A DNA stretch of 64,000 bases, from assembly GCF_021390495.1 (NCBI RefSeq), contig NZ_JAJEJP010000002.1:2976001-3040000 (forward strand), written 5' to 3'. Shown piece by piece: positions 1-64,000 of the stretch. How positions within the stretch are numbered: the first letter of the stretch is position 1; every line of letters starts with the position of its first letter. The position numbers and the translations under genes are program-made. Origin of the DNA: Paraburkholderia sp. ZP32-5. Lineage in GTDB: Bacteria; Pseudomonadota; Gammaproteobacteria; Burkholderiales; Burkholderiaceae. The notes beneath the pieces were generated by a model, which was not told the origin of the DNA, searched no databases, and saw only the letters and a program-made list of their open reading frames with translations.

Positions 1-167
1 GCGAAACCGTACGCGGACACGATCATGATCAGCGTCGAGCCCACGCAGACCAGCATGTGCGTGCGCAGTCCGGCCGCCCACGAAAGCCGCTCGCGCTCGA
101 AGCCGATTACACTGCCGAGCGCCGCGGCCAGCACGAGACGGGAAATGAGTTCGAGATTGCCCAACAT
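1..167 (-). CDS. MgtC/SapB-family membrane protein (3' end outside window)
   Basis: Only the first 55 or so codons are in the window. The start is the ATG at 165-167, placed 7 bases after a strong AGGAGG at 175-180. The peptide begins MLGNLELISRLVLAAALGSV and continues IGFERE, then a run with GLRTHMLVCVGSTL and a hydrophobic stretch. The GxxIGxERE followed by GLRTHxLVxxGxxL pattern is the N-terminal signature of MgtC/SapB inner-membrane proteins, which are linked to Mg2+ limitation, acid and intracellular survival. The product beyond the window edge cannot be judged. It is transcribed away from the epimerase gene, so 168-304 is a divergent intergenic region. Confidence 0.8.
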   Translation of the reverse strand, partial: MLGNLELISRLVLAAALGSVIGFERERLSWAAGLRTHMLVCVGSTLIMIVSAYGF

Positions 168-358
168 CGTTGTTCCTCCTTATTTGAATGAGCTGGGGAG
201 GTGGTCCGATCGTGCGTGTCAGCGCGAAGCGTTTGCTTTATGCTAAGCCGCACGCCGCCGCGGCCCTAGGCCGCCGCCCTGGACCACGACGCTGAATTGC
301 GGCGTTGAATCACAACCTGAACCGCCGCCCCGACACACTGCGCCCGCCCCATCCGATC

Positions 359-1474
359 ATGCCCAGCACGCCCCTTACGCCCGCTTCAACGACGACCGCC
401 GCGAACTCGCTGCGCGAGCATTTCGCGAACGTGGTGCTGCCGATGTGGCACGGGCCCGGCTTCAACAGCGCGCTGACGCTGCCCTACGAAGCGCTCGGCG
501 CCGACGATCATCAGCCGCAGCCCGTGCAGCGCTACCGTGCGATGGCGTGCGCGCGACAGTTGTTCACGTTCGCGCAGGCGGGCGACCTGGAGCACGCGCG
601 AGTGCTGTTCGATTCGCTGATGCATACCTTTCAGGACACCGACCACGGTGGATGGTTCTATAGCGTCGACGCGCTCGGCGTGCCTCTCGACACGACCAAA
701 GATCTGTACACGCACGCGTTCGTCGTGTTCGCGTGCGCCGAATACGCACGCCGCTCCGACAACCACGACGCGCTGAAGCTCGTGCACAACACGACGGCGC
801 TGATCCAGTCGAACTTCGCGGCCGACGGCGATCTGTTCAACGCCGCACTGAACGTCGACTTCTCGACGGTCACGGGCACGCCGCTGCAAAACCCGCTGAT
901 GCACCTGACCGAGGCCTGGCTCGCCGCCTGCGAAACGACGCACGACACCGTCTTCAGCGCCGCGCTGCGCCGCCTCGCGGTCGCGATCGAGCGGCACTTC
1001 GTGCATGCGCCGAGCGGCTGCATCGCCGAACTGCCGATCGGTGCGAGCGACAACCGTCTGGAGCCGGGGCATCAGTTCGAGTGGTACTGGCTCGTCAAGC
1101 AGGCCGGTGCGCTATTCGACGGCACCGGGCTCGCCGACGCGCTCACGCGCGCCTTTACCTTCGCGCAGAAGCACGGCGTGGACCCGGACAGCGGCGGCGT
1201 GTGCGCGTCGCTGGACGAAGCCGGCGACGTCAAGGACGCGACCCAGCGGATGTGGGCGCAAACGGAATATCTGCGCGCGCTCGCCTGCCACGACGATCCG
1301 GCCGTGCGGGCGCAACTGCCGCGGCAAATCGAACTGTTCGAGCAACGCTTTCTGCATCCGCGCGGCTGGTTCGAATGCAAGACGGCGGACGGCCAGGTCG
1401 CGCGCGCGGACATGCCTTCGACCACGCCGTATCACCTCGCCACCGCGTACGCGGCGCTGCCGGCATCGTCCTGA
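359..1474 (+). CDS. AGE-family sugar epimerase/isomerase
   Basis: Protein of about 371 residues of the N-acylglucosamine 2-epimerase (AGE) family, an (alpha/alpha)6-barrel cytosolic enzyme class that interconverts sugars such as GlcNAc/ManNAc, mannose/fructose or sulfoquinovose/sulfofructose. Visible family features are HGGWFYSVD near the N-terminus, the LYTHAFVVFACAEYARR helix, NPLMHLTEAWLAA, and EPGHQFEWYWLV in the second half, which carry the His and Glu residues expected in the barrel. I use the ATG at 359; an in-frame TTG at 305 would add 18 residues, and neither has a strong ribosome binding site. It stands alone, so the substrate cannot be inferred from context. Confidence 0.8.
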   Translation: MPSTPLTPASTTTAANSLREHFANVVLPMWHGPGFNSALTLPYEALGADDHQPQPVQRYRAMACARQLFTFAQAGDLEHARVLFDSLMHTFQDTDHGGWFYSVDALGVPLDTTKDLYTHAFVVFACAEYARRSDNHDALKLVHNTTALIQSNFAADGDLFNAALNVDFSTVTGTPLQNPLMHLTEAWLAACETTHDTVFSAALRRLAVAIERHFVHAPSGCIAELPIGASDNRLEPGHQFEWYWLVKQAGALFDGTGLADALTRAFTFAQKHGVDPDSGGVCASLDEAGDVKDATQRMWAQTEYLRALACHDDPAVRAQLPRQIELFEQRFLHPRGWFECKTADGQVARADMPSTTPYHLATAYAALPASS

Positions 1475-1645
1475 GCGGCCCAGGCGATTCGATGAAGACG
1501 AGCGCATCCCGCATAGGCAGCCCGCCCTTCTCCCGCCAGTCCATACCGCTGGTATACCCTGGCTGCCCAACCTCCTCGCCGGGCCGTCCGATCGGTGAAA
1601 ACGGCCAAAAAACTCAAAACCGGGGAATACCCGGATGCAGGTTGA

Positions 1646-1675
1646 TTGGCGTCTGTCATAAAGACGTGATACAAC
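1646..1675 (+). promoter_or_regulatory. Putative sigma70-type promoter of the cold-shock gene
   Basis: TTGGCG at 1646-1651 and TACAAC at 1670-1675 are separated by 18 bases. They would give a 5' leader of about 70 bases before the cold-shock ATG at 1751. Assigned by eye from consensus similarity only. Confidence 0.4.
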
Positions 1676-1750
1676 TCTCCCCTCGCGTTTCGCCCTCACG
1701 TCGAGAAATAGCGAACGCGAATGCAACACACAACATTTATTGGATTAAAA

Positions 1751-1954
1751 ATGGCAACAGGTACTGTTAAGTGGTTTAACGATGCGAAGGGTTTTGGTTT
1801 CATCACGCCGGACGACGGCGGCGAAGACCTGTTCGCACACTTCTCGGAAATCCAGGCATCGGGCTTCAAGTCCCTGCAGGAAAACCAGAAGGTGACGTTC
1901 GAAGTCAAGCAAGGCCCGAAGGGCAAGCAGGCTGCGAACATCCAGCCGGCCTAA
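1751..1954 (+). CDS. cspA: CspA-family cold-shock protein
   Basis: A 67-residue single cold-shock domain, the normal full length of the family. It begins [20 protein letters not shown], containing RNP1 (KGFGFI), and continues with DLFAHF (RNP2-like, VFVHF in the consensus). Such proteins bind single-stranded RNA and DNA and melt mRNA structure during cold shock or growth transitions. The start at 1751 gives the canonical [10 protein letters not shown]-terminus; an upstream in-frame ATG at 1721 would add an unusual extension. It is monocistronic, with a leader upstream and a strong hairpin terminator downstream. Which of the usual several Csp paralogues this is cannot be told. Confidence 0.93.
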
Positions 1955-2024
1955 GTACTTCAGGTACTTTGACCCGGACTTGGACGTCACTATAGGCGCC
2001 TGTTAAGGCTCCTGCGTCGAATGC

Positions 2025-2053
2025 AAAATGGCTCGCTCTCAGCGGGCCATTTT
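2025..2053 (+). terminator. Rho-independent terminator after the cold-shock gene
   Basis: AAAATGGC at 2025-2032 pairs with GCCATTTT at 2046-2053, and CGCT/AGCG extends the stem around a 3-base loop with one G-T mismatch. The A and T ends of the stem make it usable in both directions, so it may also end transcription of the chemotaxis receptor gene, which stops at 2118 on the other strand. Confidence 0.8.
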
Positions 2054-2117
2054 CTATTTCAGTGCCTTCTTTTTAAGCGTTACCGCCTGAAACGGCATGC
2101 GTTCCGGCTAATCCGGA

Positions 2118-3710
2118 TTACAGATTCGGCGCTCGCATTGCGCCGGACTGTTGCGTGTGCAACACAGTTTCGGAAATTTCGAACACGGACACCGCCTGCT
2201 TCAATTGCTCCGTCTGCTGGTGCAGCGAAACGGCCGCCGCCGCGGCCTGCTCGACGAGCGCCGCGTTCTGTTGCGTCATCTCGTCCATCTGGACGACCGC
2301 CTGATTCACCTGCTCGATGCCGGTGCTCTGTTCGAGCGACGACGCGCTGATCTCCGCCATCATCTGCGTCACGCGCGAAATCGACGAGGACACGTGGCTC
2401 ATCGCTTCGCCCGCGCGCTCGACCAGCGCCGAGCCGCCCTGAATCTCCGCGACCGACTCGCTGATCAACGTCTTGATCTCCTTCGCCGACTGCGCGCTGC
2501 GCTGCGCGAGCCCGCGCACCTCGCCCGCGACCACCGCGAAGCCGCGACCCTGCTCGCCCGCGCGCGCCGCCTCGACGGCCGCGTTCAGCGCGAGGATGTT
2601 GGTCTGGAACGCGATGCCGTCGATCACCGAGATGATCTCCGCGATCTTGTCCGAGCTTTGCGCGATGCCGCGCATCTTGTCGACCACCTGGTTGACGACT
2701 TCGCTGCCGCGCGAGGTTGCATCGAGCGCGGTGCCGGCCAGCTCGTTGGCTTCGCGTGCGTGATCGGCGTTCTGGCGCACGGTCGCCGTCAGTTCTTCCA
2801 TGCTCGATGCGGTTTCTTCGAGCGACGCCGCCTGGCTTTCCGTGCGCGCCGACAGATCGGCGTTGCCGGTCGCGATTTCATCGGCGCCAAGGTAGATCGA
2901 GTCGGCGGATTCGCGCACGGCCTGTACGGTGCGCGCGACGCTCGCCTGCATCGTCGCGAGGCCGGAGTACAGGCGGCCAATTTCGTTGGTGCCGCGCGCG
3001 GCGATCGGCTGATCGAGACGCCCTTGCGCGATGCGCTCGAAGTGACGGCCGGCCTCTTCGAGCGGCCCGACCACGCCACGGCGCAACGCCGCGTAGACCG
3101 CGGCCGTGCCGGCCACCAGCACCAGCAGAATCACCACGCTGACGATACGAAACGCCGCCATACGCGCATCGATCGATGCCAGCGACGCGCGGCTCGCGGT
3201 GTTGCCGAACTGCGCGAAGTTGTTCGCTTCGGTCAGGTAAGCGTCCTGGAACGATTGGGTCGGCTGATCGAGGAAGGCCTGGATGTTGTTCGCGTCGAGA
3301 AACTGCGCCAGTTCGGTCAGCGCGGCGTGCAGCTTCTTGTAGCGCTCGGCGAGTGCGGCGGCCCGCGTGCTGTTTTCGTCGCTCGCTTTATCCGCGCTCA
3401 TGAAGGCCGCGAACGATTGATCGGCGGCGGCGAGCTGTTCGCGCGCGTGCTGCACGATATCGGTGGGCTCCGTGCCGCCGCGCACCATCCGCGTGCCGGC
3501 GCGCGACAGGTTGATACGCGCGTCCATCAGGCGCTGCGTCGTCTGGTTGACCGCGTCGACTTGCGTGAGCGCGATACTCGACAGATCGTTCACGTCGTCG
3601 TGTGTACGCGTCAGCGACCAGAACCCGAGGCCCACCGTGACCAGCTGGAAAACGCAGAACGCGGCCAGAACGCATAGCAGGCCGGATGCGACCTTGATCT
3701 TGCTGAACAT
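2118..3710 (-). CDS. Methyl-accepting chemotaxis protein
   Basis: Transmembrane chemoreceptor of about 530 residues. Order of parts: N-terminal transmembrane helix (about 8-33), a helical Tar-type periplasmic sensor of roughly 150 residues, a second transmembrane helix (about 187-208, VVILLVLVAGTAAVYAAL), a HAMP segment, then the cytoplasmic signalling coiled coil. The signalling tip reads GIAFQTNILALNAAVEAARA followed by GEQGRGFAVVAGEVRGLAQR, essentially the consensus for CheA/CheW contact. There is no C-terminal NWETF-like pentapeptide, so adaptation enzymes must act without that tether. I place the start at the ATG at 3710 rather than the GTG at 3719. The ligand is unknown; no che genes are nearby. 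Confidence 0.9.
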   Translation of the reverse strand: MFSKIKVASGLLCVLAAFCVFQLVTVGLGFWSLTRTHDDVNDLSSIALTQVDAVNQTTQRLMDARINLSRAGTRMVRGGTEPTDIVQHAREQLAAADQSFAAFMSADKASDENSTRAAALAERYKKLHAALTELAQFLDANNIQAFLDQPTQSFQDAYLTEANNFAQFGNTASRASLASIDARMAAFRIVSVVILLVLVAGTAAVYAALRRGVVGPLEEAGRHFERIAQGRLDQPIAARGTNEIGRLYSGLATMQASVARTVQAVRESADSIYLGADEIATGNADLSARTESQAASLEETASSMEELTATVRQNADHAREANELAGTALDATSRGSEVVNQVVDKMRGIAQSSDKIAEIISVIDGIAFQTNILALNAAVEAARAGEQGRGFAVVAGEVRGLAQRSAQSAKEIKTLISESVAEIQGGSALVERAGEAMSHVSSSISRVTQMMAEISASSLEQSTGIEQVNQAVVQMDEMTQQNAALVEQAAAAAVSLHQQTEQLKQAVSVFEISETVLHTQQSGAMRAPNL

Positions 3711-3990
3711 CGTGAACACCTGAAAGGCAAAGGAATGGCAGAACCTATACCAGGGTTAACGGCAGGCCGACGCAGCGCTTGAGGTCAATTTCCGTAAAAA
3801 GCCGCTTATATGCTGGTTTCATCGTCGATCGTCGCGATTGCATCCGTTTCGCACAACAATGTGGCGCGCGTCGCGCGGAATCACCTTGCGCAGCGCAGCG
3901 CCGCTTCCTAGAGTGGGTAGGACCGCACGGAGCACGCCGTCCGCCGCGGTCGTAGTCACACACGACGGGGCGTGGCACGAAGGAATCACA

Positions 3991-4422
3991 ATGACTGATC
4001 TTCTCGACCGGGCACGCGGCGCGCTGCACGCCCAGCCGTTCAGCATGCTGCTAGGCGCGGACTTGATGCACACCGGCGGCAACGAACTCACCTTGTGTCT
4101 GCCGATCCGCGATGAACTCAGGCAACAGCATGGCTTCGTGCACGGCGGAGTCATCAGCTATCTCGCCGACAACGCGCTGACGTTCGCGGGCGCGCTGTCG
4201 CTCGGACCGAAAGTCGTGACCGGCGAATACAAGATCAACTATCTGCGTCCGGCGGTGAACGGCACGTTGATCGCGCGCGCGAGCGTGGTGTACGCGGGGC
4301 GGCATCAGGCGACCTGTCAGTGCAGCGTGTATGTGATGGATGGGAATCGGGAAAAGCTGGTGGCGGTTGCGCAGGGGACGGTTAACCGGATTGGAGGGGA
4401 TGGGGAGGAAGCGGCGGGGTAG
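3991..4422 (+). CDS. PaaI-type hotdog-fold thioesterase
   Basis: A 143-residue single hotdog domain of the PaaI/YbgC-like thioesterase superfamily, which hydrolyses acyl-CoA thioesters in the cytosol. The diagnostic stretch is HGFVHGGVISYLADNALTFA, with HGG at the start of the hot-dog helix and the Asp/Asn pair expected at the active site. EYKINYLRPA then matches the conserved beta strand (xxxxNFLRP). The ATG at 3991 follows GAAGGA with good spacing; the longer upstream reading has no family similarity. It is divergent from the chemoreceptor and convergent with the GGDEF/EAL gene. The acyl substrate is not indicated by neighbours. Confidence 0.82.
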   Translation: MTDLLDRARGALHAQPFSMLLGADLMHTGGNELTLCLPIRDELRQQHGFVHGGVISYLADNALTFAGALSLGPKVVTGEYKINYLRPAVNGTLIARASVVYAGRHQATCQCSVYVMDGNREKLVAVAQGTVNRIGGDGEEAAG

Positions 4423-4443
4423 CTCCAGATGCCACGCCGCCCT

Positions 4444-7400
4444 CTAGGCCACTTTCCGCGCGGTGGTCCACGACCAGAGATCCGCGGGCGACAACGCTTT
4501 CGAGAACAAAAAGCCCTGCAGTTCATCACAACCGATCGTGCGTAGGATGCGCGCCTGGTGTTCGTTCTCGACACCTTCGGCGACCACCCGCAAGCCGAGT
4601 TCGTGGCCCAGTTCGATGATCGCGCGAATGATCGCGAGGTCCGCCGGAGCATCGAGCATGTCGAGCACGAACGCGCGATCGATCTTGAGCCGGTCGAGCG
4701 GGAAGCGGTTCAAATAGCTGAGGCTCGAATAGCCGGTGCCGAAATCGTCGAGCGACAGCTTGATCCCGAGCGCGCGAATTGCGTTGGTCGTCGCGAGATA
4801 GTTCTCCGCGTTGTCCATCAGCACGGTTTCGGTGATTTCGAGTTCGAGCCGTTTCGCGTCGACCCGATGCCGGGCGAGACTGTCCTTGAGCGTGCCGATC
4901 AGATCCGGATCGCGCAGCTGGATTGCCGACAGGTTGATCGACACACGAAGCGGCGGCAGCCTTGCCGCGTCCCATGCGGCGATCTGCCGGCACGCTTCAT
5001 CGATCACCCACGCTCCGATTGGAATGATGAGTCGCGTATCTTCGGCGACCGGAATGAACTGCGCGGGCGACACGGAGCCGATCTGCGGGCTGTTCCAGCG
5101 CAGCAGCCCTTCCACCGAAACGAGCTGACCCGTGTGCGCATCGACGCACGGCTGGTATTCGAGCCGGAATTCGCGCCGCTCGATTGCAGCGCGCAGGCAT
5201 GCTTCGAGTGTCAGCCGGTAGCGCGTACGTTCGGCCATGTCGGACGAGAAGAACTTGACGAGATTGCGTCCCGCGCCCTTTGCCTGGTACATCGCGGCGT
5301 CGGCGTTCTGCATCAGCGTTTCGATGTCCGAGCCGTCGTCCGGAAACAGCGCCACGCCGACACTGCACGACACCTGCAGCGTCACGCCGCCGACCTCGTG
5401 AGGTTGGCGCACGAGGGGCAGCAAACGATCTTCGATCGTGCGCGTGACGTCGGCCGCGTTGCTGACGCCGTTCAGGATCACCGTGAACTCGTCGCCGCCG
5501 AGACGGCTTACCGTGTCGTTGCTGCGCACCGCCTGCAAAAGGCGCCGCGACACCGAGCGCAGCAGGTTGTCGCCGACGTGATGTCCGAGTGAATCATTGA
5601 TGTCCTTGAAGCGATCGAGATCGATGAACAGCACCGCGACGCGCTGCCCCGCGCGGCGCGCATTGCCGAGCACGACGCCAAGACGTTTGACGAACAGTTC
5701 GCGGTTCGGCAGCTCCGTCAACACGTCGTGCTCCGCGAGGAACTGGATGCGCGCCTCGCTCTTCTTGCGGTCGGTAATGTCGATCAGCGTGCAGATGTAG
5801 TGCGACAGGTTCGCGCGCCGGTCGCGCACCGCGCTCATCATCAACCAGGCCGGATAGTCGCTGCCGGCGCGCCGCCGGATGTGAGCTTCGCCGTGCCACG
5901 TGCTCAGGCGATTGACGGAATCGATCACCGCCGGAAGGATGTCGTCGTGCTCCTGCGTGCCGAAGATGAACGTGGGCTCCTCGCCCGTCACGTCGTCGGC
6001 GCGATACCCGGTTGCACGATAGAACGATGCGTTGGCGGTCACGAGCCGTCGTTGCGCATCGAGAATCAGGATCGCTTCGGATGACGCTTCGAACACCTTG
6101 CCCCATAACTCGAGACGCTGCTCCATCAGCTTGATCTGGTTGATCGGCGTGAAAGCGGTCAGCACGGCATCGCGTCCCTGAAAATCGAAGCGGCGCGCCG
6201 ACAGCATCGCCCACGTGGGTTCGCCGGCGGCCTTCCAGTGCACCTCGAATTCGTCGACGGCGTCGCGGTCCGACAACTGCTGGAAGAAACGCGCGCGCAC
6301 TTCCGAATCGAGACCGAAGGCCCATGGGTCGACCGTGCAGCCATTGAGCCAGTAAAGCGCGGGCTCGTTCGCGTGCAACACTTCATGGCCCGGGATCGCC
6401 GTGACGACCATCGGCACCGGCGTCGCCTCGACGAGCGCGTACTGCGCGGCCGACGCGCGAGCGGTCGCGGCGAGTTCCTTTTGCACGTCACGCTCGCGGT
6501 CGAGTTGCGCGAGCATGTCGTTGAAGCCGCTCACGAGCTGGCCGATTTCATCCTGGCTGTGCCAGCTGGCGCGCAGCGAGTGGTCACCGGTACGCCGCAC
6601 CGTGTCCATCACGCGCGCGAGCCGGCGCAGCGGCCGCGAAATCTGCTGCGCGACGAAGTACACCATGCTCAGGATCGCGCAGAGCAGAAATAGCGCGGTG
6701 CCCAGGTGCAGCCACATCCGCTCGAAGAGACCGCGGACACGCTCGTGCAGCAGTCTTTCGAGCTGATTGCCGGTCACGCTCCACGCGTCGCTCACTCCTT
6801 TAATTAGGTTCTGCTGCGCGGCATCGAGAGCGGCCAGCGTGCCGGCATCCGCGCCGGCATCGACGACTGTGCCGGCCGCACGGCGATACGCATCGACCGT
6901 GGCCAGCATGTGCCCGATCGCGGGACCGATCGAAGCGCTCAGCGTGCCGTTCGCCGCGGATGCCTCCGCGTAGTCGGAACGCAGCTCCTGCAAGACAGCG
7001 TCGAGCTGGCCTTCCAGCACGAGGTAGCGGGTACGCATCTCATCGTGGCTCATCGATGCGGTGCGGCGATTCGAGCCGGCATCGTGCAGGTGTCGGCCGA
7101 TCCGGTTGACGTCGCCGAGCAGTTCCGGATAGCGCAGGATCGACAGAGACATCGAGTAATAGCTGTCGAGATCCGGATCCAGAATCAGGTTCGACTGGTT
7201 GCCGACTCGCGTCACCAGTGCGCGCGCCGCTTCGAGACCGCTGTCCACCGTGGCGTCGTTCGCATGGGGCGCCGCCGTGTCTGCGAGCGCGCTCAACACG
7301 CGCGCATTGAGTTCGGCGCTTTTCATGTTGGCGCCATAGCGGCTCTCGGCGTCGGCGAGCTGGTTCGCCGTGCGTTTCAATTGAGCCGCCGTCGGCGGCT

Positions 7401-7623
7401 GCCCGGCTCCAGCGAGCGCGAAGTCGATGAGCACGTCCTGCATTGCCGCGACGTAGGCATTGCCGACCAGTTCCTTGTTGGAGAAGTCGATCGCGATGTA
7501 CTTCTCGTGGATCAGGATGCCGCTGATATACAGCACCGCGCTCAGATCCAGCAGATAGATCAGCAGCAGCTTACGGCCGACGCGAAGACGCCCGAGTAAC
7601 CGGAAGAACAGGTTGTGTTTCAT
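4444..7623 (-). CDS. Membrane PAS-GGDEF-EAL cyclic-di-GMP enzyme
   Basis: Protein of about 1059 residues with, in order, an N-terminal transmembrane helix (about 18-36), a long helical periplasmic sensor, a second transmembrane helix (about 300-320), HAMP, two PAS regions (the second followed by PAC-like text), GGDEF, then EAL. The cyclase core RLGGDEF is intact, and RSND lies five residues before GGDEF, matching the product-inhibition I-site RxxD. The phosphodiesterase domain keeps DDFGTGYSSLSYL and AEGVE, but its signature reads EGLLRW instead of EALLRW. The metal-binding Glu is kept, so activity is plausible. The start at 7623 (MKHNLFF) places a basic N-terminus before the first membrane helix. 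Confidence 0.92.
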   Translation of the reverse strand: MKHNLFFRLLGRLRVGRKLLLIYLLDLSAVLYISGILIHEKYIAIDFSNKELVGNAYVAAMQDVLIDFALAGAGQPPTAAQLKRTANQLADAESRYGANMKSAELNARVLSALADTAAPHANDATVDSGLEAARALVTRVGNQSNLILDPDLDSYYSMSLSILRYPELLGDVNRIGRHLHDAGSNRRTASMSHDEMRTRYLVLEGQLDAVLQELRSDYAEASAANGTLSASIGPAIGHMLATVDAYRRAAGTVVDAGADAGTLAALDAAQQNLIKGVSDAWSVTGNQLERLLHERVRGLFERMWLHLGTALFLLCAILSMVYFVAQQISRPLRRLARVMDTVRRTGDHSLRASWHSQDEIGQLVSGFNDMLAQLDRERDVQKELAATARASAAQYALVEATPVPMVVTAIPGHEVLHANEPALYWLNGCTVDPWAFGLDSEVRARFFQQLSDRDAVDEFEVHWKAAGEPTWAMLSARRFDFQGRDAVLTAFTPINQIKLMEQRLELWGKVFEASSEAILILDAQRRLVTANASFYRATGYRADDVTGEEPTFIFGTQEHDDILPAVIDSVNRLSTWHGEAHIRRRAGSDYPAWLMMSAVRDRRANLSHYICTLIDITDRKKSEARIQFLAEHDVLTELPNRELFVKRLGVVLGNARRAGQRVAVLFIDLDRFKDINDSLGHHVGDNLLRSVSRRLLQAVRSNDTVSRLGGDEFTVILNGVSNAADVTRTIEDRLLPLVRQPHEVGGVTLQVSCSVGVALFPDDGSDIETLMQNADAAMYQAKGAGRNLVKFFSSDMAERTRYRLTLEACLRAAIERREFRLEYQPCVDAHTGQLVSVEGLLRWNSPQIGSVSPAQFIPVAEDTRLIIPIGAWVIDEACRQIAAWDAARLPPLRVSINLSAIQLRDPDLIGTLKDSLARHRVDAKRLELEITETVLMDNAENYLATTNAIRALGIKLSLDDFGTGYSSLSYLNRFPLDRLKIDRAFVLDMLDAPADLAIIRAIIELGHELGLRVVAEGVENEHQARILRTIGCDELQGFLFSKALSPADLWSWTTARKVA

Positions 7624-7924
7624 AGACGTTGCGGTTCGCGCGCGATGCTTGCACCCCGGGTGTCGTAAGCCGGACGATTCACTGCGTTTTCTCCGTGCGG
7701 GGACGTTGGGTCTGACTTCAGCGCGAAGGCGCGAAAGACCCCTGCTCAATCTATCGGCGGGTTGATTTGTTTCTTGAGCTTTCGCTTAAAAGTCACCAAG
7801 ACGGTGCTTGATATGCGACATTGCAGTGCAAATATCTTCATTGCAGCGATGTGCTGGTTTGCTTGCGCTGCGCATCGCTGCGTGCGAGGCCGCGTCGGCG
7901 AGCTGCGAATATTGCTGCGCAAAC

Positions 7925-8163
7925 GCCGCGCCGCGCACGAGTTAGTGCTCAGCGCAGCGGGATTGAAGATCGACGGTATCCGGCTGCTACTGCCTTGCGT
8001 ACTCGGCGAAAAGCCTGTGTTTCATCCATGCGTTCAAGCGCGCGCATTGCTGCGCGGCGAAGTCGAAAAGCTCGACGTTCGGCTGCGAGAGCTTAGTGAA
8101 ACGCGGGAAGTGGTTGTGAGGCTTCTCAGTGCGGTCGACACCAATGAGACATTGCGGCTTTAA
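7925..8163 (+). pseudogene. C-terminal fragment of a MerR-family regulator
   Basis: The translated stretch contains LSAAGLKIDGIRLLLPC, a spacer, then HPCVQARALLRGEVEKLDVR and a coiled-coil run to the stop at 8163. This resembles the C-terminal half of MerR-family regulators of the (S/A)AGLxxxxIRxLLPC...LxxExxxLDxRIxxL type. The N-terminal winged-helix DNA-binding domain is not present in any frame upstream, so it looks like a decayed remnant. The reading frame is open from 7762 and could produce a 133-residue protein, but its first 50 residues look non-coding. The assignment rests on pattern memory and is tentative. Confidence 0.45.
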
Positions 8164-8345
8164 TCATTGTGTGGATTTGAGCGGTGATGTATTGCCGCGG
8201 GGTGAGGCTCATCGGGTCGGCATGTATTGATGCGCGACCTGCGAGCGAATGCTTCGGATTGTCTTCAAGAGATATTTCCACGAATGAGCGCGATCCAGCG
8301 TGGTCGAGTCGTTCACAAATACTCCCGCCAAGAAAAAGAAATGTC

Positions 8346-10136
8346 ATGAAGAGACGACGCCTTCTAAAGGGAGTTGCTGCCCTGCCCTTCTTCGCCGCCG
8401 GCACGGTCTTCGCCGACGCAACGCCTGCCGCGGCTGCAACAGGTCGCATCCGACCAGGCGATCCTGCCTGGCCGACAGCGAAGGAATGGGACGCGTTGAG
8501 TCGCGCGGTTGGCGGAAATCTGTTGCAACCGACGACGATCTGGCAGACCTGTGCGCAAGCGCCTGGTACGCCCAGTTGTCTTGCCCGCCTCAGCGAAGCA
8601 CGAAATCCGATCGCACTCGGGGACGATCCAGGTGGCACGCAGATCTCAGGCTGGCTCGACGGATGGACACCCCGTGCGAGCGCTTACGCCGTAGCCGCGC
8701 GGTCTACCGCCGACGTGGTTGCGGGCGTCAACTTCGCGCGCCAACACAATTTGCGGCTGGTAGTGAAAGGCGGTGGTCATAGTTATCTCGGCGGTTCGAA
8801 TGCACCGGATTCGCTTTTGATCTGGACGCGCGCGATGAACCGCATCGACCTGCATGATGCCTTCATTCCATCAGGCTGCTCGACGCCGCCGACGCCGGCG
8901 GTGACCGTGGAGGCGGGCTGCATGTGGATCGACGTCTACAACGCTGTCACCACCCAGGCAGGGCGATACGTTCAGGGCGGCGGCTGTGCGAGCGTGGGGG
9001 TTGCCGGTCTTGTCCTCGGCGGCGGTTTCGGATCATTCTCGAAGCGCTACGGATTGGCGGCCGCGAGCCTGCTCCAGGCCGAGATCGTTACCGCTGACGG
9101 CGTTGTCCGCACGGTCAACGCATCGCGGGAGCCTGATCTTTTCTGGGCGCTGAAAGGCGGAGGTGGCGGCAGTTTTGGCGTAGTGACCAGGATCACTTTG
9201 CAGACCCACGAACTGCCCGAGAACTTTGGCTGGGCCGAGTTCAAGGTCAAAGCGTCATCGCGGGACGCTTACCGGCAACTGGTTGGACGGCTCGTCGATC
9301 ACTATGCCGGCCGCCTGCTCAACCCCCATTGGGGCGAGCAGCTTGTTTTTCACAACGACGAAGTCCACGTGGCGATGGTGTGTCAGGGCTTAAGCGACGA
9401 ACAGGTCAAGTCGGTCTGGGCACCTTTCATCGATTGGGTACGAGCCTCGCCGGTCGATTTCACCTTTAATGAAGAACCTCACATCGGCGCCGGCCCGGCG
9501 CGCCGCTGGTGGGATCTGAAGGCCAACCCGGGATTGGTGCCGGACCCACGGACTGGAGCTGCCACGAACCACGGCTGGTGGCGAGGCGATGAAGATCAGG
9601 CGTCACTGTTCCTGCACGGCTACGAGTCGCAATGGTTGCCCGCGACTCTTCTCGAACGCGCGCAACGCGGTCGGCTTGCCGACGCGCTCATGGCTGCCGC
9701 CCAATTTCAGGCCGTGGAACTACATGTCAATAAGGGACTCGCAGGCGCACCGCCAGAGGTGAATGAGCAGGCTCGCCGGTGCGCGATGAATCCGAAAGTC
9801 GCCGACGCCTTTGCCTTAATGATCGTGGCTGCAGGTGGTCCCCCACCGTTTGCTGGCCTGCCGATCACGCCGCCCGACATGACGCAGGCGCATCGCAATG
9901 CCGAGAACGTCGCGAAGGCGGCGGCCGTTCTCAAAGAACTATCACCGGCAAGTGGCTCCTATATTTCGGAAACCGACTTTTTTCGCGAAGACTGGCGCGA
10001 CGCGTTCTGGGGGAGCAATTATGCGCGGCTGAAAACGATTAAAGAGCGCTACGACCCGGATGGCTTCTTTTTCGTCCATCACGGGGTAGGTAGTGAGGAT
10101 TGGAGTTCTGATGGTTTTGCGCTTGGGCAGTTGTGA
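8346..10136 (+). CDS. Tat-exported FAD-linked oxidase (BBE type)
   Basis: Protein of 596 residues beginning MKRRRLLKGVAALPFFAAG, a twin-arginine-like signal peptide, so it is probably exported folded with its flavin. The N-terminal half is a PCMH-type FAD-binding domain: VVKGGGHSYLGG carries the His that forms a covalent flavin bond, and GGGCASVGVAGLVLGGGFG carries the Cys of the second bond, as in bicovalent berberine-bridge-type oxidases. The C-terminus NYARLKTIKERYDPDGFF matches the BBE motif. Likely reaction is oxidation of an alcohol, sugar or phenolic substrate with O2 as acceptor. The ATG at 8346 is chosen because the signal peptide starts there; the ribosome binding site is weak. Confidence 0.85.
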   Translation: MKRRRLLKGVAALPFFAAGTVFADATPAAAATGRIRPGDPAWPTAKEWDALSRAVGGNLLQPTTIWQTCAQAPGTPSCLARLSEARNPIALGDDPGGTQISGWLDGWTPRASAYAVAARSTADVVAGVNFARQHNLRLVVKGGGHSYLGGSNAPDSLLIWTRAMNRIDLHDAFIPSGCSTPPTPAVTVEAGCMWIDVYNAVTTQAGRYVQGGGCASVGVAGLVLGGGFGSFSKRYGLAAASLLQAEIVTADGVVRTVNASREPDLFWALKGGGGGSFGVVTRITLQTHELPENFGWAEFKVKASSRDAYRQLVGRLVDHYAGRLLNPHWGEQLVFHNDEVHVAMVCQGLSDEQVKSVWAPFIDWVRASPVDFTFNEEPHIGAGPARRWWDLKANPGLVPDPRTGAATNHGWWRGDEDQASLFLHGYESQWLPATLLERAQRGRLADALMAAAQFQAVELHVNKGLAGAPPEVNEQARRCAMNPKVADAFALMIVAAGGPPPFAGLPITPPDMTQAHRNAENVAKAAAVLKELSPASGSYISETDFFREDWRDAFWGSNYARLKTIKERYDPDGFFFVHHGVGSEDWSSDGFALGQL

Positions 10137-10319
10137 TTTTTAACGCGTTGTTGTTCCCGTTCGGATCACAGACTGCGCCAGGTCGCCTTGTGTCATTCGC
10201 GTAAATACTGCATGCGACAATCAAGTCATCCATCAAACCGATGGCATGCGGACACGAAGCGTGAAGCATGATTGCCCATTAACCAACCAGGCTTGCGGCG
10301 GCAGCAAGAAAAACTAACT

Positions 10320-10664
10320 ATGACCACCATCCCCGACGACGTTCTTCACATCTCAGAGACAGAAGCATCTCGCCTGCTGCCTAACCTGCCGTCGCCGTTT
10401 GCTGTTCTATTCGAACGTGGCGATGTGTCGATTGAACTGTATGCGCCGCGAGGTGCAGACACGCAGTCGCCGCATACGCGCGATGAGCTTTACATCATCG
10501 CCTCAGGTTCGGGCACCTTCCGCCGCGCCGACCAGGTGTGTGAATTTACTATCGGCGATCTGCTCTTCGTACCAGCTCATGTGGATCATCGATTTGAGAG
10601 CTTCAGTGACGACTTCAGGACCTGGGTAATCTTTTTCGGTCCAGAAGGTGGCGTTCAAACGTGA
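10320..10664 (+). CDS. Small cupin-domain protein
   Basis: A 114-residue single-domain cupin. Cupin motif 1 appears as HTRDELYIIASGSGTF, with the His and Glu metal ligands, and motif 2 as GDLLFVPAHVDHRFE with the second His. These small beta barrels bind a divalent metal and serve as dioxygenases, isomerases or sugar-binding sensors. The function here is unknown. The ATG at 10320 follows an A-rich AAGAAAAA stretch. It lies 183 bases after the FAD oxidase on the same strand, so linked expression is possible but not shown. Confidence 0.78.
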   Translation: MTTIPDDVLHISETEASRLLPNLPSPFAVLFERGDVSIELYAPRGADTQSPHTRDELYIIASGSGTFRRADQVCEFTIGDLLFVPAHVDHRFESFSDDFRTWVIFFGPEGGVQT

Positions 10665-10773
10665 ACGTATGTCCGCGCTCAGGTAACGCGGATGTCTGGT
10701 CTCGCGTTTTTACACAGCCGCGGCCCATACTGCCCAACGTGGGCGACAGTGCGCCTCGATGAACGGCGAGACG

Positions 10774-11190
10774 CTAGATGGAAAAGTCTATCGACCGTTT
10801 ATCGTGCCTGGACGACGACGAAGAAGATGAAGACGATGAAGAAGAAGACGAAGAAGTATTCGGCTGCAACGCTGACTGCTGCACCTGGTTCTGCACCTGC
10901 TGTTGTTGCTGCTGTTGTTGTTCCTTGACCTCCTTCTTCATCAGCTCTCTCACTTTTTCTTCTACTTTCTCGCGATCCGCCGGCGACATGTTTTGAAACT
11001 GCTGCGGGGTAATGCCAAGTTGCGCGAGGATCGAATCAAACATCCGTTGTCCCGGGGTTTCCTTCACGTAATTGGTCAATTGGTCGAGCAACGACTGGAA
11101 CGATGGGGCGTTGCTGTTGCCTGCGCCACCTAATGAAGCGGAACCGGCAATATTGTCGCTGGACAACGAGTTGGGATTAGAAACTTGCAT
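10774..11190 (-). CDS. Gln/Ser-tract protein of unknown function
   Basis: A 138-residue hydrophilic protein with no signal peptide or membrane segment. Residues about 25-90 form a folded-looking helical part (FDSILAQLGITPQQFQNMSP followed by ADREKVEEKVRELMKKEV). This is followed by an uninterrupted run of eight Gln, a short linker, and a run of about fifteen Ser encoded by mixed TCN codons, then a basic tail. I recognise no family with certainty; the helical core with a disordered C-terminal tail recalls small secreted or regulatory Burkholderia proteins. The opposite strand of the Ser tract encodes an acidic run that is not a gene. Confidence 0.65.
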   Translation of the reverse strand: MQVSNPNSLSSDNIAGSASLGGAGNSNAPSFQSLLDQLTNYVKETPGQRMFDSILAQLGITPQQFQNMSPADREKVEEKVRELMKKEVKEQQQQQQQQVQNQVQQSALQPNTSSSSSSSSSSSSSSSRHDKRSIDFSI

Positions 11191-11852
11191 GACGAACAGA
11201 CTCCGGTGTCGGGTTGAAATGCGTTGAATGTTTCAGATCTCTGGATTGTGCGCCTCATCGTTCCTACCAAATCCAGGAAAAGCCCGTGGTTTGCCCCCTA
11301 TTTCCCGGTCATCATGATCCAGGTCATCGTTGGCGTCGCAGGTCTGGTCCAGTTCGACCGCTGCGTTGCCTATGTCGGATGAAGCTTTCAGATGCAATTA
11401 CTGGAGCGTTGCTGTCGAATGCCTCCAATGGGTCGAACTGAGCGGAACGCAGTCGGACTCAGTACGGCCGGTTCCGGTCGGTGGTCGGCGCAATCGGGAG
11501 GACGCTCAAACGACCGCTCTACTCCTCTATATCGGTCATTTCCATTGAATTGATCGTCGGCGCGTTTTCGACCCAAGCGCCGCCGACAAAGGTAGCGGAT
11601 TCCAATTGCGATACGGGTAACGGAGTGCGCCCGGTTTCAGCGCGCGATTGGTTGGATATGGGACCAAAGTCTCATTGCGATTGGCAGAAACGCTGAACAC
11701 ACTTAACAGTGACTTACGTAGGGCTGTCACCGCATCGGGTTCGTATGACTGAGGCGCATCGTCGCGCTGTTGATCGGCGGGTGGCTGGCGGTCAAGGCCG
11801 CCATCGAGCACGAACCGACTCTCACCATTCCAGGTGGCACGTCGAGGAGAAC
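11191..11852. other. Long intergenic stretch with no recognisable gene
   Basis: About 660 bases between the Gln/Ser-tract gene and the arylsulfatase. The short open frames here have no family resemblance and poor start contexts, so I call none. It must hold the divergent promoters, but no clear consensus was seen. Confidence 0.5.
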
Positions 11853-14369
11853 ATGATGGGCAAGGACAAGTCAGACGAGAAGTCAGACTCGCAGCTGTCA
11901 CCAGACGGGCTCAATCGTCGCCGTCTCCTCGGATCCGCCTCGCTTATTGCTGCGTCAGCGGCGCTTTCGCGATCCGCTGGCGCTAGCGCGGCCACGCCAT
12001 CCTCTGGCGCCTCGCCTCAAGACGGCTCCGTCCTGCCAAGGCCCGAATCACCGTTTCACGGCAAAATCGAACGCCTGGCCAAGGATTCGACCCCCGACTT
12101 TCCGAAGGAATACACGGCGCCCGCCGGTTCGCCGAACGTTCTTTTGATCCTGACCGATGATGTCGGGTTTGGGGCAAGCAGCACTTTCGGCGGCCCGATC
12201 CAGACACCGAATTTCCAACGCCTTGCGGACAGCGGCCTCCGCTACAACATGTTTCACACCACCGCGCTTTGCTCACCCACGCGCGCGGCGCTGATTACCG
12301 GTCGCAACCACCATTCGGTGGCCAGCGGCGTCATCACCGAGTTCGCGACCGGCTATCCGGGCTACGATTCGCTCGTTCCGAAGAGTGCGGGCTCCATTGG
12401 CGAAGTTCTCAAGGAGAACGGATACAACACCTCATGGTTCGGCAAGATGCACAATGTGCCGGACTGGATGTCGAGTCAGGTCGGTCCATTCGATTTATGG
12501 CCGAACGGCCTGGGCTTCGAACACTTCTATGGATTCATCGGTGGCGACAGCGACCAATGGCATCCGGCACTATACGAAAACACCAAGCCGATTGAGCCGT
12601 ATCTCGGCGACCCAACCTACATCCTCGATCGCGATCTTGCCGACAAGGCGATTGCATGGATGCGGATGCAGCACGCGCTCGCGCCAGGCAAGCCCTGGCT
12701 TCTTTACTACGCGACCGGCACCGCGCACGCCCCGCATCACGCGCCGAAAGACTGGATCGCGAAATACAAGGGCCAATTCGACCAAGGCTGGGACAAGGTG
12801 CGCGAGGAGACACTCGCCCGTCAGATCAAGCTCGGTGTTGCCCCGCCCGGTACGCAACTCAGCACGAGGCCGGAGCAACTCCCCGCGTGGGATTCCTTGT
12901 CGGATGATCAGAAGCGTCTCTACGCCCGAATGATGGAAGTCTATGCAGGCGCACTGTCACATGCCGACTACCACATCGGCCGTGTACTCGACGCCATTGA
13001 GGAATCCGGGCAGAAAGACAACACGCTGGTTATTTTCATCATGGGCGACAACGGCGCGAGTGCCGAGGGCACGCTTCAAGGTACGACCAATGAGGTGGGA
13101 ACCGCCGCGAATGGTGTCACGGAAAGCATTCCGTTTCTGCTGTCGATGATCGACGAACTCGGCGGCCCCAAAACGTATAACCACTACCCGGTCGGTTGGG
13201 CACACGCGATGGATGCGCCCATGCAATGGACCAAACAGGTCGCCTCTCACTTCGGCGGCACTCGCAACGGCATGGTGATTTCGTGGCCGGCACGCATCAA
13301 GGATAAAGGCGGCCTGCGGTCACAGTTCTGCCATGTGATCGACATTGCGCCGACGATCTACGAGGCGGCGAAGATCACGCCGCCGGTCATGCTCGACGGC
13401 GTGAAGCAGAAGCCGATCGAAGGTGTGAGTCTCGTGTACACGTTCGATGCCGCCAAGGCGCCGACCCGGCATCCCGTGCAGTATTTCGAGCTGGTAGGCA
13501 ACCGTGCGATCTATAAGGACGGCTGGATGGCAAGCACGACGCCGCTTCGCCTGCCATGGGTGACGATTGGGGCCGAGCCCAGCCCAGACGATTACAAATG
13601 GGAGCTGTACAACATCAACACGGATTTCAGCCAGGCCAATAATCTGGCCAGCAAGTACCCCGAGAAGCTGAAGGAACTTCAGCACGCCTTCGACGTGGAG
13701 GCCAAAAAGTACAATGTTTATCCGTTGGATTCTAGTTTCGCGTCACGCGCCGATCCTGCAATCCGGCCGAGTCTGACCCGCGGCCGTAGCGAGTTCACTT
13801 ATTTTCCGGGCATGATCCGCATTCCAGAGGGCTCGGCTCCGGACTTCAAGAACAAATCATGGACGGCCGCTGCCGACGTGATGATCCCGGAGGGCGGCGC
13901 CAATGGGGTGCTGGCAACAATCGGCGGAAGGTACGGCGGTTGGGCGCTGCTCCTGCAGGACAGCAAGCCTCAATTCGCCTATGCGTTCTCGAATCAGCCC
14001 GATCACAAGTTCGTGGTGGTGTCCGATCAGCCGCTTGCGGCGGGCCATCACATCATCCGGGTCAAATTCGACTACGACGGCGGCGGCATTGGAAAGGGAG
14101 CAACGGCGACGCTGCTGGCGGACGAAAAGCAGCTTGGACAAGTCAAGATTCCGAAAACCATTGGAGTCAGAATTTCTCTCGACGAGACCTTCGACGTTGG
14201 AGAGGACACAGGAACTCCAGTGGTCGAAGATTACGCGGATAAGATGCCTTTCAGGTTCACGGGCGAACTCAAGCGATTCGTCGTGGTCCTGCAGCCGCAG
14301 AAGCTAAGCGAAGAGGAGCAACAACGCCTGCGCGACGGTCTGGCGAAAGCGATGATGTCGGTCCAGTAG
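11853..14369 (+). CDS. Tat-exported arylsulfatase (Cys type)
   Basis: Large sulfatase of 838 residues. The signal region NRRRLLGSASLIAASAALS is a twin-arginine type leader, implying periplasmic export in folded form. The active-site signature CSPTRAALITGR starts at Cys140; this Cys must be oxidised to formylglycine. Metal-site residues are in LLILTDDVGFG and GDNGAS. Arylsulfatases release sulfate from aromatic or other sulfate esters, commonly for sulfur scavenging. A C-terminal beta-rich region of about 170 residues follows the sulfatase fold and resembles the extra domain of the longer members. The ATG at 11853 follows GAGGAG. The formylglycine-generating enzyme lies 37 bases downstream on the same strand. 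Confidence 0.9.
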   Translation: MMGKDKSDEKSDSQLSPDGLNRRRLLGSASLIAASAALSRSAGASAATPSSGASPQDGSVLPRPESPFHGKIERLAKDSTPDFPKEYTAPAGSPNVLLILTDDVGFGASSTFGGPIQTPNFQRLADSGLRYNMFHTTALCSPTRAALITGRNHHSVASGVITEFATGYPGYDSLVPKSAGSIGEVLKENGYNTSWFGKMHNVPDWMSSQVGPFDLWPNGLGFEHFYGFIGGDSDQWHPALYENTKPIEPYLGDPTYILDRDLADKAIAWMRMQHALAPGKPWLLYYATGTAHAPHHAPKDWIAKYKGQFDQGWDKVREETLARQIKLGVAPPGTQLSTRPEQLPAWDSLSDDQKRLYARMMEVYAGALSHADYHIGRVLDAIEESGQKDNTLVIFIMGDNGASAEGTLQGTTNEVGTAANGVTESIPFLLSMIDELGGPKTYNHYPVGWAHAMDAPMQWTKQVASHFGGTRNGMVISWPARIKDKGGLRSQFCHVIDIAPTIYEAAKITPPVMLDGVKQKPIEGVSLVYTFDAAKAPTRHPVQYFELVGNRAIYKDGWMASTTPLRLPWVTIGAEPSPDDYKWELYNINTDFSQANNLASKYPEKLKELQHAFDVEAKKYNVYPLDSSFASRADPAIRPSLTRGRSEFTYFPGMIRIPEGSAPDFKNKSWTAAADVMIPEGGANGVLATIGGRYGGWALLLQDSKPQFAYAFSNQPDHKFVVVSDQPLAAGHHIIRVKFDYDGGGIGKGATATLLADEKQLGQVKIPKTIGVRISLDETFDVGEDTGTPVVEDYADKMPFRFTGELKRFVVVLQPQKLSEEEQQRLRDGLAKAMMSVQ

Positions 14370-14406
14370 CGATCGTTTCGGGACTGTTCCGGTGGGGCAC
14401 ATTGCC

Positions 14407-15390
14407 ATGAGTTCACAGAGACAAGTTTCCAGGCGAGCCCAAGCTTCACGGCGAGATCCGTTCGCCGACATGGTTTTGGTCCCAGGCGGCGAATTCCGCA
14501 TGGGTTCGGATCGTCACTACCCGGAGGAAGCGCCCGCGCACCGGGTCAGAGTCGACGGGTTCTGGATCGACCGTACGCCGGTAACGAACCGCCAGTTTCG
14601 CAAGTTCGTCGACGCGACGAATTATGTGACCTTCGCCGAGATCGCGCCGAGGGCCGAGGACTATCCGGGCGCGCTCCCACACATGCTGCAGGCCGGGTCG
14701 CTTGTCTTCTCATCCCCGAAGGGCCCCGTCGACCTCCACGATTGGACGCAATGGTGGCAGTTCAAATTCGGTGCCGATTGGAGAAGGCCCTACGGCCCGC
14801 GCAGTTCGATAAGTGGAAAGGACGACGATCCCGTGGTGCATGTCGCCTATTGCGACGCCGAGGCATATGCACGGTGGGCAGGCAAGGAATTGCCGACCGA
14901 GGCCGAGTGGGAATTTGCGGCGCGTGGCGGTCTCGATAGCGCGGAATACGCGTGGGGCGACGAGTTCACGCCCGCTGGAAAGCAGATGGCCAATACCTGG
15001 CAAGGCGCGTTTCCATATCAGAACCTGAAGCAGGACGGCTTCGAGCGTACTTCACCGGTGAGGTCCTTTCCGCCAAACGGTTATGGCATCTATGACATGA
15101 TCGGCAATGTGTGGGAATGGACCGCGGATTTCTGGTCGACCCGCCACACAGCCGACGCGCCCAAGGCGTGCTGCATCCCCCGGAACCCACGCGGCGGCGC
15201 AGAGGGGGAAAGCTACGACCCTTGTCAGCCCGAGATTCCTATTCCCCGCAGAGTGCTGAAAGGCGGTTCGCACCTTTGCGCACCGAACTATTGCCGTCGC
15301 TACCGCCCGGCAGCACGCCATGCCGAATCGATCGACACGTCTACGAGCCATATCGGATTTCGCTGCGTAGTGCGTGTTGAGAGAGGTTGA
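14407..15390 (+). CDS. Formylglycine-generating enzyme (sulfatase maturation)
   Basis: A 327-residue SUMF1/FGE-family protein. It shows VLVPGGEFRMGSD, DGFWIDRTPVTNRQF, LPTEAEWEFAARGG and NVWEWT, all hallmarks of the fold. The catalytic pair is present as CAPNYC (Cys291 and Cys296) in the KGGSHLCAPNYCRRYRPAAR segment, which equals the CxxxxC of oxygen- and copper-dependent FGEs. It converts the active-site Cys of the adjacent arylsulfatase to C-alpha-formylglycine in the cytosol before Tat export. The ATG at 14407 follows GGTGGGG; a GTG at 14392 is an alternative. The adjacency to a Cys-type sulfatase is strong functional support. Confidence 0.93.
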   Translation: MSSQRQVSRRAQASRRDPFADMVLVPGGEFRMGSDRHYPEEAPAHRVRVDGFWIDRTPVTNRQFRKFVDATNYVTFAEIAPRAEDYPGALPHMLQAGSLVFSSPKGPVDLHDWTQWWQFKFGADWRRPYGPRSSISGKDDDPVVHVAYCDAEAYARWAGKELPTEAEWEFAARGGLDSAEYAWGDEFTPAGKQMANTWQGAFPYQNLKQDGFERTSPVRSFPPNGYGIYDMIGNVWEWTADFWSTRHTADAPKACCIPRNPRGGAEGESYDPCQPEIPIPRRVLKGGSHLCAPNYCRRYRPAARHAESIDTSTSHIGFRCVVRVERG

Positions 15391-15509
15391 GTTTCAGCGA
15401 GCGAGATGACGGCCAGGAGCGGCCATTTACACTAACGCAGCAAACGTCCGAAAGCCGAACGGAAACGGCCGCATATTCCAGATCCGAAGCTGCGTTCGGC
15501 GTTTCGGCG

Positions 15510-16409
15510 TCACGCTGAACGCTTCGCGATCCTTGAGGTCAATTCGTCCACCCGCGACAGAAACAGGCTGACAATCGGCGCCATATTGCGCGGACTGTAA
15601 CCCACAGCCAGCTCTATGATCGGGACATCCCCTTCCAGCGGCCGGCTCACGACGGACCATGGCATCAGGTTCTGCACATAGGCCGGTATCAGCGTGACGG
15701 CGCGCATCGAAGCAATCAGCGACATCACCATCGCCGGATTGTCGACGCTTTGCACGATGTCCACTTCGACACCCGACCTGGCCAGATAAGCGTCGATCAC
15801 CTGTCTCAGCACCTTGGCTTTGTCCGCCATCGCGATGAACGGCTCGTGCCGGAGATCCTCCGGGCGCACCGTTTTGCGCGCACTCAATGGATGGTCGCTC
15901 GGCATCAGCACGACGAGCGGCTCCCTGGTGACGACCTTGTACTCGAGACCGTATCCAGGCTCGGCTCGCATAAACGCCACGTCGAGCTTGCCGTGCGCCA
16001 GTGCGGCGGCCAGTTCCGTCGAATAGTCGCTGGAGACGGTAATTTCGATATTCGGTAGCTCCTCACGCAACAGGTGCATCGCGTCGGTCAACCATGTCAT
16101 TTCCTGACCGGTCAGAAAGCCCAGCGCGAAGCGCGGTTTCGCAGGCTGCGCTGCGCGCCGTGCGGCCTCAATGGCGGCGTCCGCCTGAGCTATCGCGAGC
16201 CGCGCATGATCGATGAAGGCCTTGCCCGCGTCGGTCAGTTCGACGCCGCGCGCGCTGCGTACCAGCAGTTCCGCGCCAACCTGATCCTCCAGATCGCGAA
16301 TTTGCCGGCTTAACGACGGTTGCGATGTATGCAGCCGCTTTTCAGCCGCCTCCGTCAGGCTGCCGGTCTCGGCTACCGCAATGAAATACCGCAAATGACG
16401 CAGTTCCAT
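15510..16409 (-). CDS. LysR-family transcriptional regulator
   Basis: A 299-residue LysR-type regulator. The N-terminal winged helix reads MELRHLRYFIAVAETGSLTE, then AAEKRLHTSQPSLSRQIRDL, matching the family consensus. The remainder is a periplasmic-binding-protein-like effector domain (LGFLTGQEMTWL, PSDHPLSARKTV). The start at 16409 gives the standard MELRHLRYF N-terminus. It is divergent from the SDR-SDR-GST genes with about 150 bases between the two starts, the usual arrangement in which LysR proteins control the divergent operon. The effector is unknown. Confidence 0.92.
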   Translation of the reverse strand: MELRHLRYFIAVAETGSLTEAAEKRLHTSQPSLSRQIRDLEDQVGAELLVRSARGVELTDAGKAFIDHARLAIAQADAAIEAARRAAQPAKPRFALGFLTGQEMTWLTDAMHLLREELPNIEITVSSDYSTELAAALAHGKLDVAFMRAEPGYGLEYKVVTREPLVVLMPSDHPLSARKTVRPEDLRHEPFIAMADKAKVLRQVIDAYLARSGVEVDIVQSVDNPAMVMSLIASMRAVTLIPAYVQNLMPWSVVSRPLEGDVPIIELAVGYSPRNMAPIVSLFLSRVDELTSRIAKRSA

Positions 16410-16562
16410 GGTTTCTCGCCCCATGCCTGTCAGGCATGCACCCAAGCTTTCAAAGTCTTTTTAATCGACCTAGGGAGTGCGTAGATTAACTCTTGTCATC
16501 ACTTCCCTCGCAGCGAACGCCAATAAGTCATGCGTCACAGCGATACCCAACAGGAGTTTCTC

Positions 16563-17309
16563 ATGAACAGCCCCGTCGTCCTCGTCACCGGCGCGCTGAC
16601 CGGAATCGGTCGCGCCACCGCCATTGCTTTCGCCCGCTCCGGAGCGCGGCTCGTCGTCTCCGGCCGTCGCCCCGCAGAGGGAGCAGCCCTCGAGGCCGAG
16701 TTGCGCGGACTGGGCTCTGAAGCCTTCTTCGTTCAGGCCGACGTCCGCCGTGACGAAGAGGTCCGCAGTCTCGTCGATCAGGCCGTTTCCCGGTTCGGCA
16801 GGTTGGACATCGCGGTCAACAATGCCGGTACGGAAGGCACGCCTGGGCCGATAACCGACGTGTCCGCTGAAAGCTATGCCGCGACCTTCGACACCAACGT
16901 GTTAGGCGTGCTGTTGAGCCTCAAACACGAACTGCGCGTCATGACGGCACAACGATCCGGCAGCGTGATCAACATCTCGTCGACCTACGGCCACGAAGGT
17001 GCGGCCTATGCGTCCATTTACGCCGGCAGCAAGCACGCCGTCGAAGGGATCACCAAATCGACGGCGCTGGAAGTGGCCAGTACAGGCGTGCGCGTCAATG
17101 CGGTCGCGCCAGGACCGACCGACACCGGCATGCTCGACCGCTTTACCGGCACACCGGAACGGAAGGCAACGCTGGCGGGAAGTGTGCCGCTCGCGCGCAT
17201 CGGCAAGCCGGCGGACATCGCCGCAGCGGTGCTCTATCTGGCGTCCGAAGGCGCGGCCTTCGTAACGGGGCAGATCGTCACGGTCGACGGCGGCAAGACC
17301 GCGGGCTGA
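16563..17309 (+). CDS. Short-chain dehydrogenase/reductase (first of pair)
   Basis: A 248-residue classical SDR. The nucleotide site is VTGALTGIGRATAIAFARSG (TGxxxGIG), the structural NNAG motif is present as VNNAGTEG, and the catalytic Ser and YxxxK are in ISSTYGHEG and YAGSKHAVEG. It ends with VTGQIVTVDGG, the common SDR terminus. It would oxidise or reduce an alcohol/ketone using NAD(P)(H). CAGGAG precedes the ATG at 16563. It is first in a likely three-gene unit with a second SDR and a GST, under the divergent LysR gene. The substrate is not evident. Confidence 0.9.
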   Translation: MNSPVVLVTGALTGIGRATAIAFARSGARLVVSGRRPAEGAALEAELRGLGSEAFFVQADVRRDEEVRSLVDQAVSRFGRLDIAVNNAGTEGTPGPITDVSAESYAATFDTNVLGVLLSLKHELRVMTAQRSGSVINISSTYGHEGAAYASIYAGSKHAVEGITKSTALEVASTGVRVNAVAPGPTDTGMLDRFTGTPERKATLAGSVPLARIGKPADIAAAVLYLASEGAAFVTGQIVTVDGGKTAG

Positions 17310-17358
17310 TCCACGCTTTCTTCCTTCCCATACCTTCGGATGTCAGGAGTATCGAACC

Positions 17359-18105
17359 ATGAACACGCTATCGGGCAAGACCGCGCTGGTAACCGGCGCA
17401 TCACGCGGCATCGGCCGCGCCAGTGCGCTTGCGCTGGCGAAGGCAGGTGCCCAGGTGCTGGTGCACTACGGCCGCGGCGCACAGGAGGCGGACGCCGTCG
17501 TCGCGGAGATAAGACAGGCGGGCGGCACATCCGAGAAGATTGCCGCTGACCTGCGCGCCGCCGATGGTCCACACCTGCTCGCCCAGCGGACGCGCGCGAT
17601 CGTCGGCGGACGCCTCGACATCCTGGTTGCCAATGCCGGCATCGCCGGCGCGGCGACGATTGAAGAAACGACTGTCGAACATTTCGACAATCTGTTCGCG
17701 GTAAATGTGCGCGCACCGTTTTTCCTGGTTCAGCAACTGCTGCCCGTGATGCACAAGGGCAGCAGCATCGTGCTGCTTTCGTCGCTGGTCGCGCACGCGG
17801 CGCTCGGCACGCTGGCGGCGTATGCGGCCACCAAGGGCGCCATCGACACACTCGTCAAGCATTTTGGCGCTGAGCTTGGCGAGCGGGGCATCCGGGTCAA
17901 TGCTGTTGCACCGGGTGTGGTGCCAACCGATATGTCCAGTTTCGCGAAGACCGACGCAGGACGAAACTTCGCGATGGGCATTCAGGCGCTCAAGCGCATG
18001 GCGCAACCAGACGACATCGGCGCGGCGGTGGCCTTCCTCGCATCCGACGAAGCGCGCTGGATCACCGGCGATACCTTGCATGTGGACGGCGGATCGAAGC
18101 TCTGA
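17359..18105 (+). CDS. Short-chain dehydrogenase/reductase (second of pair)
   Basis: A 248-residue classical SDR with VTGASRGIGRASALALAKAG at the cofactor site, VANAGIAG for the NNAG position, LLSSLVAHAALGT and YAATKGAIDT carrying the catalytic Ser and YxxxK, and WITGDTLHVDGGSKL at the end. CAGGAG precedes the ATG. It follows the first SDR by about 50 bases and precedes the GST by 40, so the three are probably cotranscribed. The two SDRs differ widely in sequence, so they are not a recent tandem duplication. Confidence 0.9.
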   Translation: MNTLSGKTALVTGASRGIGRASALALAKAGAQVLVHYGRGAQEADAVVAEIRQAGGTSEKIAADLRAADGPHLLAQRTRAIVGGRLDILVANAGIAGAATIEETTVEHFDNLFAVNVRAPFFLVQQLLPVMHKGSSIVLLSSLVAHAALGTLAAYAATKGAIDTLVKHFGAELGERGIRVNAVAPGVVPTDMSSFAKTDAGRNFAMGIQALKRMAQPDDIGAAVAFLASDEARWITGDTLHVDGGSKL

Positions 18106-18144
18106 TCGCAGCGTCGTATCCCAATCCAGAATGGAGAAAAAATC

Positions 18145-18777
18145 ATGAAGCTTTATCACGCCAGCGGGTCACCCAATTCGCGCCGCGTTCGCATCCTGCT
18201 CGCAGAAAAGAAGCTCGACGTCCCGCTCATTCCTGTCGATCTCGGGACCAGGGAGCAGTTTTCGGATGCTTACCGATCCGTCAATGCGCGTGTCGTCGTA
18301 CCGACTCTCGTGCTCGACGACGGCACGGCTATCGGCGAAACGCCGGTCATCATGCGCTACCTCGACGATGCATTTGCGCAGACACCTTTGTATGGAACCA
18401 CAGCGCAGGAAAAGGCGATCGTCGCCATGTGGGAGCGACGCGCGGAAACGGAAGGATTTGCGGCGGTGATGGAAGGCGTGCGCAACGCCGCGGTGGGGCT
18501 AAAAGGTCGTGCCGTTTCCGGGCCGCATGCGTACGAACAGATTCCCGAACTGGTCGAACGCAGCAAGCGTCGCGTGGCAAATTTCTACGACGATCTCGAG
18601 GCGAGACTGTCTATTGTCCCGTTCGTTGCGGGCGAGCTCTATACCGCTGCCGACATCACGGCGCTGGTTGCGGTGGATTTTGCCATCCGCGCTTTTGCGA
18701 TGTCGATTCCCGAGCAACATGTCGCTGTCAGCAGATGGTACGAACAGGTTTCTGCGCGCCCCAGCGCGGCAGCTTGA
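18145..18777 (+). CDS. Glutathione S-transferase family protein
   Basis: A 210-residue cytosolic GST. The thioredoxin-like N-terminal domain begins MKLYHASGSPNSRRVRILLA, with Ser residues at the position that activates glutathione in theta/beta-like classes, then VPTLVLDDGTAIGETPVIMR, which holds the cis-Pro and the Glu-Thr/Ser pair that grips glutathione. The C-terminal helical domain carries ADITALVAVDFA, matching the N-capping box. GGAGAAAAAA precedes the ATG. As the third gene after two SDRs, it may detoxify or isomerise the product of that pathway, but this is inference. Confidence 0.87.
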   Translation: MKLYHASGSPNSRRVRILLAEKKLDVPLIPVDLGTREQFSDAYRSVNARVVVPTLVLDDGTAIGETPVIMRYLDDAFAQTPLYGTTAQEKAIVAMWERRAETEGFAAVMEGVRNAAVGLKGRAVSGPHAYEQIPELVERSKRRVANFYDDLEARLSIVPFVAGELYTAADITALVAVDFAIRAFAMSIPEQHVAVSRWYEQVSARPSAAA

Positions 18778-19016
18778 TGAGTTCGTTGCTTCACTGTCTC
18801 AAGCGCGAGTAACGCGGACCTGAGGCGATCGCCGGCGCATCAGGCTCGTTCACAGTCGATTCGAATCACCGCAAAACGAAACCACGTTAAACCTTAAGAA
18901 CGCCTTATAGAAAACGCTTCGTCAAATAAAAACCGCAGGTCACGTAACTGACTTCTTTTCGCCCCACATTGATCAGGCACGACCCGTAAGTTTCCCTGAC
19001 GAACATAGGACGAAAT

Positions 19017-20705
19017 ATGAAGACGAACAGGAGATGGACGCGCAAGCAAAGCGCGCTGTGTGCAGCCGCCGTGCTGCTCGCTGGACTGCACGCGGTAGCG
19101 GCAAGCGCCGACGACGGCCACAATCACGATGGCGATCGCAACGGCGATCGCCATCGCGCATCGGTCAAGCACGTGCTGTTGATCAGCTTCGACGGTCTGC
19201 ACGAGCAGGACGTCGCGCGTTGCATCGGTGCGAACACCTGCCCGAACCTTGCATTACTCGCCAAGTCCGGCACGACGTATTCCAACGCTCACACGCCGGG
19301 CCTGTCCGATTCGTTCCCTGGCCTTGCCGCACTCGTGACAGGCGGCTCACCGAAGTCCGCCGGTCTTTTCTACGACGTGTCCTACGATCGCACGCTCTAT
19401 GCGCCGTCGGATAGCCACTGCACTGGAAAGACGGGCTGGAACGTCGTGTTCGATGAAACGACCGGTATCGACGCCGAAAACGGCGGCGCACTCACGCATC
19501 TCGACGGCGGCGGCGCGTTCAACCCGCAAGCGATTCCCCATGCGCTGGTCAACGGAGTCTGCACGCCCGTCTATCCGCACAACTACCTGAAGACCAATAC
19601 GGTATTCGAAGTAATCAAGGCCAACGTCGAGGGCGCGCGCACCGCGTGGGCCGACAAACATGCGTGGGGCTACGACTGGCTCAACGGACCATCCGGAGCG
19701 GGTGTCGACGACCTGTCGCGTACCGAGATCAATTCGATCGATCCGGCGACCGGCACAAACTATCTCGACAGCTACACGCACACCGAAAAGTTCGACGACT
19801 ATCATGTGCAATCGTTGATCGATGAGATCGACGGCAAAGATTCGACCGGCAAGTCGAGCGCCGCCGTTCCGACAGTGTTCGGCGCCAATTTCCAGACGCT
19901 GAGCGTTGCGCAGAAAGCCACTGTCGCGACCGGCGGCGGCTACGCCGACACGAGCTTCACGCCCGGTCCGCAAGTCGCCGGCGCCATCGCGTATCTCGAC
20001 GCCTCATTGGGGCGCATCGTGTCGGAACTCAAGCAACGCGACCTGTATGGTTCGACGGCGATCATCGTCACTGCCAAGCATGGCCAGTCACCGACCGATC
20101 ACTCGAAACTCGTGAAGAACGGCGACACGCTCACCAAACTGCTCGAGGCTAACAACTATCTCGACCCGAACGGTAAGTTCGGACAGGACAGCACGACAAG
20201 CGGCAATCTCAACGACGGTAGCGGGCTCGTCGGCACGGGGTTCGTGCAGACCGACGACGTCGGTCTGATCTGGCTGCGCGACCAGAGCCAGTTTTCCTCG
20301 GTCGTGAAGACCCTGAAAGCCAACCTGAGCTGCAGCGCGCCCGGCATCTGCGCGGATGGCCCGCAAGCTTATATCCTCCATGGCGCGCGACTCGCCAGCG
20401 AGTTCGGCGATCCGGCGCTCGGCCGCACGCCGGACATCATCGTGCAGCCGAACCCGGGCGTGATCTATACGTCGAGCACGTCCAAGGACGAAGAGCACGG
20501 CGGCAATGCGCCGGACGACAGCCATCTCGGCCTCGTGATGTATGTGCCGGATGCTCGCCACGCGGGACAGATCAACGACGAGCATGTGCTGACCACGCAA
20601 GTGGCCCCGACCATTCTGCGTCTGCTCGATCTCGAACCGCAGTTGCTGCAATCGGTATCGGCGGAAGGGACCCGTCCGCTGCCGGAATTCGACCGCGGGC
20701 AGTGA
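19017..20705 (+). CDS. Secreted alkaline-phosphatase-like phosphodiesterase
   Basis: Protein of 562 residues with a Sec-type signal peptide (MKTNRRWTRKQSALCAAAVL through AVAASA) followed by a His/Asp-rich linker. The mature part belongs to the alkaline phosphatase superfamily, close to the type I phosphodiesterase/nucleotide pyrophosphatase group. VLLISFDGLHEQD holds the first metal Asp, THTPGLSDSFPG-type text the nucleophile loop, TAKHGQSPTD another metal ligand, and EEHGGNAPDDSHLGLVM the last Asp/His set. It likely hydrolyses phosphodiesters in the periplasm or outside. AGGA lies just before the ATG at 19017. It is monocistronic. Confidence 0.82.
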   Translation: MKTNRRWTRKQSALCAAAVLLAGLHAVAASADDGHNHDGDRNGDRHRASVKHVLLISFDGLHEQDVARCIGANTCPNLALLAKSGTTYSNAHTPGLSDSFPGLAALVTGGSPKSAGLFYDVSYDRTLYAPSDSHCTGKTGWNVVFDETTGIDAENGGALTHLDGGGAFNPQAIPHALVNGVCTPVYPHNYLKTNTVFEVIKANVEGARTAWADKHAWGYDWLNGPSGAGVDDLSRTEINSIDPATGTNYLDSYTHTEKFDDYHVQSLIDEIDGKDSTGKSSAAVPTVFGANFQTLSVAQKATVATGGGYADTSFTPGPQVAGAIAYLDASLGRIVSELKQRDLYGSTAIIVTAKHGQSPTDHSKLVKNGDTLTKLLEANNYLDPNGKFGQDSTTSGNLNDGSGLVGTGFVQTDDVGLIWLRDQSQFSSVVKTLKANLSCSAPGICADGPQAYILHGARLASEFGDPALGRTPDIIVQPNPGVIYTSSTSKDEEHGGNAPDDSHLGLVMYVPDARHAGQINDEHVLTTQVAPTILRLLDLEPQLLQSVSAEGTRPLPEFDRGQ

Positions 20706-21069
20706 AGCGCTATGTGACCGCGACGTAAGAGTCGTGGCGCGCCGTGGCGAATCTGGGCCAGCCACGGTGCGCCTGCTCGACAGCGGGTCAACGCCGCCTC
20801 TGTATGAGTGCACTGTGCAAGAGTAAGAGCCGACTGTTTCATCAATCGAATGGCCGTGACTATGCTGCCGAGGAGCGCGCGACGCGAGCGGCTAGCAGCC
20901 GAAGTATGGCGATTTCTTGCAGACACGAGATGAGTGAATTCCGTCGATTCTTCATTCAACGACCGCTGTTGAATTGAAAGCTGTCGCCTCCAGCCGTTGC
21001 ACCGAGCGGTTGAATCCGCCGTCGATTCGGTGTGTTCGCCGTCGCCCCCGAATGGACGGAGACAGCCGC
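20706..21069. other. Intergenic region with hairpin and a lone IS30-type end
   Basis: Between two convergent genes. GCGCCGTGGC near 20738-20748 can pair with GCCACGGTGCGC at 20761-20772 and may act as a terminator without a U-tract. The stretch 20995-21017 matches the terminal inverted repeat of the complete IS30 element at 41.3-42.5 kb. No gene seen. Confidence 0.5.
20995..21017. repeat. Solo IS30-family terminal repeat (IS relic)
   Basis: GTTGCACCGAGCGGTTGAAT followed by CCG differs at only two positions from the right inverted repeat of the complete IS30 element (42495-42517), and the similarity continues a few bases further. No transposase frame adjoins it, so it is either a relic of a deleted copy or of a one-ended event. 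Confidence 0.55.
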
Positions 21070-22158
21070 TCAATTGCCTCGCGAGAACCACTTTCCGTAG
21101 ATCTGTTCGTAGGTTCCGTCCTCATACATGCTGAGCAGCGCCTCATTGATGGGCTTGCGCAACGCGCTGCCATTGGCAACGGCGATGCCATACTTTTCCG
21201 GTCGAAAGATCGGGCCCACGACGGCCAGCGCGCCGTTGCCGCGTCGAGCTGCCCAGTACTGAAGGGTTGGCGCGTCGAACACGATCGCCTGCACGTCGCC
21301 TTGTATGAGCATACGGATACCCTCGTCGGCGCCGGTCACGCTGGCGAACGACAAGCCCCGTTGGGCCAGGTACTCCGCGGCTACGGTGCCTGGTACCGAG
21401 CCGATCGCTTTACCTGGTAGATCATCCGGGCCGCGGATGTTCGACTCGAGGCGGGCCACGGTCTGTGAGGACGTGACGGTCGCGGTGAGTTGTGCAATCA
21501 GGACGACGCCAATGAGCCACATCAGAGGTACCAGCACACGCTTCCATACACTCGCTGCTTCGCGCTCGCCGTGCTCACCCGTCGCGATGATGAGCATCGT
21601 GACCCAAAGGCCTTCGCCGATAGCCCGCCAGTAAGGTTTCCGGAAAGCTTCGTCGCGTCTGCGTTCGAGCAGCCACACCAGGTTGGCGAGCAAAAAAACG
21701 ATGACGATGGTTATCGCTAGCAACTGGCCGATGGCGAGCCATGGAATCGCCCGAAGCGATGTCATGAACGTGTTTTCATTCGTCGCGCGCACCATGATTT
21801 GCAGCCCCGAATCGAAATAGGGCAATGTGAAGTCGACGATATTCTCGCCTTTGGGTGTCATCGTGATCGCCGCGATCGCGACGTCGGCATCGCCACGTTT
21901 GACTGCATCCAGCAACTCGGTCTGGGTCCTCAGTTTCGTCCACGATGACTGCACGCCGATGCGGCGCGCAATTTCGTTCCAGAGGTCAATGCTGAAACCT
22001 TCGGGCAATGCGGTTTGAGGCAGCACGAAAGGAGCGACCGGCGCGGTCGCGATTCGCAAGGTGGTGGCGGGAGGGATATCCGCTGGAGTCTGTGCCGCGG
22101 TTGTCGCCGTTAGCGCAAGGCAAGTCAGCGCGACGACCCACCGTGCCAGGACATTCAT
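21070..22158 (-). CDS. GluR0-like ligand-gated channel / receptor protein
   Basis: A 362-residue protein. After a signal peptide (about 1-22), a type 3 periplasmic-binding lobe (32-125) is interrupted by a membrane helix (141-165), a re-entrant-looking segment EGLWVTMLIIATGEHGERE (182-200) and a second membrane helix (208-228). The binding lobe then resumes to the end (YGIAVANGSALRKPINEALL). This S1-M1-P-M2-S2 order is that of prokaryotic ionotropic glutamate receptors such as GluR0. The pore position lacks TVGYG, so K+ selectivity is not supported. AGGAG precedes the ATG at 22158. It starts 31 bases after the DUF2252 stop, so the two are probably cotranscribed. Confidence 0.72.
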   Translation of the reverse strand: MNVLARWVVALTCLALTATTAAQTPADIPPATTLRIATAPVAPFVLPQTALPEGFSIDLWNEIARRIGVQSSWTKLRTQTELLDAVKRGDADVAIAAITMTPKGENIVDFTLPYFDSGLQIMVRATNENTFMTSLRAIPWLAIGQLLAITIVIVFLLANLVWLLERRRDEAFRKPYWRAIGEGLWVTMLIIATGEHGEREAASVWKRVLVPLMWLIGVVLIAQLTATVTSSQTVARLESNIRGPDDLPGKAIGSVPGTVAAEYLAQRGLSFASVTGADEGIRMLIQGDVQAIVFDAPTLQYWAARRGNGALAVVGPIFRPEKYGIAVANGSALRKPINEALLSMYEDGTYEQIYGKWFSRGN

Positions 22159-22189
22159 CGCGTGGCTCCTGGGTGCGTGAATAGCCTGG

Positions 22190-23602
22190 TCAGATACGAA
22201 AATCCGCCGCCATGTCCTCGTCGCTTCGCGCTTCCAGCTTGCCGGACCGGCACGCGCGCATAAACGCGTCATAGTCCTTGTGGTTCTGTTCGGCGTAGGC
22301 GAACGCGTAGTCGGTCAGCGCGTCGGCCATCCGGTCGCCACTGCCCAGATATGACGCGATTTCGATGGCTTTGCCGCTCGCCTTGGCGTGAGCGCGAGCG
22401 AGCGCCCAACTGCAGATGCGCGCGTAGCCCCGAAAGATCGTGCTGTTCATGCGCTCCACCTCGGCCGAGACCTTCATGTCGCGCAACTGGCGGAAATAGA
22501 AGTGCCGGCCTGCGGGGCCCGTTGTCCAGCCGAGGAAAGAGTCGCTCGCGGCCTGCAGCAGGCGCTGGCCGGCGACGACCCGTTCGCCCTGGTGCGCGGG
22601 CCCATCGGCATCGAAGAAGCGCGCAATCACTGACTGGCGTGCTTCCTTGACCTGCAGGAACAGCGGTTTGCCGTGACTATCGACGAACAGCATCACAAGA
22701 CAGGAGGTGCCGACGCTGCCGACGCCCACCACCTTGAACGCGATATCGTGCAATTCGAACTGACCAATCAACTGACGGCGGTCGGATGAAACCGTCTGCA
22801 GATACGCGTCGAACGCGGTGGCAAGCTTGCCTTTCCATTCGTCCGTGTCCGACCACTTCTGGTCCTTGCCGAGCAGGGAGTTGGGGCCGCCAGGGTGGAA
22901 CAGGGCGGGCGGCGCATCCTGTATGCGCCAGCGGCCTTCCTGCAGCACCGCCATCTTGCGGAGCATGCTTTCGTGCGTGCGGCCTGCTGCCTTTTCAAGC
23001 GTCTTGCTGATCAGTTGTCGACCTTCGGCCGTGGCGGCCGCTTCCATCATCCGCTCAAAGGTGACGATCTCGTGCCAGAGTTCGAGCGCGCTGCAATCGG
23101 CGTACTGGTGCATCCTGTCGCGGTACTCGTGCACCGCTGTCGAAACGACGTCCTTGATCGCCCCGCGCTCGATGCCCATGTGCTCGCCTGCTATCGCGAA
23201 GCTGGCCATCAACCGTTTGATGTCCCATTCCCAGGGGCCGGGCGCGACTTCGTCGAAATCGTTGAGGTCGAACACAAGTTGGCGCTCCGGCGTGGCGAAG
23301 CCGCCGAAGTTCATCAGATGCGCGTCGCCGCAGATTGGAAACGTGATTCCAGAGTGGCTCGTTTTGGCCAGATCGTGCGCCTGAAGAATCGCGCTGCCGC
23401 GAAAGAAGGTGAAAGGCGACACGGACATACGCCCGTAGCGCAGCGGCACGAGTGCTTCCACGCGCCCGGCGCTGTTTTCCTGCAGCAGTTTGACGGGATC
23501 GCGGTCGACGTTCCCAGGGGTTGCGTTTGCAGAGCGAGGCGCATGCTGACGGGCGAAACGTCCTGCGGCCTCGCGGTCAGCCCGCGTCAGCGTCTCCGGC
23601 AT
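22190..23602 (-). CDS. DUF2252 family protein
   Basis: A 470-residue soluble protein of the DUF2252 family. CGDAHLMNFGG followed by FDLNDFDEVAPGPWEWDIKR resembles the HGDxHxxN...DxDD catalytic and metal-binding loops of aminoglycoside-phosphotransferase-like kinases, so a phosphotransfer role is a reasonable guess; no substrate is known to me. The start at 23602 (MPETLTRADREA) follows GAGAGG; the longer frame upstream runs through intergenic repeats and lacks family character. First gene of a likely operon with the GluR0-like protein, divergent from the alkylsulfatase. Confidence 0.85.
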   Translation of the reverse strand: MPETLTRADREAAGRFARQHAPRSANATPGNVDRDPVKLLQENSAGRVEALVPLRYGRMSVSPFTFFRGSAILQAHDLAKTSHSGITFPICGDAHLMNFGGFATPERQLVFDLNDFDEVAPGPWEWDIKRLMASFAIAGEHMGIERGAIKDVVSTAVHEYRDRMHQYADCSALELWHEIVTFERMMEAAATAEGRQLISKTLEKAAGRTHESMLRKMAVLQEGRWRIQDAPPALFHPGGPNSLLGKDQKWSDTDEWKGKLATAFDAYLQTVSSDRRQLIGQFELHDIAFKVVGVGSVGTSCLVMLFVDSHGKPLFLQVKEARQSVIARFFDADGPAHQGERVVAGQRLLQAASDSFLGWTTGPAGRHFYFRQLRDMKVSAEVERMNSTIFRGYARICSWALARAHAKASGKAIEIASYLGSGDRMADALTDYAFAYAEQNHKDYDAFMRACRSGKLEARSDEDMAADFRI

Positions 23603-23724
23603 TTTGCGCACCTCTCTTTGTTTGTCGCGTGAGCGCGGGTCCGTGCTCGCAGGACTTGTGCGTCCTACTAGTCCGGAGTCCGGCCGTTGGCCATAGTCCA
23701 GTGTAGGTAGCTGCCGATTTCCGG

Positions 23725-23748
23725 GGTATTGGACCAAGGTCCTATACC
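23725..23748. promoter_or_regulatory. Palindromic site 1, possible regulator binding site
   Basis: Centred on GGACCAAGGTCC, with outer bases TAT/ATA extending the symmetry. A related copy in inverted orientation occurs at 23804-23824 (GTAGGACCAAAGGCCAATAC). Such spaced dyads are typical of NarL/FixJ- or TetR-type operators; the regulator is unknown. Confidence 0.45.
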
Positions 23749-23803
23749 CAACTAAATGGAAGCGACGCGCAGCAATTTTCAATCCCTGCCGTTATCTCGC
23801 GGC

Positions 23804-23824
23804 GTAGGACCAAAGGCCAATACC
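23804..23824. promoter_or_regulatory. Palindromic site 2, inverted relative of site 1
   Basis: GTAGGACCAAAGGCCAATAC plus C; read on the minus strand it gives GGTATTGG...GGTCCTAC, closely matching site 1. The centres lie about 77 bases apart, roughly seven helical turns. Confidence 0.4.
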
Positions 23825-24021
23825 ATTCCAGACATATGCCAAATAAGCTGACGGGCGAGTGACTCTGCTTTAAGAAAACCAATAACTCATCGAGTCATTC
23901 ACACATTGCTGCGTCCCGAACCGGATCTTTCCGAAGTAGTCGTCGAGATAGTCCCCTGGCGATCGGTTCGAAGGCAAAGAGACGTAGCAAGCCTGCTCGC
24001 GCAACATGAATGGAGGTAGCC

Positions 24022-25839
24022 ATGTCCGACCCGAAAGATCCGGCGGAAAGCGGAACCCGCAGAGCCTTCCTGAAAAACGTTGCCGTGGCTGGCGTGGCAA
24101 CGGGGCTATCGGGCGTGGTCGGCGAGACATTGGCGCAAACAGGTGCGATGGCCAAATCAACCAGTCCGGCGTCGAAGCCCGCAACGCCCGCCACCATCGC
24201 GCTGAACAAACAGTACGCAGAGTTCCTTTCGTTCGCGGATGCCCAGGATTTCGAAGACGCCAAACGCGGACTGATCGCCACGCTTCCCGAACCGGTGATC
24301 ATCAAGGGACAAGGCGATATTCCCGCGTGGAATCTGCAGCAGTTCGAGTTCGTCAGTAGTGGTCCGGAAAACAATGCGCCACCGACGGTCAATCCGAGTC
24401 TTTGGCGCAATGCCAAGCTCAACATGAATCACGGGTTGTTCAAGGTGGTGGATGGCATCTGGCAGGTTCGCGGCTACGACCTGTCCGTGATGAGCATCAT
24501 TCGGGGCGACCAGGGTTATATCGTCGTGGACCCGTTCATCACGACCGAGGTGGCCTCGACGGTCTGGAAGCAGCTCGTTGTCCCGCACCTCGGCGATAAG
24601 CCCATCACTCACGTGATCTATACGCACAGTCACGTGGACCACTATGGCGGCGTGCGCGGACTCGCCAGTGACGACGACCTGAAATCCGGCAAGGTGAAAA
24701 TCGTGGCGCCAACCGGCTTTACGGAAGCCGCCGTCGGCGAAAACGTCATTGCCGGCAATGCGATGGGGCGCCGCGCCAGCTACATGTACGGTTCGCTGCT
24801 GCCTCGCAGTCCCGAAGGGATTGTCGACGGCGGTTTGGGCAAGACCACTTCAGTGGGCACCATCACGCATGCCGTACCGTCCATTTTTGCCGAAAAGACC
24901 GGGCAGAAAATGACACTCGACGGCGTCGAGATGGTGGTGCTGATGGCGCCGGAATCGGAGGCACCGTCGGAGTACATGTTCTACCTGCCGAAGTTCAAGG
25001 CGTTCTGCGCCGCGGAAGACGCTACCCACACGCTTCACAATCTGTACACGCTGCGAGGCGCCAAGGTCCGCGACGCGCTGCTCTGGTCGAAATACCTGCA
25101 GTCGTCGCTCGAGATGTTCGGCGACGACGTGCAGGTCGTGTTCGCCTCGCACTATTGGCCGACGTGGGGCAACGATCGCGTCGTCGCGTTCCTTGGTGCG
25201 CAACGCGACATGTATCGCTACATGCATGATCAGGTTCTGCGCATGGCCAACAAGGGCATGACGCCACTTGAAATCGGCGAAGCGATCCGTCTGCCCGATA
25301 GCCTGGCGAAGCATTGGTTCTGCCGAAGCTACTACGGCACCGTCTACCACGACGCCGTTGCGCAATACAACCTGCGCCTCGGGTTTTTCGACGGCGTTCC
25401 CGCGAACCTGCACCGCTTGCAGCCAACCGATGCAGGCAAGCGATACGTCGAGTTCATGGGCGGCTCGGCCGCGGTTCTCAGCAAGGCGCATGCGTACTAC
25501 AGCAAAGGCGAGTACCGATGGGTGGCTGAAGTCGTGAATCACGTCGTCTTTGCCGAGCCACAAAACATGGCGGCCAAGCAGTTGCTGGCGGACACCTATG
25601 AGCAGTTGGGTTATCAGTCGGAATCGGCGTCGTGGCGAAATTTCTATCTGACCGGTGCAATGGAATTGCGCAATGGCATCCGGCAGCTACCTGCGCCTCA
25701 GCGAGGGCAAGATTCTTACAGGCGTAGGATGTACAGGTTTTATTACGGTTCAACTGGCTTTCGAGGAGTAACTGTTCGAAGACCGCGGCCATTTCCGGCC
25801 GTCTCATTCGAGTTACCTGTTTCGATCAAACCATCTTGA
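24022..25839 (+). CDS. Tat-exported alkylsulfatase, C-terminal domain missing
   Basis: Protein of 605 residues. The leader TRRAFLKNVAVAGVATGLSG is a textbook twin-arginine signal. The metallo-beta-lactamase core carries THSHVDHYGG (His202, His204, Asp206, His207), the dinuclear zinc site of SdsA1-type alkylsulfatases, which cleave SDS-like sulfate esters. The helical dimerisation domain is visible to ADTYEQLGYQSESASWRNFY and GAMELRNGI. Family members then have an SCP2-like domain of roughly 120 residues; here the text turns into basic, unrelated sequence (from about 25700) and stops. A truncation or rearrangement near the 3' end is likely. GGAGG precedes the ATG at 24022. Substrate-binding by the missing domain suggests reduced function. 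Confidence 0.85.
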   Translation: MSDPKDPAESGTRRAFLKNVAVAGVATGLSGVVGETLAQTGAMAKSTSPASKPATPATIALNKQYAEFLSFADAQDFEDAKRGLIATLPEPVIIKGQGDIPAWNLQQFEFVSSGPENNAPPTVNPSLWRNAKLNMNHGLFKVVDGIWQVRGYDLSVMSIIRGDQGYIVVDPFITTEVASTVWKQLVVPHLGDKPITHVIYTHSHVDHYGGVRGLASDDDLKSGKVKIVAPTGFTEAAVGENVIAGNAMGRRASYMYGSLLPRSPEGIVDGGLGKTTSVGTITHAVPSIFAEKTGQKMTLDGVEMVVLMAPESEAPSEYMFYLPKFKAFCAAEDATHTLHNLYTLRGAKVRDALLWSKYLQSSLEMFGDDVQVVFASHYWPTWGNDRVVAFLGAQRDMYRYMHDQVLRMANKGMTPLEIGEAIRLPDSLAKHWFCRSYYGTVYHDAVAQYNLRLGFFDGVPANLHRLQPTDAGKRYVEFMGGSAAVLSKAHAYYSKGEYRWVAEVVNHVVFAEPQNMAAKQLLADTYEQLGYQSESASWRNFYLTGAMELRNGIRQLPAPQRGQDSYRRRMYRFYYGSTGFRGVTVRRPRPFPAVSFELPVSIKPS

Positions 25840-26008
25840 TAGCAAGCCATGATTCGATGCACTGTGACTGACCGCTTTGGAGAGATGCGAAAGACCGCAA
25901 CGGGTCGCGAGTACACACCGCCGCCTGACCGCTTCCAGGAAGCAGAATTCCACTAGCCGCTTTTCGGCAATCAACTTGAAGAGCGGTCAGGCGTAGCCAA
26001 CCCATTAA

Positions 26009-26626
26009 CTATTTGACTGCTGCCAAGGCCAAGTCCACCTTGACAAAACCTGCCTCTTTGAGATCCGTACGCAACCTGGGGAGCAACCTGAGGATGCTGG
26101 CAGTCGCTTCCTGAGCTCTGACTTTGTCGTTATGCGCCTCCTTTTCGATCTCCTGCCACACCGAACCCCGTACCCGGGCCAACATGGCCTCTTCAAATGC
26201 ATCGAATATGGTGAGATTAGGCACGCGGGACGCAGAACTCAACACCCGGCTGAAACGGTTCATCTGCACCGCCGCCGCTCGCGACTGCTCGATCAATTGG
26301 ATAGTAGTTTTCAGGGTGGCGACGATTGCATCTGCTTCTGCGCCAGTCCCGCACTCATCGATTTCAATATTTATCACGCGCGGATCACTATCACTTCCAT
26401 CGAGAACGGCCCGGTACGGCTCCCCAAGATGCTTAATGCAGCGGGTCCAAATGAAGATCGCTTTAGTTTTGGTCGGGTTGCTTCGGTATTCACGCAGCAG
26501 ATAGAGGAACAGCATGTGCGTGAAGCCATTGTGCCCAAACTTGGCTGCAAGAGAAAGATTGATCCCCTGATCTGCTATTGTTGCAGCGGCCGCATATTCG
26601 CGGCGCGTTTTTTTCGCGAATGGCAT
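26009..26626 (-). CDS. Hypothetical protein, orphan
   Basis: A protein of 205 residues if started at the ATG at 26626, which has AGG seven bases upstream; an ATG at 26689 would give 226. It is mostly helical by composition with a basic N-terminus (MPFAKKTRREYAAAA), has no signal peptide or clear membrane segment, and contains no motif I recognise. Codon use is less GC-biased than in the flanking metabolic genes. It sits between the truncated alkylsulfatase and a 16-base perfect palindrome, suggesting inserted DNA. Confidence 0.6.
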   Translation of the reverse strand: MPFAKKTRREYAAAATIADQGINLSLAAKFGHNGFTHMLFLYLLREYRSNPTKTKAIFIWTRCIKHLGEPYRAVLDGSDSDPRVINIEIDECGTGAEADAIVATLKTTIQLIEQSRAAAVQMNRFSRVLSSASRVPNLTIFDAFEEAMLARVRGSVWQEIEKEAHNDKVRAQEATASILRLLPRLRTDLKEAGFVKVDLALAAVK

Positions 26627-26689
26627 ATGAGAACCTGCTATTAGGTTTGAAAAATTGGCCCATGCATTTACGCCATCAATGGTTTGCAT

Positions 26690-27004
26690 CCGTAGCGATC
26701 AAACCCATTGCTTTCCAAGGTCGCCGTATTGCATCCAAACACTTTTCAATGATGTGATTTCCGGACATCGATCCGACGAAACGGTTTGACCAATAACTTC
26801 GCCGAGGGCGTAAGCGTGGACGTGGAGCACTGCGTGGAACGATGCGATTCTATGAATAGGCGGCACGCCGGTCTGTAGCGCAAATGCGCTACAGACCGGC
26901 GAAAGTGGCGACTTGTCAGTTGGGTCGTCTTTGAACGATTCTGCAGATGGCCGTCAAAACCGGCGGATCGTTTTCTGGTCGAAGCCTGGGATTGGTGGCC
27001 CTGC
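26690..27004. other. Intergenic region with a perfect 16-bp palindrome
   Basis: Downstream of the molybdenum hydroxylase operon and upstream of the orphan gene. Apart from the hairpin at 26867-26900 nothing recognisable is present. Confidence 0.55.
26867..26900. repeat. Perfect inverted repeat, 16-bp arms, 2-base loop
   Basis: GCCGGTCTGTAGCGCA at 26867-26882 and its exact reverse complement at 26885-26900, separated by AA. No T-tract follows on either strand, so a classical intrinsic terminator is not supported, though it may block transcription or protect the 3' end of the upstream mRNA. It could also be a mobile-element scar or protein-binding site. Confidence 0.75.
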
Positions 27005-29317
27005 CTACGCCATCGCCCCCTGCCTATCAAACGCCGCCTTCAACACCTCAGCCGAAAACGGCACGCGCCGGAAGCGAATACCAGTAGCGTCGAACAATGC
27101 ATTCGACAGCGCCGCTGCCATCGGCCTGCTGGCAGGCTCACCCGCGCCTGAAGAAGGATGGTCCGGATGGTTGTTGACCATCACGATTTCCACCGCATCG
27201 GGCACATCCGCGATCTCGGCGATCGGGTACGTGAGCCAGTCCACGCTAGTGACCCGATGGCTGTCGAAGCGCACGCTCTCATACTTGGCGCGGCTCATGC
27301 CCATCATCAGGTTCGCTTCGATCGTGCCGGTCAGATTGCGCGGGTTGATCACATAGCCGCAGTCGTGTGCCACCACGAAGCGAGTGACATGGAACTGTCC
27401 GGTATCGCGATACACCTCTATTTCGGCAACCAGTGCCACCGTGGTCTTGCCGCGCGGCGCATAGGCAATGCCCCGCCCCATCACCACATTGCCGGACTGC
27501 GCGGGCCTCGGAGACGGACGCGACTGCCAGCCGGCTTTTTCAGCGGCAGCGCGAATCACGCCTTTGTCGCGTTCGTCCGTGAGGTAGCGCAGGCGAAATT
27601 CCACCGGGTCGGCTTTCGCAGCCGCGGCAAGTTCGTCGATAAAGCATTCGCTGGCAAAGCAGGTTGCCATGCCGTCCGGATCGCGCAGGTGAGCCGTGCG
27701 CAGCCCTGTGCTAAGCGAGCGTTCCCAATCGAGCAGGTCGCTGCGCCGGCGTTTGTTGTCGAACTGATAATGCTCGTCGGCTAACTGAAACGCCTGCGCA
27801 CCCGTGTTGCGAAAGCCGCCGATCAACTGCGCGGACAAGGTGTCGCCGGCCACTTCGGTACCGGCGGGACGAATCAGGCTCGAATACCCGCGCGCCAGAT
27901 ATGAAAACGCGACGACCTTTCCGTCGCGGTCGAGCGCACCCTGCATACGGAAACTGGTTGGGGAACTCTTCGGGTCCCAGCCTACCGCATCGGCGCGCAT
28001 ATATTGCACGCGCACGGGTTGGCCCACGGCCTTCGAGAGCAGCATCGCGTCCATCGCCGCGTCATCGGCATCGTTCATTCCATAGGAGCCGGGGCCGGGC
28101 ATCCATGTGACGCGTACCTTCTCCAGCGGCATATTCGCCATTTGCGCCAGCGCGTGGCGCAGCGGGTAGGGCTTCTGACCCGCAGCCCAGATCACGGCTC
28201 GCTCGGCGTTGACGTCGGCAACCGCGCATCCCGGTCCCATGCTCGCATGCGAATGAAACGGAAAGTCGTAATCGGCGGCAAGCTTCGTGTGCGCGCCAGC
28301 CATTGCCGCATCGACGTCCCCCACGTTCTGCGCGGTTTTGGACACCACGGCAGCTTCGTTGCGCAAGCGCGCATACAACGCGTCGTAGTCGGAATCGAAT
28401 GCAGCGGCGGGCTCGGTCCACTTGATCTGCAAATCGCGGGAAACGCTGATGGCCTGCTCTTCGCGTTCACATACCACGCCCACGAAGTTGCCCTGTGTCA
28501 CGATCGCGACGAGGCCCGGAAAGGATTGGCCACGTGGCACCTCAACCAGTTGTGCGCCGGCTTGCGGCGGCCGGATCACACGCCCGTGCAGCATGCCGGG
28601 TAGCTTCAGGTCGACCAGGTAGTGATATTCGCCGCGTGCCTTGGCCGGAATATCCATGCGCGGCACCGGTTGCCCGACGACGCTGTAGGTTGTGGGATCC
28701 TTGAGCGGCACATGTTCGTCGACCGTCACATGAAACTGTTCACCGCCGACCAGCTCGCCATAGCTGATATGTCTGGCCGCGTCGGACTTCGACTGTACGA
28801 CGCCGTCGCGCACCGTCAATTGCGCTTCGTCCGTCTGCAGATGTTGCGCAGCCATGCGCACCAGCGCTTGCCGCGCCCGTGCGCCTGCGCGACGCAAGGC
28901 CTTGCCGCCATCTTCGATACCGTTGCTGCCGCCGGTGCCGCGCTGATCGACCGTGGTGGCGGTATCGCCCATATTCACGGTGACGCGCGACAGCGGTACA
29001 TCCAGCTCCTCAGCGACGATTTGCGCGAACGCGGTGCTGATGCCCATGCCCGCCTCGATCTTGCCGACGCTGGCAATCACGTCGCCATCCTGTGTGACGG
29101 CGATCCACGAGTCGAGCTGGTTGGGCGGCAGAGTGGCAGGCCAGGGAGCGCTCTGCGGTTCGAGCACCGCATCGGGCGGCACCCCATGTGCGACGACATT
29201 CGCTCGCTCCGGCGCCGTCGTTGCGCCGGCGAGCGTTGGCCACGCGAACGACACGATCAACGCGCCGCCCGTGCCGAGGAACTGTCGCCGCGAAACCTTC
29301 AATGCAATCTTGGGCAT
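27005..29317 (-). CDS. Molybdenum hydroxylase large subunit (IorB/aldehyde oxidase type)
   Basis: A 770-residue molybdopterin-binding subunit of the xanthine dehydrogenase family. The N-terminus VSRRQFLGTGGALIVSFA is a twin-arginine leader, as in isoquinoline 1-oxidoreductase beta and related periplasmic aldehyde dehydrogenases. GEIxxGxG-like text appears as GKIEAGMGISTAFAQIVAEE, and the catalytic Glu is in SSGAGEPASRPMAAALSNAL near the C-terminus. It hydroxylates an aldehyde or N-heterocycle using water. GGAG precedes the ATG at 29317. It follows the 2Fe-2S subunit by 25 bases. There is no FAD subunit and no cytochrome gene adjacent, so the electron acceptor is unknown. Confidence 0.9.
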   Translation of the reverse strand: MPKIALKVSRRQFLGTGGALIVSFAWPTLAGATTAPERANVVAHGVPPDAVLEPQSAPWPATLPPNQLDSWIAVTQDGDVIASVGKIEAGMGISTAFAQIVAEELDVPLSRVTVNMGDTATTVDQRGTGGSNGIEDGGKALRRAGARARQALVRMAAQHLQTDEAQLTVRDGVVQSKSDAARHISYGELVGGEQFHVTVDEHVPLKDPTTYSVVGQPVPRMDIPAKARGEYHYLVDLKLPGMLHGRVIRPPQAGAQLVEVPRGQSFPGLVAIVTQGNFVGVVCEREEQAISVSRDLQIKWTEPAAAFDSDYDALYARLRNEAAVVSKTAQNVGDVDAAMAGAHTKLAADYDFPFHSHASMGPGCAVADVNAERAVIWAAGQKPYPLRHALAQMANMPLEKVRVTWMPGPGSYGMNDADDAAMDAMLLSKAVGQPVRVQYMRADAVGWDPKSSPTSFRMQGALDRDGKVVAFSYLARGYSSLIRPAGTEVAGDTLSAQLIGGFRNTGAQAFQLADEHYQFDNKRRRSDLLDWERSLSTGLRTAHLRDPDGMATCFASECFIDELAAAAKADPVEFRLRYLTDERDKGVIRAAAEKAGWQSRPSPRPAQSGNVVMGRGIAYAPRGKTTVALVAEIEVYRDTGQFHVTRFVVAHDCGYVINPRNLTGTIEANLMMGMSRAKYESVRFDSHRVTSVDWLTYPIAEIADVPDAVEIVMVNNHPDHPSSGAGEPASRPMAAALSNALFDATGIRFRRVPFSAEVLKAAFDRQGAMA

Positions 29318-29342
29318 GTCGATCTCCAGGTCCAGGTGGGCA

Positions 29343-29924
29343 TTACGCCATGGCCTTGGCCGCACGTTTGACGGCACGCAAGATCGCGATATGGGTTCCG
29401 CAACGGCATTTGAGTCCGGTTAGGCCCGCGCGAATTTCGGCATCGGACGCATGCGGATTCTGCTTGAGGAACGCCGCGCTGTTCATGATCCAGCTATTCA
29501 TGCAGTACCCGCACTGCGCCGCCTGTTCTTCGATGAACGCGTGCTGTACCGGGTGCAAGCCATCGACACGCTGTTCCGCGGGAATGGTTTGTGCAAGGCC
29601 TTGCAACGTGGTGATCTGATGGCCTGCCGCCGCGACGACTGGCACCACGCATGAGCGCACAGCCGCTCCGTCCAGATGCACGGTGCATGCGCCGCATTGC
29701 GCGAGGCCGCAGCCGAATCGCGGCCCGGTGAGATTCAATTCATTGCGCAATACATAGAGCAGCGGCGTATCCGGCGTGGCTTGTACAACGTGTGCTTTAC
29801 CATCCACCGCGATCGTCAGAGCGGATGCGGCACCGGTCGATCCGGCAGCAGTAGCGGAAGATACAGTGTTCGATGAATGCGAGTAATGCGGCGAGGGTGC
29901 GCTTTGCGGCGAATGCGCTGGCAT
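29343..29924 (-). CDS. 2Fe-2S subunit of the molybdenum hydroxylase
   Basis: A 193-residue small subunit. A ferredoxin-type cluster site CGLAQCGACTVHLDG with a later Cys (VRSC), and a second cluster set CGYCMNSW and KCRCGTH, match the two-cluster architecture of the XdhA/IorA family. The first 40 residues are a Ser/Ala-rich extension without a recognisable export signal; it probably travels to the periplasm bound to the Tat-bearing large subunit. AAGGAG precedes the ATG at 29924. It is the first gene of the two-gene unit and transfers electrons from the molybdenum centre to an external acceptor. Confidence 0.92.
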   Translation of the reverse strand: MPAHSPQSAPSPHYSHSSNTVSSATAAGSTGAASALTIAVDGKAHVVQATPDTPLLYVLRNELNLTGPRFGCGLAQCGACTVHLDGAAVRSCVVPVVAAAGHQITTLQGLAQTIPAEQRVDGLHPVQHAFIEEQAAQCGYCMNSWIMNSAAFLKQNPHASDAEIRAGLTGLKCRCGTHIAILRAVKRAAKAMA

Positions 29925-30305
29925 ATGCAGCTCCTTGAATCGTTCTATTTATGACAAGGTACTTTCGCTTTGCTAACAGCGGGCTGAACATGGGCAGCGA
30001 ACGAGGTGTCTCGAACCCTCGTAAGCCCCTTGAACGACATTTGCTGAGCCGCAAGTATGCGCTCAAGCCTGTCGACAGTGTCAACACGCGTTACGTGTGA
30101 AGCTCAGGCAATCGCGAAGCGGCAGGTGAGACACCGGGACGGATTGTCTTTGTCGCTGAACCGGAAGAACTTTCATCCTGTCCTGTCGGGTTTCACCCCT
30201 CAAGACTTCCGGCGCGTTGCCGATATCAAAAGTCGACGCGGCGGTTTGGGCAACACCGATCACTACCTGAGTCGGTGCCGCATCAACGTGTCGCAAGGTA
30301 AGGCT
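29925..30305. other. Divergent intergenic region
   Basis: Lies between the molybdenum hydroxylase operon and the PAS-GGDEF gene. The PAS-GGDEF frame is open back to 30057, but this extension looks non-coding. No consensus promoter, RNA or repeat was recognised. Confidence 0.5.
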
Positions 30306-31604
30306 ATGTCGGATTTGAGTAACAGATCACAGGAATACGCGGACGGCGCGGTGGTCAGCTTCGCTGTCGTCGGGCGCGATGCTCACGGCGAGTTCGTCAT
30401 CAGTGCCTGCAACGACCCGTTCATCCAGATGGCGGGTGGGATGGCTGCCGATTGGAACACGTTCCCCATCCCGTTCGACGCTCTGATTCCGAAACAGGTG
30501 GGACTCGAGTTGCGCGAAAAGCTACGGGCATGCTTCACGTCAGGAGCGGCGCAGGAACTGCAACAGTCTTTCGCCCTTCATGACGGTGTACACACGTGGC
30601 GCCTCTCGCTTAAACCTCTCAGACATACGAGCAGTGGAACGGCCGTGCACGAAGTCATCGTGACAGGTTTCGATACCGCCTCGGCAATGCGGCTGATACA
30701 TGAACTTGAAGTGAGCGCTTCCCGTTTTCGGGCGGTGGTCGACTCGGCTTACGACGCGATCGTCACGATCAACGAACAGCACAACATCACGTTCTTCAAT
30801 CGCGCGGCGGAGAACCTGTTCGGCTACAAGTCGGCCGAGGTGCTGGGACAGCGGATCGAAATTCTGTTGCCGGAAAGGTTTCGCGCGAATCATTCCCGGA
30901 ACGTCAAGCAGTTCGCAGACTCCGTACAGATGAGCCTGCGGTCGACCACACCGCCCCGCATGGACGAAAGCAACAGCGTGTACGGACTGCATCGGGACGG
31001 CACGGTCATCCCTGTCGAAATCGCAATTTCAAAAATAAAAGTGAACGGCGTCATCGAATTCACGGCAGTTGTTCGCGATATCCGCGAGCGCGCCGAGCTC
31101 ATCGAACTGCTGAAAAAGCAGGCCGTGACCGATGCTCTGACCGGCCTGGCGAATCGCCGCGAGTTTCTGGATTTTGTCGAAAAGGTGCTCGGCACCGACG
31201 ACCTCCTGTCTGTGTTTATCCTGGACATCGACTACTTCAAGAAGATCAACGACACCTACGGCCACGATATCGGCGACGAAGTGCTGCGGGTGCTGGCGAA
31301 GGTCGGTGTGTCGATTCCGCACGAGTCCGGGTTGTTCGCGCGCTGGGGAGGGGAGGAATTCGTCGCGGCATTGCCGGGCGCGGACGCCGCGGTCGTGTGC
31401 CGGATCGCGGAGACGCTGCGACGCCGCTTCGAGGAACAGGATTTCGAGCACGCGTGGCGCGTGAAGCCGATCTCATTTACCGTCAGTATCGGTGTGGTCA
31501 CGCGGGAAGCGGGAGAGCGTGATGTCCACGCGTTGATGCGGCGCGCAGACCGGGCGCTCTATGTGGCGAAAGAGTCGGGCCGTAACCGCGTCGAGGTCGG
31601 GTAG
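30306..31604 (+). CDS. PAS-GGDEF diguanylate cyclase
   Basis: A 432-residue soluble protein. An N-terminal sensor region (about 1-125) is followed by a PAS domain (about 135-260; DAIVTINEQHNITFFNRAAE and LFGYKSAEVLGQRIEILLPE, with the PAC tail) and a C-terminal GGDEF domain. The catalytic signature is RWGGEEF, an accepted active variant, and the LTGLANRREFLDFVE start and IDIDYFKKINDTYGHDIGDE are intact. The RxxD inhibitory site is absent. It makes cyclic-di-GMP in response to an unknown signal. The ATG at 30306 follows AAGG with good spacing and gives a sensible N-terminus; longer readings back to 30057 are not supported. Confidence 0.9.
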   Translation: MSDLSNRSQEYADGAVVSFAVVGRDAHGEFVISACNDPFIQMAGGMAADWNTFPIPFDALIPKQVGLELREKLRACFTSGAAQELQQSFALHDGVHTWRLSLKPLRHTSSGTAVHEVIVTGFDTASAMRLIHELEVSASRFRAVVDSAYDAIVTINEQHNITFFNRAAENLFGYKSAEVLGQRIEILLPERFRANHSRNVKQFADSVQMSLRSTTPPRMDESNSVYGLHRDGTVIPVEIAISKIKVNGVIEFTAVVRDIRERAELIELLKKQAVTDALTGLANRREFLDFVEKVLGTDDLLSVFILDIDYFKKINDTYGHDIGDEVLRVLAKVGVSIPHESGLFARWGGEEFVAALPGADAAVVCRIAETLRRRFEEQDFEHAWRVKPISFTVSIGVVTREAGERDVHALMRRADRALYVAKESGRNRVEVG

Positions 31605-31757
31605 GCGTTGCGTTGTGCCTGCACACGAAAGGCGAGACCGTTTCCCATGGCAGTCGGCTTCCTGCCCTGAGTAAGCGGACTACCGTGAACAGGGGATGCG
31701 AGGATCGGGCATTCGTTCTAGGCTCTGCCTTTATCGATTTTCGTTGGGGTTGCCCGC

Positions 31758-32360
31758 ATGCCTGCCGATATCAACTTCCGTGACAAGTTGAACCGCCTTC
31801 ATGCTTTTTCAAGGATGAAGCTGGGCATCGGAATCCCCACCGAGCTGAAAGGCCGGGGCTACCGTTGGATCGATATCGAATCGGCGTACCAGGACTTCGT
31901 CGCCAACCAGCGGGAATTCCGTGTGGCGGACTACGCTGCATTCCGGGCTATCCTCGATTTGTGGAGTCCGCAGCGCGTCGCGTGGCAGGGTAGTCAGGGC
32001 GTGGCACGTCCGACGGCCGCGACGACGCCGGGCTTCGGGCGAAGCGCCAGCATCTCGTCCCATCGAGCGGCGTCGGGAAGGGCGCCGCTTGGAACCTGGC
32101 AAGGCGGCCATCCAAGCGAAGCGCTGCAGCCGACGGCGATGAATGTGCCGGAGACGAGGAACACGCGGCCCGTAGTTGCCCACGAATGGACGACCCATCT
32201 GGCTGCCGGTACGCAGATCGATCTTCAGGTAAGGAATATGTTCGTCGAAAGACCCGAGGTGGAGGCGATGTTCATTCGCCGCGCCAGCGACCTGCCGCAC
32301 CTTGAACGTATCGAAGTGGGATCGGGCAGGCTTTGGACGGTGGTCTGGTCGAGTACTTAG
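31758..32360 (+). CDS. Hypothetical protein with low-complexity centre
   Basis: A 200-residue protein without signal peptide or membrane segment. The first 70 residues (MPADINFRDKLNRLHAFSRM onward) look folded and helical; residues about 75-130 are rich in Gly, Ser, Thr and Pro and look disordered; the last 60 (HEWTTHLAAGTQIDLQVRNM) return to an ordered composition. I do not recognise a family. Codon use matches the chromosome, so it is probably a lineage-specific chromosomal gene. Confidence 0.65.
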   Translation: MPADINFRDKLNRLHAFSRMKLGIGIPTELKGRGYRWIDIESAYQDFVANQREFRVADYAAFRAILDLWSPQRVAWQGSQGVARPTAATTPGFGRSASISSHRAASGRAPLGTWQGGHPSEALQPTAMNVPETRNTRPVVAHEWTTHLAAGTQIDLQVRNMFVERPEVEAMFIRRASDLPHLERIEVGSGRLWTVVWSST

Positions 32361-32456
32361 GGCGACGGCGGCCATCCTTCGCGCGCTGCACAGTCTGGAT
32401 GTGCGATTCGCAAAAGGCGCCGATCGGGCCAGGAGAGAAATTTGACCGCGAGGAGC

Positions 32457-33245
32457 TTAATTCCTGGCGAAGTAGTGTTCATTAACATCGGTCGGCGTAT
32501 TTGCGCCACCGTCGTCCCACTGGACCACGAACACCCCCTTCGGGTAAGCGTCACTCGGTCCCATCAAGAAGGCTGTCCCCGTGTAGATTTGGCCTGCATA
32601 GGGGCACGCGATCGAGTTGGGATTCAGTGTGGATGTCGCCGTTGCGAACTGGATGTTCGTGACATCCACAGTATTCATTTGCGGCGTCAGGTTGCCACTC
32701 CAGGTGCAGTAGAGGCCGTAGGTGCCACTAAACGACGTACCGGCAATCACGATCTGTTCTGACCGCGCGGCGCCATAGGTTCCAGCTAGCGATGCAACTG
32801 TCGGCGCGATCAGAATGCTGTTGAGCGTAAGTGTCGAATCCGACGCGGTCGCGCTCGGTGCCTGGACCTGTAGCGAGTAGGTCTTGCCGTCGCTATTCAG
32901 GCTCAGAGCCGCGTTGCCTTTTACAAACGTGCCGGACGACGGTACCCAGCCGTTGCCCGTGGCGCTGTTGGCATTACCGGTCAACGGCACGGTTCCGAGG
33001 CCGAACGTCAATGGCTGATCGGTGCCATTTCCAAAGGCACGCAGATAGCCGGCGTGATTGACCGTTACGACCACGGCGTTAGCCGCCGTTTCCGATGACA
33101 TAAGAACGTTATCTATGATCGCGGGACCCGGCGTGGTGCTGCTTTGGCTTCCACCACCGCCGTCGCTTCCACCTCCCGCTCCGCAGCTCGCGAGAATCAC
33201 ACATGATGTGGCGGCAACCATGCGGAGATAATGTTTGTGGTTCAT
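32457..33245 (-). CDS. Predicted outer-membrane lipoprotein, unknown function
   Basis: A 262-residue protein starting at the ATG at 33245. The leader ends in VILASC, a clear lipobox with Cys as the mature N-terminus, followed by a Gly/Ser-rich linker (CGAGGGSDGGGGSQSS). The residue after Cys is Gly, so sorting to the outer membrane is expected. The mature part is rich in Thr, Ser, Gly and Val with beta-strand-like text, and has Cys residues late in the chain (LYCTWSG, SIACPYAG) that could pair. No family recognised. Confidence 0.75.
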   Translation of the reverse strand: MNHKHYLRMVAATSCVILASCGAGGGSDGGGGSQSSTTPGPAIIDNVLMSSETAANAVVVTVNHAGYLRAFGNGTDQPLTFGLGTVPLTGNANSATGNGWVPSSGTFVKGNAALSLNSDGKTYSLQVQAPSATASDSTLTLNSILIAPTVASLAGTYGAARSEQIVIAGTSFSGTYGLYCTWSGNLTPQMNTVDVTNIQFATATSTLNPNSIACPYAGQIYTGTAFLMGPSDAYPKGVFVVQWDDGGANTPTDVNEHYFARN

Positions 33246-33590
33246 TTCTGCTTGGTCTGGAGTCGTGGCGTTGGTCAAACGCGCGTTATCGTCGGCTGGA
33301 TCCTGGTCCGCCCTGCACTATCTATTTATAAATGCGACTGCAAATTCCGCAGATCGGCACGGACAACTCGCGAGGGCCGTTCCTCAGCGCGCGAATTTAG
33401 CTTGTGCGGATGACACTCCAGTGACTGACGCCTTCAAACAGGTGCAAGGGTATGACGTGCGTCCGCTTTCGTAGGCTCCGACCGGCGGCTTGGGGTAGAT
33501 TTGTTTCGTTCGCCGTTGGCCTGAGTACGGCCAGCAGGAGTCATTCGTCGCGACGATGAATCAGTTACTCGAACGCCGCCTCTGCGGTCG
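33246..33590. other. Intergenic stretch
   Basis: Separates the lipoprotein start from the 3' end of the next minus-strand gene. It holds the lipoprotein promoter by position; no motif, RNA or gene recognised. Confidence 0.4.
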
Positions 33591-33989
33591 TCAACCGGGA
33601 TACGCTCCATGACCGGCCTCAACACCCTCGCAGATCACGTCCAGAAACTCGTCGTAGAACATGAAGCGGTAGTGGCTGCAGTTTCCAAGGTGCCGAGAGC
33701 TGAATCGCAGAAGCCAGGCGGACTTGCCAAAATCGACTGCTGCGAACCTCGTTTCCCCCTCCCACGGATTGAACTCGCGCGTATAGGGCTCAACCTCTTC
33801 TGGCGTGAACATGAATACCTGCGGCTTCAAAAACCGCAGATGCCGAAAGTTTTCCGGTGTGTATGGGTCTTCGGGCAAAAAATAGTCTACGGCGACGATA
33901 GCTCGACCGCTGGCTCCGCGGTAGTGGACCTTCATGAGTTCTGGCCCACGACCTTCATGATGGAAATCGCTCAATAGTATCGGGTTCAT
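33591..33989 (-). CDS. Hypothetical protein, orphan
   Basis: A 132-residue acidic and aromatic protein (HLRFLKPQVFMFTPEEVEPY, RFMFYDEFLDVICEGVEAG) without signal peptide or membrane segment. AAAGAG lies upstream of the ATG at 33989. No family recognised. Small acidic single-gene proteins of this kind in accessory regions are sometimes immunity proteins, but no toxin gene adjoins it, so I make no functional call. Confidence 0.6.
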   Translation of the reverse strand: MNPILLSDFHHEGRGPELMKVHYRGASGRAIVAVDYFLPEDPYTPENFRHLRFLKPQVFMFTPEEVEPYTREFNPWEGETRFAAVDFGKSAWLLRFSSRHLGNCSHYRFMFYDEFLDVICEGVEAGHGAYPG

Positions 33990-34186
33990 CGTTCGTAATT
34001 ACTCTTTGCCGAAAGGGTAGATTTTGCCAGCAACTCGAATGGCTAAAAAATGCCTTGCGCATGAAATGTGCGCCCGACGCGATCGCTAAGACGTTCGGTG
34101 AGATATGGCCATTGTCGGTCGTTGGACTAACCCATGAAGATTGGCGACAATCGGGCGAACTCCTGACCCGTTTTCTGCGCTCTGCG

Positions 34187-35860
34187 ATGCACGAGAAACA
34201 ATCAACCAGAAGACTACGTATCCTCTGCAAAGTGGCAGGCATGTGCCTCGCGCTATACGCAGATATTGCATCCGCAAACGGCCTTCAATCCGCCTGCTAT
34301 GCGGACAGTAGTTGTCTTGTAAGCGAGTCCGTGCGAAACGCCAGCTCAATCAAGCAGGACGATTCGCTGAATTTCATCAATAACCTGGTACGCACTGGCC
34401 AATTCGATTACGCCCGTGCGATGACAGCCAAACTGGACCGGACCAGGGCGCAGGGATTTCAATGGGAGCAGGCCAACATTGACATCGTAATCGGTGAGAT
34501 CGCGGCTCAATCATGGGCGGCACCAAACGAGGTCGCGGATCTGGCGCCTTTGGAGAAACTGGTAGCGGCAGATCCGGCAGGTGGCCGCAGGCTGACCGAC
34601 TACCTGTCCCTCACGGCGGATCGGATCATCTATCGTTCACCGAAGACAGCAGTGGAAGTCGGACTCGCTGATCTGTTCGAGCGAAGGATACTGATCAGGG
34701 GAAGTAACGCTACGCTGACTGAGATTCTGAATTCGCGATTGCCGCGTGCAATCGAACAGTTGCCCGAGAATAAGCAAGGGGACGGTTGGAACGATCTTGC
34801 CCGGATCTGGCTGGCACTGGGAGACAAGGACGCCGCAAGGAAGGCACTCGAACGGGCTGAGCGGACCGGCATGGTCGATTACCAGGGCGTGCAGCTGATA
34901 GGTGACATGACTACTCGAACCTGGCTTGCGCTGGGCGAACCCTCCCGAGCCCTGCAGGAGGCTGAACGTGCGAGCTCCAGGTCGACGGCCGCTACCTTCA
35001 AGCTCGCTATCGCCCGCGCATACTTGCGCGCGGGGCATATCCGCGACGCGCTTGACATCACCACTTCCGCGCTAGCCGATGTACGCAAGCAGCCGGACTG
35101 GCCTTGGGCTTCGAACCTGTTGCGAGATGCCGTCGACCTCAGGGTGGAGGCGGGTGATGTGCAGGGCGCGCGTGCCGTTGCGGAGGAAATCGAGGCAGGC
35201 AAGCGAGATATCATTCGGGCCAGCCATTTCCTGGATGCCGCCCAGGCCTTCAACGACGTCGGAGATTACGCTCGAGCCACTGCTTTGTTGAAGCCTGCAC
35301 TTGCTTCGGTTCCCGCCTCCAATCAGATCGTCGCAGTCGGGGCAACCTTGGGGCCAATCACCGGGGCGAGCCTTGGGTTAGGTGAAAGCTTGCGGTCGGC
35401 TATCGCCATCGAGCTTTATCGCAGCGGAAATACCAGCGATTTCGAAAACGTACTGACCCAACTCGGCCCTTGGTACAAGCGACATACCTGGATCGAAGTG
35501 TGTGAGGCGCCGAGACCGGGGGGCAAACCTCCACCGGACGACGAAACCTGCATTAAGAATACCGACGGCGCTACGCTTCCTGGTATGGCGGTCAATGCGA
35601 TCAACCAGCAACGAACCACAGATGCAGCCCGCTACCTATCACGCATAGTCGCAATCGTCGGCGATGGGAATTCTTTCGAAGCGGTGAGGCTGGCTCTCGA
35701 TGCCGCGCGCCTCGCAGTCGTCCTTGAGCGAAAAGAGATTGTCAACGCAGCGCTCGTCGCGGCAGCGCATGCAGCTGATCGCCTGACCGATCCTGGCGAT
35801 CGAGCACGTGAATTGCTGGGAGTCGCGGCGCTACGGCACGAGTTGGGCTGCTGCCAGTAA
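34187..35860 (+). CDS. Secreted helical-repeat (TPR-like) protein
   Basis: A 557-residue protein from the ATG at 34187. That start gives a Sec-like signal peptide (RRLRILCKVAGMCLALYADI, then ASANG); an in-frame ATG at 34061 and a TTG at 34055 would make it longer and bury the signal. The rest is a long array of helix pairs with TPR-like spacing, for instance LARIWLALGDKDAARKALER, TRTWLALGEPSRALQEAERA, AIARAYLRAGHIRDALDITT and AQAFNDVGDYARATALLKPA. Four Cys flank the ends (ACYADSSC, CEAPRPG, CIKN, GCCQ). Such proteins are periplasmic interaction scaffolds. The partner is unknown. Confidence 0.68.
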   Translation: MHEKQSTRRLRILCKVAGMCLALYADIASANGLQSACYADSSCLVSESVRNASSIKQDDSLNFINNLVRTGQFDYARAMTAKLDRTRAQGFQWEQANIDIVIGEIAAQSWAAPNEVADLAPLEKLVAADPAGGRRLTDYLSLTADRIIYRSPKTAVEVGLADLFERRILIRGSNATLTEILNSRLPRAIEQLPENKQGDGWNDLARIWLALGDKDAARKALERAERTGMVDYQGVQLIGDMTTRTWLALGEPSRALQEAERASSRSTAATFKLAIARAYLRAGHIRDALDITTSALADVRKQPDWPWASNLLRDAVDLRVEAGDVQGARAVAEEIEAGKRDIIRASHFLDAAQAFNDVGDYARATALLKPALASVPASNQIVAVGATLGPITGASLGLGESLRSAIAIELYRSGNTSDFENVLTQLGPWYKRHTWIEVCEAPRPGGKPPPDDETCIKNTDGATLPGMAVNAINQQRTTDAARYLSRIVAIVGDGNSFEAVRLALDAARLAVVLERKEIVNAALVAAAHAADRLTDPGDRARELLGVAALRHELGCCQ

Positions 35861-36213
35861 GCTTTGTGTGAGTGCAAGGAGATCGCAGCGGGGGCGCGGA
35901 GGGCACCTCTCGTCGAGATAGCAAGGAGACTCAGGACCCGAGTCGTCCGGGCAGTGGGGCACTCGTAGCGTGCGATGGGATGTCCGCTTCTGGCCGAAGT
36001 GAGCGTCACTTCATGGTCGAACTGGGCCGGACATATCGGACCGGGTTCGGCCAAGACGGAACATTCGCCTGAACCCTGGCCGGGGCATTCAGATGTCGCT
36101 TCCATGCCTGAATTGGCCACTCAGTTCGTGACTGGAACGCCGTTCGAACGAACGCTCGTATCATAACGAAAGCGGCAAAGAATTGATCTCGCAAAGAATG
36201 CCCAAGGGAATGC
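35861..36213. other. Intergenic stretch with degenerate repeat-like text
   Basis: Contains TGTCCGCTTCTGGCCGAAGT at 35981-36000, a short dyad-rich text of the kind scattered through Burkholderiales intergenic DNA. No gene or RNA recognised. Confidence 0.4.
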
Positions 36214-37209
36214 ATGAGAAAAACCTATAGAGCGATAAATCGGGTTGTTCTCGCAAATCGGAAGAATCTTGCGATGGACGGTCGGCATCAGATGCGAGTA
36301 ACGTTGTTTCGGCCTTCCGGCATTTATCCGAAAGTGAGGATAAGTACGCGCCACAGCGCGTTCTGGGCCGACGAAAATCTGACGTTCATGGTAGCTCGCT
36401 GTACAGAGTGGCCGGATCATTTGCCGTACAGTGATGTCATGTGGCTCGATCCAGAAGAGATTCGCCTGCTTGGATCACTGATGATGACGGAACGTTTCGA
36501 CGGCGGGCAACGGTGTACATTTCGCCTTCTTCCTCGCTGTCATGCATATATTGATGGCGGCATTGACCTGGAGAAGGCTGGCACCCTCGTCCAGATCAAG
36601 AAATCACTGTTTGAAACGCGGGGCCATGTGGATTGGCGAGGGCTACAAGATGCCTGGGCTGCGATCGGAGAGACCAAATTTCAGTGTTTTCCAAGCGATT
36701 GGCTGCAAATGGAGCTTCAGCCTCCCTTCTGGAACAGAATTTCCCTCCGCAATTTGGTGCTTCTTCGCGGAATTTATGCGCTTATCAAGGCAGATATGCT
36801 CGCACTCGAATACGAGTTTCGAGAGGAAGCTACGATCAACACTTTCATAGCATTGGACGCATCCTTCGAACTTGTACTGCGGCATTTGAAACAATCTGGA
36901 GTTCCTTCGCCGAGTTCTCGTGATGCGGGTACTTGGCTTTATCGAACTTTCGATGAACCATTAGGTTTAAGCTACGGCGAAAATGCGCGCTACTTCGAGG
37001 AATTCTACAACCAACGGATTCAGACGCTGCACCCGGGTAGTCGTTTGGGCGACATGCCATTTGCGCCGCTCGCGTGGGACGACTACAGCCATTTGCGAAG
37101 TGTGCTGCCTGGCATACTCGGCTTTCTCTTAACAGGTCAGCATACCCCCGAGTTTTTGGAGCTTTTCCAAGAAGCTAACAGGCGCGCAGGACAATCCTCA
37201 GTCCGATAG
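36214..37209 (+). CDS. Orphan protein with a C-terminal HEPN-like motif
   Basis: A 331-residue cytosolic-looking protein; AAGGGA precedes the ATG at 36214, and an ATG at 36274 is an alternative. The N-terminal two thirds match nothing I know. In the C-terminal third, two helices (TINTFIALDASFELVLRHLK) precede EEFYNQRIQTLHPGSRLGDM, which contains R268-x4-H273, and then LAWDDYSHLRSVLPGILGFL. This order, an Rx4-6H motif followed by a (D)Dxxx(L)R helix, is the pattern of HEPN domains of the Apea/ribonuclease type found in toxins and phage-defence proteins. The usual RN is QR here, so RNase activity is uncertain. DNA is visibly less GC-rich than flanking metabolic regions. Confidence 0.6.
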   Translation: MRKTYRAINRVVLANRKNLAMDGRHQMRVTLFRPSGIYPKVRISTRHSAFWADENLTFMVARCTEWPDHLPYSDVMWLDPEEIRLLGSLMMTERFDGGQRCTFRLLPRCHAYIDGGIDLEKAGTLVQIKKSLFETRGHVDWRGLQDAWAAIGETKFQCFPSDWLQMELQPPFWNRISLRNLVLLRGIYALIKADMLALEYEFREEATINTFIALDASFELVLRHLKQSGVPSPSSRDAGTWLYRTFDEPLGLSYGENARYFEEFYNQRIQTLHPGSRLGDMPFAPLAWDDYSHLRSVLPGILGFLLTGQHTPEFLELFQEANRRAGQSSVR

Positions 37210-37590
37210 CCATCCCGGCGGTACAACTAGACTTTCCAATGGATGTTTTGACGCCAGAAGTGGCCTTTAAAGTGTTGCGGGCTATTTGACAGTTATTCGA
37301 TGCGTCGCCAATAGATTGAGACGGCCGCTCCGTTTCGCAAGCGGTCCTTCGATCACCGCAAGCCGGCGTCGCATCCCTGCTCACAGTCCGGGGTAGCGGT
37401 GTGTGCCGGGTGACGCCAAGGCCCCGCCATTTTCGATGAATGTGTCGAGGGCCGCTGACGACGACAGAAGATTACGAGTCAATCTCTGAGGCACTACGGG
37501 AAATGGACGCGTTTGGTGACTTGCTCGGTCGAAAACGAGTTGCGTATACTCACAAGCGCTGCGGAAAATGGGACCTGTTCAATATTCAAC
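37210..37590. other. Intergenic stretch
   Basis: Overlapping short frames exist but none has a good start context or family resemblance. No RNA or repeat recognised. Confidence 0.4.
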
Positions 37591-37800
37591 ATGCATATCG
37601 ATCCGAAAGCACACAAAAAAGGCATTGTCATTGCGTCAGCGCTGATGGCGATCAATGGAGTTGTCCGTTATTGGCCGCAACATCAATCGTTATTCAATTT
37701 CGTACTTTCGACGTGCGTCATGGCGATTCTTGGCGGTCTGCTCTGGGGAAGCGTCGGAGCATGGATTTATACCAAATTCTGGCTGCCGCCAAGAAAATGA
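37591..37800 (+). CDS. Possible small two-helix membrane protein
   Basis: A 69-residue frame beginning MHIDPKAHKKGIVIASALMA. It has two hydrophobic segments (about 11-28 and 35-62, ending VGAWIYTKFW) and a short basic tail. The composition is convincing for an inner-membrane miniprotein, but the start has no clear ribosome binding site and another frame overlaps it. Function unknown. Confidence 0.42.
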   Translation: MHIDPKAHKKGIVIASALMAINGVVRYWPQHQSLFNFVLSTCVMAILGGLLWGSVGAWIYTKFWLPPRK

Positions 37801-38009
37801 AGTGGATGTTTAAGATATGAGCGCGTGTCCTCCTCAAATCATCGATAGACCCGGTAAGCTTTATCCCCTGACACCGAATACAGCGTAGGCGTAATGCTGC
37901 GGAAGGCAAAAGTGCGGCGCGTCACATTAGCGGGTTTGGCAATATTGTGTGCATGTCGAGCGGGACGCGTGTGTCGCAATACCTGATCTAATCGCACACG
38001 AGGAATGTC

Positions 38010-38759
38010 ATGTTTAAGAAGCTACGGGAGTCGTTCACGACTCCGCCGGTGACCCTGCATCCTCACGCGTTCGTTGAGGCATCAATTGCCATCGATCGTT
38101 TTTGGACAAGTAATCGTGATATCACAAAGGACTTCAATCAAAACTATATCGATCACTATAGAAATGAGTGGGCCGTGGTCATCTTGCAAATTTTGCAGCA
38201 GAAAAGTGCATTGGAAATGATCAGAAATAGATTGATTCCACTGATGTTCGAATTTGGGCGGTTACAGGTACTGGTGATGGATGCACCACCGCTTAACGAT
38301 CAGAGTGGCTTCAGAGGTTGGCTGGGCATTACTGGCGAACTGAAGCAAAACCTAGCGCTTTTGGCCGAGAGTGAGGAGGGCCTTAGGCAATGGCTTTGCA
38401 GTGTCCGACCACACATGACGTTGACCGAAAAGTGGAATTGTGTACTGTTTCGATATAGAACACTGTGGGCCGAGATAGAAATCCTAAATGCTGTGCGCAA
38501 GCCACTTGGTGACGTTCACCCGGATATTGGTGCTGACTGGTATTGGCCGCTACTTTGTGTGAATTGCGCATATCACGAGCTGAATTTCCGCGCAAACGGT
38601 GGATTACCGATGTCATTGAATCCTGATGCGAATGCGGCGCTTGAGACAATGCGCATCTTCCTTGAATTGAAAGACTTCGTCGTGTCAGGCTCAAAGTTCC
38701 CTGACTTGGAATGGGAGCGGAAACACAATGTGAAGCTTCCGCGCAGAATGACTAGTTGA
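38010..38759 (+). CDS. Hypothetical protein, orphan, AT-rich
   Basis: A 249-residue protein with a strong GAGGAAT ahead of the ATG. It is helical, rich in Trp and aromatic residues, without signal peptide or membrane segment. Segments such as YIDHYRNEWAVVILQILQQK and GLRQWLCSVRPHMTL show no family I recognise. Codon use is clearly more AT-tolerant than in the sugar operon, which suggests horizontal acquisition. It lies between the HEPN-motif gene and the nuclease-like gene on the same strand but is separated from each by several hundred bases. Confidence 0.68.
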   Translation: MFKKLRESFTTPPVTLHPHAFVEASIAIDRFWTSNRDITKDFNQNYIDHYRNEWAVVILQILQQKSALEMIRNRLIPLMFEFGRLQVLVMDAPPLNDQSGFRGWLGITGELKQNLALLAESEEGLRQWLCSVRPHMTLTEKWNCVLFRYRTLWAEIEILNAVRKPLGDVHPDIGADWYWPLLCVNCAYHELNFRANGGLPMSLNPDANAALETMRIFLELKDFVVSGSKFPDLEWERKHNVKLPRRMTS

Positions 38760-39139
38760 ACTTAAACGCTGGTTTTGGGCACAGTGGATTGCCGCACGCG
38801 TTTGTGCTCGCCCAATCGATGCGGACACCGCGACGGAAAGGCCATTGCACCTTTGAAAGCCGCCGTCGGGCCGTGCGGTACAGGACGGCCGAGTTGAGTC
38901 GTGTCGGGACGACGGCATCAGGCAGAGATCGGCAGAAGAGTCTCTCGTTGCTTCGATCAATTGGACATTCGAGCGACCACTTCGCATCCGTCAACGGCCG
39001 TTTGAGGCCTGTGATCCACGTTGAATCGTCGGCCAATCCGTCATTGAGGTGACGACTCGATGAGGCTGATACGTTAAGCTGTCGCGCCGATCGCGGAACA
39101 TCACCGTGCTCTGCACTAAGCGTTGTTCAAGGAGGATAT
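38760..39139. other. Intergenic stretch before the nuclease-like gene
   Basis: Short frames on both strands (for example 38756-39052) look like chance reading frames. The only supported element is the ribosome binding site AAGGAGG at 39129-39135 for the next gene. Confidence 0.45.
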
Positions 39140-41155
39140 TTGGACCTAACCTTGTTTAAAGCACTTGTTGATTCATGCCCCACCCCGTCGGCACCGGATC
39201 TGGCGAAGCTGAAAGCTAACGAATCTCTTGCAGAAATACGGGGCTGTTTTCGAGTCGAAGACAGCGACAAAGCGCGCATGGATGTCCGTGGATTCATTGC
39301 TGACCTCGGATTTCGCTTCATGTGCGACCAATCCTCTCCGGATCCCTACCGCGATGTCGCACTTGCGCTCCAGGACGCGCTCAAAGAGCGTGGGAACTCG
39401 GTAGAGCCGACGAGCAATTGGACCTACGCGGTCCAACTCGCCTTCACGCACGCAGCTAGATTCCGCACGGGCCTATCCGCCGACCAACAGTGGATTGCGG
39501 ATACACGGATAACTTCCCTCTCCAAGGCGATTCGCGGTTTGAGGGGGCTTGGTTATCAGATCGACCTGCCGGCCAGCGGTGGCGTAAATGTCCCGGATTC
39601 GGAGGTGCAACGATTGGCGGACGAGATAGCCGGTTTGTCCGCCTCTTTGGGGCGCGCGTTGGCATTCAGTGCAGCCGGCGCAATGGGACCCCACTACAGT
39701 AAGATGACGGGTCGATTCAGACTCGGGCGCGCCGGGAAGACAACACAGATCGATGCACCACCGGAAAGGCCGCTTGCCTATCTTTACCAATTGGGCCTTC
39801 GCTATTTCGCGCATCAGCCGACTGCCTCCAAACCAAAAGAAACACTTGCCCGACTCGTCGACCTCGTGACATGGGCAACGGCATTGCTTGACTTGTCCGT
39901 AAGTAGCTTCGAGTTGATATTCGCACGACCGTCGGACATCGTAGGCATCATGCAGAAGTCGGCGGTCTACGATTCCGTCTTTCTGGTGGCTCAAGCGAAG
40001 CCGTCGCATGCCCGCGAATACATTCAATGGATTATGTCTCAGGAGCCGCTCGCCAAGCTGGAAGACAAGCGTGGGAGAACGGCTGATCAGATTCTTGCGG
40101 TCGCCCAGAGAATGTTACGTGCTTGTGAGCGAGTTGCGCCGCATGACTTCTCCATATTTGCCGTGCAAGATGCAGCGTTCGCTTCGAATCTCGATCTCAA
40201 ACCGGCAGCAGAATTGCTATGCGAGGTATTCTGTCACCCACAAGATGTCAACCGAAAACTCGCATATCCACCGAGTGATAACGACATAGACGCGGCTTTC
40301 CGGCCTCTCGTCGCCGACGGCCAAGCTTTCGTGATGCAGCCACCACCCATGGCGTCGAGAGCCATTGCGAACGCAGCACTCGACTGGTGCAAGAACAACT
40401 GGCCGAACAAGCGGTTTGACGACGAAGCGATGGGACCACTGTTCGAGCGATTTGTGCGTGCCAAGATGGAAGAGCGCGGCGTCACCGTGCTGCACGGCGA
40501 GTACAAAGCCGGGCAGTCGAGTGGCGAATGCGATGCAGTTGTGGAAACGACGACGCTAATTTGCTTCTTCGAATTGAAGAGCAAGATGTTTACTAGGGCA
40601 GCACGCGCGGGCAATGATGTCACCGCTTTAGGAGACCTTGCTCAGGCTCTGGTCCGGCCACAAGCTCAGGCCATGGAGAGGCACGCTGTTCTTCAAGAAC
40701 ACGGTGCGATATCGCTGGAAGGCGATTCATCGAAATCAACGATTGAGCTGAACGGTCGAGAAGTTCTCAAAGTTTCGATAACGCGCGGCGAGCTTGGAAG
40801 TCTGCACGATCGACCGTTCCTGCAGCACTTCTTGCGAGCAGGATGCGTTGCAACATTTAATACTTTGGATCCAAAGCAGCAGAGCAAGCTAAATGACTTA
40901 CATGTGTGGTTCGAAAAATTGAGAAGAGCCGCGACGCGGGCAGGTGACGGTGATTTCTATGAGAAAACGCCTTTTTCCAAATCGTGGAGCATCTCAATCT
41001 ATCAGCTACTCCTTCTGCTTGAACGCACAGCGAGCAACGAAACCTTCGGTCAGGAGTTCTTGCGGACGAGGCTGATGATTACGCCGACGCGGGACTTCTA
41101 CACCGAATATGAGTACAAACTCCAACTGGACCAGTTGAAGGAAGCGAATCAGTGA
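39140..41155 (+). CDS. Orphan protein with PD-(D/E)XK nuclease-like core
   Basis: A 671-residue cytosolic protein from a TTG start at 39140, four bases after AAGGAGG; no ATG with comparable support lies nearby. The N-terminal 400 residues are helical and unrecognised. From about residue 430 the text fits a PD-(D/E)XK nuclease: FERFVRAKMEERG (Glu436) in the first helix, then GECDAVVE (Asp465) and, on the next strand, CFFELKSK (Glu478, Lys480), i.e. D-x12-ExK. After this come further helices. The fold is shared by restriction enzymes, Mrr-like and anti-phage nucleases. No methylase or helicase is adjacent. An IS30 element lies about 140 bases downstream. Nuclease function is inferred from motif geometry only. 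Confidence 0.68.
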   Translation: MDLTLFKALVDSCPTPSAPDLAKLKANESLAEIRGCFRVEDSDKARMDVRGFIADLGFRFMCDQSSPDPYRDVALALQDALKERGNSVEPTSNWTYAVQLAFTHAARFRTGLSADQQWIADTRITSLSKAIRGLRGLGYQIDLPASGGVNVPDSEVQRLADEIAGLSASLGRALAFSAAGAMGPHYSKMTGRFRLGRAGKTTQIDAPPERPLAYLYQLGLRYFAHQPTASKPKETLARLVDLVTWATALLDLSVSSFELIFARPSDIVGIMQKSAVYDSVFLVAQAKPSHAREYIQWIMSQEPLAKLEDKRGRTADQILAVAQRMLRACERVAPHDFSIFAVQDAAFASNLDLKPAAELLCEVFCHPQDVNRKLAYPPSDNDIDAAFRPLVADGQAFVMQPPPMASRAIANAALDWCKNNWPNKRFDDEAMGPLFERFVRAKMEERGVTVLHGEYKAGQSSGECDAVVETTTLICFFELKSKMFTRAARAGNDVTALGDLAQALVRPQAQAMERHAVLQEHGAISLEGDSSKSTIELNGREVLKVSITRGELGSLHDRPFLQHFLRAGCVATFNTLDPKQQSKLNDLHVWFEKLRRAATRAGDGDFYEKTPFSKSWSISIYQLLLLLERTASNETFGQEFLRTRLMITPTRDFYTEYEYKLQLDQLKEANQ

Positions 41156-41293
41156 CCGTCACTGTAGTGAAGAGGCGCCCCCCCTCGCGACGATCAGGCA
41201 ACTAAATGTCCCAGTGGTGGGCAAGATAGTGACCGCGTATGTGACATTGATGCGCTGCACAGATCTGATATCTCGACCGACCGAAAAGGGTGA

Positions 41294-41316
41294 CGGATTC
41301 AACCGGTCGATGCAAC
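41294..41316. repeat. Left terminal inverted repeat of the IS30 element
   Basis: Twenty-three bases identical to the reverse complement of 42495-42517. Confidence 0.85.
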
Positions 41317-41351
41317 ACCTAGAATCTGCGTGAGCAGCGGAGGAGTTGCAA

Positions 41352-42512
41352 ATGAAACAGCGACCGAGAATTTATTACTCCGAGACCCAGAAAGCGCTGA
41401 TGTGGGACCGATGGCGCAAGGGCGATACGATTCATCAGATTGCCAAACTGTTTGATCGGGGCCATTCTTCGATTCAGCGAATACTATCGGAGAACGGTGG
41501 CATCCAGCCGCCGCAAAGGCACCGTGCGCCACAGGCATTGACGCTCGCGGAGCGCGAGGAGATTTCCCGTTCACTGGTGTCCGGATTGTCGATCCGGTCA
41601 ATAGCAGCCAGGCTGGGACGCGCCCCTTCCACTATAAGTCGTGAGTTGCAGCGCAACGGGGGCAGCCAGGGCTATCGGGCAAGCCAGGCGGATGCGATCG
41701 CGTGGCAGCGGGCACGACGGCCGAAGGTTTGCAAACTTATGCGAAACCAGACGCTGGCGCGAGTTGTCGCTGCAAAGCTGAAGTTGCAGTGGTCCCCTGA
41801 GCAGATTGCCGGTTGGCTCAGGCATGCTTATGCGGTCAACAAGGACTATCTGGTGTCGCACGAGACAATCTACCGGAGCCTCTATATTCAAGCTCGTGGT
41901 GCCCTGAAAAAAGAACTGCTTGAGCACTTGCGACGCTTTCGAACCATGCGCCGATCCCGTCATCACACACTGAAAACTGAGGGTCGCACGAACATTCGCG
42001 ACGCCGTGTCGATCAGTGAACGCCCCGCGACGGCGGAGGATCGCGCAATACCTGGGCACTGGGAAGGTGACTTGCTGTATGGCAACGCGACGAGCCAGAT
42101 TGCAACTCTCGTCGAACGTCAAAGTCGATTCGTGATGCTGGTAAAAGTGCCCAGCAAGGATTCTGCGGCTGTGGTCGACGCGCTGATACGACACGCCAGC
42201 AAACTCCCGAGAGAACTCTATAGATCGCTGACGTGGGACAGGGGATCGGAAATGGCGGAGCACCACCGCTTTAGCGTTGCAACCGACATTGAGGTCTATT
42301 TCTGCGACCCACATCATCCCTGGCAACGCGGTTCGAACGAAAATACGAATGGGCTTCTGAGGCAATACTTCCCCAAGGGTACTGATCTGTCTGCTTACTC
42401 ACAGGCCGGACTGGATGCCGTCGCCAGGCGGCTCAACGAACGTCCCCGAAAAACACTAGACTTCGATACGCCGGCTGAGCGATTTAACCAAATCGTTGCA
42501 TCGACCGGTTGA
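41352..42512 (+). CDS. IS30-family transposase
   Basis: A 386-residue DDE transposase. The N-terminal part has two helix-turn-helix regions (KGDTIHQIAKLFDRGHSSIQ and SGLSIRSIAARLGRAPSTIS, the latter followed by RELQRNGG). The catalytic residues are in HWEGDLLYG (first Asp), TWDRGSEM (second Asp) and NENTNGLLRQYFPKG (Glu), all characteristic of IS30. GGAGGAG precedes the ATG at 41352. The frame is undamaged for its full expected length and ends within the right terminal repeat. Confidence 0.96.
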   Translation: MKQRPRIYYSETQKALMWDRWRKGDTIHQIAKLFDRGHSSIQRILSENGGIQPPQRHRAPQALTLAEREEISRSLVSGLSIRSIAARLGRAPSTISRELQRNGGSQGYRASQADAIAWQRARRPKVCKLMRNQTLARVVAAKLKLQWSPEQIAGWLRHAYAVNKDYLVSHETIYRSLYIQARGALKKELLEHLRRFRTMRRSRHHTLKTEGRTNIRDAVSISERPATAEDRAIPGHWEGDLLYGNATSQIATLVERQSRFVMLVKVPSKDSAAVVDALIRHASKLPRELYRSLTWDRGSEMAEHHRFSVATDIEVYFCDPHHPWQRGSNENTNGLLRQYFPKGTDLSAYSQAGLDAVARRLNERPRKTLDFDTPAERFNQIVASTG

Positions 42513-42517
42513 ATCCG
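42495..42517. repeat. Right terminal inverted repeat of the IS30 element
   Basis: Contains the last codons and the TGA stop of the transposase. A near copy occurs alone at 20995-21017. Confidence 0.85.
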
Positions 42518-42737
42518 CCGTTGACTCCAGTCTTCCGACTTCCCTGCGAGCGGCCACCTATCAGCCCGTTATCGGCTAGAGCACCAACGATTGCGACAAC
42601 GGCGACTCACCCACCTACCAACTTGCGCATCAATTCAGCCCAGTGTCCGAGGTGCTCTTCGCCCACCGCACCCTTATCCAATCGGCCAAAATCTCAACAT
42701 TTGGCCCAATAAGTCAAATGTGAGATAACCGCTGCCG

Positions 42738-42743
42738 TATAAT
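42738..42743 (+). promoter_or_regulatory. Perfect TATAAT -10 box ahead of the structured leader
   Basis: TATAAT at 42738-42743, about seven bases before the first hairpin of the leader. No good -35 box is seen at the normal spacing. Confidence 0.55.
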
Positions 42744-42749
42744 TACTAA

Positions 42750-42930
42750 GTCGTCGGGAGACACCCAGCGACTAGGTTTGACAGCCTAATTGTTACGTCC
42801 GCACACCCGCCAAGGCGGGAGTGCGTTTACCTCTGCACGTCTATATTCAATGGGCGGGCCTTGGTAGGGGAGCCGCAAGGCTCGCCGGCTTGACGTAACA
42901 CCGGTCTGTCAACCCTACTTCGTGCCCGCT
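42750..42930 (+). ncRNA. C4/CI-antisense-RNA-like structured leader
   Basis: Begins with a GTCG...CGAC hairpin (42751-42772), then GGTTTGACAG at 42775-42784 and GTTACGTC at 42792-42799. Both have downstream partners: GACGTAAC at 42892-42899 and CTGTCAACC at 42906-42914. Between them lie a GC-rich hairpin (GCAC-CCCGCC/GGCGGG-GTGC, 42801-42824) and GAGCC-GCAA-GGCTC (42870-42883). The order of a short 5' RNA with TGACAGCC, followed by complementary targets in the same leader, is that of the C4/CI antisense RNAs of P1- and P4-type phages. In those phages this RNA pairs with the leader to shut down transcription. Recognition is from memory of the motif, not a covariance search. Confidence 0.5.
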
Positions 42931-42993
42931 CACCCCTTTCCCCAAAAGCGAGTGACCAGGCGATCCAGGAAGCAACAGGGAGAAGATCGCACC

Positions 42994-43422
42994 ATGACCA
43001 GGTCCGTCAAAAATCAACCGGCTTCGCGTCCCGCCGTCGACGCACTCCAGTACGAAAAGCTTGCCCTTTCCGCATTCGACTTATGCGACCGACAGGTAAG
43101 CCAACTGGAGACTTTGATCACCCTCGCATCGTCGATATGTAATAACCGTGCGATAACACGCGACGAAAGACGCCAGCGTCAGACGTTGCTCGAATTACTT
43201 CTAGACACCGCAGAGCAATATCAACAGGAACTCGAATGCGAGCGCGAGCTTTTTCAGGTGATCGCTCTCGACGCAAAGGGCGTCCCACACAGCCGCATCA
43301 CCGCGCGCCATGCAGCGAAGCTGCTTGCCGAGGCATCGCAACGCGCGAGAGCACAGCAAACGGAAGTGCCTGTCTCCAGCGCAAAAGCCACTGACACGGT
43401 GACCTCGAACACCGTGCAGTAA
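42994..43422 (+). CDS. Small hypothetical protein downstream of C4-like leader
   Basis: A 142-residue protein. The ATG at 42994 follows GGGAGAAG; an upstream start at 42922 would read through the end of the leader and is unlikely. The centre is a long charged helix (ITRDERRQRQTLLELLLDTA, YQQELECERELFQ), probably a coiled coil, and the C-terminus is Thr/Ser/Val-rich. Two short Cys-containing helices precede it. It resembles no enzyme. Its position directly after a phage-type regulatory leader suggests a prophage or satellite origin, with expression controlled by that leader. Confidence 0.65.
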   Translation: MTRSVKNQPASRPAVDALQYEKLALSAFDLCDRQVSQLETLITLASSICNNRAITRDERRQRQTLLELLLDTAEQYQQELECERELFQVIALDAKGVPHSRITARHAAKLLAEASQRARAQQTEVPVSSAKATDTVTSNTVQ

Positions 43423-43708
43423 CCGCTCGACGCGTCTTAGTCGGCGATCAAAACAGTCAAGCATAACCACTTCCGGAGCCATGGTCGGCCTAGCCGGCCA
43501 TCCCGGTATCGACGGTCAACGCCTCGACGGCAGCCCGTCAACCCAACGCATCTTTGCCGCATGCGAATGACCGTCCAGTCATCGTCGCAACTCTATCTCG
43601 GCTTTTACTCATAGAGCGTGTGCGGTTGATCGATAAAGGCAATCTGACATGGCAACTGAAGCGGCCACAACACTGCTTCTCCCCTTCAGCTTCTTCGAAT
43701 GCTGCAAT

Positions 43709-44149
43709 CTATTCTCCGTCACAGCAATTATTAGGACATCCGGGCGATAGCTCAATCTCGACACGTCTGATCGTTTCAGGCAATTCGACATAGTGAACTA
43801 AGGGACGATAGATTGCGCCGTGAATATCGTACTCAACCTGAGTAAGGCCAAATTGCATCAACATGGCCTTCGCTTTGTCAGCGCGTTGCAGCGCCAATTT
43901 TCCGGGTTCTCTTTCGTTTGCTTCAGCCAATCCTCTGACCGACAACACCTCTTGAATAGGATACTTCAGGCGCATATCGATAGCCCAGTTAGCCATCTTC
44001 AGAGTTTGATCGCTAGATATCTGGGTCGAATTCTTCTCGAAATACAGATCGATATTTTGACCAGGAAGGTTCCGAGCCGTGTCGCATGCTTGCGCGCTGA
44101 CGGATAGAGATAGCACCCCGATCGTTAGGGCGATCAATTTAATACCCAT
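43709..44149 (-). CDS. Secreted OmpA-like domain protein
   Basis: A 146-residue protein with a clean Sec signal peptide (MGIKLIALTIGVLSLSVSAQ followed by A). The mature domain has the OmpA C-terminal pattern: DLYFEKNSTQISSDQTLKMA for the first strand and helix, then VRGLAEANERE, LALQRADKAKAMLMQFG. The usual peptidoglycan-binding Asp/Arg pair is not clearly present. It ends in a Cys-rich tail (CPNNCCDGE). It starts 9 bases after the stop of the related upstream gene, so the two are surely cotranscribed. The role is unknown; envelope location is likely. Confidence 0.68.
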   Translation of the reverse strand: MGIKLIALTIGVLSLSVSAQACDTARNLPGQNIDLYFEKNSTQISSDQTLKMANWAIDMRLKYPIQEVLSVRGLAEANEREPGKLALQRADKAKAMLMQFGLTQVEYDIHGAIYRPLVHYVELPETIRRVEIELSPGCPNNCCDGE

Positions 44150-44158
44150 AGACGAACA

Positions 44159-44602
44159 TCACTTAACCGCCTTGCTGTTAGGCATCACGCGCGGGTCACT
44201 ACAAAGCCGCTCGCATCCGCCGTCACATATCGGGACAAGCGTTACCGCAATCTGATCGAGTGTTTCAACACCCTTGTCATCGATATCTGGTTCCTTGATG
44301 ATTCTCGTATCAAGCCAAATATTCCCCTCCTTCACACCAAGTTGGACCAGGTAGCTCTTGAGGATGGCTGCGCGAGCTACCGCTATAGCCTTCGCATCTC
44401 GCTCTTTTATATAACCTCCCGCGTAGACGATGCCTCTAATTTCGACATCCGGCCATTGCTTCGCAGCAAGCATCATATCGGCGATCTTCAGGCGATCAGA
44501 ATTTTGAGTTTCCGTTGAGTTGAGAGGCAAGCTACTCGTCATATCCTCGGAGACAGTACAGGCGCTGGCGTTGCCCACGCTCGCAACAAAGCAAAGCGCC
44601 AT
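44159..44602 (-). CDS. Second secreted OmpA-like domain protein
   Basis: A 147-residue protein with a short signal peptide (MALCFVASVGNASA). The only usable start I see is the ATG at 44602; the in-frame stop lies not far upstream. The mature part has KIADMMLAAKQWPDVEIRGI, VYAGGYIKERDAKAIAVARA and AILKSYLVQLGVKEGNIWLD, again the strand-helix order of an OmpA-like fold with the R(A)xxVxxxLxxxGV helix. Paired Cys near the end (CDGGCERLC) could be disulfides. First gene of a two-gene unit. Confidence 0.65.
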   Translation of the reverse strand: MALCFVASVGNASACTVSEDMTSSLPLNSTETQNSDRLKIADMMLAAKQWPDVEIRGIVYAGGYIKERDAKAIAVARAAILKSYLVQLGVKEGNIWLDTRIIKEPDIDDKGVETLDQIAVTLVPICDGGCERLCSDPRVMPNSKAVK

Positions 44603-44973
44603 GAGATGGCGTGCCGTTCGGCGGCGGAAATTTTTAATAGGTCACCCGGCAAAGCAGACATTCTTCCTTACCCGTCATAAACGCCTCCCTGTATTTGTGA
44701 GTTGGCAGCGGTCACTCGTCTACGAGCGACAACGTATTGCGCGCACTGCCCGTCGCAACAAAGCAGAACCCGCACTAACCCATCAACCTACCGCCCAACA
44801 AGACCCAGTGAAATAGGCAATGGCTGAAAGTACTCAACCGCGCCCCAGAAAAAGCGTCGATGAACGAAAAAAAAGCCGCTCCCACAAAAAACGGGAACGG
44901 CCTTTTCCTACTGCAACACTGCTTACAAAACTCGGCGCCCGACTAACTCAGTCCAAAGCGCCCGGCAGGAATA
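44603..44973. other. Intergenic region between the accessory block and the sugar operon
   Basis: Contains the terminator at 44871-44907. Short frames here lack support. Confidence 0.5.
44871..44907 (-). terminator. Terminator of the sugar-catabolic operon
   Basis: AAAAGCCGCTCCC at 44873-44885 pairs imperfectly with GGGAACGGCCTTTT at 44893-44906, with A-rich and T-rich ends. On the minus strand it follows the FAH-family gene (stop at 44974) and ends in a T-run, fitting an intrinsic terminator for the whole leftward operon. Confidence 0.7.
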
Positions 44974-45822
44974 TCACTCCGCCGCATAAGTCCTCTGCGT
45001 CTGCTCCCCCAACCCTTCAATCCCAAGACGCACCGTCTGCCCCGGCTTCAGATACACCGCATTAGGCTTAACACCCATCCCAACCCCAGGCGGCGTACCA
45101 GTCGAGATCACATCACCCGGTTGCAGGCTCATGCACTGCGACACATACGACACCAGCTTCGCGACGCCGAACACCATCGTCTTCGTGCTGCCGTTCTGAT
45201 AGCGATGCCCATCCACCTCAAGCCACATGCTCAGGTTCTGCGGATCGGCAACCTCATCACGCGTAACGACCCAAGGGCCGATCGGGCCGAACGTATCGAA
45301 GCCCTTGCCCTTGTCCCACGTGCCGCCGCGCTCGATCTGCCACTCACGCTCCGACACGTCGTTGATCACGCAATAGCCAGCCACATAGTCGAGCGCATTA
45401 GCTTCGTCGACATACTTCGCCGCTTTGCCGATCACCACGCCGAGTTCGACTTCCCAGTCGGTCTTCTTCGAGCCGCGCGGAATTTCGATGTCGTCGTTCG
45501 GGCCTGAAATCGCGCTCGTCCACTTGTTGAAGATCACCGGTTCGGCCGGCACCGGCAGGTTCGATTCCGCCGCGTGATCCGCGTAGTTCAGCCCGATGCA
45601 GATGAACTTGCCGATCCTGGCCACACACGGTCCGATACGCGGATTGCCCTCGACGACCGGCAGCGACGCCGGATCGAGTGCACGCAGTTTCGCGAGGCTT
45701 TCATCGCTCAGCACGGCGCCATCGATATCACCCACCACCTTCGACAGATCGCGAATCTTGCCTTGCGCGTCGAGCAGGCCCGGCTTTTCCTGGCCTTTCG
45801 GCCCATAACGAAGCAGTTTCAT
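44974..45822 (-). CDS. FAH-family 2,4-diketo-3-deoxy-L-fuconate hydrolase
   Basis: A 282-residue fumarylacetoacetate-hydrolase-family enzyme. The family core is visible: FICIGLNYADHAAESN, metal-binding Glu residues in DWEVELGVVIG, an Asp in YCVINDVSEREWQ, and GDVISTGTPPGVGMG. In the oxidative L-fucose pathway this family cleaves 2,4-diketo-3-deoxy-L-fuconate to pyruvate and L-lactate. AAGGAAAG precedes the ATG. It is the last gene of the operon and is followed by a terminator. Family assignment is secure; the substrate rests on the operon. Confidence 0.85.
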   Translation of the reverse strand: MKLLRYGPKGQEKPGLLDAQGKIRDLSKVVGDIDGAVLSDESLAKLRALDPASLPVVEGNPRIGPCVARIGKFICIGLNYADHAAESNLPVPAEPVIFNKWTSAISGPNDDIEIPRGSKKTDWEVELGVVIGKAAKYVDEANALDYVAGYCVINDVSEREWQIERGGTWDKGKGFDTFGPIGPWVVTRDEVADPQNLSMWLEVDGHRYQNGSTKTMVFGVAKLVSYVSQCMSLQPGDVISTGTPPGVGMGVKPNAVYLKPGQTVRLGIEGLGEQTQRTYAAE

Positions 45823-45883
45823 CGTTGCTCTTTCCTTGAGTTCAGTTGTGTTCGGTTTGTCGATCGGATCGGTCAGGATCAGA

Positions 45884-46627
45884 TCAGTTCGACCAGCCGC
45901 CGTCGATCACATGCGCCTGGCCCGTCGTGAACGACGACTCGTCGGACGCCAGATACAGCGCGAGCGCGGCGATCTCGTCCGGCTTGCCGATGCGGCCCAT
46001 CGGTTGACGCGCGACGAACGCGGCCTGCACCGCGTCGAGCGTCGCGCCTTGCGCCTGAGCCTGCGCGGCGATTCGCTGTTCGAGCGACGGAGACGACACC
46101 GTGCCCGGGCAAATCGCGTTACAGCGTACACCACGCGTGACGAAATCCGCGGCAACGGCCTTGGTCAGTCCGATGACCGCGGCTTTCGACGTGCCGTACG
46201 CAAAGCGGTTCGGCACGCCCTTCACGCTCGACGCCGCCGACGACATATTGATGATCGAACCGCCGCCCTTCTCCAGCATGCCCGGCAGGAACGCGCGGAT
46301 CATCCGGTACATCGCCTTCGCGTTCAGGTCGAACGCGAAATCCCAGTCTTCCTCGCTGCATTCGAGGATGTTGCCCGCGTGCACGAAGCCCGCGCAGTTG
46401 AACAGCACGTCGACGGTGCCGACTTCGGCGGCCAGCGCCTTGATCGCCGCACCGTCCAGCACGTCCAGCTTGCGCGCCTCGACCGGCTTGCCGGCCAGTC
46501 CGTCGATGCGGATGTCAGTGGCAATCACGCGCGCGCCTTCGCGCGCGAACAGTTCGGCGGTGGCGAGACCGATGCCTTGTCCCGCCGCGGTGATCAAGGC
46601 CGTTTTGCCGGCCAGTCTTTGTGTCAT
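45884..46627 (-). CDS. SDR, probable 2-keto-3-deoxy-L-fuconate dehydrogenase
   Basis: A 247-residue classical [23 protein letters not shown] holds the cofactor motif (here AAGxGIG), [10 protein letters not shown] the NAG motif, and [20 protein letters not shown] and TSKAAV the catalytic Ser, Tyr and Lys. DIRIDGLAG shows an Asp after the second strand, which favours NAD+ over NADP+. In the L-fucose route this enzyme oxidises 2-keto-3-deoxy-L-fuconate to the 2,4-diketo acid that the FAH-family enzyme splits. It lies 61 bases upstream of that gene. Confidence 0.83.
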
Positions 46628-46698
46628 CTACGACTCCAGTTGAATGGGCTGCTAACGTTGCAGAGTTATTGCAGAGTTGCCAATTGGCCAGAAACAAA

Positions 46699-47529
46699 TC
46701 AAAGCCGGTAAAACGCGGCGGCGTTATCGCCGAATACCGCATCGCGCTCGGCGTCGTTCAACGAGCCGAGCAGCGTGCTCGCCACCGAATGCCACAGCAG
46801 ATAGTCGCCGTTCAGTTCGAGCACGGGCCAGTCGCTGCCCCACATCAGCCGCGCGGGACCGAACGCATTCAATAGATGCTCGACGTACGGCCGCAGCGTG
46901 TCTTCGGTCCAGCCAGGCGCCGCCTCGGTCGCGAGGCCCGACAGCTTGCAATGCACCTGCGGCAGCGCGGCGAGCCGCCTGATCGCATCGGCCCACACCT
47001 GATAGCCCGCGTGGCCGTAACGGATCTGCGGCTTCGCGCCATGATCGACGACGATGCGCAGCACCGGAAAGCGCCGCGCGAAGATTTCGACGTACTCGAC
47101 GTGGCGCGCGTAGATCAGCGCATCGAACGCGAGGTCGTGGGCGATCAACGCGTCGATTGCCGGCGCAAGTTCGGGGTTGGCGATCCAGCCGTCATCGGGG
47201 ATGTCCTGCAGCATCGGTCGCACGCCCTTGAATTTCGGCTCGCGCGCGAGCGTCTCGATCAACTCGGGCGCGGTCGGCAGCAGTAGCGGCACCCAGCCGA
47301 CCACGCCCGCAATCGATGGCTCGTGCCGCGCGATGTCGAGCAGATAGCGGGTTTCGTCGAGCGTCGGCGCCGCCTGCACGACCACGGTCCGCTCGATGCC
47401 CGCCTGCTCGCGCAGCGGCTGCAGATCGGCGGGGCCGAACGGCCGGTAGAGGATGGTCAGCTCGGGCGTCAGCCACTCGTAATCGCCTCGCGCGGGGTCC
47501 CAATAGTGCTGGTGAGCGTCGATCGCCAT
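46699..47529 (-). CDS. Amidohydrolase-family L-fucono-1,5-lactonase
   Basis: A 276-residue amidohydrolase-2 family enzyme. It starts MAIDAHQHYWDP at 47529, with the HxH metal motif; RIVVDHGAKP carries the next His-containing strand, and MWGSDWPVLEL the terminal Asp. This subgroup hydrolyses sugar lactones such as L-fucono-1,5-lactone and L-rhamnono-lactone. The start overlaps nothing and lies 7 bases after the aldo/keto reductase stop, with GAGGA placed inside that gene's end. It would open the lactone made by the reductase. Confidence 0.85.
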   Translation of the reverse strand: MAIDAHQHYWDPARGDYEWLTPELTILYRPFGPADLQPLREQAGIERTVVVQAAPTLDETRYLLDIARHEPSIAGVVGWVPLLLPTAPELIETLAREPKFKGVRPMLQDIPDDGWIANPELAPAIDALIAHDLAFDALIYARHVEYVEIFARRFPVLRIVVDHGAKPQIRYGHAGYQVWADAIRRLAALPQVHCKLSGLATEAAPGWTEDTLRPYVEHLLNAFGPARLMWGSDWPVLELNGDYLLWHSVASTLLGSLNDAERDAVFGDNAAAFYRL

Positions 47530-47536
47530 GGTCGGA

Positions 47537-48577
47537 TCAATCCTCGGGAGCGGGCGCGCGAACGTCGAGCAGGCCGGCTTCGCGCAACGCGGACCACAGC
47601 GCGGCGGGAATCGGCAACTCGAACGACGCGACGTTCTCGCGCAATTCGTCGGCACTGCGCGCGCCGGTCAGCACGGTGGCGACCGCCGGATGCGCATACG
47701 GAAACTGCAACGCGGCGGCGGCGAGCGGCACGCCATGTTCGCGGCATACCGACTCCAGACGCGCAACGCGCTCGATCACCTCGGCCGGCGCCGCGCCGTA
47801 GTTGAACTTCAGATCGCCCGCGACACCACGCGCCAGAATGCCCGAATTGAACGCGCCGCCTAACAGGATGCTGACGCCGCGCGCCTCGCAGGCGGGCAGC
47901 AGGTCGTCGAGGGTGCTCTGCTCGAGCAGCGTATAACGGCCGGCGAGTAACGCGCAATCGATATCGAACTCGGCCAGCGCGTCGAGAATGACCGCGCCTT
48001 CATTGACGCCGAGACCGACCGCCTTGATCGCGCCGCTCGAACGCAACCGTTCCAGCGCGCGAAAGCCGCCGCCTTCGGTCAGTTGCCGCCAGTAGTGCGG
48101 ATGCTGGTCGCCATGCGTAACACGGCCGATGTCATGCACGAGCAGGATGTCGATATCGACGATGCCGAGGCGCTGCTGGCTGTCCTCGAACGAACGCAGA
48201 ATGCCGTCGTGCGTGTAGTCGTAGATCGCTTCGAACGGCAGCGGATTCTGCCAGCCTTCGCGGTCGTCGAACGGCGACGTGCGCGGCACGAAGCGGCGGC
48301 CGACCTTGGTGGACAGCACGTAGTCGCCGCGCGGATAGTGGCGCAGCGCGGCACCGAGCCGATGCTCGGCTTTCGTGCAGCCGTAGTGTGGCGCGGTGTC
48401 GAAGTAGCGCACGCCCGCGTCCCATGCGGCGGCGATCGTCGCGTGGGCCTCCTCGTCGGACAGGTCGCGGTACAGGCCGCCGAGCGGCGCGGTGCCGAGA
48501 CTCAATCCGCTCACCTCCAGCGCGCCGCGGCCGATGCGGCGCCGCTGCCCGATCTTCGATCCGGTCGATGCCGTCAT
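47537..48577 (-). CDS. Aldo/keto reductase, probable L-fucose dehydrogenase
   Basis: Protein of about 346 residues of the aldo/keto reductase superfamily, in the D-threo-aldose (L-fucose) 1-dehydrogenase group. Core residues are in AGVRYFDTAPHYGCTKAEHR (Asp and Tyr of the catalytic tetrad), VLSTKVGR (Lys) and DILLVHDIGR (His). It would oxidise the sugar at C1 to the 1,5-lactone with NAD(P)+. I choose the ATG at 48577, nine bases after GGAG; starts at 48592 and 48613 are also possible. Next in the operon comes the lactonase. Confidence 0.83.
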   Translation of the reverse strand: MTASTGSKIGQRRRIGRGALEVSGLSLGTAPLGGLYRDLSDEEAHATIAAAWDAGVRYFDTAPHYGCTKAEHRLGAALRHYPRGDYVLSTKVGRRFVPRTSPFDDREGWQNPLPFEAIYDYTHDGILRSFEDSQQRLGIVDIDILLVHDIGRVTHGDQHPHYWRQLTEGGGFRALERLRSSGAIKAVGLGVNEGAVILDALAEFDIDCALLAGRYTLLEQSTLDDLLPACEARGVSILLGGAFNSGILARGVAGDLKFNYGAAPAEVIERVARLESVCREHGVPLAAAALQFPYAHPAVATVLTGARSADELRENVASFELPIPAALWSALREAGLLDVRAPAPED

Positions 48578-48706
48578 TGAGGGCGTCTCCATGTTTTCTC
48601 GTGTTTTTACCATGCGCGGGCGGGATTTGCTTTCGGCATGGCTCGTGGGATGGTCTGGTGCGCGCTGCGGCCGTGCGATTAAGTCACGCGCACGGCCCCG
48701 CGTTGC

Positions 48707-50029
48707 TCACTGCTGCGCGAGCGTCGCAACCCTCTGCCCCGCGGCTACGTTCGACGGCAAGCACGCAGGTCCGACGGGCTCGAAGGTTTTGTAAGTCAGG
48801 ATGAACTCCTGATGCCCGAGCGATTCCGACTTCGACGCCGCGCCCAACGACACGGCAACGGTCCGCTCGAACACCTCGCGGCCCACTTCATCGAGCGTGC
48901 CGCGCCCTTCGAGAATGCGCCCCGCGTCGACATCCATATCGCCCGACAGGTTGCGGTAAGTCGCCGGATTCGCGCACACCTTGATGACCGGCGAAATCGC
49001 CGAGCCGACCACTGAGCCGCGCCCCGTCGTGAACAGCACCACATGCGCGCCGCACGCGATCAGCTCGCCGATCTCCGCGTTATCGCTGATATTCGGAAAG
49101 CCGAAACGCGGTTCGCCGTCGGGCACCACGTCGAGCAGATAGAGGCCGCCGGTCGGCGGAATATCGCCCGGCTTGATGATGCCGACGATCGGCGACGCGC
49201 CGCTTTTCGCATATGCGCCGAGCGACTTTTCCTCCTGCGTCGTCAGGCCGCCATCCGCATTGCCGACCGCGAAACTGCCGTGGCCGAGAATCGAGTAATA
49301 GCGCGCTGCCTTCGCGACGCACGCGACGATTTCATCGCCGAGTTCCGGCCGCGCCGCGCGCGACTTCATATGGAACTCGCAGCCCACCAGTTCGCCGGTT
49401 TCCTCGAAGATGCACGCCGCGCCCGCGTCGATCAGATGATCGAACGCGCGGCCCACGGCCGGGTTTGCGGTGATGCCGCTGGTGCCGTCCGAACCGCCGC
49501 AGATCGTCGCGACCACCAGTTCGCTCAGCGCCATCGGCACCTTGCGTTGCGCGGCGAGTTGTTCACGCGCGCCGCGCACCCAGTCGACGCCGTATTGAAT
49601 CGTGCTGCGCGTGCCGCCCTTTTCCTGGATCGTCAGCACCTCGACCGGGCGGCCGCTCGCGCGCACCACGTCCACCAGATAGTGCTTGTTCATGCTTTCG
49701 CAGCCGAGCGATACGAACAGCACCGCGCCGACATTCGGATGCGTGGTCAGACGCTCCAGCATCTTCTCCGCGTACTCGTTCGGATAGCAGCCGGGAAAGC
49801 CGATCAGATGCACCGGCGGTTCGCGCTCGGCGGTGGGGTCGTCGAATGCATCGAGCGGTTCGCGAAACTGCGTGACGATTTCGCGCGCCACGTGATGCGC
49901 GCATTCGACCAGATAGGCGACCGCGACCACGTTGCGGATGCCCCTGCGGCCGTCGCTGCGCAGATAGCCTTGCAGCATCGGCTGCTGCATCGCGCTGGCG
50001 ATGGCGCTTGTTGCGGAGATGTCAGTCAT
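48707..50029 (-). CDS. UxaA-family dehydratase, large (catalytic) subunit
   Basis: A 440-residue protein of the UxaA/GarD (altronate/galactarate dehydratase) C-terminal family. It begins with a SDGRRGIRN stretch, has cysteines placed like iron-sulfur ligands (GFPGCYPNE, LGCESMN) and the late VICGGSDGTSGITANPAVG-type signature (ATICGGSDGTSG). These enzymes dehydrate sugar acids to 2-keto-3-deoxy acids with an Fe/Fe-S centre. In context it would act on L-fuconate. Its ATG lies inside the end of the small-subunit gene with an 8-base overlap (50022-50029), so the two are translationally coupled. Confidence 0.85.
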   Translation of the reverse strand: MTDISATSAIASAMQQPMLQGYLRSDGRRGIRNVVAVAYLVECAHHVAREIVTQFREPLDAFDDPTAEREPPVHLIGFPGCYPNEYAEKMLERLTTHPNVGAVLFVSLGCESMNKHYLVDVVRASGRPVEVLTIQEKGGTRSTIQYGVDWVRGAREQLAAQRKVPMALSELVVATICGGSDGTSGITANPAVGRAFDHLIDAGAACIFEETGELVGCEFHMKSRAARPELGDEIVACVAKAARYYSILGHGSFAVGNADGGLTTQEEKSLGAYAKSGASPIVGIIKPGDIPPTGGLYLLDVVPDGEPRFGFPNISDNAEIGELIACGAHVVLFTTGRGSVVGSAISPVIKVCANPATYRNLSGDMDVDAGRILEGRGTLDEVGREVFERTVAVSLGAASKSESLGHQEFILTYKTFEPVGPACLPSNVAAGQRVATLAQQ

Positions 50030-50366
50030 GATCGTGTCGGTGATGAACGAACTCGTGGCCCGCGTCGTGCGTGTAAGTGGGCAGGTAGTCGCTCGCGAGG
50101 TTGTGCGTATGCAGATGCTCGCCGCGTGCCACCGCTGCGGTGACGTGGCCGATCGACGCGCCGTAGCGCAGCACCTTGTCGTCCCGCGCCAAGTCCCGGC
50201 GCGCCACCTTGTGACCGAGTTCGATGGTCTTCGCGAGCGTCACGCGCTCGCCTTCGATGTCGACCTGCATGCCCGCCGCGAGCCGCGCCGCCGCGATCAG
50301 GCAGTTATCGGCGGGGCTCAGCAGGATCAGGCGCGGGTCGGTCGGCAATGAATGCAAGGGATGCAT
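50022..50366 (-). CDS. UxaA-family dehydratase, small (SAF) subunit
   Basis: A 114-residue SAF domain, the N-terminal part of the altronate dehydratase UxaA, here a separate chain. LILLSPADNCLIAAARLAAG and the KTIELGHKVARRDLARDDKV text fit the domain; RYGASIGHVTAAVARGEHLH with VHHRHDHD ends it. It probably binds the sugar acid or closes the active site of the large subunit. The ATG at 50366 is the conservative start; a TTG at 50381 has a better spaced GGAG. The C-terminus overlaps the next gene by 8 bases. Confidence 0.82.
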   Translation of the reverse strand: MHPLHSLPTDPRLILLSPADNCLIAAARLAAGMQVDIEGERVTLAKTIELGHKVARRDLARDDKVLRYGASIGHVTAAVARGEHLHTHNLASDYLPTYTHDAGHEFVHHRHDHD

Positions 50367-50409
50367 TGAATGGCTCGTCAAAGAAGTTCTCCGTCGTGCG
50401 TGCGCAGCA

Positions 50410-51474
50410 TCAGTTCTGGCCTTCGCCGCTGGCAAGCCGCGCCACCATCAGCGAGCCGAGAATGATTGCGCCGTAAATCGCCTGAATCCAGAACGACGGC
50501 ACCTGGGCGAGCGTCAGCAGGTTCTGCACGACGCCGAGCAGCAGCACGCCGGACAGCGCGCCGAGCATCGTGCCCTTGCCGCCATCGAGCGAAATGCCGC
50601 CGATCACCGCCGCCGCGAACACCGTGAAGATCATGCCGTTGCCCTGGTTCGCGTTGATCGCGCCGACATAGCCGGTCACGATCAGGCCGCCAAGCGAAGC
50701 GAGCATGCTACCGAGCACGAACACGCCCCACGTGATGCGCTCGACGCGAATGCCCGCCGCGCGCGCCGCTTCCGGATTGCCGCCGATCGCATACAGCGCG
50801 CGGCCCAGGCGGTGATAACGCAGCATGAACGCGGCGATTGCGAAGGCCACGGCGGCGAGCCATACCGACAACGGCAAGCCGAACACGATCGTCGTCGCGA
50901 GCGTGAAGAACGACGGCGGCATATCGAACAGCGTGCCGCCTTTGGTCGCGCCGACCAGCATGCCGCGCAGCACGATCAGCATCGCCAGCGTGACGATGAA
51001 TGCATTCAGCCGCAAACGTACGACCAGAAAGCCGTTGATCAGGCCGATCACCGCGCCGACCACGACGATCGCGAGCAGCCCCGCCGCCGCCGGCCATTGC
51101 GTGCCGAAGCCCGCGGACGCGGCCGGCATCACCAGCATCGCACCCACGGCCGGCGCGATACCAACCGTCGATTCGAGCGACAGGTCGAACTTGCCAGTCA
51201 GCACGATCAACGATTCCGCGAGCACGACGAGCGCGAGCGCCGCCGACGCACCAAGCACGCTGATCAGATTCGCGCGCGTCAGAAAGCTCGGGCTCACGAA
51301 TGCGCCGATCACGATCAGCAACGCGAGCGCGGGGACGAGTGCGAGGTCGCGAAGCCGCGCGAGTTCGAAGCGAGCACGTTTGCCACGCGTCGCCGTCGCG
51401 GCAACGTTCGACGCGCCCTGTTGCGACTGGGCCACCGCCGCGCCGAACGCGGGGGTGGGCACACTATTCTTCAT
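50410..51474 (-). CDS. ABC sugar permease (RbsC type)
   Basis: A 354-residue inner-membrane permease with eight to ten hydrophobic helices and the family loop AIGGNPEAARAAGIRVERI that contacts the ATPase. LNAFIVTLAMLIVLRGML and GGISLDGGKGTMLGALSGV are typical of RbsC/AraH/XylH permeases. The start at 51474 (AAGGAG upstream) overlaps the ATPase end by 11 bases, showing translational coupling. It forms the membrane pore for the sugar captured by the binding protein. Confidence 0.9.
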   Translation of the reverse strand: MKNSVPTPAFGAAVAQSQQGASNVAATATRGKRARFELARLRDLALVPALALLIVIGAFVSPSFLTRANLISVLGASAALALVVLAESLIVLTGKFDLSLESTVGIAPAVGAMLVMPAASAGFGTQWPAAAGLLAIVVVGAVIGLINGFLVVRLRLNAFIVTLAMLIVLRGMLVGATKGGTLFDMPPSFFTLATTIVFGLPLSVWLAAVAFAIAAFMLRYHRLGRALYAIGGNPEAARAAGIRVERITWGVFVLGSMLASLGGLIVTGYVGAINANQGNGMIFTVFAAAVIGGISLDGGKGTMLGALSGVLLLGVVQNLLTLAQVPSFWIQAIYGAIILGSLMVARLASGEGQN

Positions 51475-53092
51475 GGAGACTGACTCCTTCAACGGATGCG
51501 ATCAGATCGTGGTCCTGCCAACCGGCGGGAAATTCGGCCGCGACGCGGCCACGGAACATCACGAGCACGCGGTCGCAGGTGCGCAGATCGTCGAGCTCGC
51601 CGGACACGACCAGCACGGCCTTGCCCTCTTCGCGCACGCGATCCACGACGGACAGCAATGCTTCTTTGGATTTCACGTCGACGCCGGCAGTGGGGTCGAT
51701 CAGCACCAGCACGTTGGGATCGGTGGCAAGCGCACGCGCCATCACCACCTTCTGCTGATTGCCGCCCGATAGCCCCGACACCACATGCTCGGGGCCCTGC
51801 GCAACGATGCCGAGCGCGTCGATCATCCGGCGGCCGAATGCGTTCTTCTTCGCGGGCGGCGCGATGCCGAACTTGCCGAGCAGGCGCGCGATCGTCATCG
51901 ACGCGTTTTCCGCGACCGATTGCGTCAGCACGAGCCCTTCGTGATGCCGGTCCTTCGGCACGCAACCGATGCCGTGCGCAAGCGCGGCGGGCACGTCCCC
52001 CGGCGGCAGCGTCTTGCCGTCGACGCGGATCGCGCCGCGCTTCGCCGCGCGCAAACCGGCGATCGCCTCGGCGACGCTGGTGCGGCCGCTGCTCGTCGCG
52101 CCGGTCAGGCCAACTACCTCGCCGCGCCTGACGGTGAACGACACGTCTTCGTAATCGGCGCCGGCCAGCGCGTCGACTTGCAGCGCGACCGGCGTGTCAG
52201 AGGGCAATGCAGCGCGCGACGCCGCATCGTTCACCGCAAGGCCGCCGCGTTCTCCGGTCATCGCTTCGATCAACTGCTCGCGCGGCAACGCCGATACCGG
52301 CGCGCTGACGATATGCCGCGCGTCGCGCAGCACCGTGACGGCCTGGCAGATCTCGTACACCTCCTGCAGATGGTGCGAGATAAACAGGAACGTCACGCCT
52401 TCACGCTGCAATTCACGGATGCGCGTGAATAGCCGCTTGATTTCATCGCCGTCGAGTTGCGCGGTCGGCTCGTCGAGGATGATGAAACGCGCGCCATACG
52501 ACAGCGCCCGCGCGATCTCCACCAGTTGACGCGCTTCGACCGTCAGATCGCCGGCGCGCGCATCCTCGCGCACGTCGATCTTCCAGTGATCGAGCAACGC
52601 ACGCGCGTCGCGGCGCATCGCGTGCCAATCGATGATGCCGCCGCGCATCGGCTGCCGGTTGATGAACAGGTTCTCGGCGACGCTCAGCTCGCGGATGATC
52701 GTCGAGTGTTGATACACGCACGCGACGCGCTCGCGCCATGCATCGCGATCCGCGATCGGCGGCGCGGCTTCGCCGCCGAAACGCACCTCGCCGGTATCGG
52801 GCTTGCGCAGGCCGGTGAGAATCGACACCAGCGTCGATTTCCCCGCGCCGTTGCGCCCGACCAGCGCATGCGACTCGCCGGGCATCACGCGCAGGCTCAC
52901 GTCCATGAGCGCCGCGTGCGAGCCGTAACGCTTGCCGACGTCGAGCGCTTCGACGACCGGCGCGAGCGCCTGCGAACCGGCCGCAGGGAGTCCCCGCGGG
53001 GCCGCCGCGGGGGTCCCTGCCGCAGGGAGTCCCCGCGGGGCCGCCGCGGGGGTCCCTTGCGGGGAGATGGGAGCAGAAGACATCTGGCTCAT
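51464..53092 (-). CDS. ABC sugar-transport ATPase (RbsA type), with repeat insertion
   Basis: A 542-residue duplicated ATPase. The first domain has VGRNGAGKSTL (Walker A), a degenerate signature LTVEARQLVEIARALSY and ILDEPTAQLD (Walker B). The second has the weak Walker A GATSSGRTS typical of this family, LSGGNQQKVVMARAL and LIDPTAGVDVKS. Between the start and the first domain lies a low-complexity stretch with two copies of a 13-residue unit, GTPAAAPRGLPAA, encoded by the 39-base repeat at 52981-53056. The ATG at 53092 is 8 bases after the binding-protein stop. Confidence 0.9.
   Translation of the reverse strand: MSQMSSAPISPQGTPAAAPRGLPAAGTPAAAPRGLPAAGSQALAPVVEALDVGKRYGSHAALMDVSLRVMPGESHALVGRNGAGKSTLVSILTGLRKPDTGEVRFGGEAAPPIADRDAWRERVACVYQHSTIIRELSVAENLFINRQPMRGGIIDWHAMRRDARALLDHWKIDVREDARAGDLTVEARQLVEIARALSYGARFIILDEPTAQLDGDEIKRLFTRIRELQREGVTFLFISHHLQEVYEICQAVTVLRDARHIVSAPVSALPREQLIEAMTGERGGLAVNDAASRAALPSDTPVALQVDALAGADYEDVSFTVRRGEVVGLTGATSSGRTSVAEAIAGLRAAKRGAIRVDGKTLPPGDVPAALAHGIGCVPKDRHHEGLVLTQSVAENASMTIARLLGKFGIAPPAKKNAFGRRMIDALGIVAQGPEHVVSGLSGGNQQKVVMARALATDPNVLVLIDPTAGVDVKSKEALLSVVDRVREEGKAVLVVSGELDDLRTCDRVLVMFRGRVAAEFPAGWQDHDLIASVEGVSLHEE
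52981..53056. repeat. 39-bp GC-rich tandem repeat (about two copies) inside the ATPase gene
   Basis: Unit 1 is 52981-53019 and unit 2 is 53020-53056. Each unit is itself an imperfect palindrome around CCCCGCGGGG. The unit length is a multiple of three, so the frame is kept and each copy adds 13 residues to the region before the first ATPase domain. Confidence 0.85.
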
Positions 53093-53100
53093 TGAAGCGC

Positions 53101-54159
53101 TCACTTGACCGTGTTGCCCCACAGCGCCTTGTCGTCGACGTTTGCCTTCGTCACGAGCGGCGCGGGCAACTGGTCTTCGAGCAGGCCCGGTGCGAGCTGG
53201 ATGATGTTGCTGCCGTGGTCGGTCGGGCCCGGCTTGAAGGTCTGTCCGGCGAGCGCGGCCTTGATGTAGAACAGCCCGTATTTCGCGTACGAATCGGCGG
53301 GCTGCGACACGGTTGCGTCGATCTCGCCACGACGGATCGCGTCGAATTCCTGCGGAATTCCGTCGTTGCTGACGATCACGACGTGCTTCGCGTCGCCGGC
53401 CGGAAACAGCATCTGCTTGCGGCGCAGCGTTTGCAGCGTCGGCGACAGATAGACGCCGCCTGCCTGCATGTAGATCGCCTTCACGTCCGGGTTCGCGGTC
53501 AGCAGGCTGTCGAGCGCGGTGGCCGCGACATCGCCCTTCCACGCCGCCGGGATTTCGAGCAGCGACAGATTCGGATAGCCCTTCAGGCAGGCGCGAAACG
53601 CTTCCGAGCGATCACGCCCGTTCACCGATGCGAGGTCGCCCATGATCTGCACGACCTTGCCCGACTTCACGTGCTCGCCGATGTATTGGCACGCCTTCTC
53701 GCCGTACGCGCGATTGTCGGCGCGCACCACCATCGCGACCTTGCCCTGGGTCGGCGCGACGTCCACCGCGACGACCGGCACGTTCTTCGCGGCCGCGGCG
53801 TCGAGCGCGCGGCTGATCGCGGCCGAATCGAGCGGGCCGACCACGATGCCCTTCGAGCCGAGGTTCAGCAGGTTGTTCATGTCGGTGATCTGCTGCGCGG
53901 GGTCTCCATTCGAATTGACCGGCGCGAGGATGTCGAGGCTCATGTCCTTCGCGTACTTCGGCAGGTAGTTGTTGTACGACTGCCAGAACGGCGACGTGAG
54001 CAGCGGCAGATCGAGGCCGATCTTGCCGGCCTCGGCGGCCTGCGCGGCGCCGCTGACGGCGACGCCAGCAACGCCCGCGACACAAGCGGCGGCGGCCAGC
54101 ACGGAAAGTGAGCGACGGAACAGACGGCGGCCCGCGCGGGGCTGTTGAGCGAACGACAT
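53101..54159 (-). CDS. Periplasmic sugar-binding protein of the ABC importer
   Basis: A 352-residue type 1 periplasmic-binding protein of the RbsB group. After an extended basic signal peptide (RRLFRRSLSVLAAAACVAGV to GAAQA), the mature chain has KIGLDLPLLTSPFWQSYNNY, NNLLNLGSKGIVVGPLDSAA, VVAVDVAPTQ and GRDRSEAFRACLKGYPN in the order of that fold. CAGGAG precedes the ATG. It is the first gene of the leftward operon, and lies downstream of the operator-promoter region shared with the IclR gene. Sugar identity is inferred as L-fucose from the enzymes. Confidence 0.92.
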   Translation of the reverse strand: MSFAQQPRAGRRLFRRSLSVLAAAACVAGVAGVAVSGAAQAAEAGKIGLDLPLLTSPFWQSYNNYLPKYAKDMSLDILAPVNSNGDPAQQITDMNNLLNLGSKGIVVGPLDSAAISRALDAAAAKNVPVVAVDVAPTQGKVAMVVRADNRAYGEKACQYIGEHVKSGKVVQIMGDLASVNGRDRSEAFRACLKGYPNLSLLEIPAAWKGDVAATALDSLLTANPDVKAIYMQAGGVYLSPTLQTLRRKQMLFPAGDAKHVVIVSNDGIPQEFDAIRRGEIDATVSQPADSYAKYGLFYIKAALAGQTFKPGPTDHGSNIIQLAPGLLEDQLPAPLVTKANVDDKALWGNTVK

Positions 54160-54255
54160 GGGTTTGTCTCCTGCCAGGTGTTGTGATGGAACTGCGTGAG
54201 CCGGTCGTCGCCGGCGCTTCGTCTTGCGCTTTCTCTATCTCGATATTGGCGTAGC

Positions 54256-54273
54256 GTTCATTCACCAATGAAC
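54256..54273. promoter_or_regulatory. Palindromic operator, likely IclR-type
   Basis: GTTCATTCACCAATGAAC: perfect 7-base arms around a 4-base spacer. It sits just downstream of the -10 box of the leftward promoter, where a bound repressor would block transcription start. The neighbouring IclR-family gene is the natural candidate. Confidence 0.68.
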
Positions 54274-54275
54274 AT

Positions 54276-54305
54276 ATTATTCATATACGAACTTATCGAA
54301 GTCAA
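54276..54305 (-). promoter_or_regulatory. Sigma70-type promoter of the sugar operon
   Basis: On the minus strand, TTGACT (54305-54300) and AATAAT (54281-54276) are separated by 18 bases; the operator follows immediately downstream. The match to both consensus boxes and the position ahead of the binding-protein gene make this the likely operon promoter. Confidence 0.65.
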
Positions 54306-54433
54306 GGAAAGGACGCGGCCGACGGCGTCCGGATTTTCCCTGGACGGGTCGGGTCTCCCGCCGGAATCGCTACGCACTTACACTCGCGCGCCAGATAATG
54401 AGAAATGCTCACGGAACCTCGCTAACGATCACG

Positions 54434-55219
54434 ATGGACACAGAAGACAAAGACGACGACCGTTACCGCGCGCCCGCGCTCGACAAAGGCCTCGACATCC
54501 TCGAACTGCTGGCCGAGCAGAAGGAAGGTCTGACGCGCGCCGAAATCACCAAACTGCTCGGCCGCAACGCGAGCGAGATGTACCGGATGCTCGAACGCCT
54601 CGTCGCGCGGCAGTACGTGGTGCGCTCGGCGGCCGGCGACCGCTACTCGCTGAGCCTGAAGCTGTATGCGCTCGCGCATCGTCATCCGCCGATGAACCGG
54701 CTGATCGCCGAGGCATTGCCGCTGATGCAGCGTTTCGCCGACCTCGCCGAGCAGTCGTGCCATCTGGTCGTCTACGATCGCGGCAATCTGCTGGTGATCG
54801 CGCAGGTCGACGGGCCGGGCACGTGGGGGATGTCGGTGCGGCTCGGCTCGCGGGTCGGTCTGATCGACACCGGTTCGGGGCGCGTGATGCTCGCGTTCCA
54901 GAGCGCCGAGCAGCGTCAGCAGATGCTCGCGGAACACACCAAGGTGAAGGGCGAAGTAACGATCGATCGCGACGCGCTCGATCAGGCTTTCGAGCGGATT
55001 CGCGCGGCCGGCTTCTCGCAGAAGGACAGCCAGCAGACCTTCGGCGTGACCGACGTGACGTTCCCGATTCTCGGGCCTGCCGGCCAGGCGATCGCGGTGC
55101 TTACGTGCCCGTATCTGCGGCGGATCGACGAATACGTCGCGCCGACGCTCGAAGCGGCCACCGGCTTGCTGCGCGATACGGTGCAGGCGCTGTCGATGTT
55201 TCGGGAGCAGGCGGCGTAG
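54434..55219 (+). CDS. IclR-family regulator of the sugar operon
   Basis: A 261-residue IclR-type regulator. The winged helix reads ALDKGLDILELLAEQKEGLT and RAEITKLLGRNASEMYRMLE, followed by RQYVVRS. The effector domain has CHLVVYDRGNLLVIAQVDGP, SVRLGSRVGLIDTGSGRVML and GFSQKDSQQTFGVTDVTFPI. I use the ATG at 54434; an ATG at 54398 is possible and neither has a strong ribosome binding site. It is divergent from the sugar operon, so it very probably controls that operon, repressing in the absence of sugar or its acid. Confidence 0.9.
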   Translation: MDTEDKDDDRYRAPALDKGLDILELLAEQKEGLTRAEITKLLGRNASEMYRMLERLVARQYVVRSAAGDRYSLSLKLYALAHRHPPMNRLIAEALPLMQRFADLAEQSCHLVVYDRGNLLVIAQVDGPGTWGMSVRLGSRVGLIDTGSGRVMLAFQSAEQRQQMLAEHTKVKGEVTIDRDALDQAFERIRAAGFSQKDSQQTFGVTDVTFPILGPAGQAIAVLTCPYLRRIDEYVAPTLEAATGLLRDTVQALSMFREQAA

Positions 55220-55369
55220 CGCGTGTGCGGTCTCTCTCGTGTGCTCGCAAAACGCTGGATACGGGCAGTGGTTTGGCGCGTTATAGCGCGCCCGCTCACA
55301 TGGTTTAGAATGGCGGCCCTTTCAAACTGACGCCGCACGAATCGCTCGTGCGCGCGCATCGATTGAGCA

Positions 55370-55915
55370 ATGGCCAAACTTCTGACCGATTCCGAATTCC
55401 TGCGTTTTTCCGAACTCCAGCAGAAGCAGTCGAGCTTCACGATCACCTCCGCAGAGGCCGACGAACTGCGCGACATCGTCGCTCACGCGCAGAAGCGCCG
55501 CGACGATCGCGCGGCGGCGATGCAAAGCATCGAAACCTTCATCCAGCAATTCGACATCACGCCAGACGAGCTGTTTTCGCCCGAGCAGATCGGCGAAGCG
55601 GCGCGCACCTATGGCCTGATTCCGGCCGCGCGCAAGGAACGCGTATTGCCGCCGTCGCTGACGTTCAACGGCAAGCCGTATCAATGGACCACGCGTGCGT
55701 TGCCCGATGAAATCCGCGTACCGCTGTTCGACGCGTTCAAGGGCGGCGAATCGGTGAAGTCGTTTATCGCGACGCAGAAGGATGCCGCTCGTTGCGCGGC
55801 GACGATCGCGCGTCTCGAACGCGAGACTGGCGCGGTGTATGCCGACGCGTGGCTCGATGAACTCGCGGTGACGCGCGCGCAGGTGGATGAGGCGGCGGGG
55901 AAGCTGGCTGCTTGA
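55370..55915 (+). CDS. Hypothetical protein, Burkholderiales type
   Basis: A 181-residue soluble protein (MAKLLTDSEFLRFSELQQKQ onward) with helical, charged segments and a central RKERVLPPSLTFNGKPYQW stretch. That stretch and its flanks recall H-NS-like DNA-binding tails, but I am not confident enough to assign the family. No signal peptide or membrane segment. Codon use is GC-rich like the chromosome, and the gene is monocistronic, separated from the EPS locus by 379 bases. Confidence 0.7.
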   Translation: MAKLLTDSEFLRFSELQQKQSSFTITSAEADELRDIVAHAQKRRDDRAAAMQSIETFIQQFDITPDELFSPEQIGEAARTYGLIPAARKERVLPPSLTFNGKPYQWTTRALPDEIRVPLFDAFKGGESVKSFIATQKDAARCAATIARLERETGAVYADAWLDELAVTRAQVDEAAGKLAA

Positions 55916-56294
55916 GCTAGTGGCCAAGCTTGATGTCGGCTGCCATCAGAAATAAAAAAGTCCGACTACTCATCGAAAAGATAGGCCCGGCATGACCGGG
56001 CACTTTCCACCATCGCGGCCAGGCGCGCGACGTCCGTCTTTTGGACCACCCCAGACGAATTTGCTACGCAGCGTGCGCGATCGCACACACGTTGCGTTCG
56101 AATCGGGCATTCTCGACTCTCGGCATCGCCGTGTCGTTCGCCGTGCGCATCACCGGAATGGAACACAGCCGTGTGCAATTCTTTTCACCACTGCGCCGGC
56201 CCATTAGCACCGCTCTCTCCGCAATAGAACTCGCCAGATCACGCGCACGAATCAACAGCCGCTCCAAGCCACGTGCCCAACGTCAGGGAAAACA
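55916..56294. other. Intergenic region before the exopolysaccharide locus
   Basis: No gene, RNA or obvious promoter recognised. It presumably carries the promoter of the acyltransferase gene that starts at 56295. Confidence 0.4.
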
Positions 56295-57464
56295 ATGAAC
56301 GACGCGAGTACGGCATACGAAATCGTCACAGAAGAAGCGAGCTTTCGCGCGCTTCAGCCCGAATGGGATGATTTGTGGGCGCGCTCGCGCGGATGGTATT
56401 ACCAGTCGTTCGGTTATTGCTGGCTCGCCTGGGAACACATCGCGAGACCGCTTGGCAGAAAGCTGCATATCATCGTGCAACGCGAAGCGGGCAGCGTCGT
56501 GCTGATCTTTCCGCTGATCACTCACAGACGGGCCCTTTGGACTTATCTGATGCCGTTGTCGTCCGAATCCGCGGATCTGACGAGCATTCTGGTCGAAGAC
56601 GATGCACGCACCGCGGCGCTTGTCGAGGGCGCGTGGGACGCGGCACGCCAGCGTTGCGGCGCGGATTTCATCCAGATGCCCTATGTTCCCGACTCGACGG
56701 ACCTGCACCGGCTCGCGCTGAAGCAACGTCACTTCGTGGTGCGTGAACATACGCCGCGCTATTTCGCGAAGATGAGCGAAGAATCGCAACGTTACGACTG
56801 GAAGGCGTTTTGCGATTCGCTCGGCACCTTCTATAGGAAAAAGCCGGGCAAACTCGAACAGCGCCTTGCGACAGCGGGAAGGGTTGCCATCGATGTGCTC
56901 GACTGGACCGATCGAGCACGAATTGCAACGGCAGTCGACACGATGCTCGCGTGGAAGCGCGACTGGGCAGTGCGCGCGGGCAAACAGGGGCCATGGCTCG
57001 ATTCGGAGCACTACCGCAATTTTCTCGTTGCGTGGTTGAGCACGGAAGGCAACGCGGTCAGAAGCCGTGCAACCGTTATCGCCGTCGATGACGTGCCCGT
57101 CGCCGTCGTGGTGGTCTGCTCCGACGCTCGCGCGGTGACAGGGACCATGTCGAGCTTCGATACTGCGTTCGGAAAATGGTCGCTCGGTTTGCTGACCGTC
57201 GAACTCACCGCGAAGTGGGCATTCGAGCTTCGCCTCGATTTTGAATGCGGACCAGGCGCCGAGGAATTCAAGTCCTACTGGTCACGCGGCAACCAAAGCT
57301 ATTGCTGTACGACGCTGGCGATCAATTCATCGTGGGGTCTCGCGGCCTTTCATGTGCGCCGCTTGCTGCGCAATGTCGTGAAGCGCGCAAGCGCGTCGGG
57401 CAAAGATGTCGAATCGCCGCAGGTTGATCCCACTGGACTGCCGGAGAACAGTCCAGGCCGATAG
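56295..57464 (+). CDS. GNAT-type acyltransferase (BcsL/CelD-like)
   Basis: A 389-residue cytosolic protein of the CelD/BcsL (Acetyltransf_6) group, found in many EPS and cellulose loci. The N-terminal half has WDDLWARSRGWYYQSFGYCW and AGSVVLIFPLITHRRALWTY; the C-terminal half has the GNAT-like strand-helix region (ATVIAVDDVPVAVVVVCSDA, FECGPGAEEFKSYW). It probably transfers an acyl group to a sugar or precursor of the polymer. GGGAAAA precedes the ATG. It is on the plus strand, convergent with the minus-strand EPS genes. Confidence 0.72.
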   Translation: MNDASTAYEIVTEEASFRALQPEWDDLWARSRGWYYQSFGYCWLAWEHIARPLGRKLHIIVQREAGSVVLIFPLITHRRALWTYLMPLSSESADLTSILVEDDARTAALVEGAWDAARQRCGADFIQMPYVPDSTDLHRLALKQRHFVVREHTPRYFAKMSEESQRYDWKAFCDSLGTFYRKKPGKLEQRLATAGRVAIDVLDWTDRARIATAVDTMLAWKRDWAVRAGKQGPWLDSEHYRNFLVAWLSTEGNAVRSRATVIAVDDVPVAVVVVCSDARAVTGTMSSFDTAFGKWSLGLLTVELTAKWAFELRLDFECGPGAEEFKSYWSRGNQSYCCTTLAINSSWGLAAFHVRRLLRNVVKRASASGKDVESPQVDPTGLPENSPGR

Positions 57465-57511
57465 CGGCTCCGCGTAGAAAGGTCTCGGGCCTTCAATCGC
57501 GTAGAGCAGAG

Positions 57512-58768
57512 TCAAGCCTCCTTACTCGCAAGCGCGCCATTTGCATTGACTGTCCGATATGTCAGCGCAATCCCCAGAACGGTCAACACCGCGGCCGCCA
57601 GTGAAAAGGCCTGCACGGATTCCTGAACCGGCAATCCTGCCATCCTCGTCAGATACAACGTCGCCCAAAGTCCCACGCAGGACGTGAATTGAAACAGGAA
57701 ATGCGTGCGCTGCACTCTGGCGGCAAGGAAAATCTGCGCAAGCGGCAGGAAGATGATTTGCAGGGTGAACCACGGCAAGAGACGGAAGAAGAGCTCGATA
57801 GTCTCATGCCAACTCGACCCGAAGGTCAGTCTCACCAGCGGTGCGAACAGCAAACCGCCGCCCAACGCGTAAAGTGCGCCAAGCGCTGTCAATGTACGTG
57901 CATAGGTGGCATAGACCCGTCGCAACTCCATCCCCGTGCCATCTTCCGATATCGCGGCAAGCGCGTCCCGCCTGAAAACGCCTCCCAGGCTTTGGCCGAT
58001 CAATGAGACGGGGAAAAATCCCAGACGATAAGCCACCGCGAAATAACCGGCACTTTCTACGCCATACCATTTCGGAATGACGACCGCCAGCGCGCAGCCA
58101 ACGAGCGATTCACACACTGTCGACGGAAGAATGTAGATGGCAAAGCGCCGGTTTTCGACGAAGAAGCGCCTCGAAATCCGGAAAGGAAATCCCTCTTTTC
58201 TCGCACTTCTGACGATGCTGATCGCCATCACCAGGGCGACGCTCGCACTGATCCCCGTGTACCAGACGAAAGGTTCCGAGCCGTCGGGCTGTGCGCGAAA
58301 ATGATCGAAAACCAGATAGCCAATGAACATCAGGTTGATCGCCGTTCGGGGGATCGCGAGTTTTCCGTAGCTGCGCAAGCTGTTGTAGTACAGCGACGCC
58401 GCTATCTGAATGAACGATGCCAGCGAGAACAGCGCAATGACGTAGTAGTCCGGATCGCCGAGCAGATAAATGACCGGCAGCGCGGCCAGAATGACCACGA
58501 CCGCCATCACGCTTGAGTGGATAAACGCACTGAAGGAAGCCGATGGCTGGTCGTCGGCGCAGGCGAGCTCGAAGCGAAAAGCGAGAATCGAACTGGTAAA
58601 GGAGCCTATCGCAAGCCAATAGTTGAACCGTCCGAGCGCACCCTGCCCGTGCCAATGGCCGAGCAGGTACACGCAGACAAACATCGCAAGCTGAGCCGTC
58701 ACGACTCCGCATAGCGAGACCACGGAATCTCGTGGATTGATCACGGTTGCCGACTTTTGGCGAAACAT
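57512..58768 (-). CDS. Wzx-type polysaccharide flippase
   Basis: A 418-residue integral membrane protein of the MATE/Wzx (RfbX) family, with about twelve to fourteen hydrophobic segments (for example LAMFVCVYLLGHWHGQG, SSVMAVVVILAALPVIYLLG, LGALYALGGGLLFAPLVRLT). PKWYGVESAGYFAVAYRLGF is typical of Wzx text. It moves lipid-linked repeat units from the cytosol to the periplasm for Wzy. GAGG is 11 bases before the ATG. It is the most downstream of the minus-strand EPS genes in this window. Confidence 0.85.
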   Translation of the reverse strand: MFRQKSATVINPRDSVVSLCGVVTAQLAMFVCVYLLGHWHGQGALGRFNYWLAIGSFTSSILAFRFELACADDQPSASFSAFIHSSVMAVVVILAALPVIYLLGDPDYYVIALFSLASFIQIAASLYYNSLRSYGKLAIPRTAINLMFIGYLVFDHFRAQPDGSEPFVWYTGISASVALVMAISIVRSARKEGFPFRISRRFFVENRRFAIYILPSTVCESLVGCALAVVIPKWYGVESAGYFAVAYRLGFFPVSLIGQSLGGVFRRDALAAISEDGTGMELRRVYATYARTLTALGALYALGGGLLFAPLVRLTFGSSWHETIELFFRLLPWFTLQIIFLPLAQIFLAARVQRTHFLFQFTSCVGLWATLYLTRMAGLPVQESVQAFSLAAAVLTVLGIALTYRTVNANGALASKEA

Positions 58769-58886
58769 TCGAAATGGCCTCTAGAATCTGCACCAGCAGC
58801 GCACATAAACACCTATCCGATCTTTCAGGAACGCGAGCACCCACATGCCGGTCCGTCGATGCACGGATATGAGCCGACAGTGCCTG

Positions 58887-59987
58887 TCATTGTGTGCGCG
58901 CGCCGAAAACACTCCTTACCTGCTGCAGATATTCGAAACCCCACTTCTCCGTCGGCTCGATGTAAGAACCTTCTCCAAACTCGTTCCAGCAGCAAATGAC
59001 CACGGTACGACGTGTTGCGCCTGGATAGCGATCGAGTAGCGATCTCGCACTCTCCAGATGTTCCTTGAATTCGCGCGGCGTGCCGTACGACTGGTCATGC
59101 ATCCTGTCCGGACTGCCACCCCATGGACGTTTATCCCAGCCGGACGTGACCGGTACGAAATAAGGCAACCGCGAATGCGAGAGAATCCAGTTCCAACTCT
59201 GACGGTAGCCATCGGTCAACTCACGATACGAATGCGAAAGCGGAATGTCTGCCGAGTAGTGACCCGAGAGCCCCATGTGATAGTTGTATGCACTGACGGC
59301 GTCGTAGCCGGATGCCGGCAGATCATGCTGAATAGGCCCGGCGACTGCCTGGCTCGTGCCGACGAAATAGATTCCCGGCAGACCTGCGTTGACCGCCTTT
59401 CGGCGTGCCCGCTCCAATAACTGTTCGACGTCGGTGCCGAACGAAGCGGCCTTACGCTCGAGGCCGTCAGGAGAAAAAATGAAAACGGCGGGTATGCCAT
59501 CGACGCGATAGTACGATTGCTGGGAAAAGTAATGACGGATCCAATAGTCAACGATCGCATCGAACTGCTGTAGCGAGGATGGCGTATCGGTATGGTTCGC
59601 CCAAAGTATCGAAAATTTGACGGTAGAGCGAGCCGGCGACTGCAAATAGGCGTCTATCGCATGCGTCAGAGCCGGACCGCCGTCGTTGATCCAGTACCAG
59701 TCGTAAATGACAAAGTCGATACCGTACTCGTGCATCCATTGAAGCTGACGTGTCGCTACGTCGATCTTCCCTTCGTCGTACCAGCCCAGAACCGGCTTGC
59801 GACCGCCGTATTCGCGTATCGCACCCCAGGGCGGCTCCTGGATCAGCGGAGGCGCAAACCTCCAGCCCGGATAGTAGTAAACACCGACGCTGTAGTTCTT
59901 CGTTTCCGCGCCGGGCGCGGATACCACGAACGCGATCGCAAACAGCAAGGCGGCCAATGCGCGAAAGAATGTCGGTGCGATTTTCAT
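58887..59987 (-). CDS. GH99-like glycoside hydrolase (WbsX type), secreted
   Basis: A 366-residue protein with a Sec signal peptide (MKIAPTFFRALAALLFAIAF, ending VSAPGA). The mature part begins VGVYYYPGWR and ends ICCWNEFGEGSYIEPTEKWG, the start and end signatures of the GH99-like/WbsX family; IDFVIYDWYW and SAYNYHMG are in between. Relatives are endo-alpha-mannan hydrolases or enzymes in polysaccharide loci. As a periplasmic enzyme in a Wzx/Wzy locus it could trim or edit the polymer. Its ATG overlaps the Wzy stop by 4 bases. Confidence 0.8.
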   Translation of the reverse strand: MKIAPTFFRALAALLFAIAFVVSAPGAETKNYSVGVYYYPGWRFAPPLIQEPPWGAIREYGGRKPVLGWYDEGKIDVATRQLQWMHEYGIDFVIYDWYWINDGGPALTHAIDAYLQSPARSTVKFSILWANHTDTPSSLQQFDAIVDYWIRHYFSQQSYYRVDGIPAVFIFSPDGLERKAASFGTDVEQLLERARRKAVNAGLPGIYFVGTSQAVAGPIQHDLPASGYDAVSAYNYHMGLSGHYSADIPLSHSYRELTDGYRQSWNWILSHSRLPYFVPVTSGWDKRPWGGSPDRMHDQSYGTPREFKEHLESARSLLDRYPGATRRTVVICCWNEFGEGSYIEPTEKWGFEYLQQVRSVFGARTQ

Positions 59988-61240
59988 CGCGCACTCGCTA
60001 CGTGATCGCCTTCGTCAATCTCAACCCCGGCCGGCGCAATGTCGGCTGATGACTTGCCGCCCCTGGCGTACCCGGCCACGGCCACTTCATCGGAGAACAG
60101 CAGCACGAAGAAGATCACCGGCAAATACTTATAGAAGCCGTTCACAAAGGCGGCCGCGACAATATAAAAACCCAGCATCGAAAGCAATCTGGATGACGAG
60201 GCGACCTGCAACGACCTTTTTATCGCCAGCAGGTGTGGAATGACATACGCGATGAAAACCCAGATGCCGTAGGAGTAAAAGGCACTCAAAAAGTCGTTAT
60301 GGAACCAGATGTACAGACCGATCTCGCGCGCGTTGAAATCGAATGAACTCGAAAAGTTACGGCCGACGAAGAAGTCGAGCGCGTTGAACGACGATATTGC
60401 CGAGAACCAGCTGTTCCAGATGATCACGCGACTCAATCGGTCAAAGTTGTCGTGCATCGTCTCGAAGAACGATACATATTGATACAGGAAACTTCCGAAC
60501 AGAGCATTCAGAATCTCCGACATGTAGGCAAAAAGCAGTGCCGTGAGGATAGCGATGCTGGCGATGATCGCCATCTCCCGGACACGGAGCCGGATGTTCG
60601 CGACGAGATAGGCGGCGCCCATCACGATCACCGGGGTTCTCGACCCCGTGTACAGCGTGAACGCGAGAAATAGGGCAGCAAATATCAGGTGCCGTGTCTT
60701 CCGGCTATACGTGGCCACATAGGTCCACCAGAGGCTGCTGAAGGCGAGCATGTAAGACGCGACGTGAGGCAGCCGATACAAGCCCTGGTTGTAGACTCTG
60801 AGAAACTCGACGTCGGTCGATCCCGACGTGAACACGTCGACATCTTCACCGAAGCCGCTCGCGTTGATGCCTATCAGTGCCGGCAGGAAGAGCAGCGCGA
60901 AGACGTAGGTCGCATGACTGATCGCGGACGGACTGACGCGCGCATTCCGGGCATAAAAGAAGGCCGAAAAGAACTGTGCGAGGAACAGGATGTCGGAGAC
61001 ATCTTCGATCGATGTCCTGAACCGCGCGAAGTTGACCAGCGCCGATGCCATCAGAACCAGCAGGGACGCGATAAACCAGAGCCGGTCCATCTGGTCGCGC
61101 GTGAAACGGGACATCAGGAGTATCGATACGGGGATCGACGCGACGTACACCGGAAGCGCGGCAAAATAATTGACCGCGTTATCCAACGCAAACGCACCGA
61201 CGATAAAGTAGACCGGAAGATCATCAGATTCGCGGCGCAT
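59984..61240 (-). CDS. Wzy-like O-antigen/EPS polymerase
   Basis: A 418-residue membrane protein with about ten to twelve hydrophobic segments and a large periplasmic loop (about 250-300, FFETMHDNFDRLSRVIIWNS), as expected for Wzy polymerases and ligases. GLYIWFHNDFLSAFYSYGIW matches the HNxxLxxxxxxG motif near the C-terminus of this class. It joins lipid-linked repeat units in the periplasm. It overlaps the hexapeptide acetyltransferase by 17 bases and the GH99-like gene by 4, so this is a tightly packed operon. Confidence 0.8.
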   Translation of the reverse strand: MRRESDDLPVYFIVGAFALDNAVNYFAALPVYVASIPVSILLMSRFTRDQMDRLWFIASLLVLMASALVNFARFRTSIEDVSDILFLAQFFSAFFYARNARVSPSAISHATYVFALLFLPALIGINASGFGEDVDVFTSGSTDVEFLRVYNQGLYRLPHVASYMLAFSSLWWTYVATYSRKTRHLIFAALFLAFTLYTGSRTPVIVMGAAYLVANIRLRVREMAIIASIAILTALLFAYMSEILNALFGSFLYQYVSFFETMHDNFDRLSRVIIWNSWFSAISSFNALDFFVGRNFSSSFDFNAREIGLYIWFHNDFLSAFYSYGIWVFIAYVIPHLLAIKRSLQVASSSRLLSMLGFYIVAAAFVNGFYKYLPVIFFVLLFSDEVAVAGYARGGKSSADIAPAGVEIDEGDHVASAR

Positions 61241-61832
61241 TTCGAGCGACCTCCCGTGCGGGATTGCCGACCACTATTGCGCATTGAGCCACATTGCGGG
61301 TGACCACCGCTCCGGCGCCGACCGTCGCGTCATCGCCGATGCTGATATCCCCTATCACGATCGCGCCCGCACCGAATTCGACGCGCTGCCCGACGATCGG
61401 CGGCGCGCTCTCGCCGTCTTTTCCGAGCTTGTTTCCTATCGTTACTCCGTGCCGGATGGTGCAGCCGTCGCCAATCGTCACACGGTCGTTGATCACGATA
61501 CCGACGCAGTGATAGAGCACCACACGTCGACCCATCGTGACCTGGCACGGGATATCGATCCCCATCACCCAGTCTACGATGAGCCGGTACAGCAACCTGT
61601 ACGGCGCCGTCAGCGCCCGCGTAAAGTGCCGCCGATCGTTATACGATGCATGCGCGAGCCTGAAAAGCGCGAGTACGAACCGGGACTTGTAATGACGATT
61701 GCAACGCCAGTCCTCCATGATCACGGACAGCAGCGATCCGCGCCGCGAACGCTCCGTGCGAGCAGGAAAGCCGCCATTCGACGGACGTTCATTACCGAAG
61801 CGCCGGTCATGGATTGGCTCGTTCATATTCAT
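61224..61832 (-). CDS. Hexapeptide acyltransferase (CysE/serine acetyltransferase-like)
   Basis: A 202-residue left-handed beta-helix acyltransferase. The hexapeptide turns are seen in GIVINDRVTIGDGCTIRHGV, TIGNKLGKDGESAPPIVGQ and VEFGAGAIVIGDISIGDDAT, followed by VGAGAVVTRNV and GNPAREVARNAPRI. Its overall text is CysE-like, a subgroup often found in EPS loci that O-acetylates sugars. The start at 61832 overlaps the stop of the upstream glycosyltransferase in an ATGA arrangement, giving translational coupling. Confidence 0.83.
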   Translation of the reverse strand: MNMNEPIHDRRFGNERPSNGGFPARTERSRRGSLLSVIMEDWRCNRHYKSRFVLALFRLAHASYNDRRHFTRALTAPYRLLYRLIVDWVMGIDIPCQVTMGRRVVLYHCVGIVINDRVTIGDGCTIRHGVTIGNKLGKDGESAPPIVGQRVEFGAGAIVIGDISIGDDATVGAGAVVTRNVAQCAIVVGNPAREVARNAPRI

Positions 61833-62740
61833 CTTCCCGGCCGGTAAGCAACGTGTCTGGCAATTTTTCTCACGAGCTTCTGCGGATAGCACAGCGCCGA
61901 GAGCCCGGCCCATACGTATTTCGACACCACCGATCGCGAATCCAGATAATTCCGGTAGCACTTGATGAACCAGTAATAGGTACGCACCTTCCAGCGCGGC
62001 GTATGTCCACCGAAAATACTGTCGCGCAGCTGGTAGGTGCGCAGAATCGTCGAATAGCGCAACCGCGCGGATGCACTGGTGTCATGTATCCGGTAACGGA
62101 TCAGTGGTTCGGTAAAATTGCCGAAGCTGGCTCCCCGCTTAAGGAATCTCGCGAAAATGTCGTAGTCCTCGGCGGGAACATTTTCCTGCTTGTACGGTTC
62201 GCTCCTGAAGAACGCGGTGCGACCCATCACCGTGGCGTGCAGCACGCCGTTCTCGCCTTTGACGATCGTCTTCTCGATGTCGGAGTGATCCGACGGGAAG
62301 TTCGTCGAACCGATGGAAGCACCTGTCGAGCTGTGGAAGATCAGCGCGTTACCTCCAACTACGTCCAGCCCGTGCCGGGTGATGTAGTCGTATTGGCGTT
62401 CTATGCGTGTCGGCAAAAGGATATCGTCAGGATCCATCCTCATGACATAGCTCGCGACGCTGTTTGCTACACCCGCATTCAACGCATTCGCGAAGCCGAC
62501 GTTTTTCGGCAACGCAATGATCTTCATACATTTCACGTCTTCCGCCGCCCGTTGCGCAATAACCAGCGAATCATCGGTGGAGCCGTCATCGACGAAAATG
62601 ATCTCTCGCGGTAATACGGTCGAGCAAAGGATCGAACGGAAGAATTCGTCGAGATAGCGGCCATTGTTGAAATTGGCCACGACCATGCTCACATCCACCG
62701 TGGGTTTCGTCTGCGTAGGGGACTGCTGTACCGTATTCAC
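61829..62740 (-). CDS. GT2-family glycosyltransferase
   Basis: A 303-residue inverting glycosyltransferase of family 2. The nucleotide-sugar site shows VSMVVANFNNGRYLDEFFRS, EIIFVDDGSTDDSLVIAQRA and MRMDPDDILLPTR (DxD in the variant DPDD). NVPAEDYDIFARFLKRGASF carries the ED acceptor-site acid. It transfers a sugar to the lipid-linked EPS repeat unit at the inner membrane. The start is GTG at 62740. The stop overlaps the next gene's ATG. Confidence 0.88.
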   Translation of the reverse strand: MNTVQQSPTQTKPTVDVSMVVANFNNGRYLDEFFRSILCSTVLPREIIFVDDGSTDDSLVIAQRAAEDVKCMKIIALPKNVGFANALNAGVANSVASYVMRMDPDDILLPTRIERQYDYITRHGLDVVGGNALIFHSSTGASIGSTNFPSDHSDIEKTIVKGENGVLHATVMGRTAFFRSEPYKQENVPAEDYDIFARFLKRGASFGNFTEPLIRYRIHDTSASARLRYSTILRTYQLRDSIFGGHTPRWKVRTYYWFIKCYRNYLDSRSVVSKYVWAGLSALCYPQKLVRKIARHVAYRPGR

Positions 62741-62751
62741 GTGGAATTTCC

Positions 62752-63681
62752 CTATATGTTCTGACCATCTGCCATCTTCACCGTATTGCGCAGCCGGATT
62801 CTTCTAATGCGCATATGCAACCAGTTGCACTGCGGAGCTGCCGCGTTGATGTCCTTTGCCAGTACGCGTGAGCTGATGAAGTACGGAATCGCCTTTTCCA
62901 CGCCGGAAACCGACGGCCAAAGAAACTCTCTGAGTTTTTGGGTTTGGACCGTGCACCCGTGTTGTTCCAGCATTTCGCTCGCTATCCCGACGTGCGCATC
63001 CCGCTGACGGTCGATTCGCAACGTGCTGACCTGCTGGCCGTGCACTCTGTAGCGCAGTAGCGGCCGTGGAATGTTGGCGAACTTCCCGAAGCGCGCCAGT
63101 TCGGTCCATAGCCGGTAGTCTTCGACATATTCGGAGTCGGCGCGGTATACAAGGCCCTCCTGTTTGATCACTTGCGCGCGCATCATCACCGTTGGATGCG
63201 CGAAGCAGCTTTCGATCATCAACAGGGCCTTGCAGTCCTCGTCGGTGCGCGGTGTGGGTACATACTGTGCCGCATCGCCGAACTTGACGAAGTCGGTTCC
63301 ACAAGCCACCAGCCGCGGCTCTGCTTCCATCCTCGCCACTTGCATCCCGAGCCTCAACGGATGGGCGATGTCGTCGGCGTCCATTCGCGCGAGATACTTT
63401 CCATTCGCATGGTTCATCGCGTTGTTCAACGCCGCCACGATTCCACTCTTCTCCTGCCACAGAACATGGATGCGCCGGTCAAACAGCCGCAGACAGGTAG
63501 CGATCGCGCTGGTCTGATCATTCGATCCATCATCCACAATCAACAGTTCGAAGTTTCGATATTGCTGCTGCAAAATGGAGTGCACTGCCTCCGCGAGGAA
63601 TTTGGCGCCGTTATGCACAGGCATCAACACGGATATCATCGGTTCTTGCATGTGGCGATTGCGGATGTGGAGTCGGCTCAT
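62752..63681 (-). CDS. GT2-family glycosyltransferase
   Basis: A 309-residue family 2 glycosyltransferase. ISVLMPVHNGAKFLAEAVHS, FELLIVDDGSNDQTSAIATC and YLARMDADDIAHPLRLGMQV cover the nucleotide-binding Asp residues and the DxD (DADD); YVEDYRLWTELARFGKFANI holds the catalytic ED region. It adds another sugar of the EPS repeat unit. Starts at 63681, 63651 or 63639 are possible; the fold begins at EPMISVLMP. It is separated from the next GT gene by 11 bases and by 38 from the upstream Wzc-like gene. Confidence 0.87.
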   Translation of the reverse strand: MSRLHIRNRHMQEPMISVLMPVHNGAKFLAEAVHSILQQQYRNFELLIVDDGSNDQTSAIATCLRLFDRRIHVLWQEKSGIVAALNNAMNHANGKYLARMDADDIAHPLRLGMQVARMEAEPRLVACGTDFVKFGDAAQYVPTPRTDEDCKALLMIESCFAHPTVMMRAQVIKQEGLVYRADSEYVEDYRLWTELARFGKFANIPRPLLRYRVHGQQVSTLRIDRQRDAHVGIASEMLEQHGCTVQTQKLREFLWPSVSGVEKAIPYFISSRVLAKDINAAAPQCNWLHMRIRRIRLRNTVKMADGQNI

Positions 63682-63719
63682 GACCGGCGATCGTCGTGAA
63701 TGATCCTTGAGCCCACTGA

Positions 63720-64000
63720 CTACCTGCCGAGCCGGGGAGGATCTTCGTACGTATAAGCAGCGTATCGATAGCTCCCGTAAATCGAACCGAATCCGTATCG
63801 ACCCAGATTCGGATTGACGCCGTTGAAAAGAACGCCGTCCGGCGTCACACCATTCTGCGATAGCCGCTTGATCGACTCCTTCAGTTCGCCGGCTTTCGTC
63901 ACGCCAGCCTTGGCGACAATGAATACCGTGCCGGCCGCGGGCGCCAATACCGTCGCGTCGGTCACCGTGAGCACCGGCGCGGAATCCATCAACACAATGT
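63720..64000 (-). CDS. Wzc-type tyrosine autokinase, C-terminal end (5' end outside window)
   Basis: Only about the last 93 residues are in the window. They include a Walker-B-like strand IVLMDSAPVLTVTDATVLAP, then the helix and strand ending in VLFNGVNPNLGRYGFG and a tail with several Tyr (YGFGSIYGSYRYAAYTYED), the autophosphorylation cluster of Wzc-type EPS co-polymerase kinases. It works with a Wza exporter and Wzb phosphatase to control chain length and export. It is probably the upstream gene of the same operon as the glycosyltransferases. Confidence 0.85.
   Translation of the reverse strand, partial: IVLMDSAPVLTVTDATVLAPAAGTVFIVAKAGVTKAGELKESIKRLSQNGVTPDGVLFNGVNPNLGRYGFGSIYGSYRYAAYTYEDPPRLGR

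Follow-up and report, generated by a model that had tools for sequence, protein, structure and literature searches.

A single gene in the 64,000-nucleotide stretch of Paraburkholderia sp. ZP32-5 DNA analysed here (the window) encodes what, judging from sequence, is very probably a PD-(D/E)XK nuclease. The product, P0001, is probably a stand-alone antiphage (or anti-plasmid) effector from a new family with distant kinship to GapS1. A role in defence is quite likely. The models of Pfam, NCBIfam, PHROGs and PADLOC leave the gene unnamed; P0001 had no match at E ≤ 0.1 in either Pfam or PADLOC 2.0.0. A first-pass annotation had proposed a solitary defence nuclease of no known family. Its nuclease and stand-alone claims are supported below, the lack of a known family is supported in part, and the defence context at the window locus is not.

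The gene is a 671-residue open reading frame at 39140-41155 on the forward strand, with a TTG start codon. Read directly, a ribosome-binding-site-like AAGGAGG lies at 39129-39135 (+), 4 bases before the start. Homologues are colinear, with GTG (L001 and L002) or ATG (L003 and L014) at the place of the TTG. Hence, given the AAGGAGG and the colinear homologues, the frame described in the first-pass annotation is real. The source genome (G000) comprises 9.09 Mb in 4 contigs. Briefly, P0001 consists of an N-terminal region (residues ~1-420), mostly helical in a low-confidence model, a predicted PD-(D/E)XK nuclease domain (~428-545) and a C-terminal part reaching residue 671.

The putative active site reads E-x28-D-x12-E-x-K-x29-Q. 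All residues singled out previously (E436, D465, E478, K480 and the string CFFELKSK) are found at the places given for them. To assess conservation we used an alignment of 18 sequences: P0001 and 17 homologues that are 15-94% identical to it. The set is less independent than 18 rows suggest, since three of them (L002 and the pair L018/L063) are close to another row. L020 and L064 (both in pieces), G087/L004 (a fragment) and L070 (a prophage copy found later) were left out; the prophage copy retains the motif. D465 (codon 40532-40534, +) and both E478 and K480 (E478-L-K480 codons 40571-40579, +) are present in 18/18 sequences. None of the aligned homologues lacks any of the three, a loss that would have counted against the nuclease reading. 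The leading E436 (40445-40447, +) is E in 17 of the 18 and D in L031. Q510 (40667-40669, +) is again invariant, and a Gln occupies a like place in 5/5 GapS1-type proteins. So is G432 (40433-40435, +; position by arithmetic from 39140), at the start of the helix that bears E436. Altogether nine positions are strictly invariant in the 18 sequences, the others being G491, L518, N371 and P211. K482 is K in 17 sequences, the exception being L060 with R. Spacing is constant between D and E (12) and between K and Q (29), and ranges from 28 to 40 between E and D. The four most conserved 25-residue blocks of the alignment cover P0001 residues 451-550.

Were invariant positions placed at random, the chance that D465, E478 and K480 would all be among the nine is 1.7e-6. 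The motif alone is common: of 137 control proteins, 64 carry D-x(9-20)-[DE]xK and 6 the longer E-x(25-40)-D-x12-[DE]xK. The motif by itself is weak evidence for a nuclease; it is conservation that makes the motif evidence strong.

The nuclease region resembles YraN, which a passage in PMC1189080 places among PD-(D/E)XK families. YraN models weakly match P0001 residues 428-486 (E = 0.005). We searched 369 genomes of the class with a family profile built from the first 13 sequences (E ≤ 0.001). Matches were obtained in 76 genomes, mostly short ones at model positions ~430-490 and in short ORFs. By eye, 26 of the 27 short ORFs examined carry the YraN pattern of G-E-[ILV]-D and, after a gap of 12 residues, E-V-R/K, aligned with D465 and E478-x-K480 of P0001. 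The other, L041, is not YraN-like but an AAA_14/DUF4143 protein. Aligned with hhalign, the family profile and a profile of 16 YraN-like ORFs matched with E = 1.2e-10 over P0001 residues 425-490. The likeness to YraN/UPF0102 (TIGR00252, PF02021; structure 3fov) covers this segment, in which G, E, D and E line up between the two. P0001 differs in overall build: the YraN-like ORFs recovered are ~116-175 aa long and lack its large N-terminal region. Nor is P0001 a YraN/UPF0102 member, as it scores 16.8 bits against a cut-off of 109 and, at 671 aa, is no small single domain. One plasmid record labels a homologue as YraN family.

Structure models are of low confidence, with a mean pLDDT of 34.7 for full-length P0001 (4 sequences) and 46.5 for the domain (5 sequences). 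The full-length model places a helix at 428-445, strands at 449-452, 463-469 and 474-480, a helix at 494-520 and strands at 535-542. This predicted order fits the alpha-beta-beta-beta-alpha-beta core of a PD-(D/E)XK fold. The YraN-family structure 3fov, also a weak match by sequence profile, ranked first in Foldseek (E = 0.025). McrBC, XisH and Hjc chains followed as weak matches among unrelated chains. VIA-align gave no signal above chance. The earlier PD-(D/E)XK assignment is well supported by residue conservation across the 18 homologues and by profile similarity to YraN.

GapS1 reportedly protects against phage; Mahata et al. are said to have described GAPS1 of Gamma-Mobile-Trio elements in 2024. 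An antiphage role is also carried by the NCBIfam name, antiphage_GapS1 (NF047931), and the wording "GAPS1 defense system protein" occurs in a portion of PMC12774648. P0001 lies outside GapS1 as NF047931 defines it by sequence (curated cut-off 320 bits), with no match at E ≤ 0.1; the model matches 1/18 family members (E = 0.0081). We built a GapS1-type profile of five rows, namely L071, L072 and three of the five plasmid relatives of L071. Only one of the rows, L071, is known to score above the family cut-off, and L072 is below it. A third match of the GapS1 model, L073, is short and was left out. In hhalign the P0001 family aligned with this profile over 436 columns, corresponding to P0001 residues ~155-660 (E = 2.3e-13). 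With L071 and L072 alone, E was 1.2e-9. After removal of the nuclease, the N-terminal parts still aligned (E = 7e-6, score 48.2). By comparison, 30 column shuffles reached a maximum score of 16.8 (best E = 0.23) and the reversed control 14.1 (E = 0.47).

Like P0001, GapS1 is a single polypeptide in which a long N-terminal region precedes E...D-x12-[DE]xK and a later Gln. The D-x12-[DE]xK and the Gln recur in all five GapS1-type proteins. Because of these residues, and of the profile alignment including N-terminal parts, P0001 probably shares ancestry as well as architecture with GapS1. The two differ in that identity is 13% over aligned columns and that the N-terminus of P0001 is ~150 residues longer. 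The earlier statement that the protein matches no known family holds for the library models used, but profile-profile comparison reveals a similarity to GapS1 that spans ~500 residues.

The genome that contains the window encodes a GapS1-like protein of its own, L072, at G000:C1:4183407-4184690 (L072:1372-2952, minus strand; E = 1.4e-41, 144 bits, below the 320-bit cut-off). Its motif is E-x31-D-x12-E-x-K, and its EVKNKALT resembles the ExKxKxLT of the P0001 family.

A further group of proteins combines a helical part with a nuclease-like motif of the same D-x12 spacing. These are NERD-type proteins (PF08378), with or without SEC-C (PF02810), of ~685-725 aa: L027, L067, L032, L029 and L028. 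Their profile aligned with the P0001 family at E = 6.5e-12, and at E = 1e-4 without the nuclease. The NERD group differs in having Gln in place of E478 (consensus VQAKAKRLT), and its nuclease is central, with ~300 further residues after it. A SEC-C tail was found in three of four NERD-group proteins scanned with Pfam (L027, L067 and L032, 718-723 aa) and not in L029. P0001 falls short of the Pfam gathering score for PF08378, with no match at E ≤ 0.1. In the family as a whole, 2/18 members match (best E = 0.013). According to a section of PMC10952713, NERD is found in defence systems of the Mokosh type I and Nhi-like kinds. One speculative reading, which we hold to be possible but doubtful, would unite GapS1, the P0001 family and the NERD/SEC-C proteins in a single broad superfamily, largely unrecognised so far, whose members are immune nucleases made of one polypeptide and have a helical sensor region in common. 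The P0001 branch would then spread as a one-gene cassette of minimal size that a small tyrosine recombinase inserts.

A DNA unit of 92-93% identity, at window positions 38934-41259 (+), is common to the window and two other loci, L001 of P. sartisoli and L002 of Burkholderia stagnalis. Similarity is confined to this ~2.3-kb one-gene unit and a short right-edge tail, which runs to ~41290, before the IS30 repeat. L001 and L002 have 2.6 kb in common there. The surroundings of the unit are unrelated in the three genomes. Since the three have only this unit in common, a stand-alone effector is favoured, as the first-pass annotation had supposed. Small XerD-like tyrosine recombinase ORFs, 78% identical to one another, lie near the cassette in two genomes (L001:7036-7752 and L002:11928-12554). 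A search of 21 further sequences, among them the window, detected no such ORF. The L001 recombinase ends near the left edge of the cassette; in L002, too, the recombinase is followed by a similar stretch.

A mobile, sporadic, nuclease-bearing gene might also be a toxin-like selfish element, serving addiction or plasmid maintenance with its nuclease silenced by a partner. In L001 and L002, a 58-aa membrane-type ORF with one strongly hydrophobic segment directly follows the gene, 58-59 bp past its end. However, this ORF with its hydrophobic segment is present in 2 of the 14 loci examined, the window counterpart lacks the segment, and the window, L001 and L002 have little in common beyond one gene. 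We regard a toxin as distinctly unlikely.

The distribution of homologues is patchy. Searches with the single protein found it in 6/117 genomes of the genus (its own and one fragment included) and in 2/398 of a phylum sample (its own included). Among 72,556 plasmid records 14 matched, with 16 and 15 obtained using two other members as query; 12 of the 14 are typed as conjugative. None of 50,697 phage records matched. Profile searches of the genus detected 9/144 genomes, three of them solely via NERD-type proteins. One full-length homologue (L070:1-2073) is terminal on an IMG/VR contig, where genes recognised by eye as tail and lysis genes occupy the other strand.

An alternative is that P0001 processes the DNA of mobile elements, in repair, recombination or as a Holliday-junction-type nuclease, and is carried along by plasmids and islands while having no part in immunity. 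Its nearest nuclease relatives are YraN-type, and Hjc and XisH are among the weak Foldseek rows. The prevalence of conjugative plasmids, the recombinase-like ORFs near the L001 and L002 copies and a Y-family polymerase gene near the L016 homologue point the same way. Against this, the distribution is sporadic at both phylum and genus level, just one gene is common to the three loci, similarity to GapS1 extends beyond the nuclease, and neighbouring genes are enriched for defence models. We therefore consider a DNA-processing enzyme unlikely, and prefer a defence effector.

This enrichment was measured at 20 homologue loci. For each we took up to 7 of the nearest ORFs (120-1300 aa, greedy non-overlapping), 137 in total. 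L063 and L064 were excluded as near-duplicates of L018 and L015. Controls came from 20 regions at places chosen by hand, in which 139 ORFs were picked and 2 long ones dropped to give 137. For 5 of the 20 loci (L002, L003, L060, L070 and L077), control regions were from other genomes. At E ≤ 1e-15, the homologue neighbours matched 89 PADLOC models and the hand-picked controls 4, namely mad3 (five proteins), mad8, DEDDh and PDC-S48. The figure of 89 does not count genes, because PADLOC models overlap; PDC-S02 accounts for 8 of the 25 models among the matches listed. Defence models could be placed at 6 or more of the 20 loci, 4 of these by inference from record annotation. Record annotation agrees with PADLOC model names for HmaB/HmaC at L017, BilD at L015, AbiEii at L016 and SIR2/Dsr1 at L019. 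In G448, a pAgo gene lies 2.2 kb past the homologue (PADLOC placement, with a PDB match to Piwi proteins). A PDC-S02 gene is immediately upstream of the B. territorii homologue (G890), on a contig whose identity we inferred from number and coordinates. The case for a family role in defence also rests on these pAgo and PDC-S02 neighbours and on the IMG/VR homologue with phage-like genes.

Homologues thus adjoin known defence genes more than controls do, which supports a defence context for the family but not for the window locus. There, three neighbours scanned singly against PADLOC gave a generic TPR match and no specific defence model. Some homologue neighbourhoods are ordinary, namely L061, with transporters, and, by eye, L002. 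The expected defence surroundings are borne out by the set, then, and not by the window; the ordinary metabolic contexts that would argue the other way are not the rule, the set being defence-rich although some neighbourhoods are ordinary. Family members themselves resemble PADLOC models little. The best match among the 18 had E = 3.4e-4, PDC-M29B was matched in 6 members (the matches that were placed span some dozens of residues), and P0001 has no convincing model match.

If P0001 is a defence effector, its N-terminal ~420 residues may sense an infection cue or keep the nuclease inactive. Once triggered, the nuclease would cut nucleic acid, probably DNA, with D465, E478 and K480 binding metal and activating water. 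The target could be invader DNA alone, or the chromosome too, as in abortive infection. P0001 is a testable candidate for a one-gene immune nuclease, with its active-site residues named. By way of the link to GapS1, one mutant series could test the whole superfamily. The N-terminal region, conserved between the P0001 family and GapS1 beyond the nuclease, is the place to seek infection sensing.

A restriction endonuclease with its methylase elsewhere, or a type IV-like reader of modified DNA, is highly unlikely. The PD-(D/E)XK motif and a weak DpnII match in 1/18 members (E = 2.7e-4) are compatible with such an enzyme. So are methylase genes within ~5 kb of two homologues, a cytosine methyltransferase at L063 and a DUF1156 protein, taken as the HmaB match, at L017. 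However, these two methylases differ and either belong to other systems or are non-adjacent. P0001 has no reader domain in Pfam, and no methylase, as would adjoin a type II enzyme, was detected among 10 window proteins scanned with Pfam.

The gene lies in an accessory island of ~40.5 kb at 4424-44973, delimited by comparing flanks with relatives. The island is absent from 6/6 relatives fetched, in which the flanks are close together, being ~85-330 bp apart in five and ~1,750 bp in one. This confirms the accessory block described earlier, the counterparts of window positions ~4,420 and ~44,974 being near neighbours in every case. By eye, the right boundary coincides with the 3' end of a fumarylacetoacetate hydrolase-like gene. 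G+C content is 0.51-0.56 around the gene (36-45 kb), 0.53-0.64 at 26-36 kb and 0.61-0.68 at 45-48 kb. Larger ORFs of the island at 4-34 kb appear by eye to be metabolic or regulatory, including sulfatase, oxidoreductase and signalling genes. Because of this, the island is not a classic defence island, a point that weighs against the immune reading. At 11709-15390, a sulfatase-like gene is followed by a formylglycine-generating-enzyme-like gene, both recognised by eye.

Two downstream features had been noted previously, and both are present. An IS30-type element occupies 41294-42517 (+), bounded by perfect 23-bp terminal inverted repeats (41294-41316 and 42495-42517). Its transposase (41346-42512) has HTH_38 and rve domains; the name IS30 was assigned by eye. 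We take the element as a neighbour and not part of the system. The phage-type RNA leader placed 1.6 kb away is a C4 antisense RNA in Rfam (RF01695; 42846-42937, +), 1.7 kb past the P0001 stop codon; it scores 59.8 bits, where the cut-off is 45. It too is a neighbour, with no sign of belonging to the system. The block that holds it is without an evident prophage, and the RNA overlaps the start of a 166-aa ORF (42922-43422) that has no Pfam match. C4 antisense RNA is known from P4 and P1 immunity.
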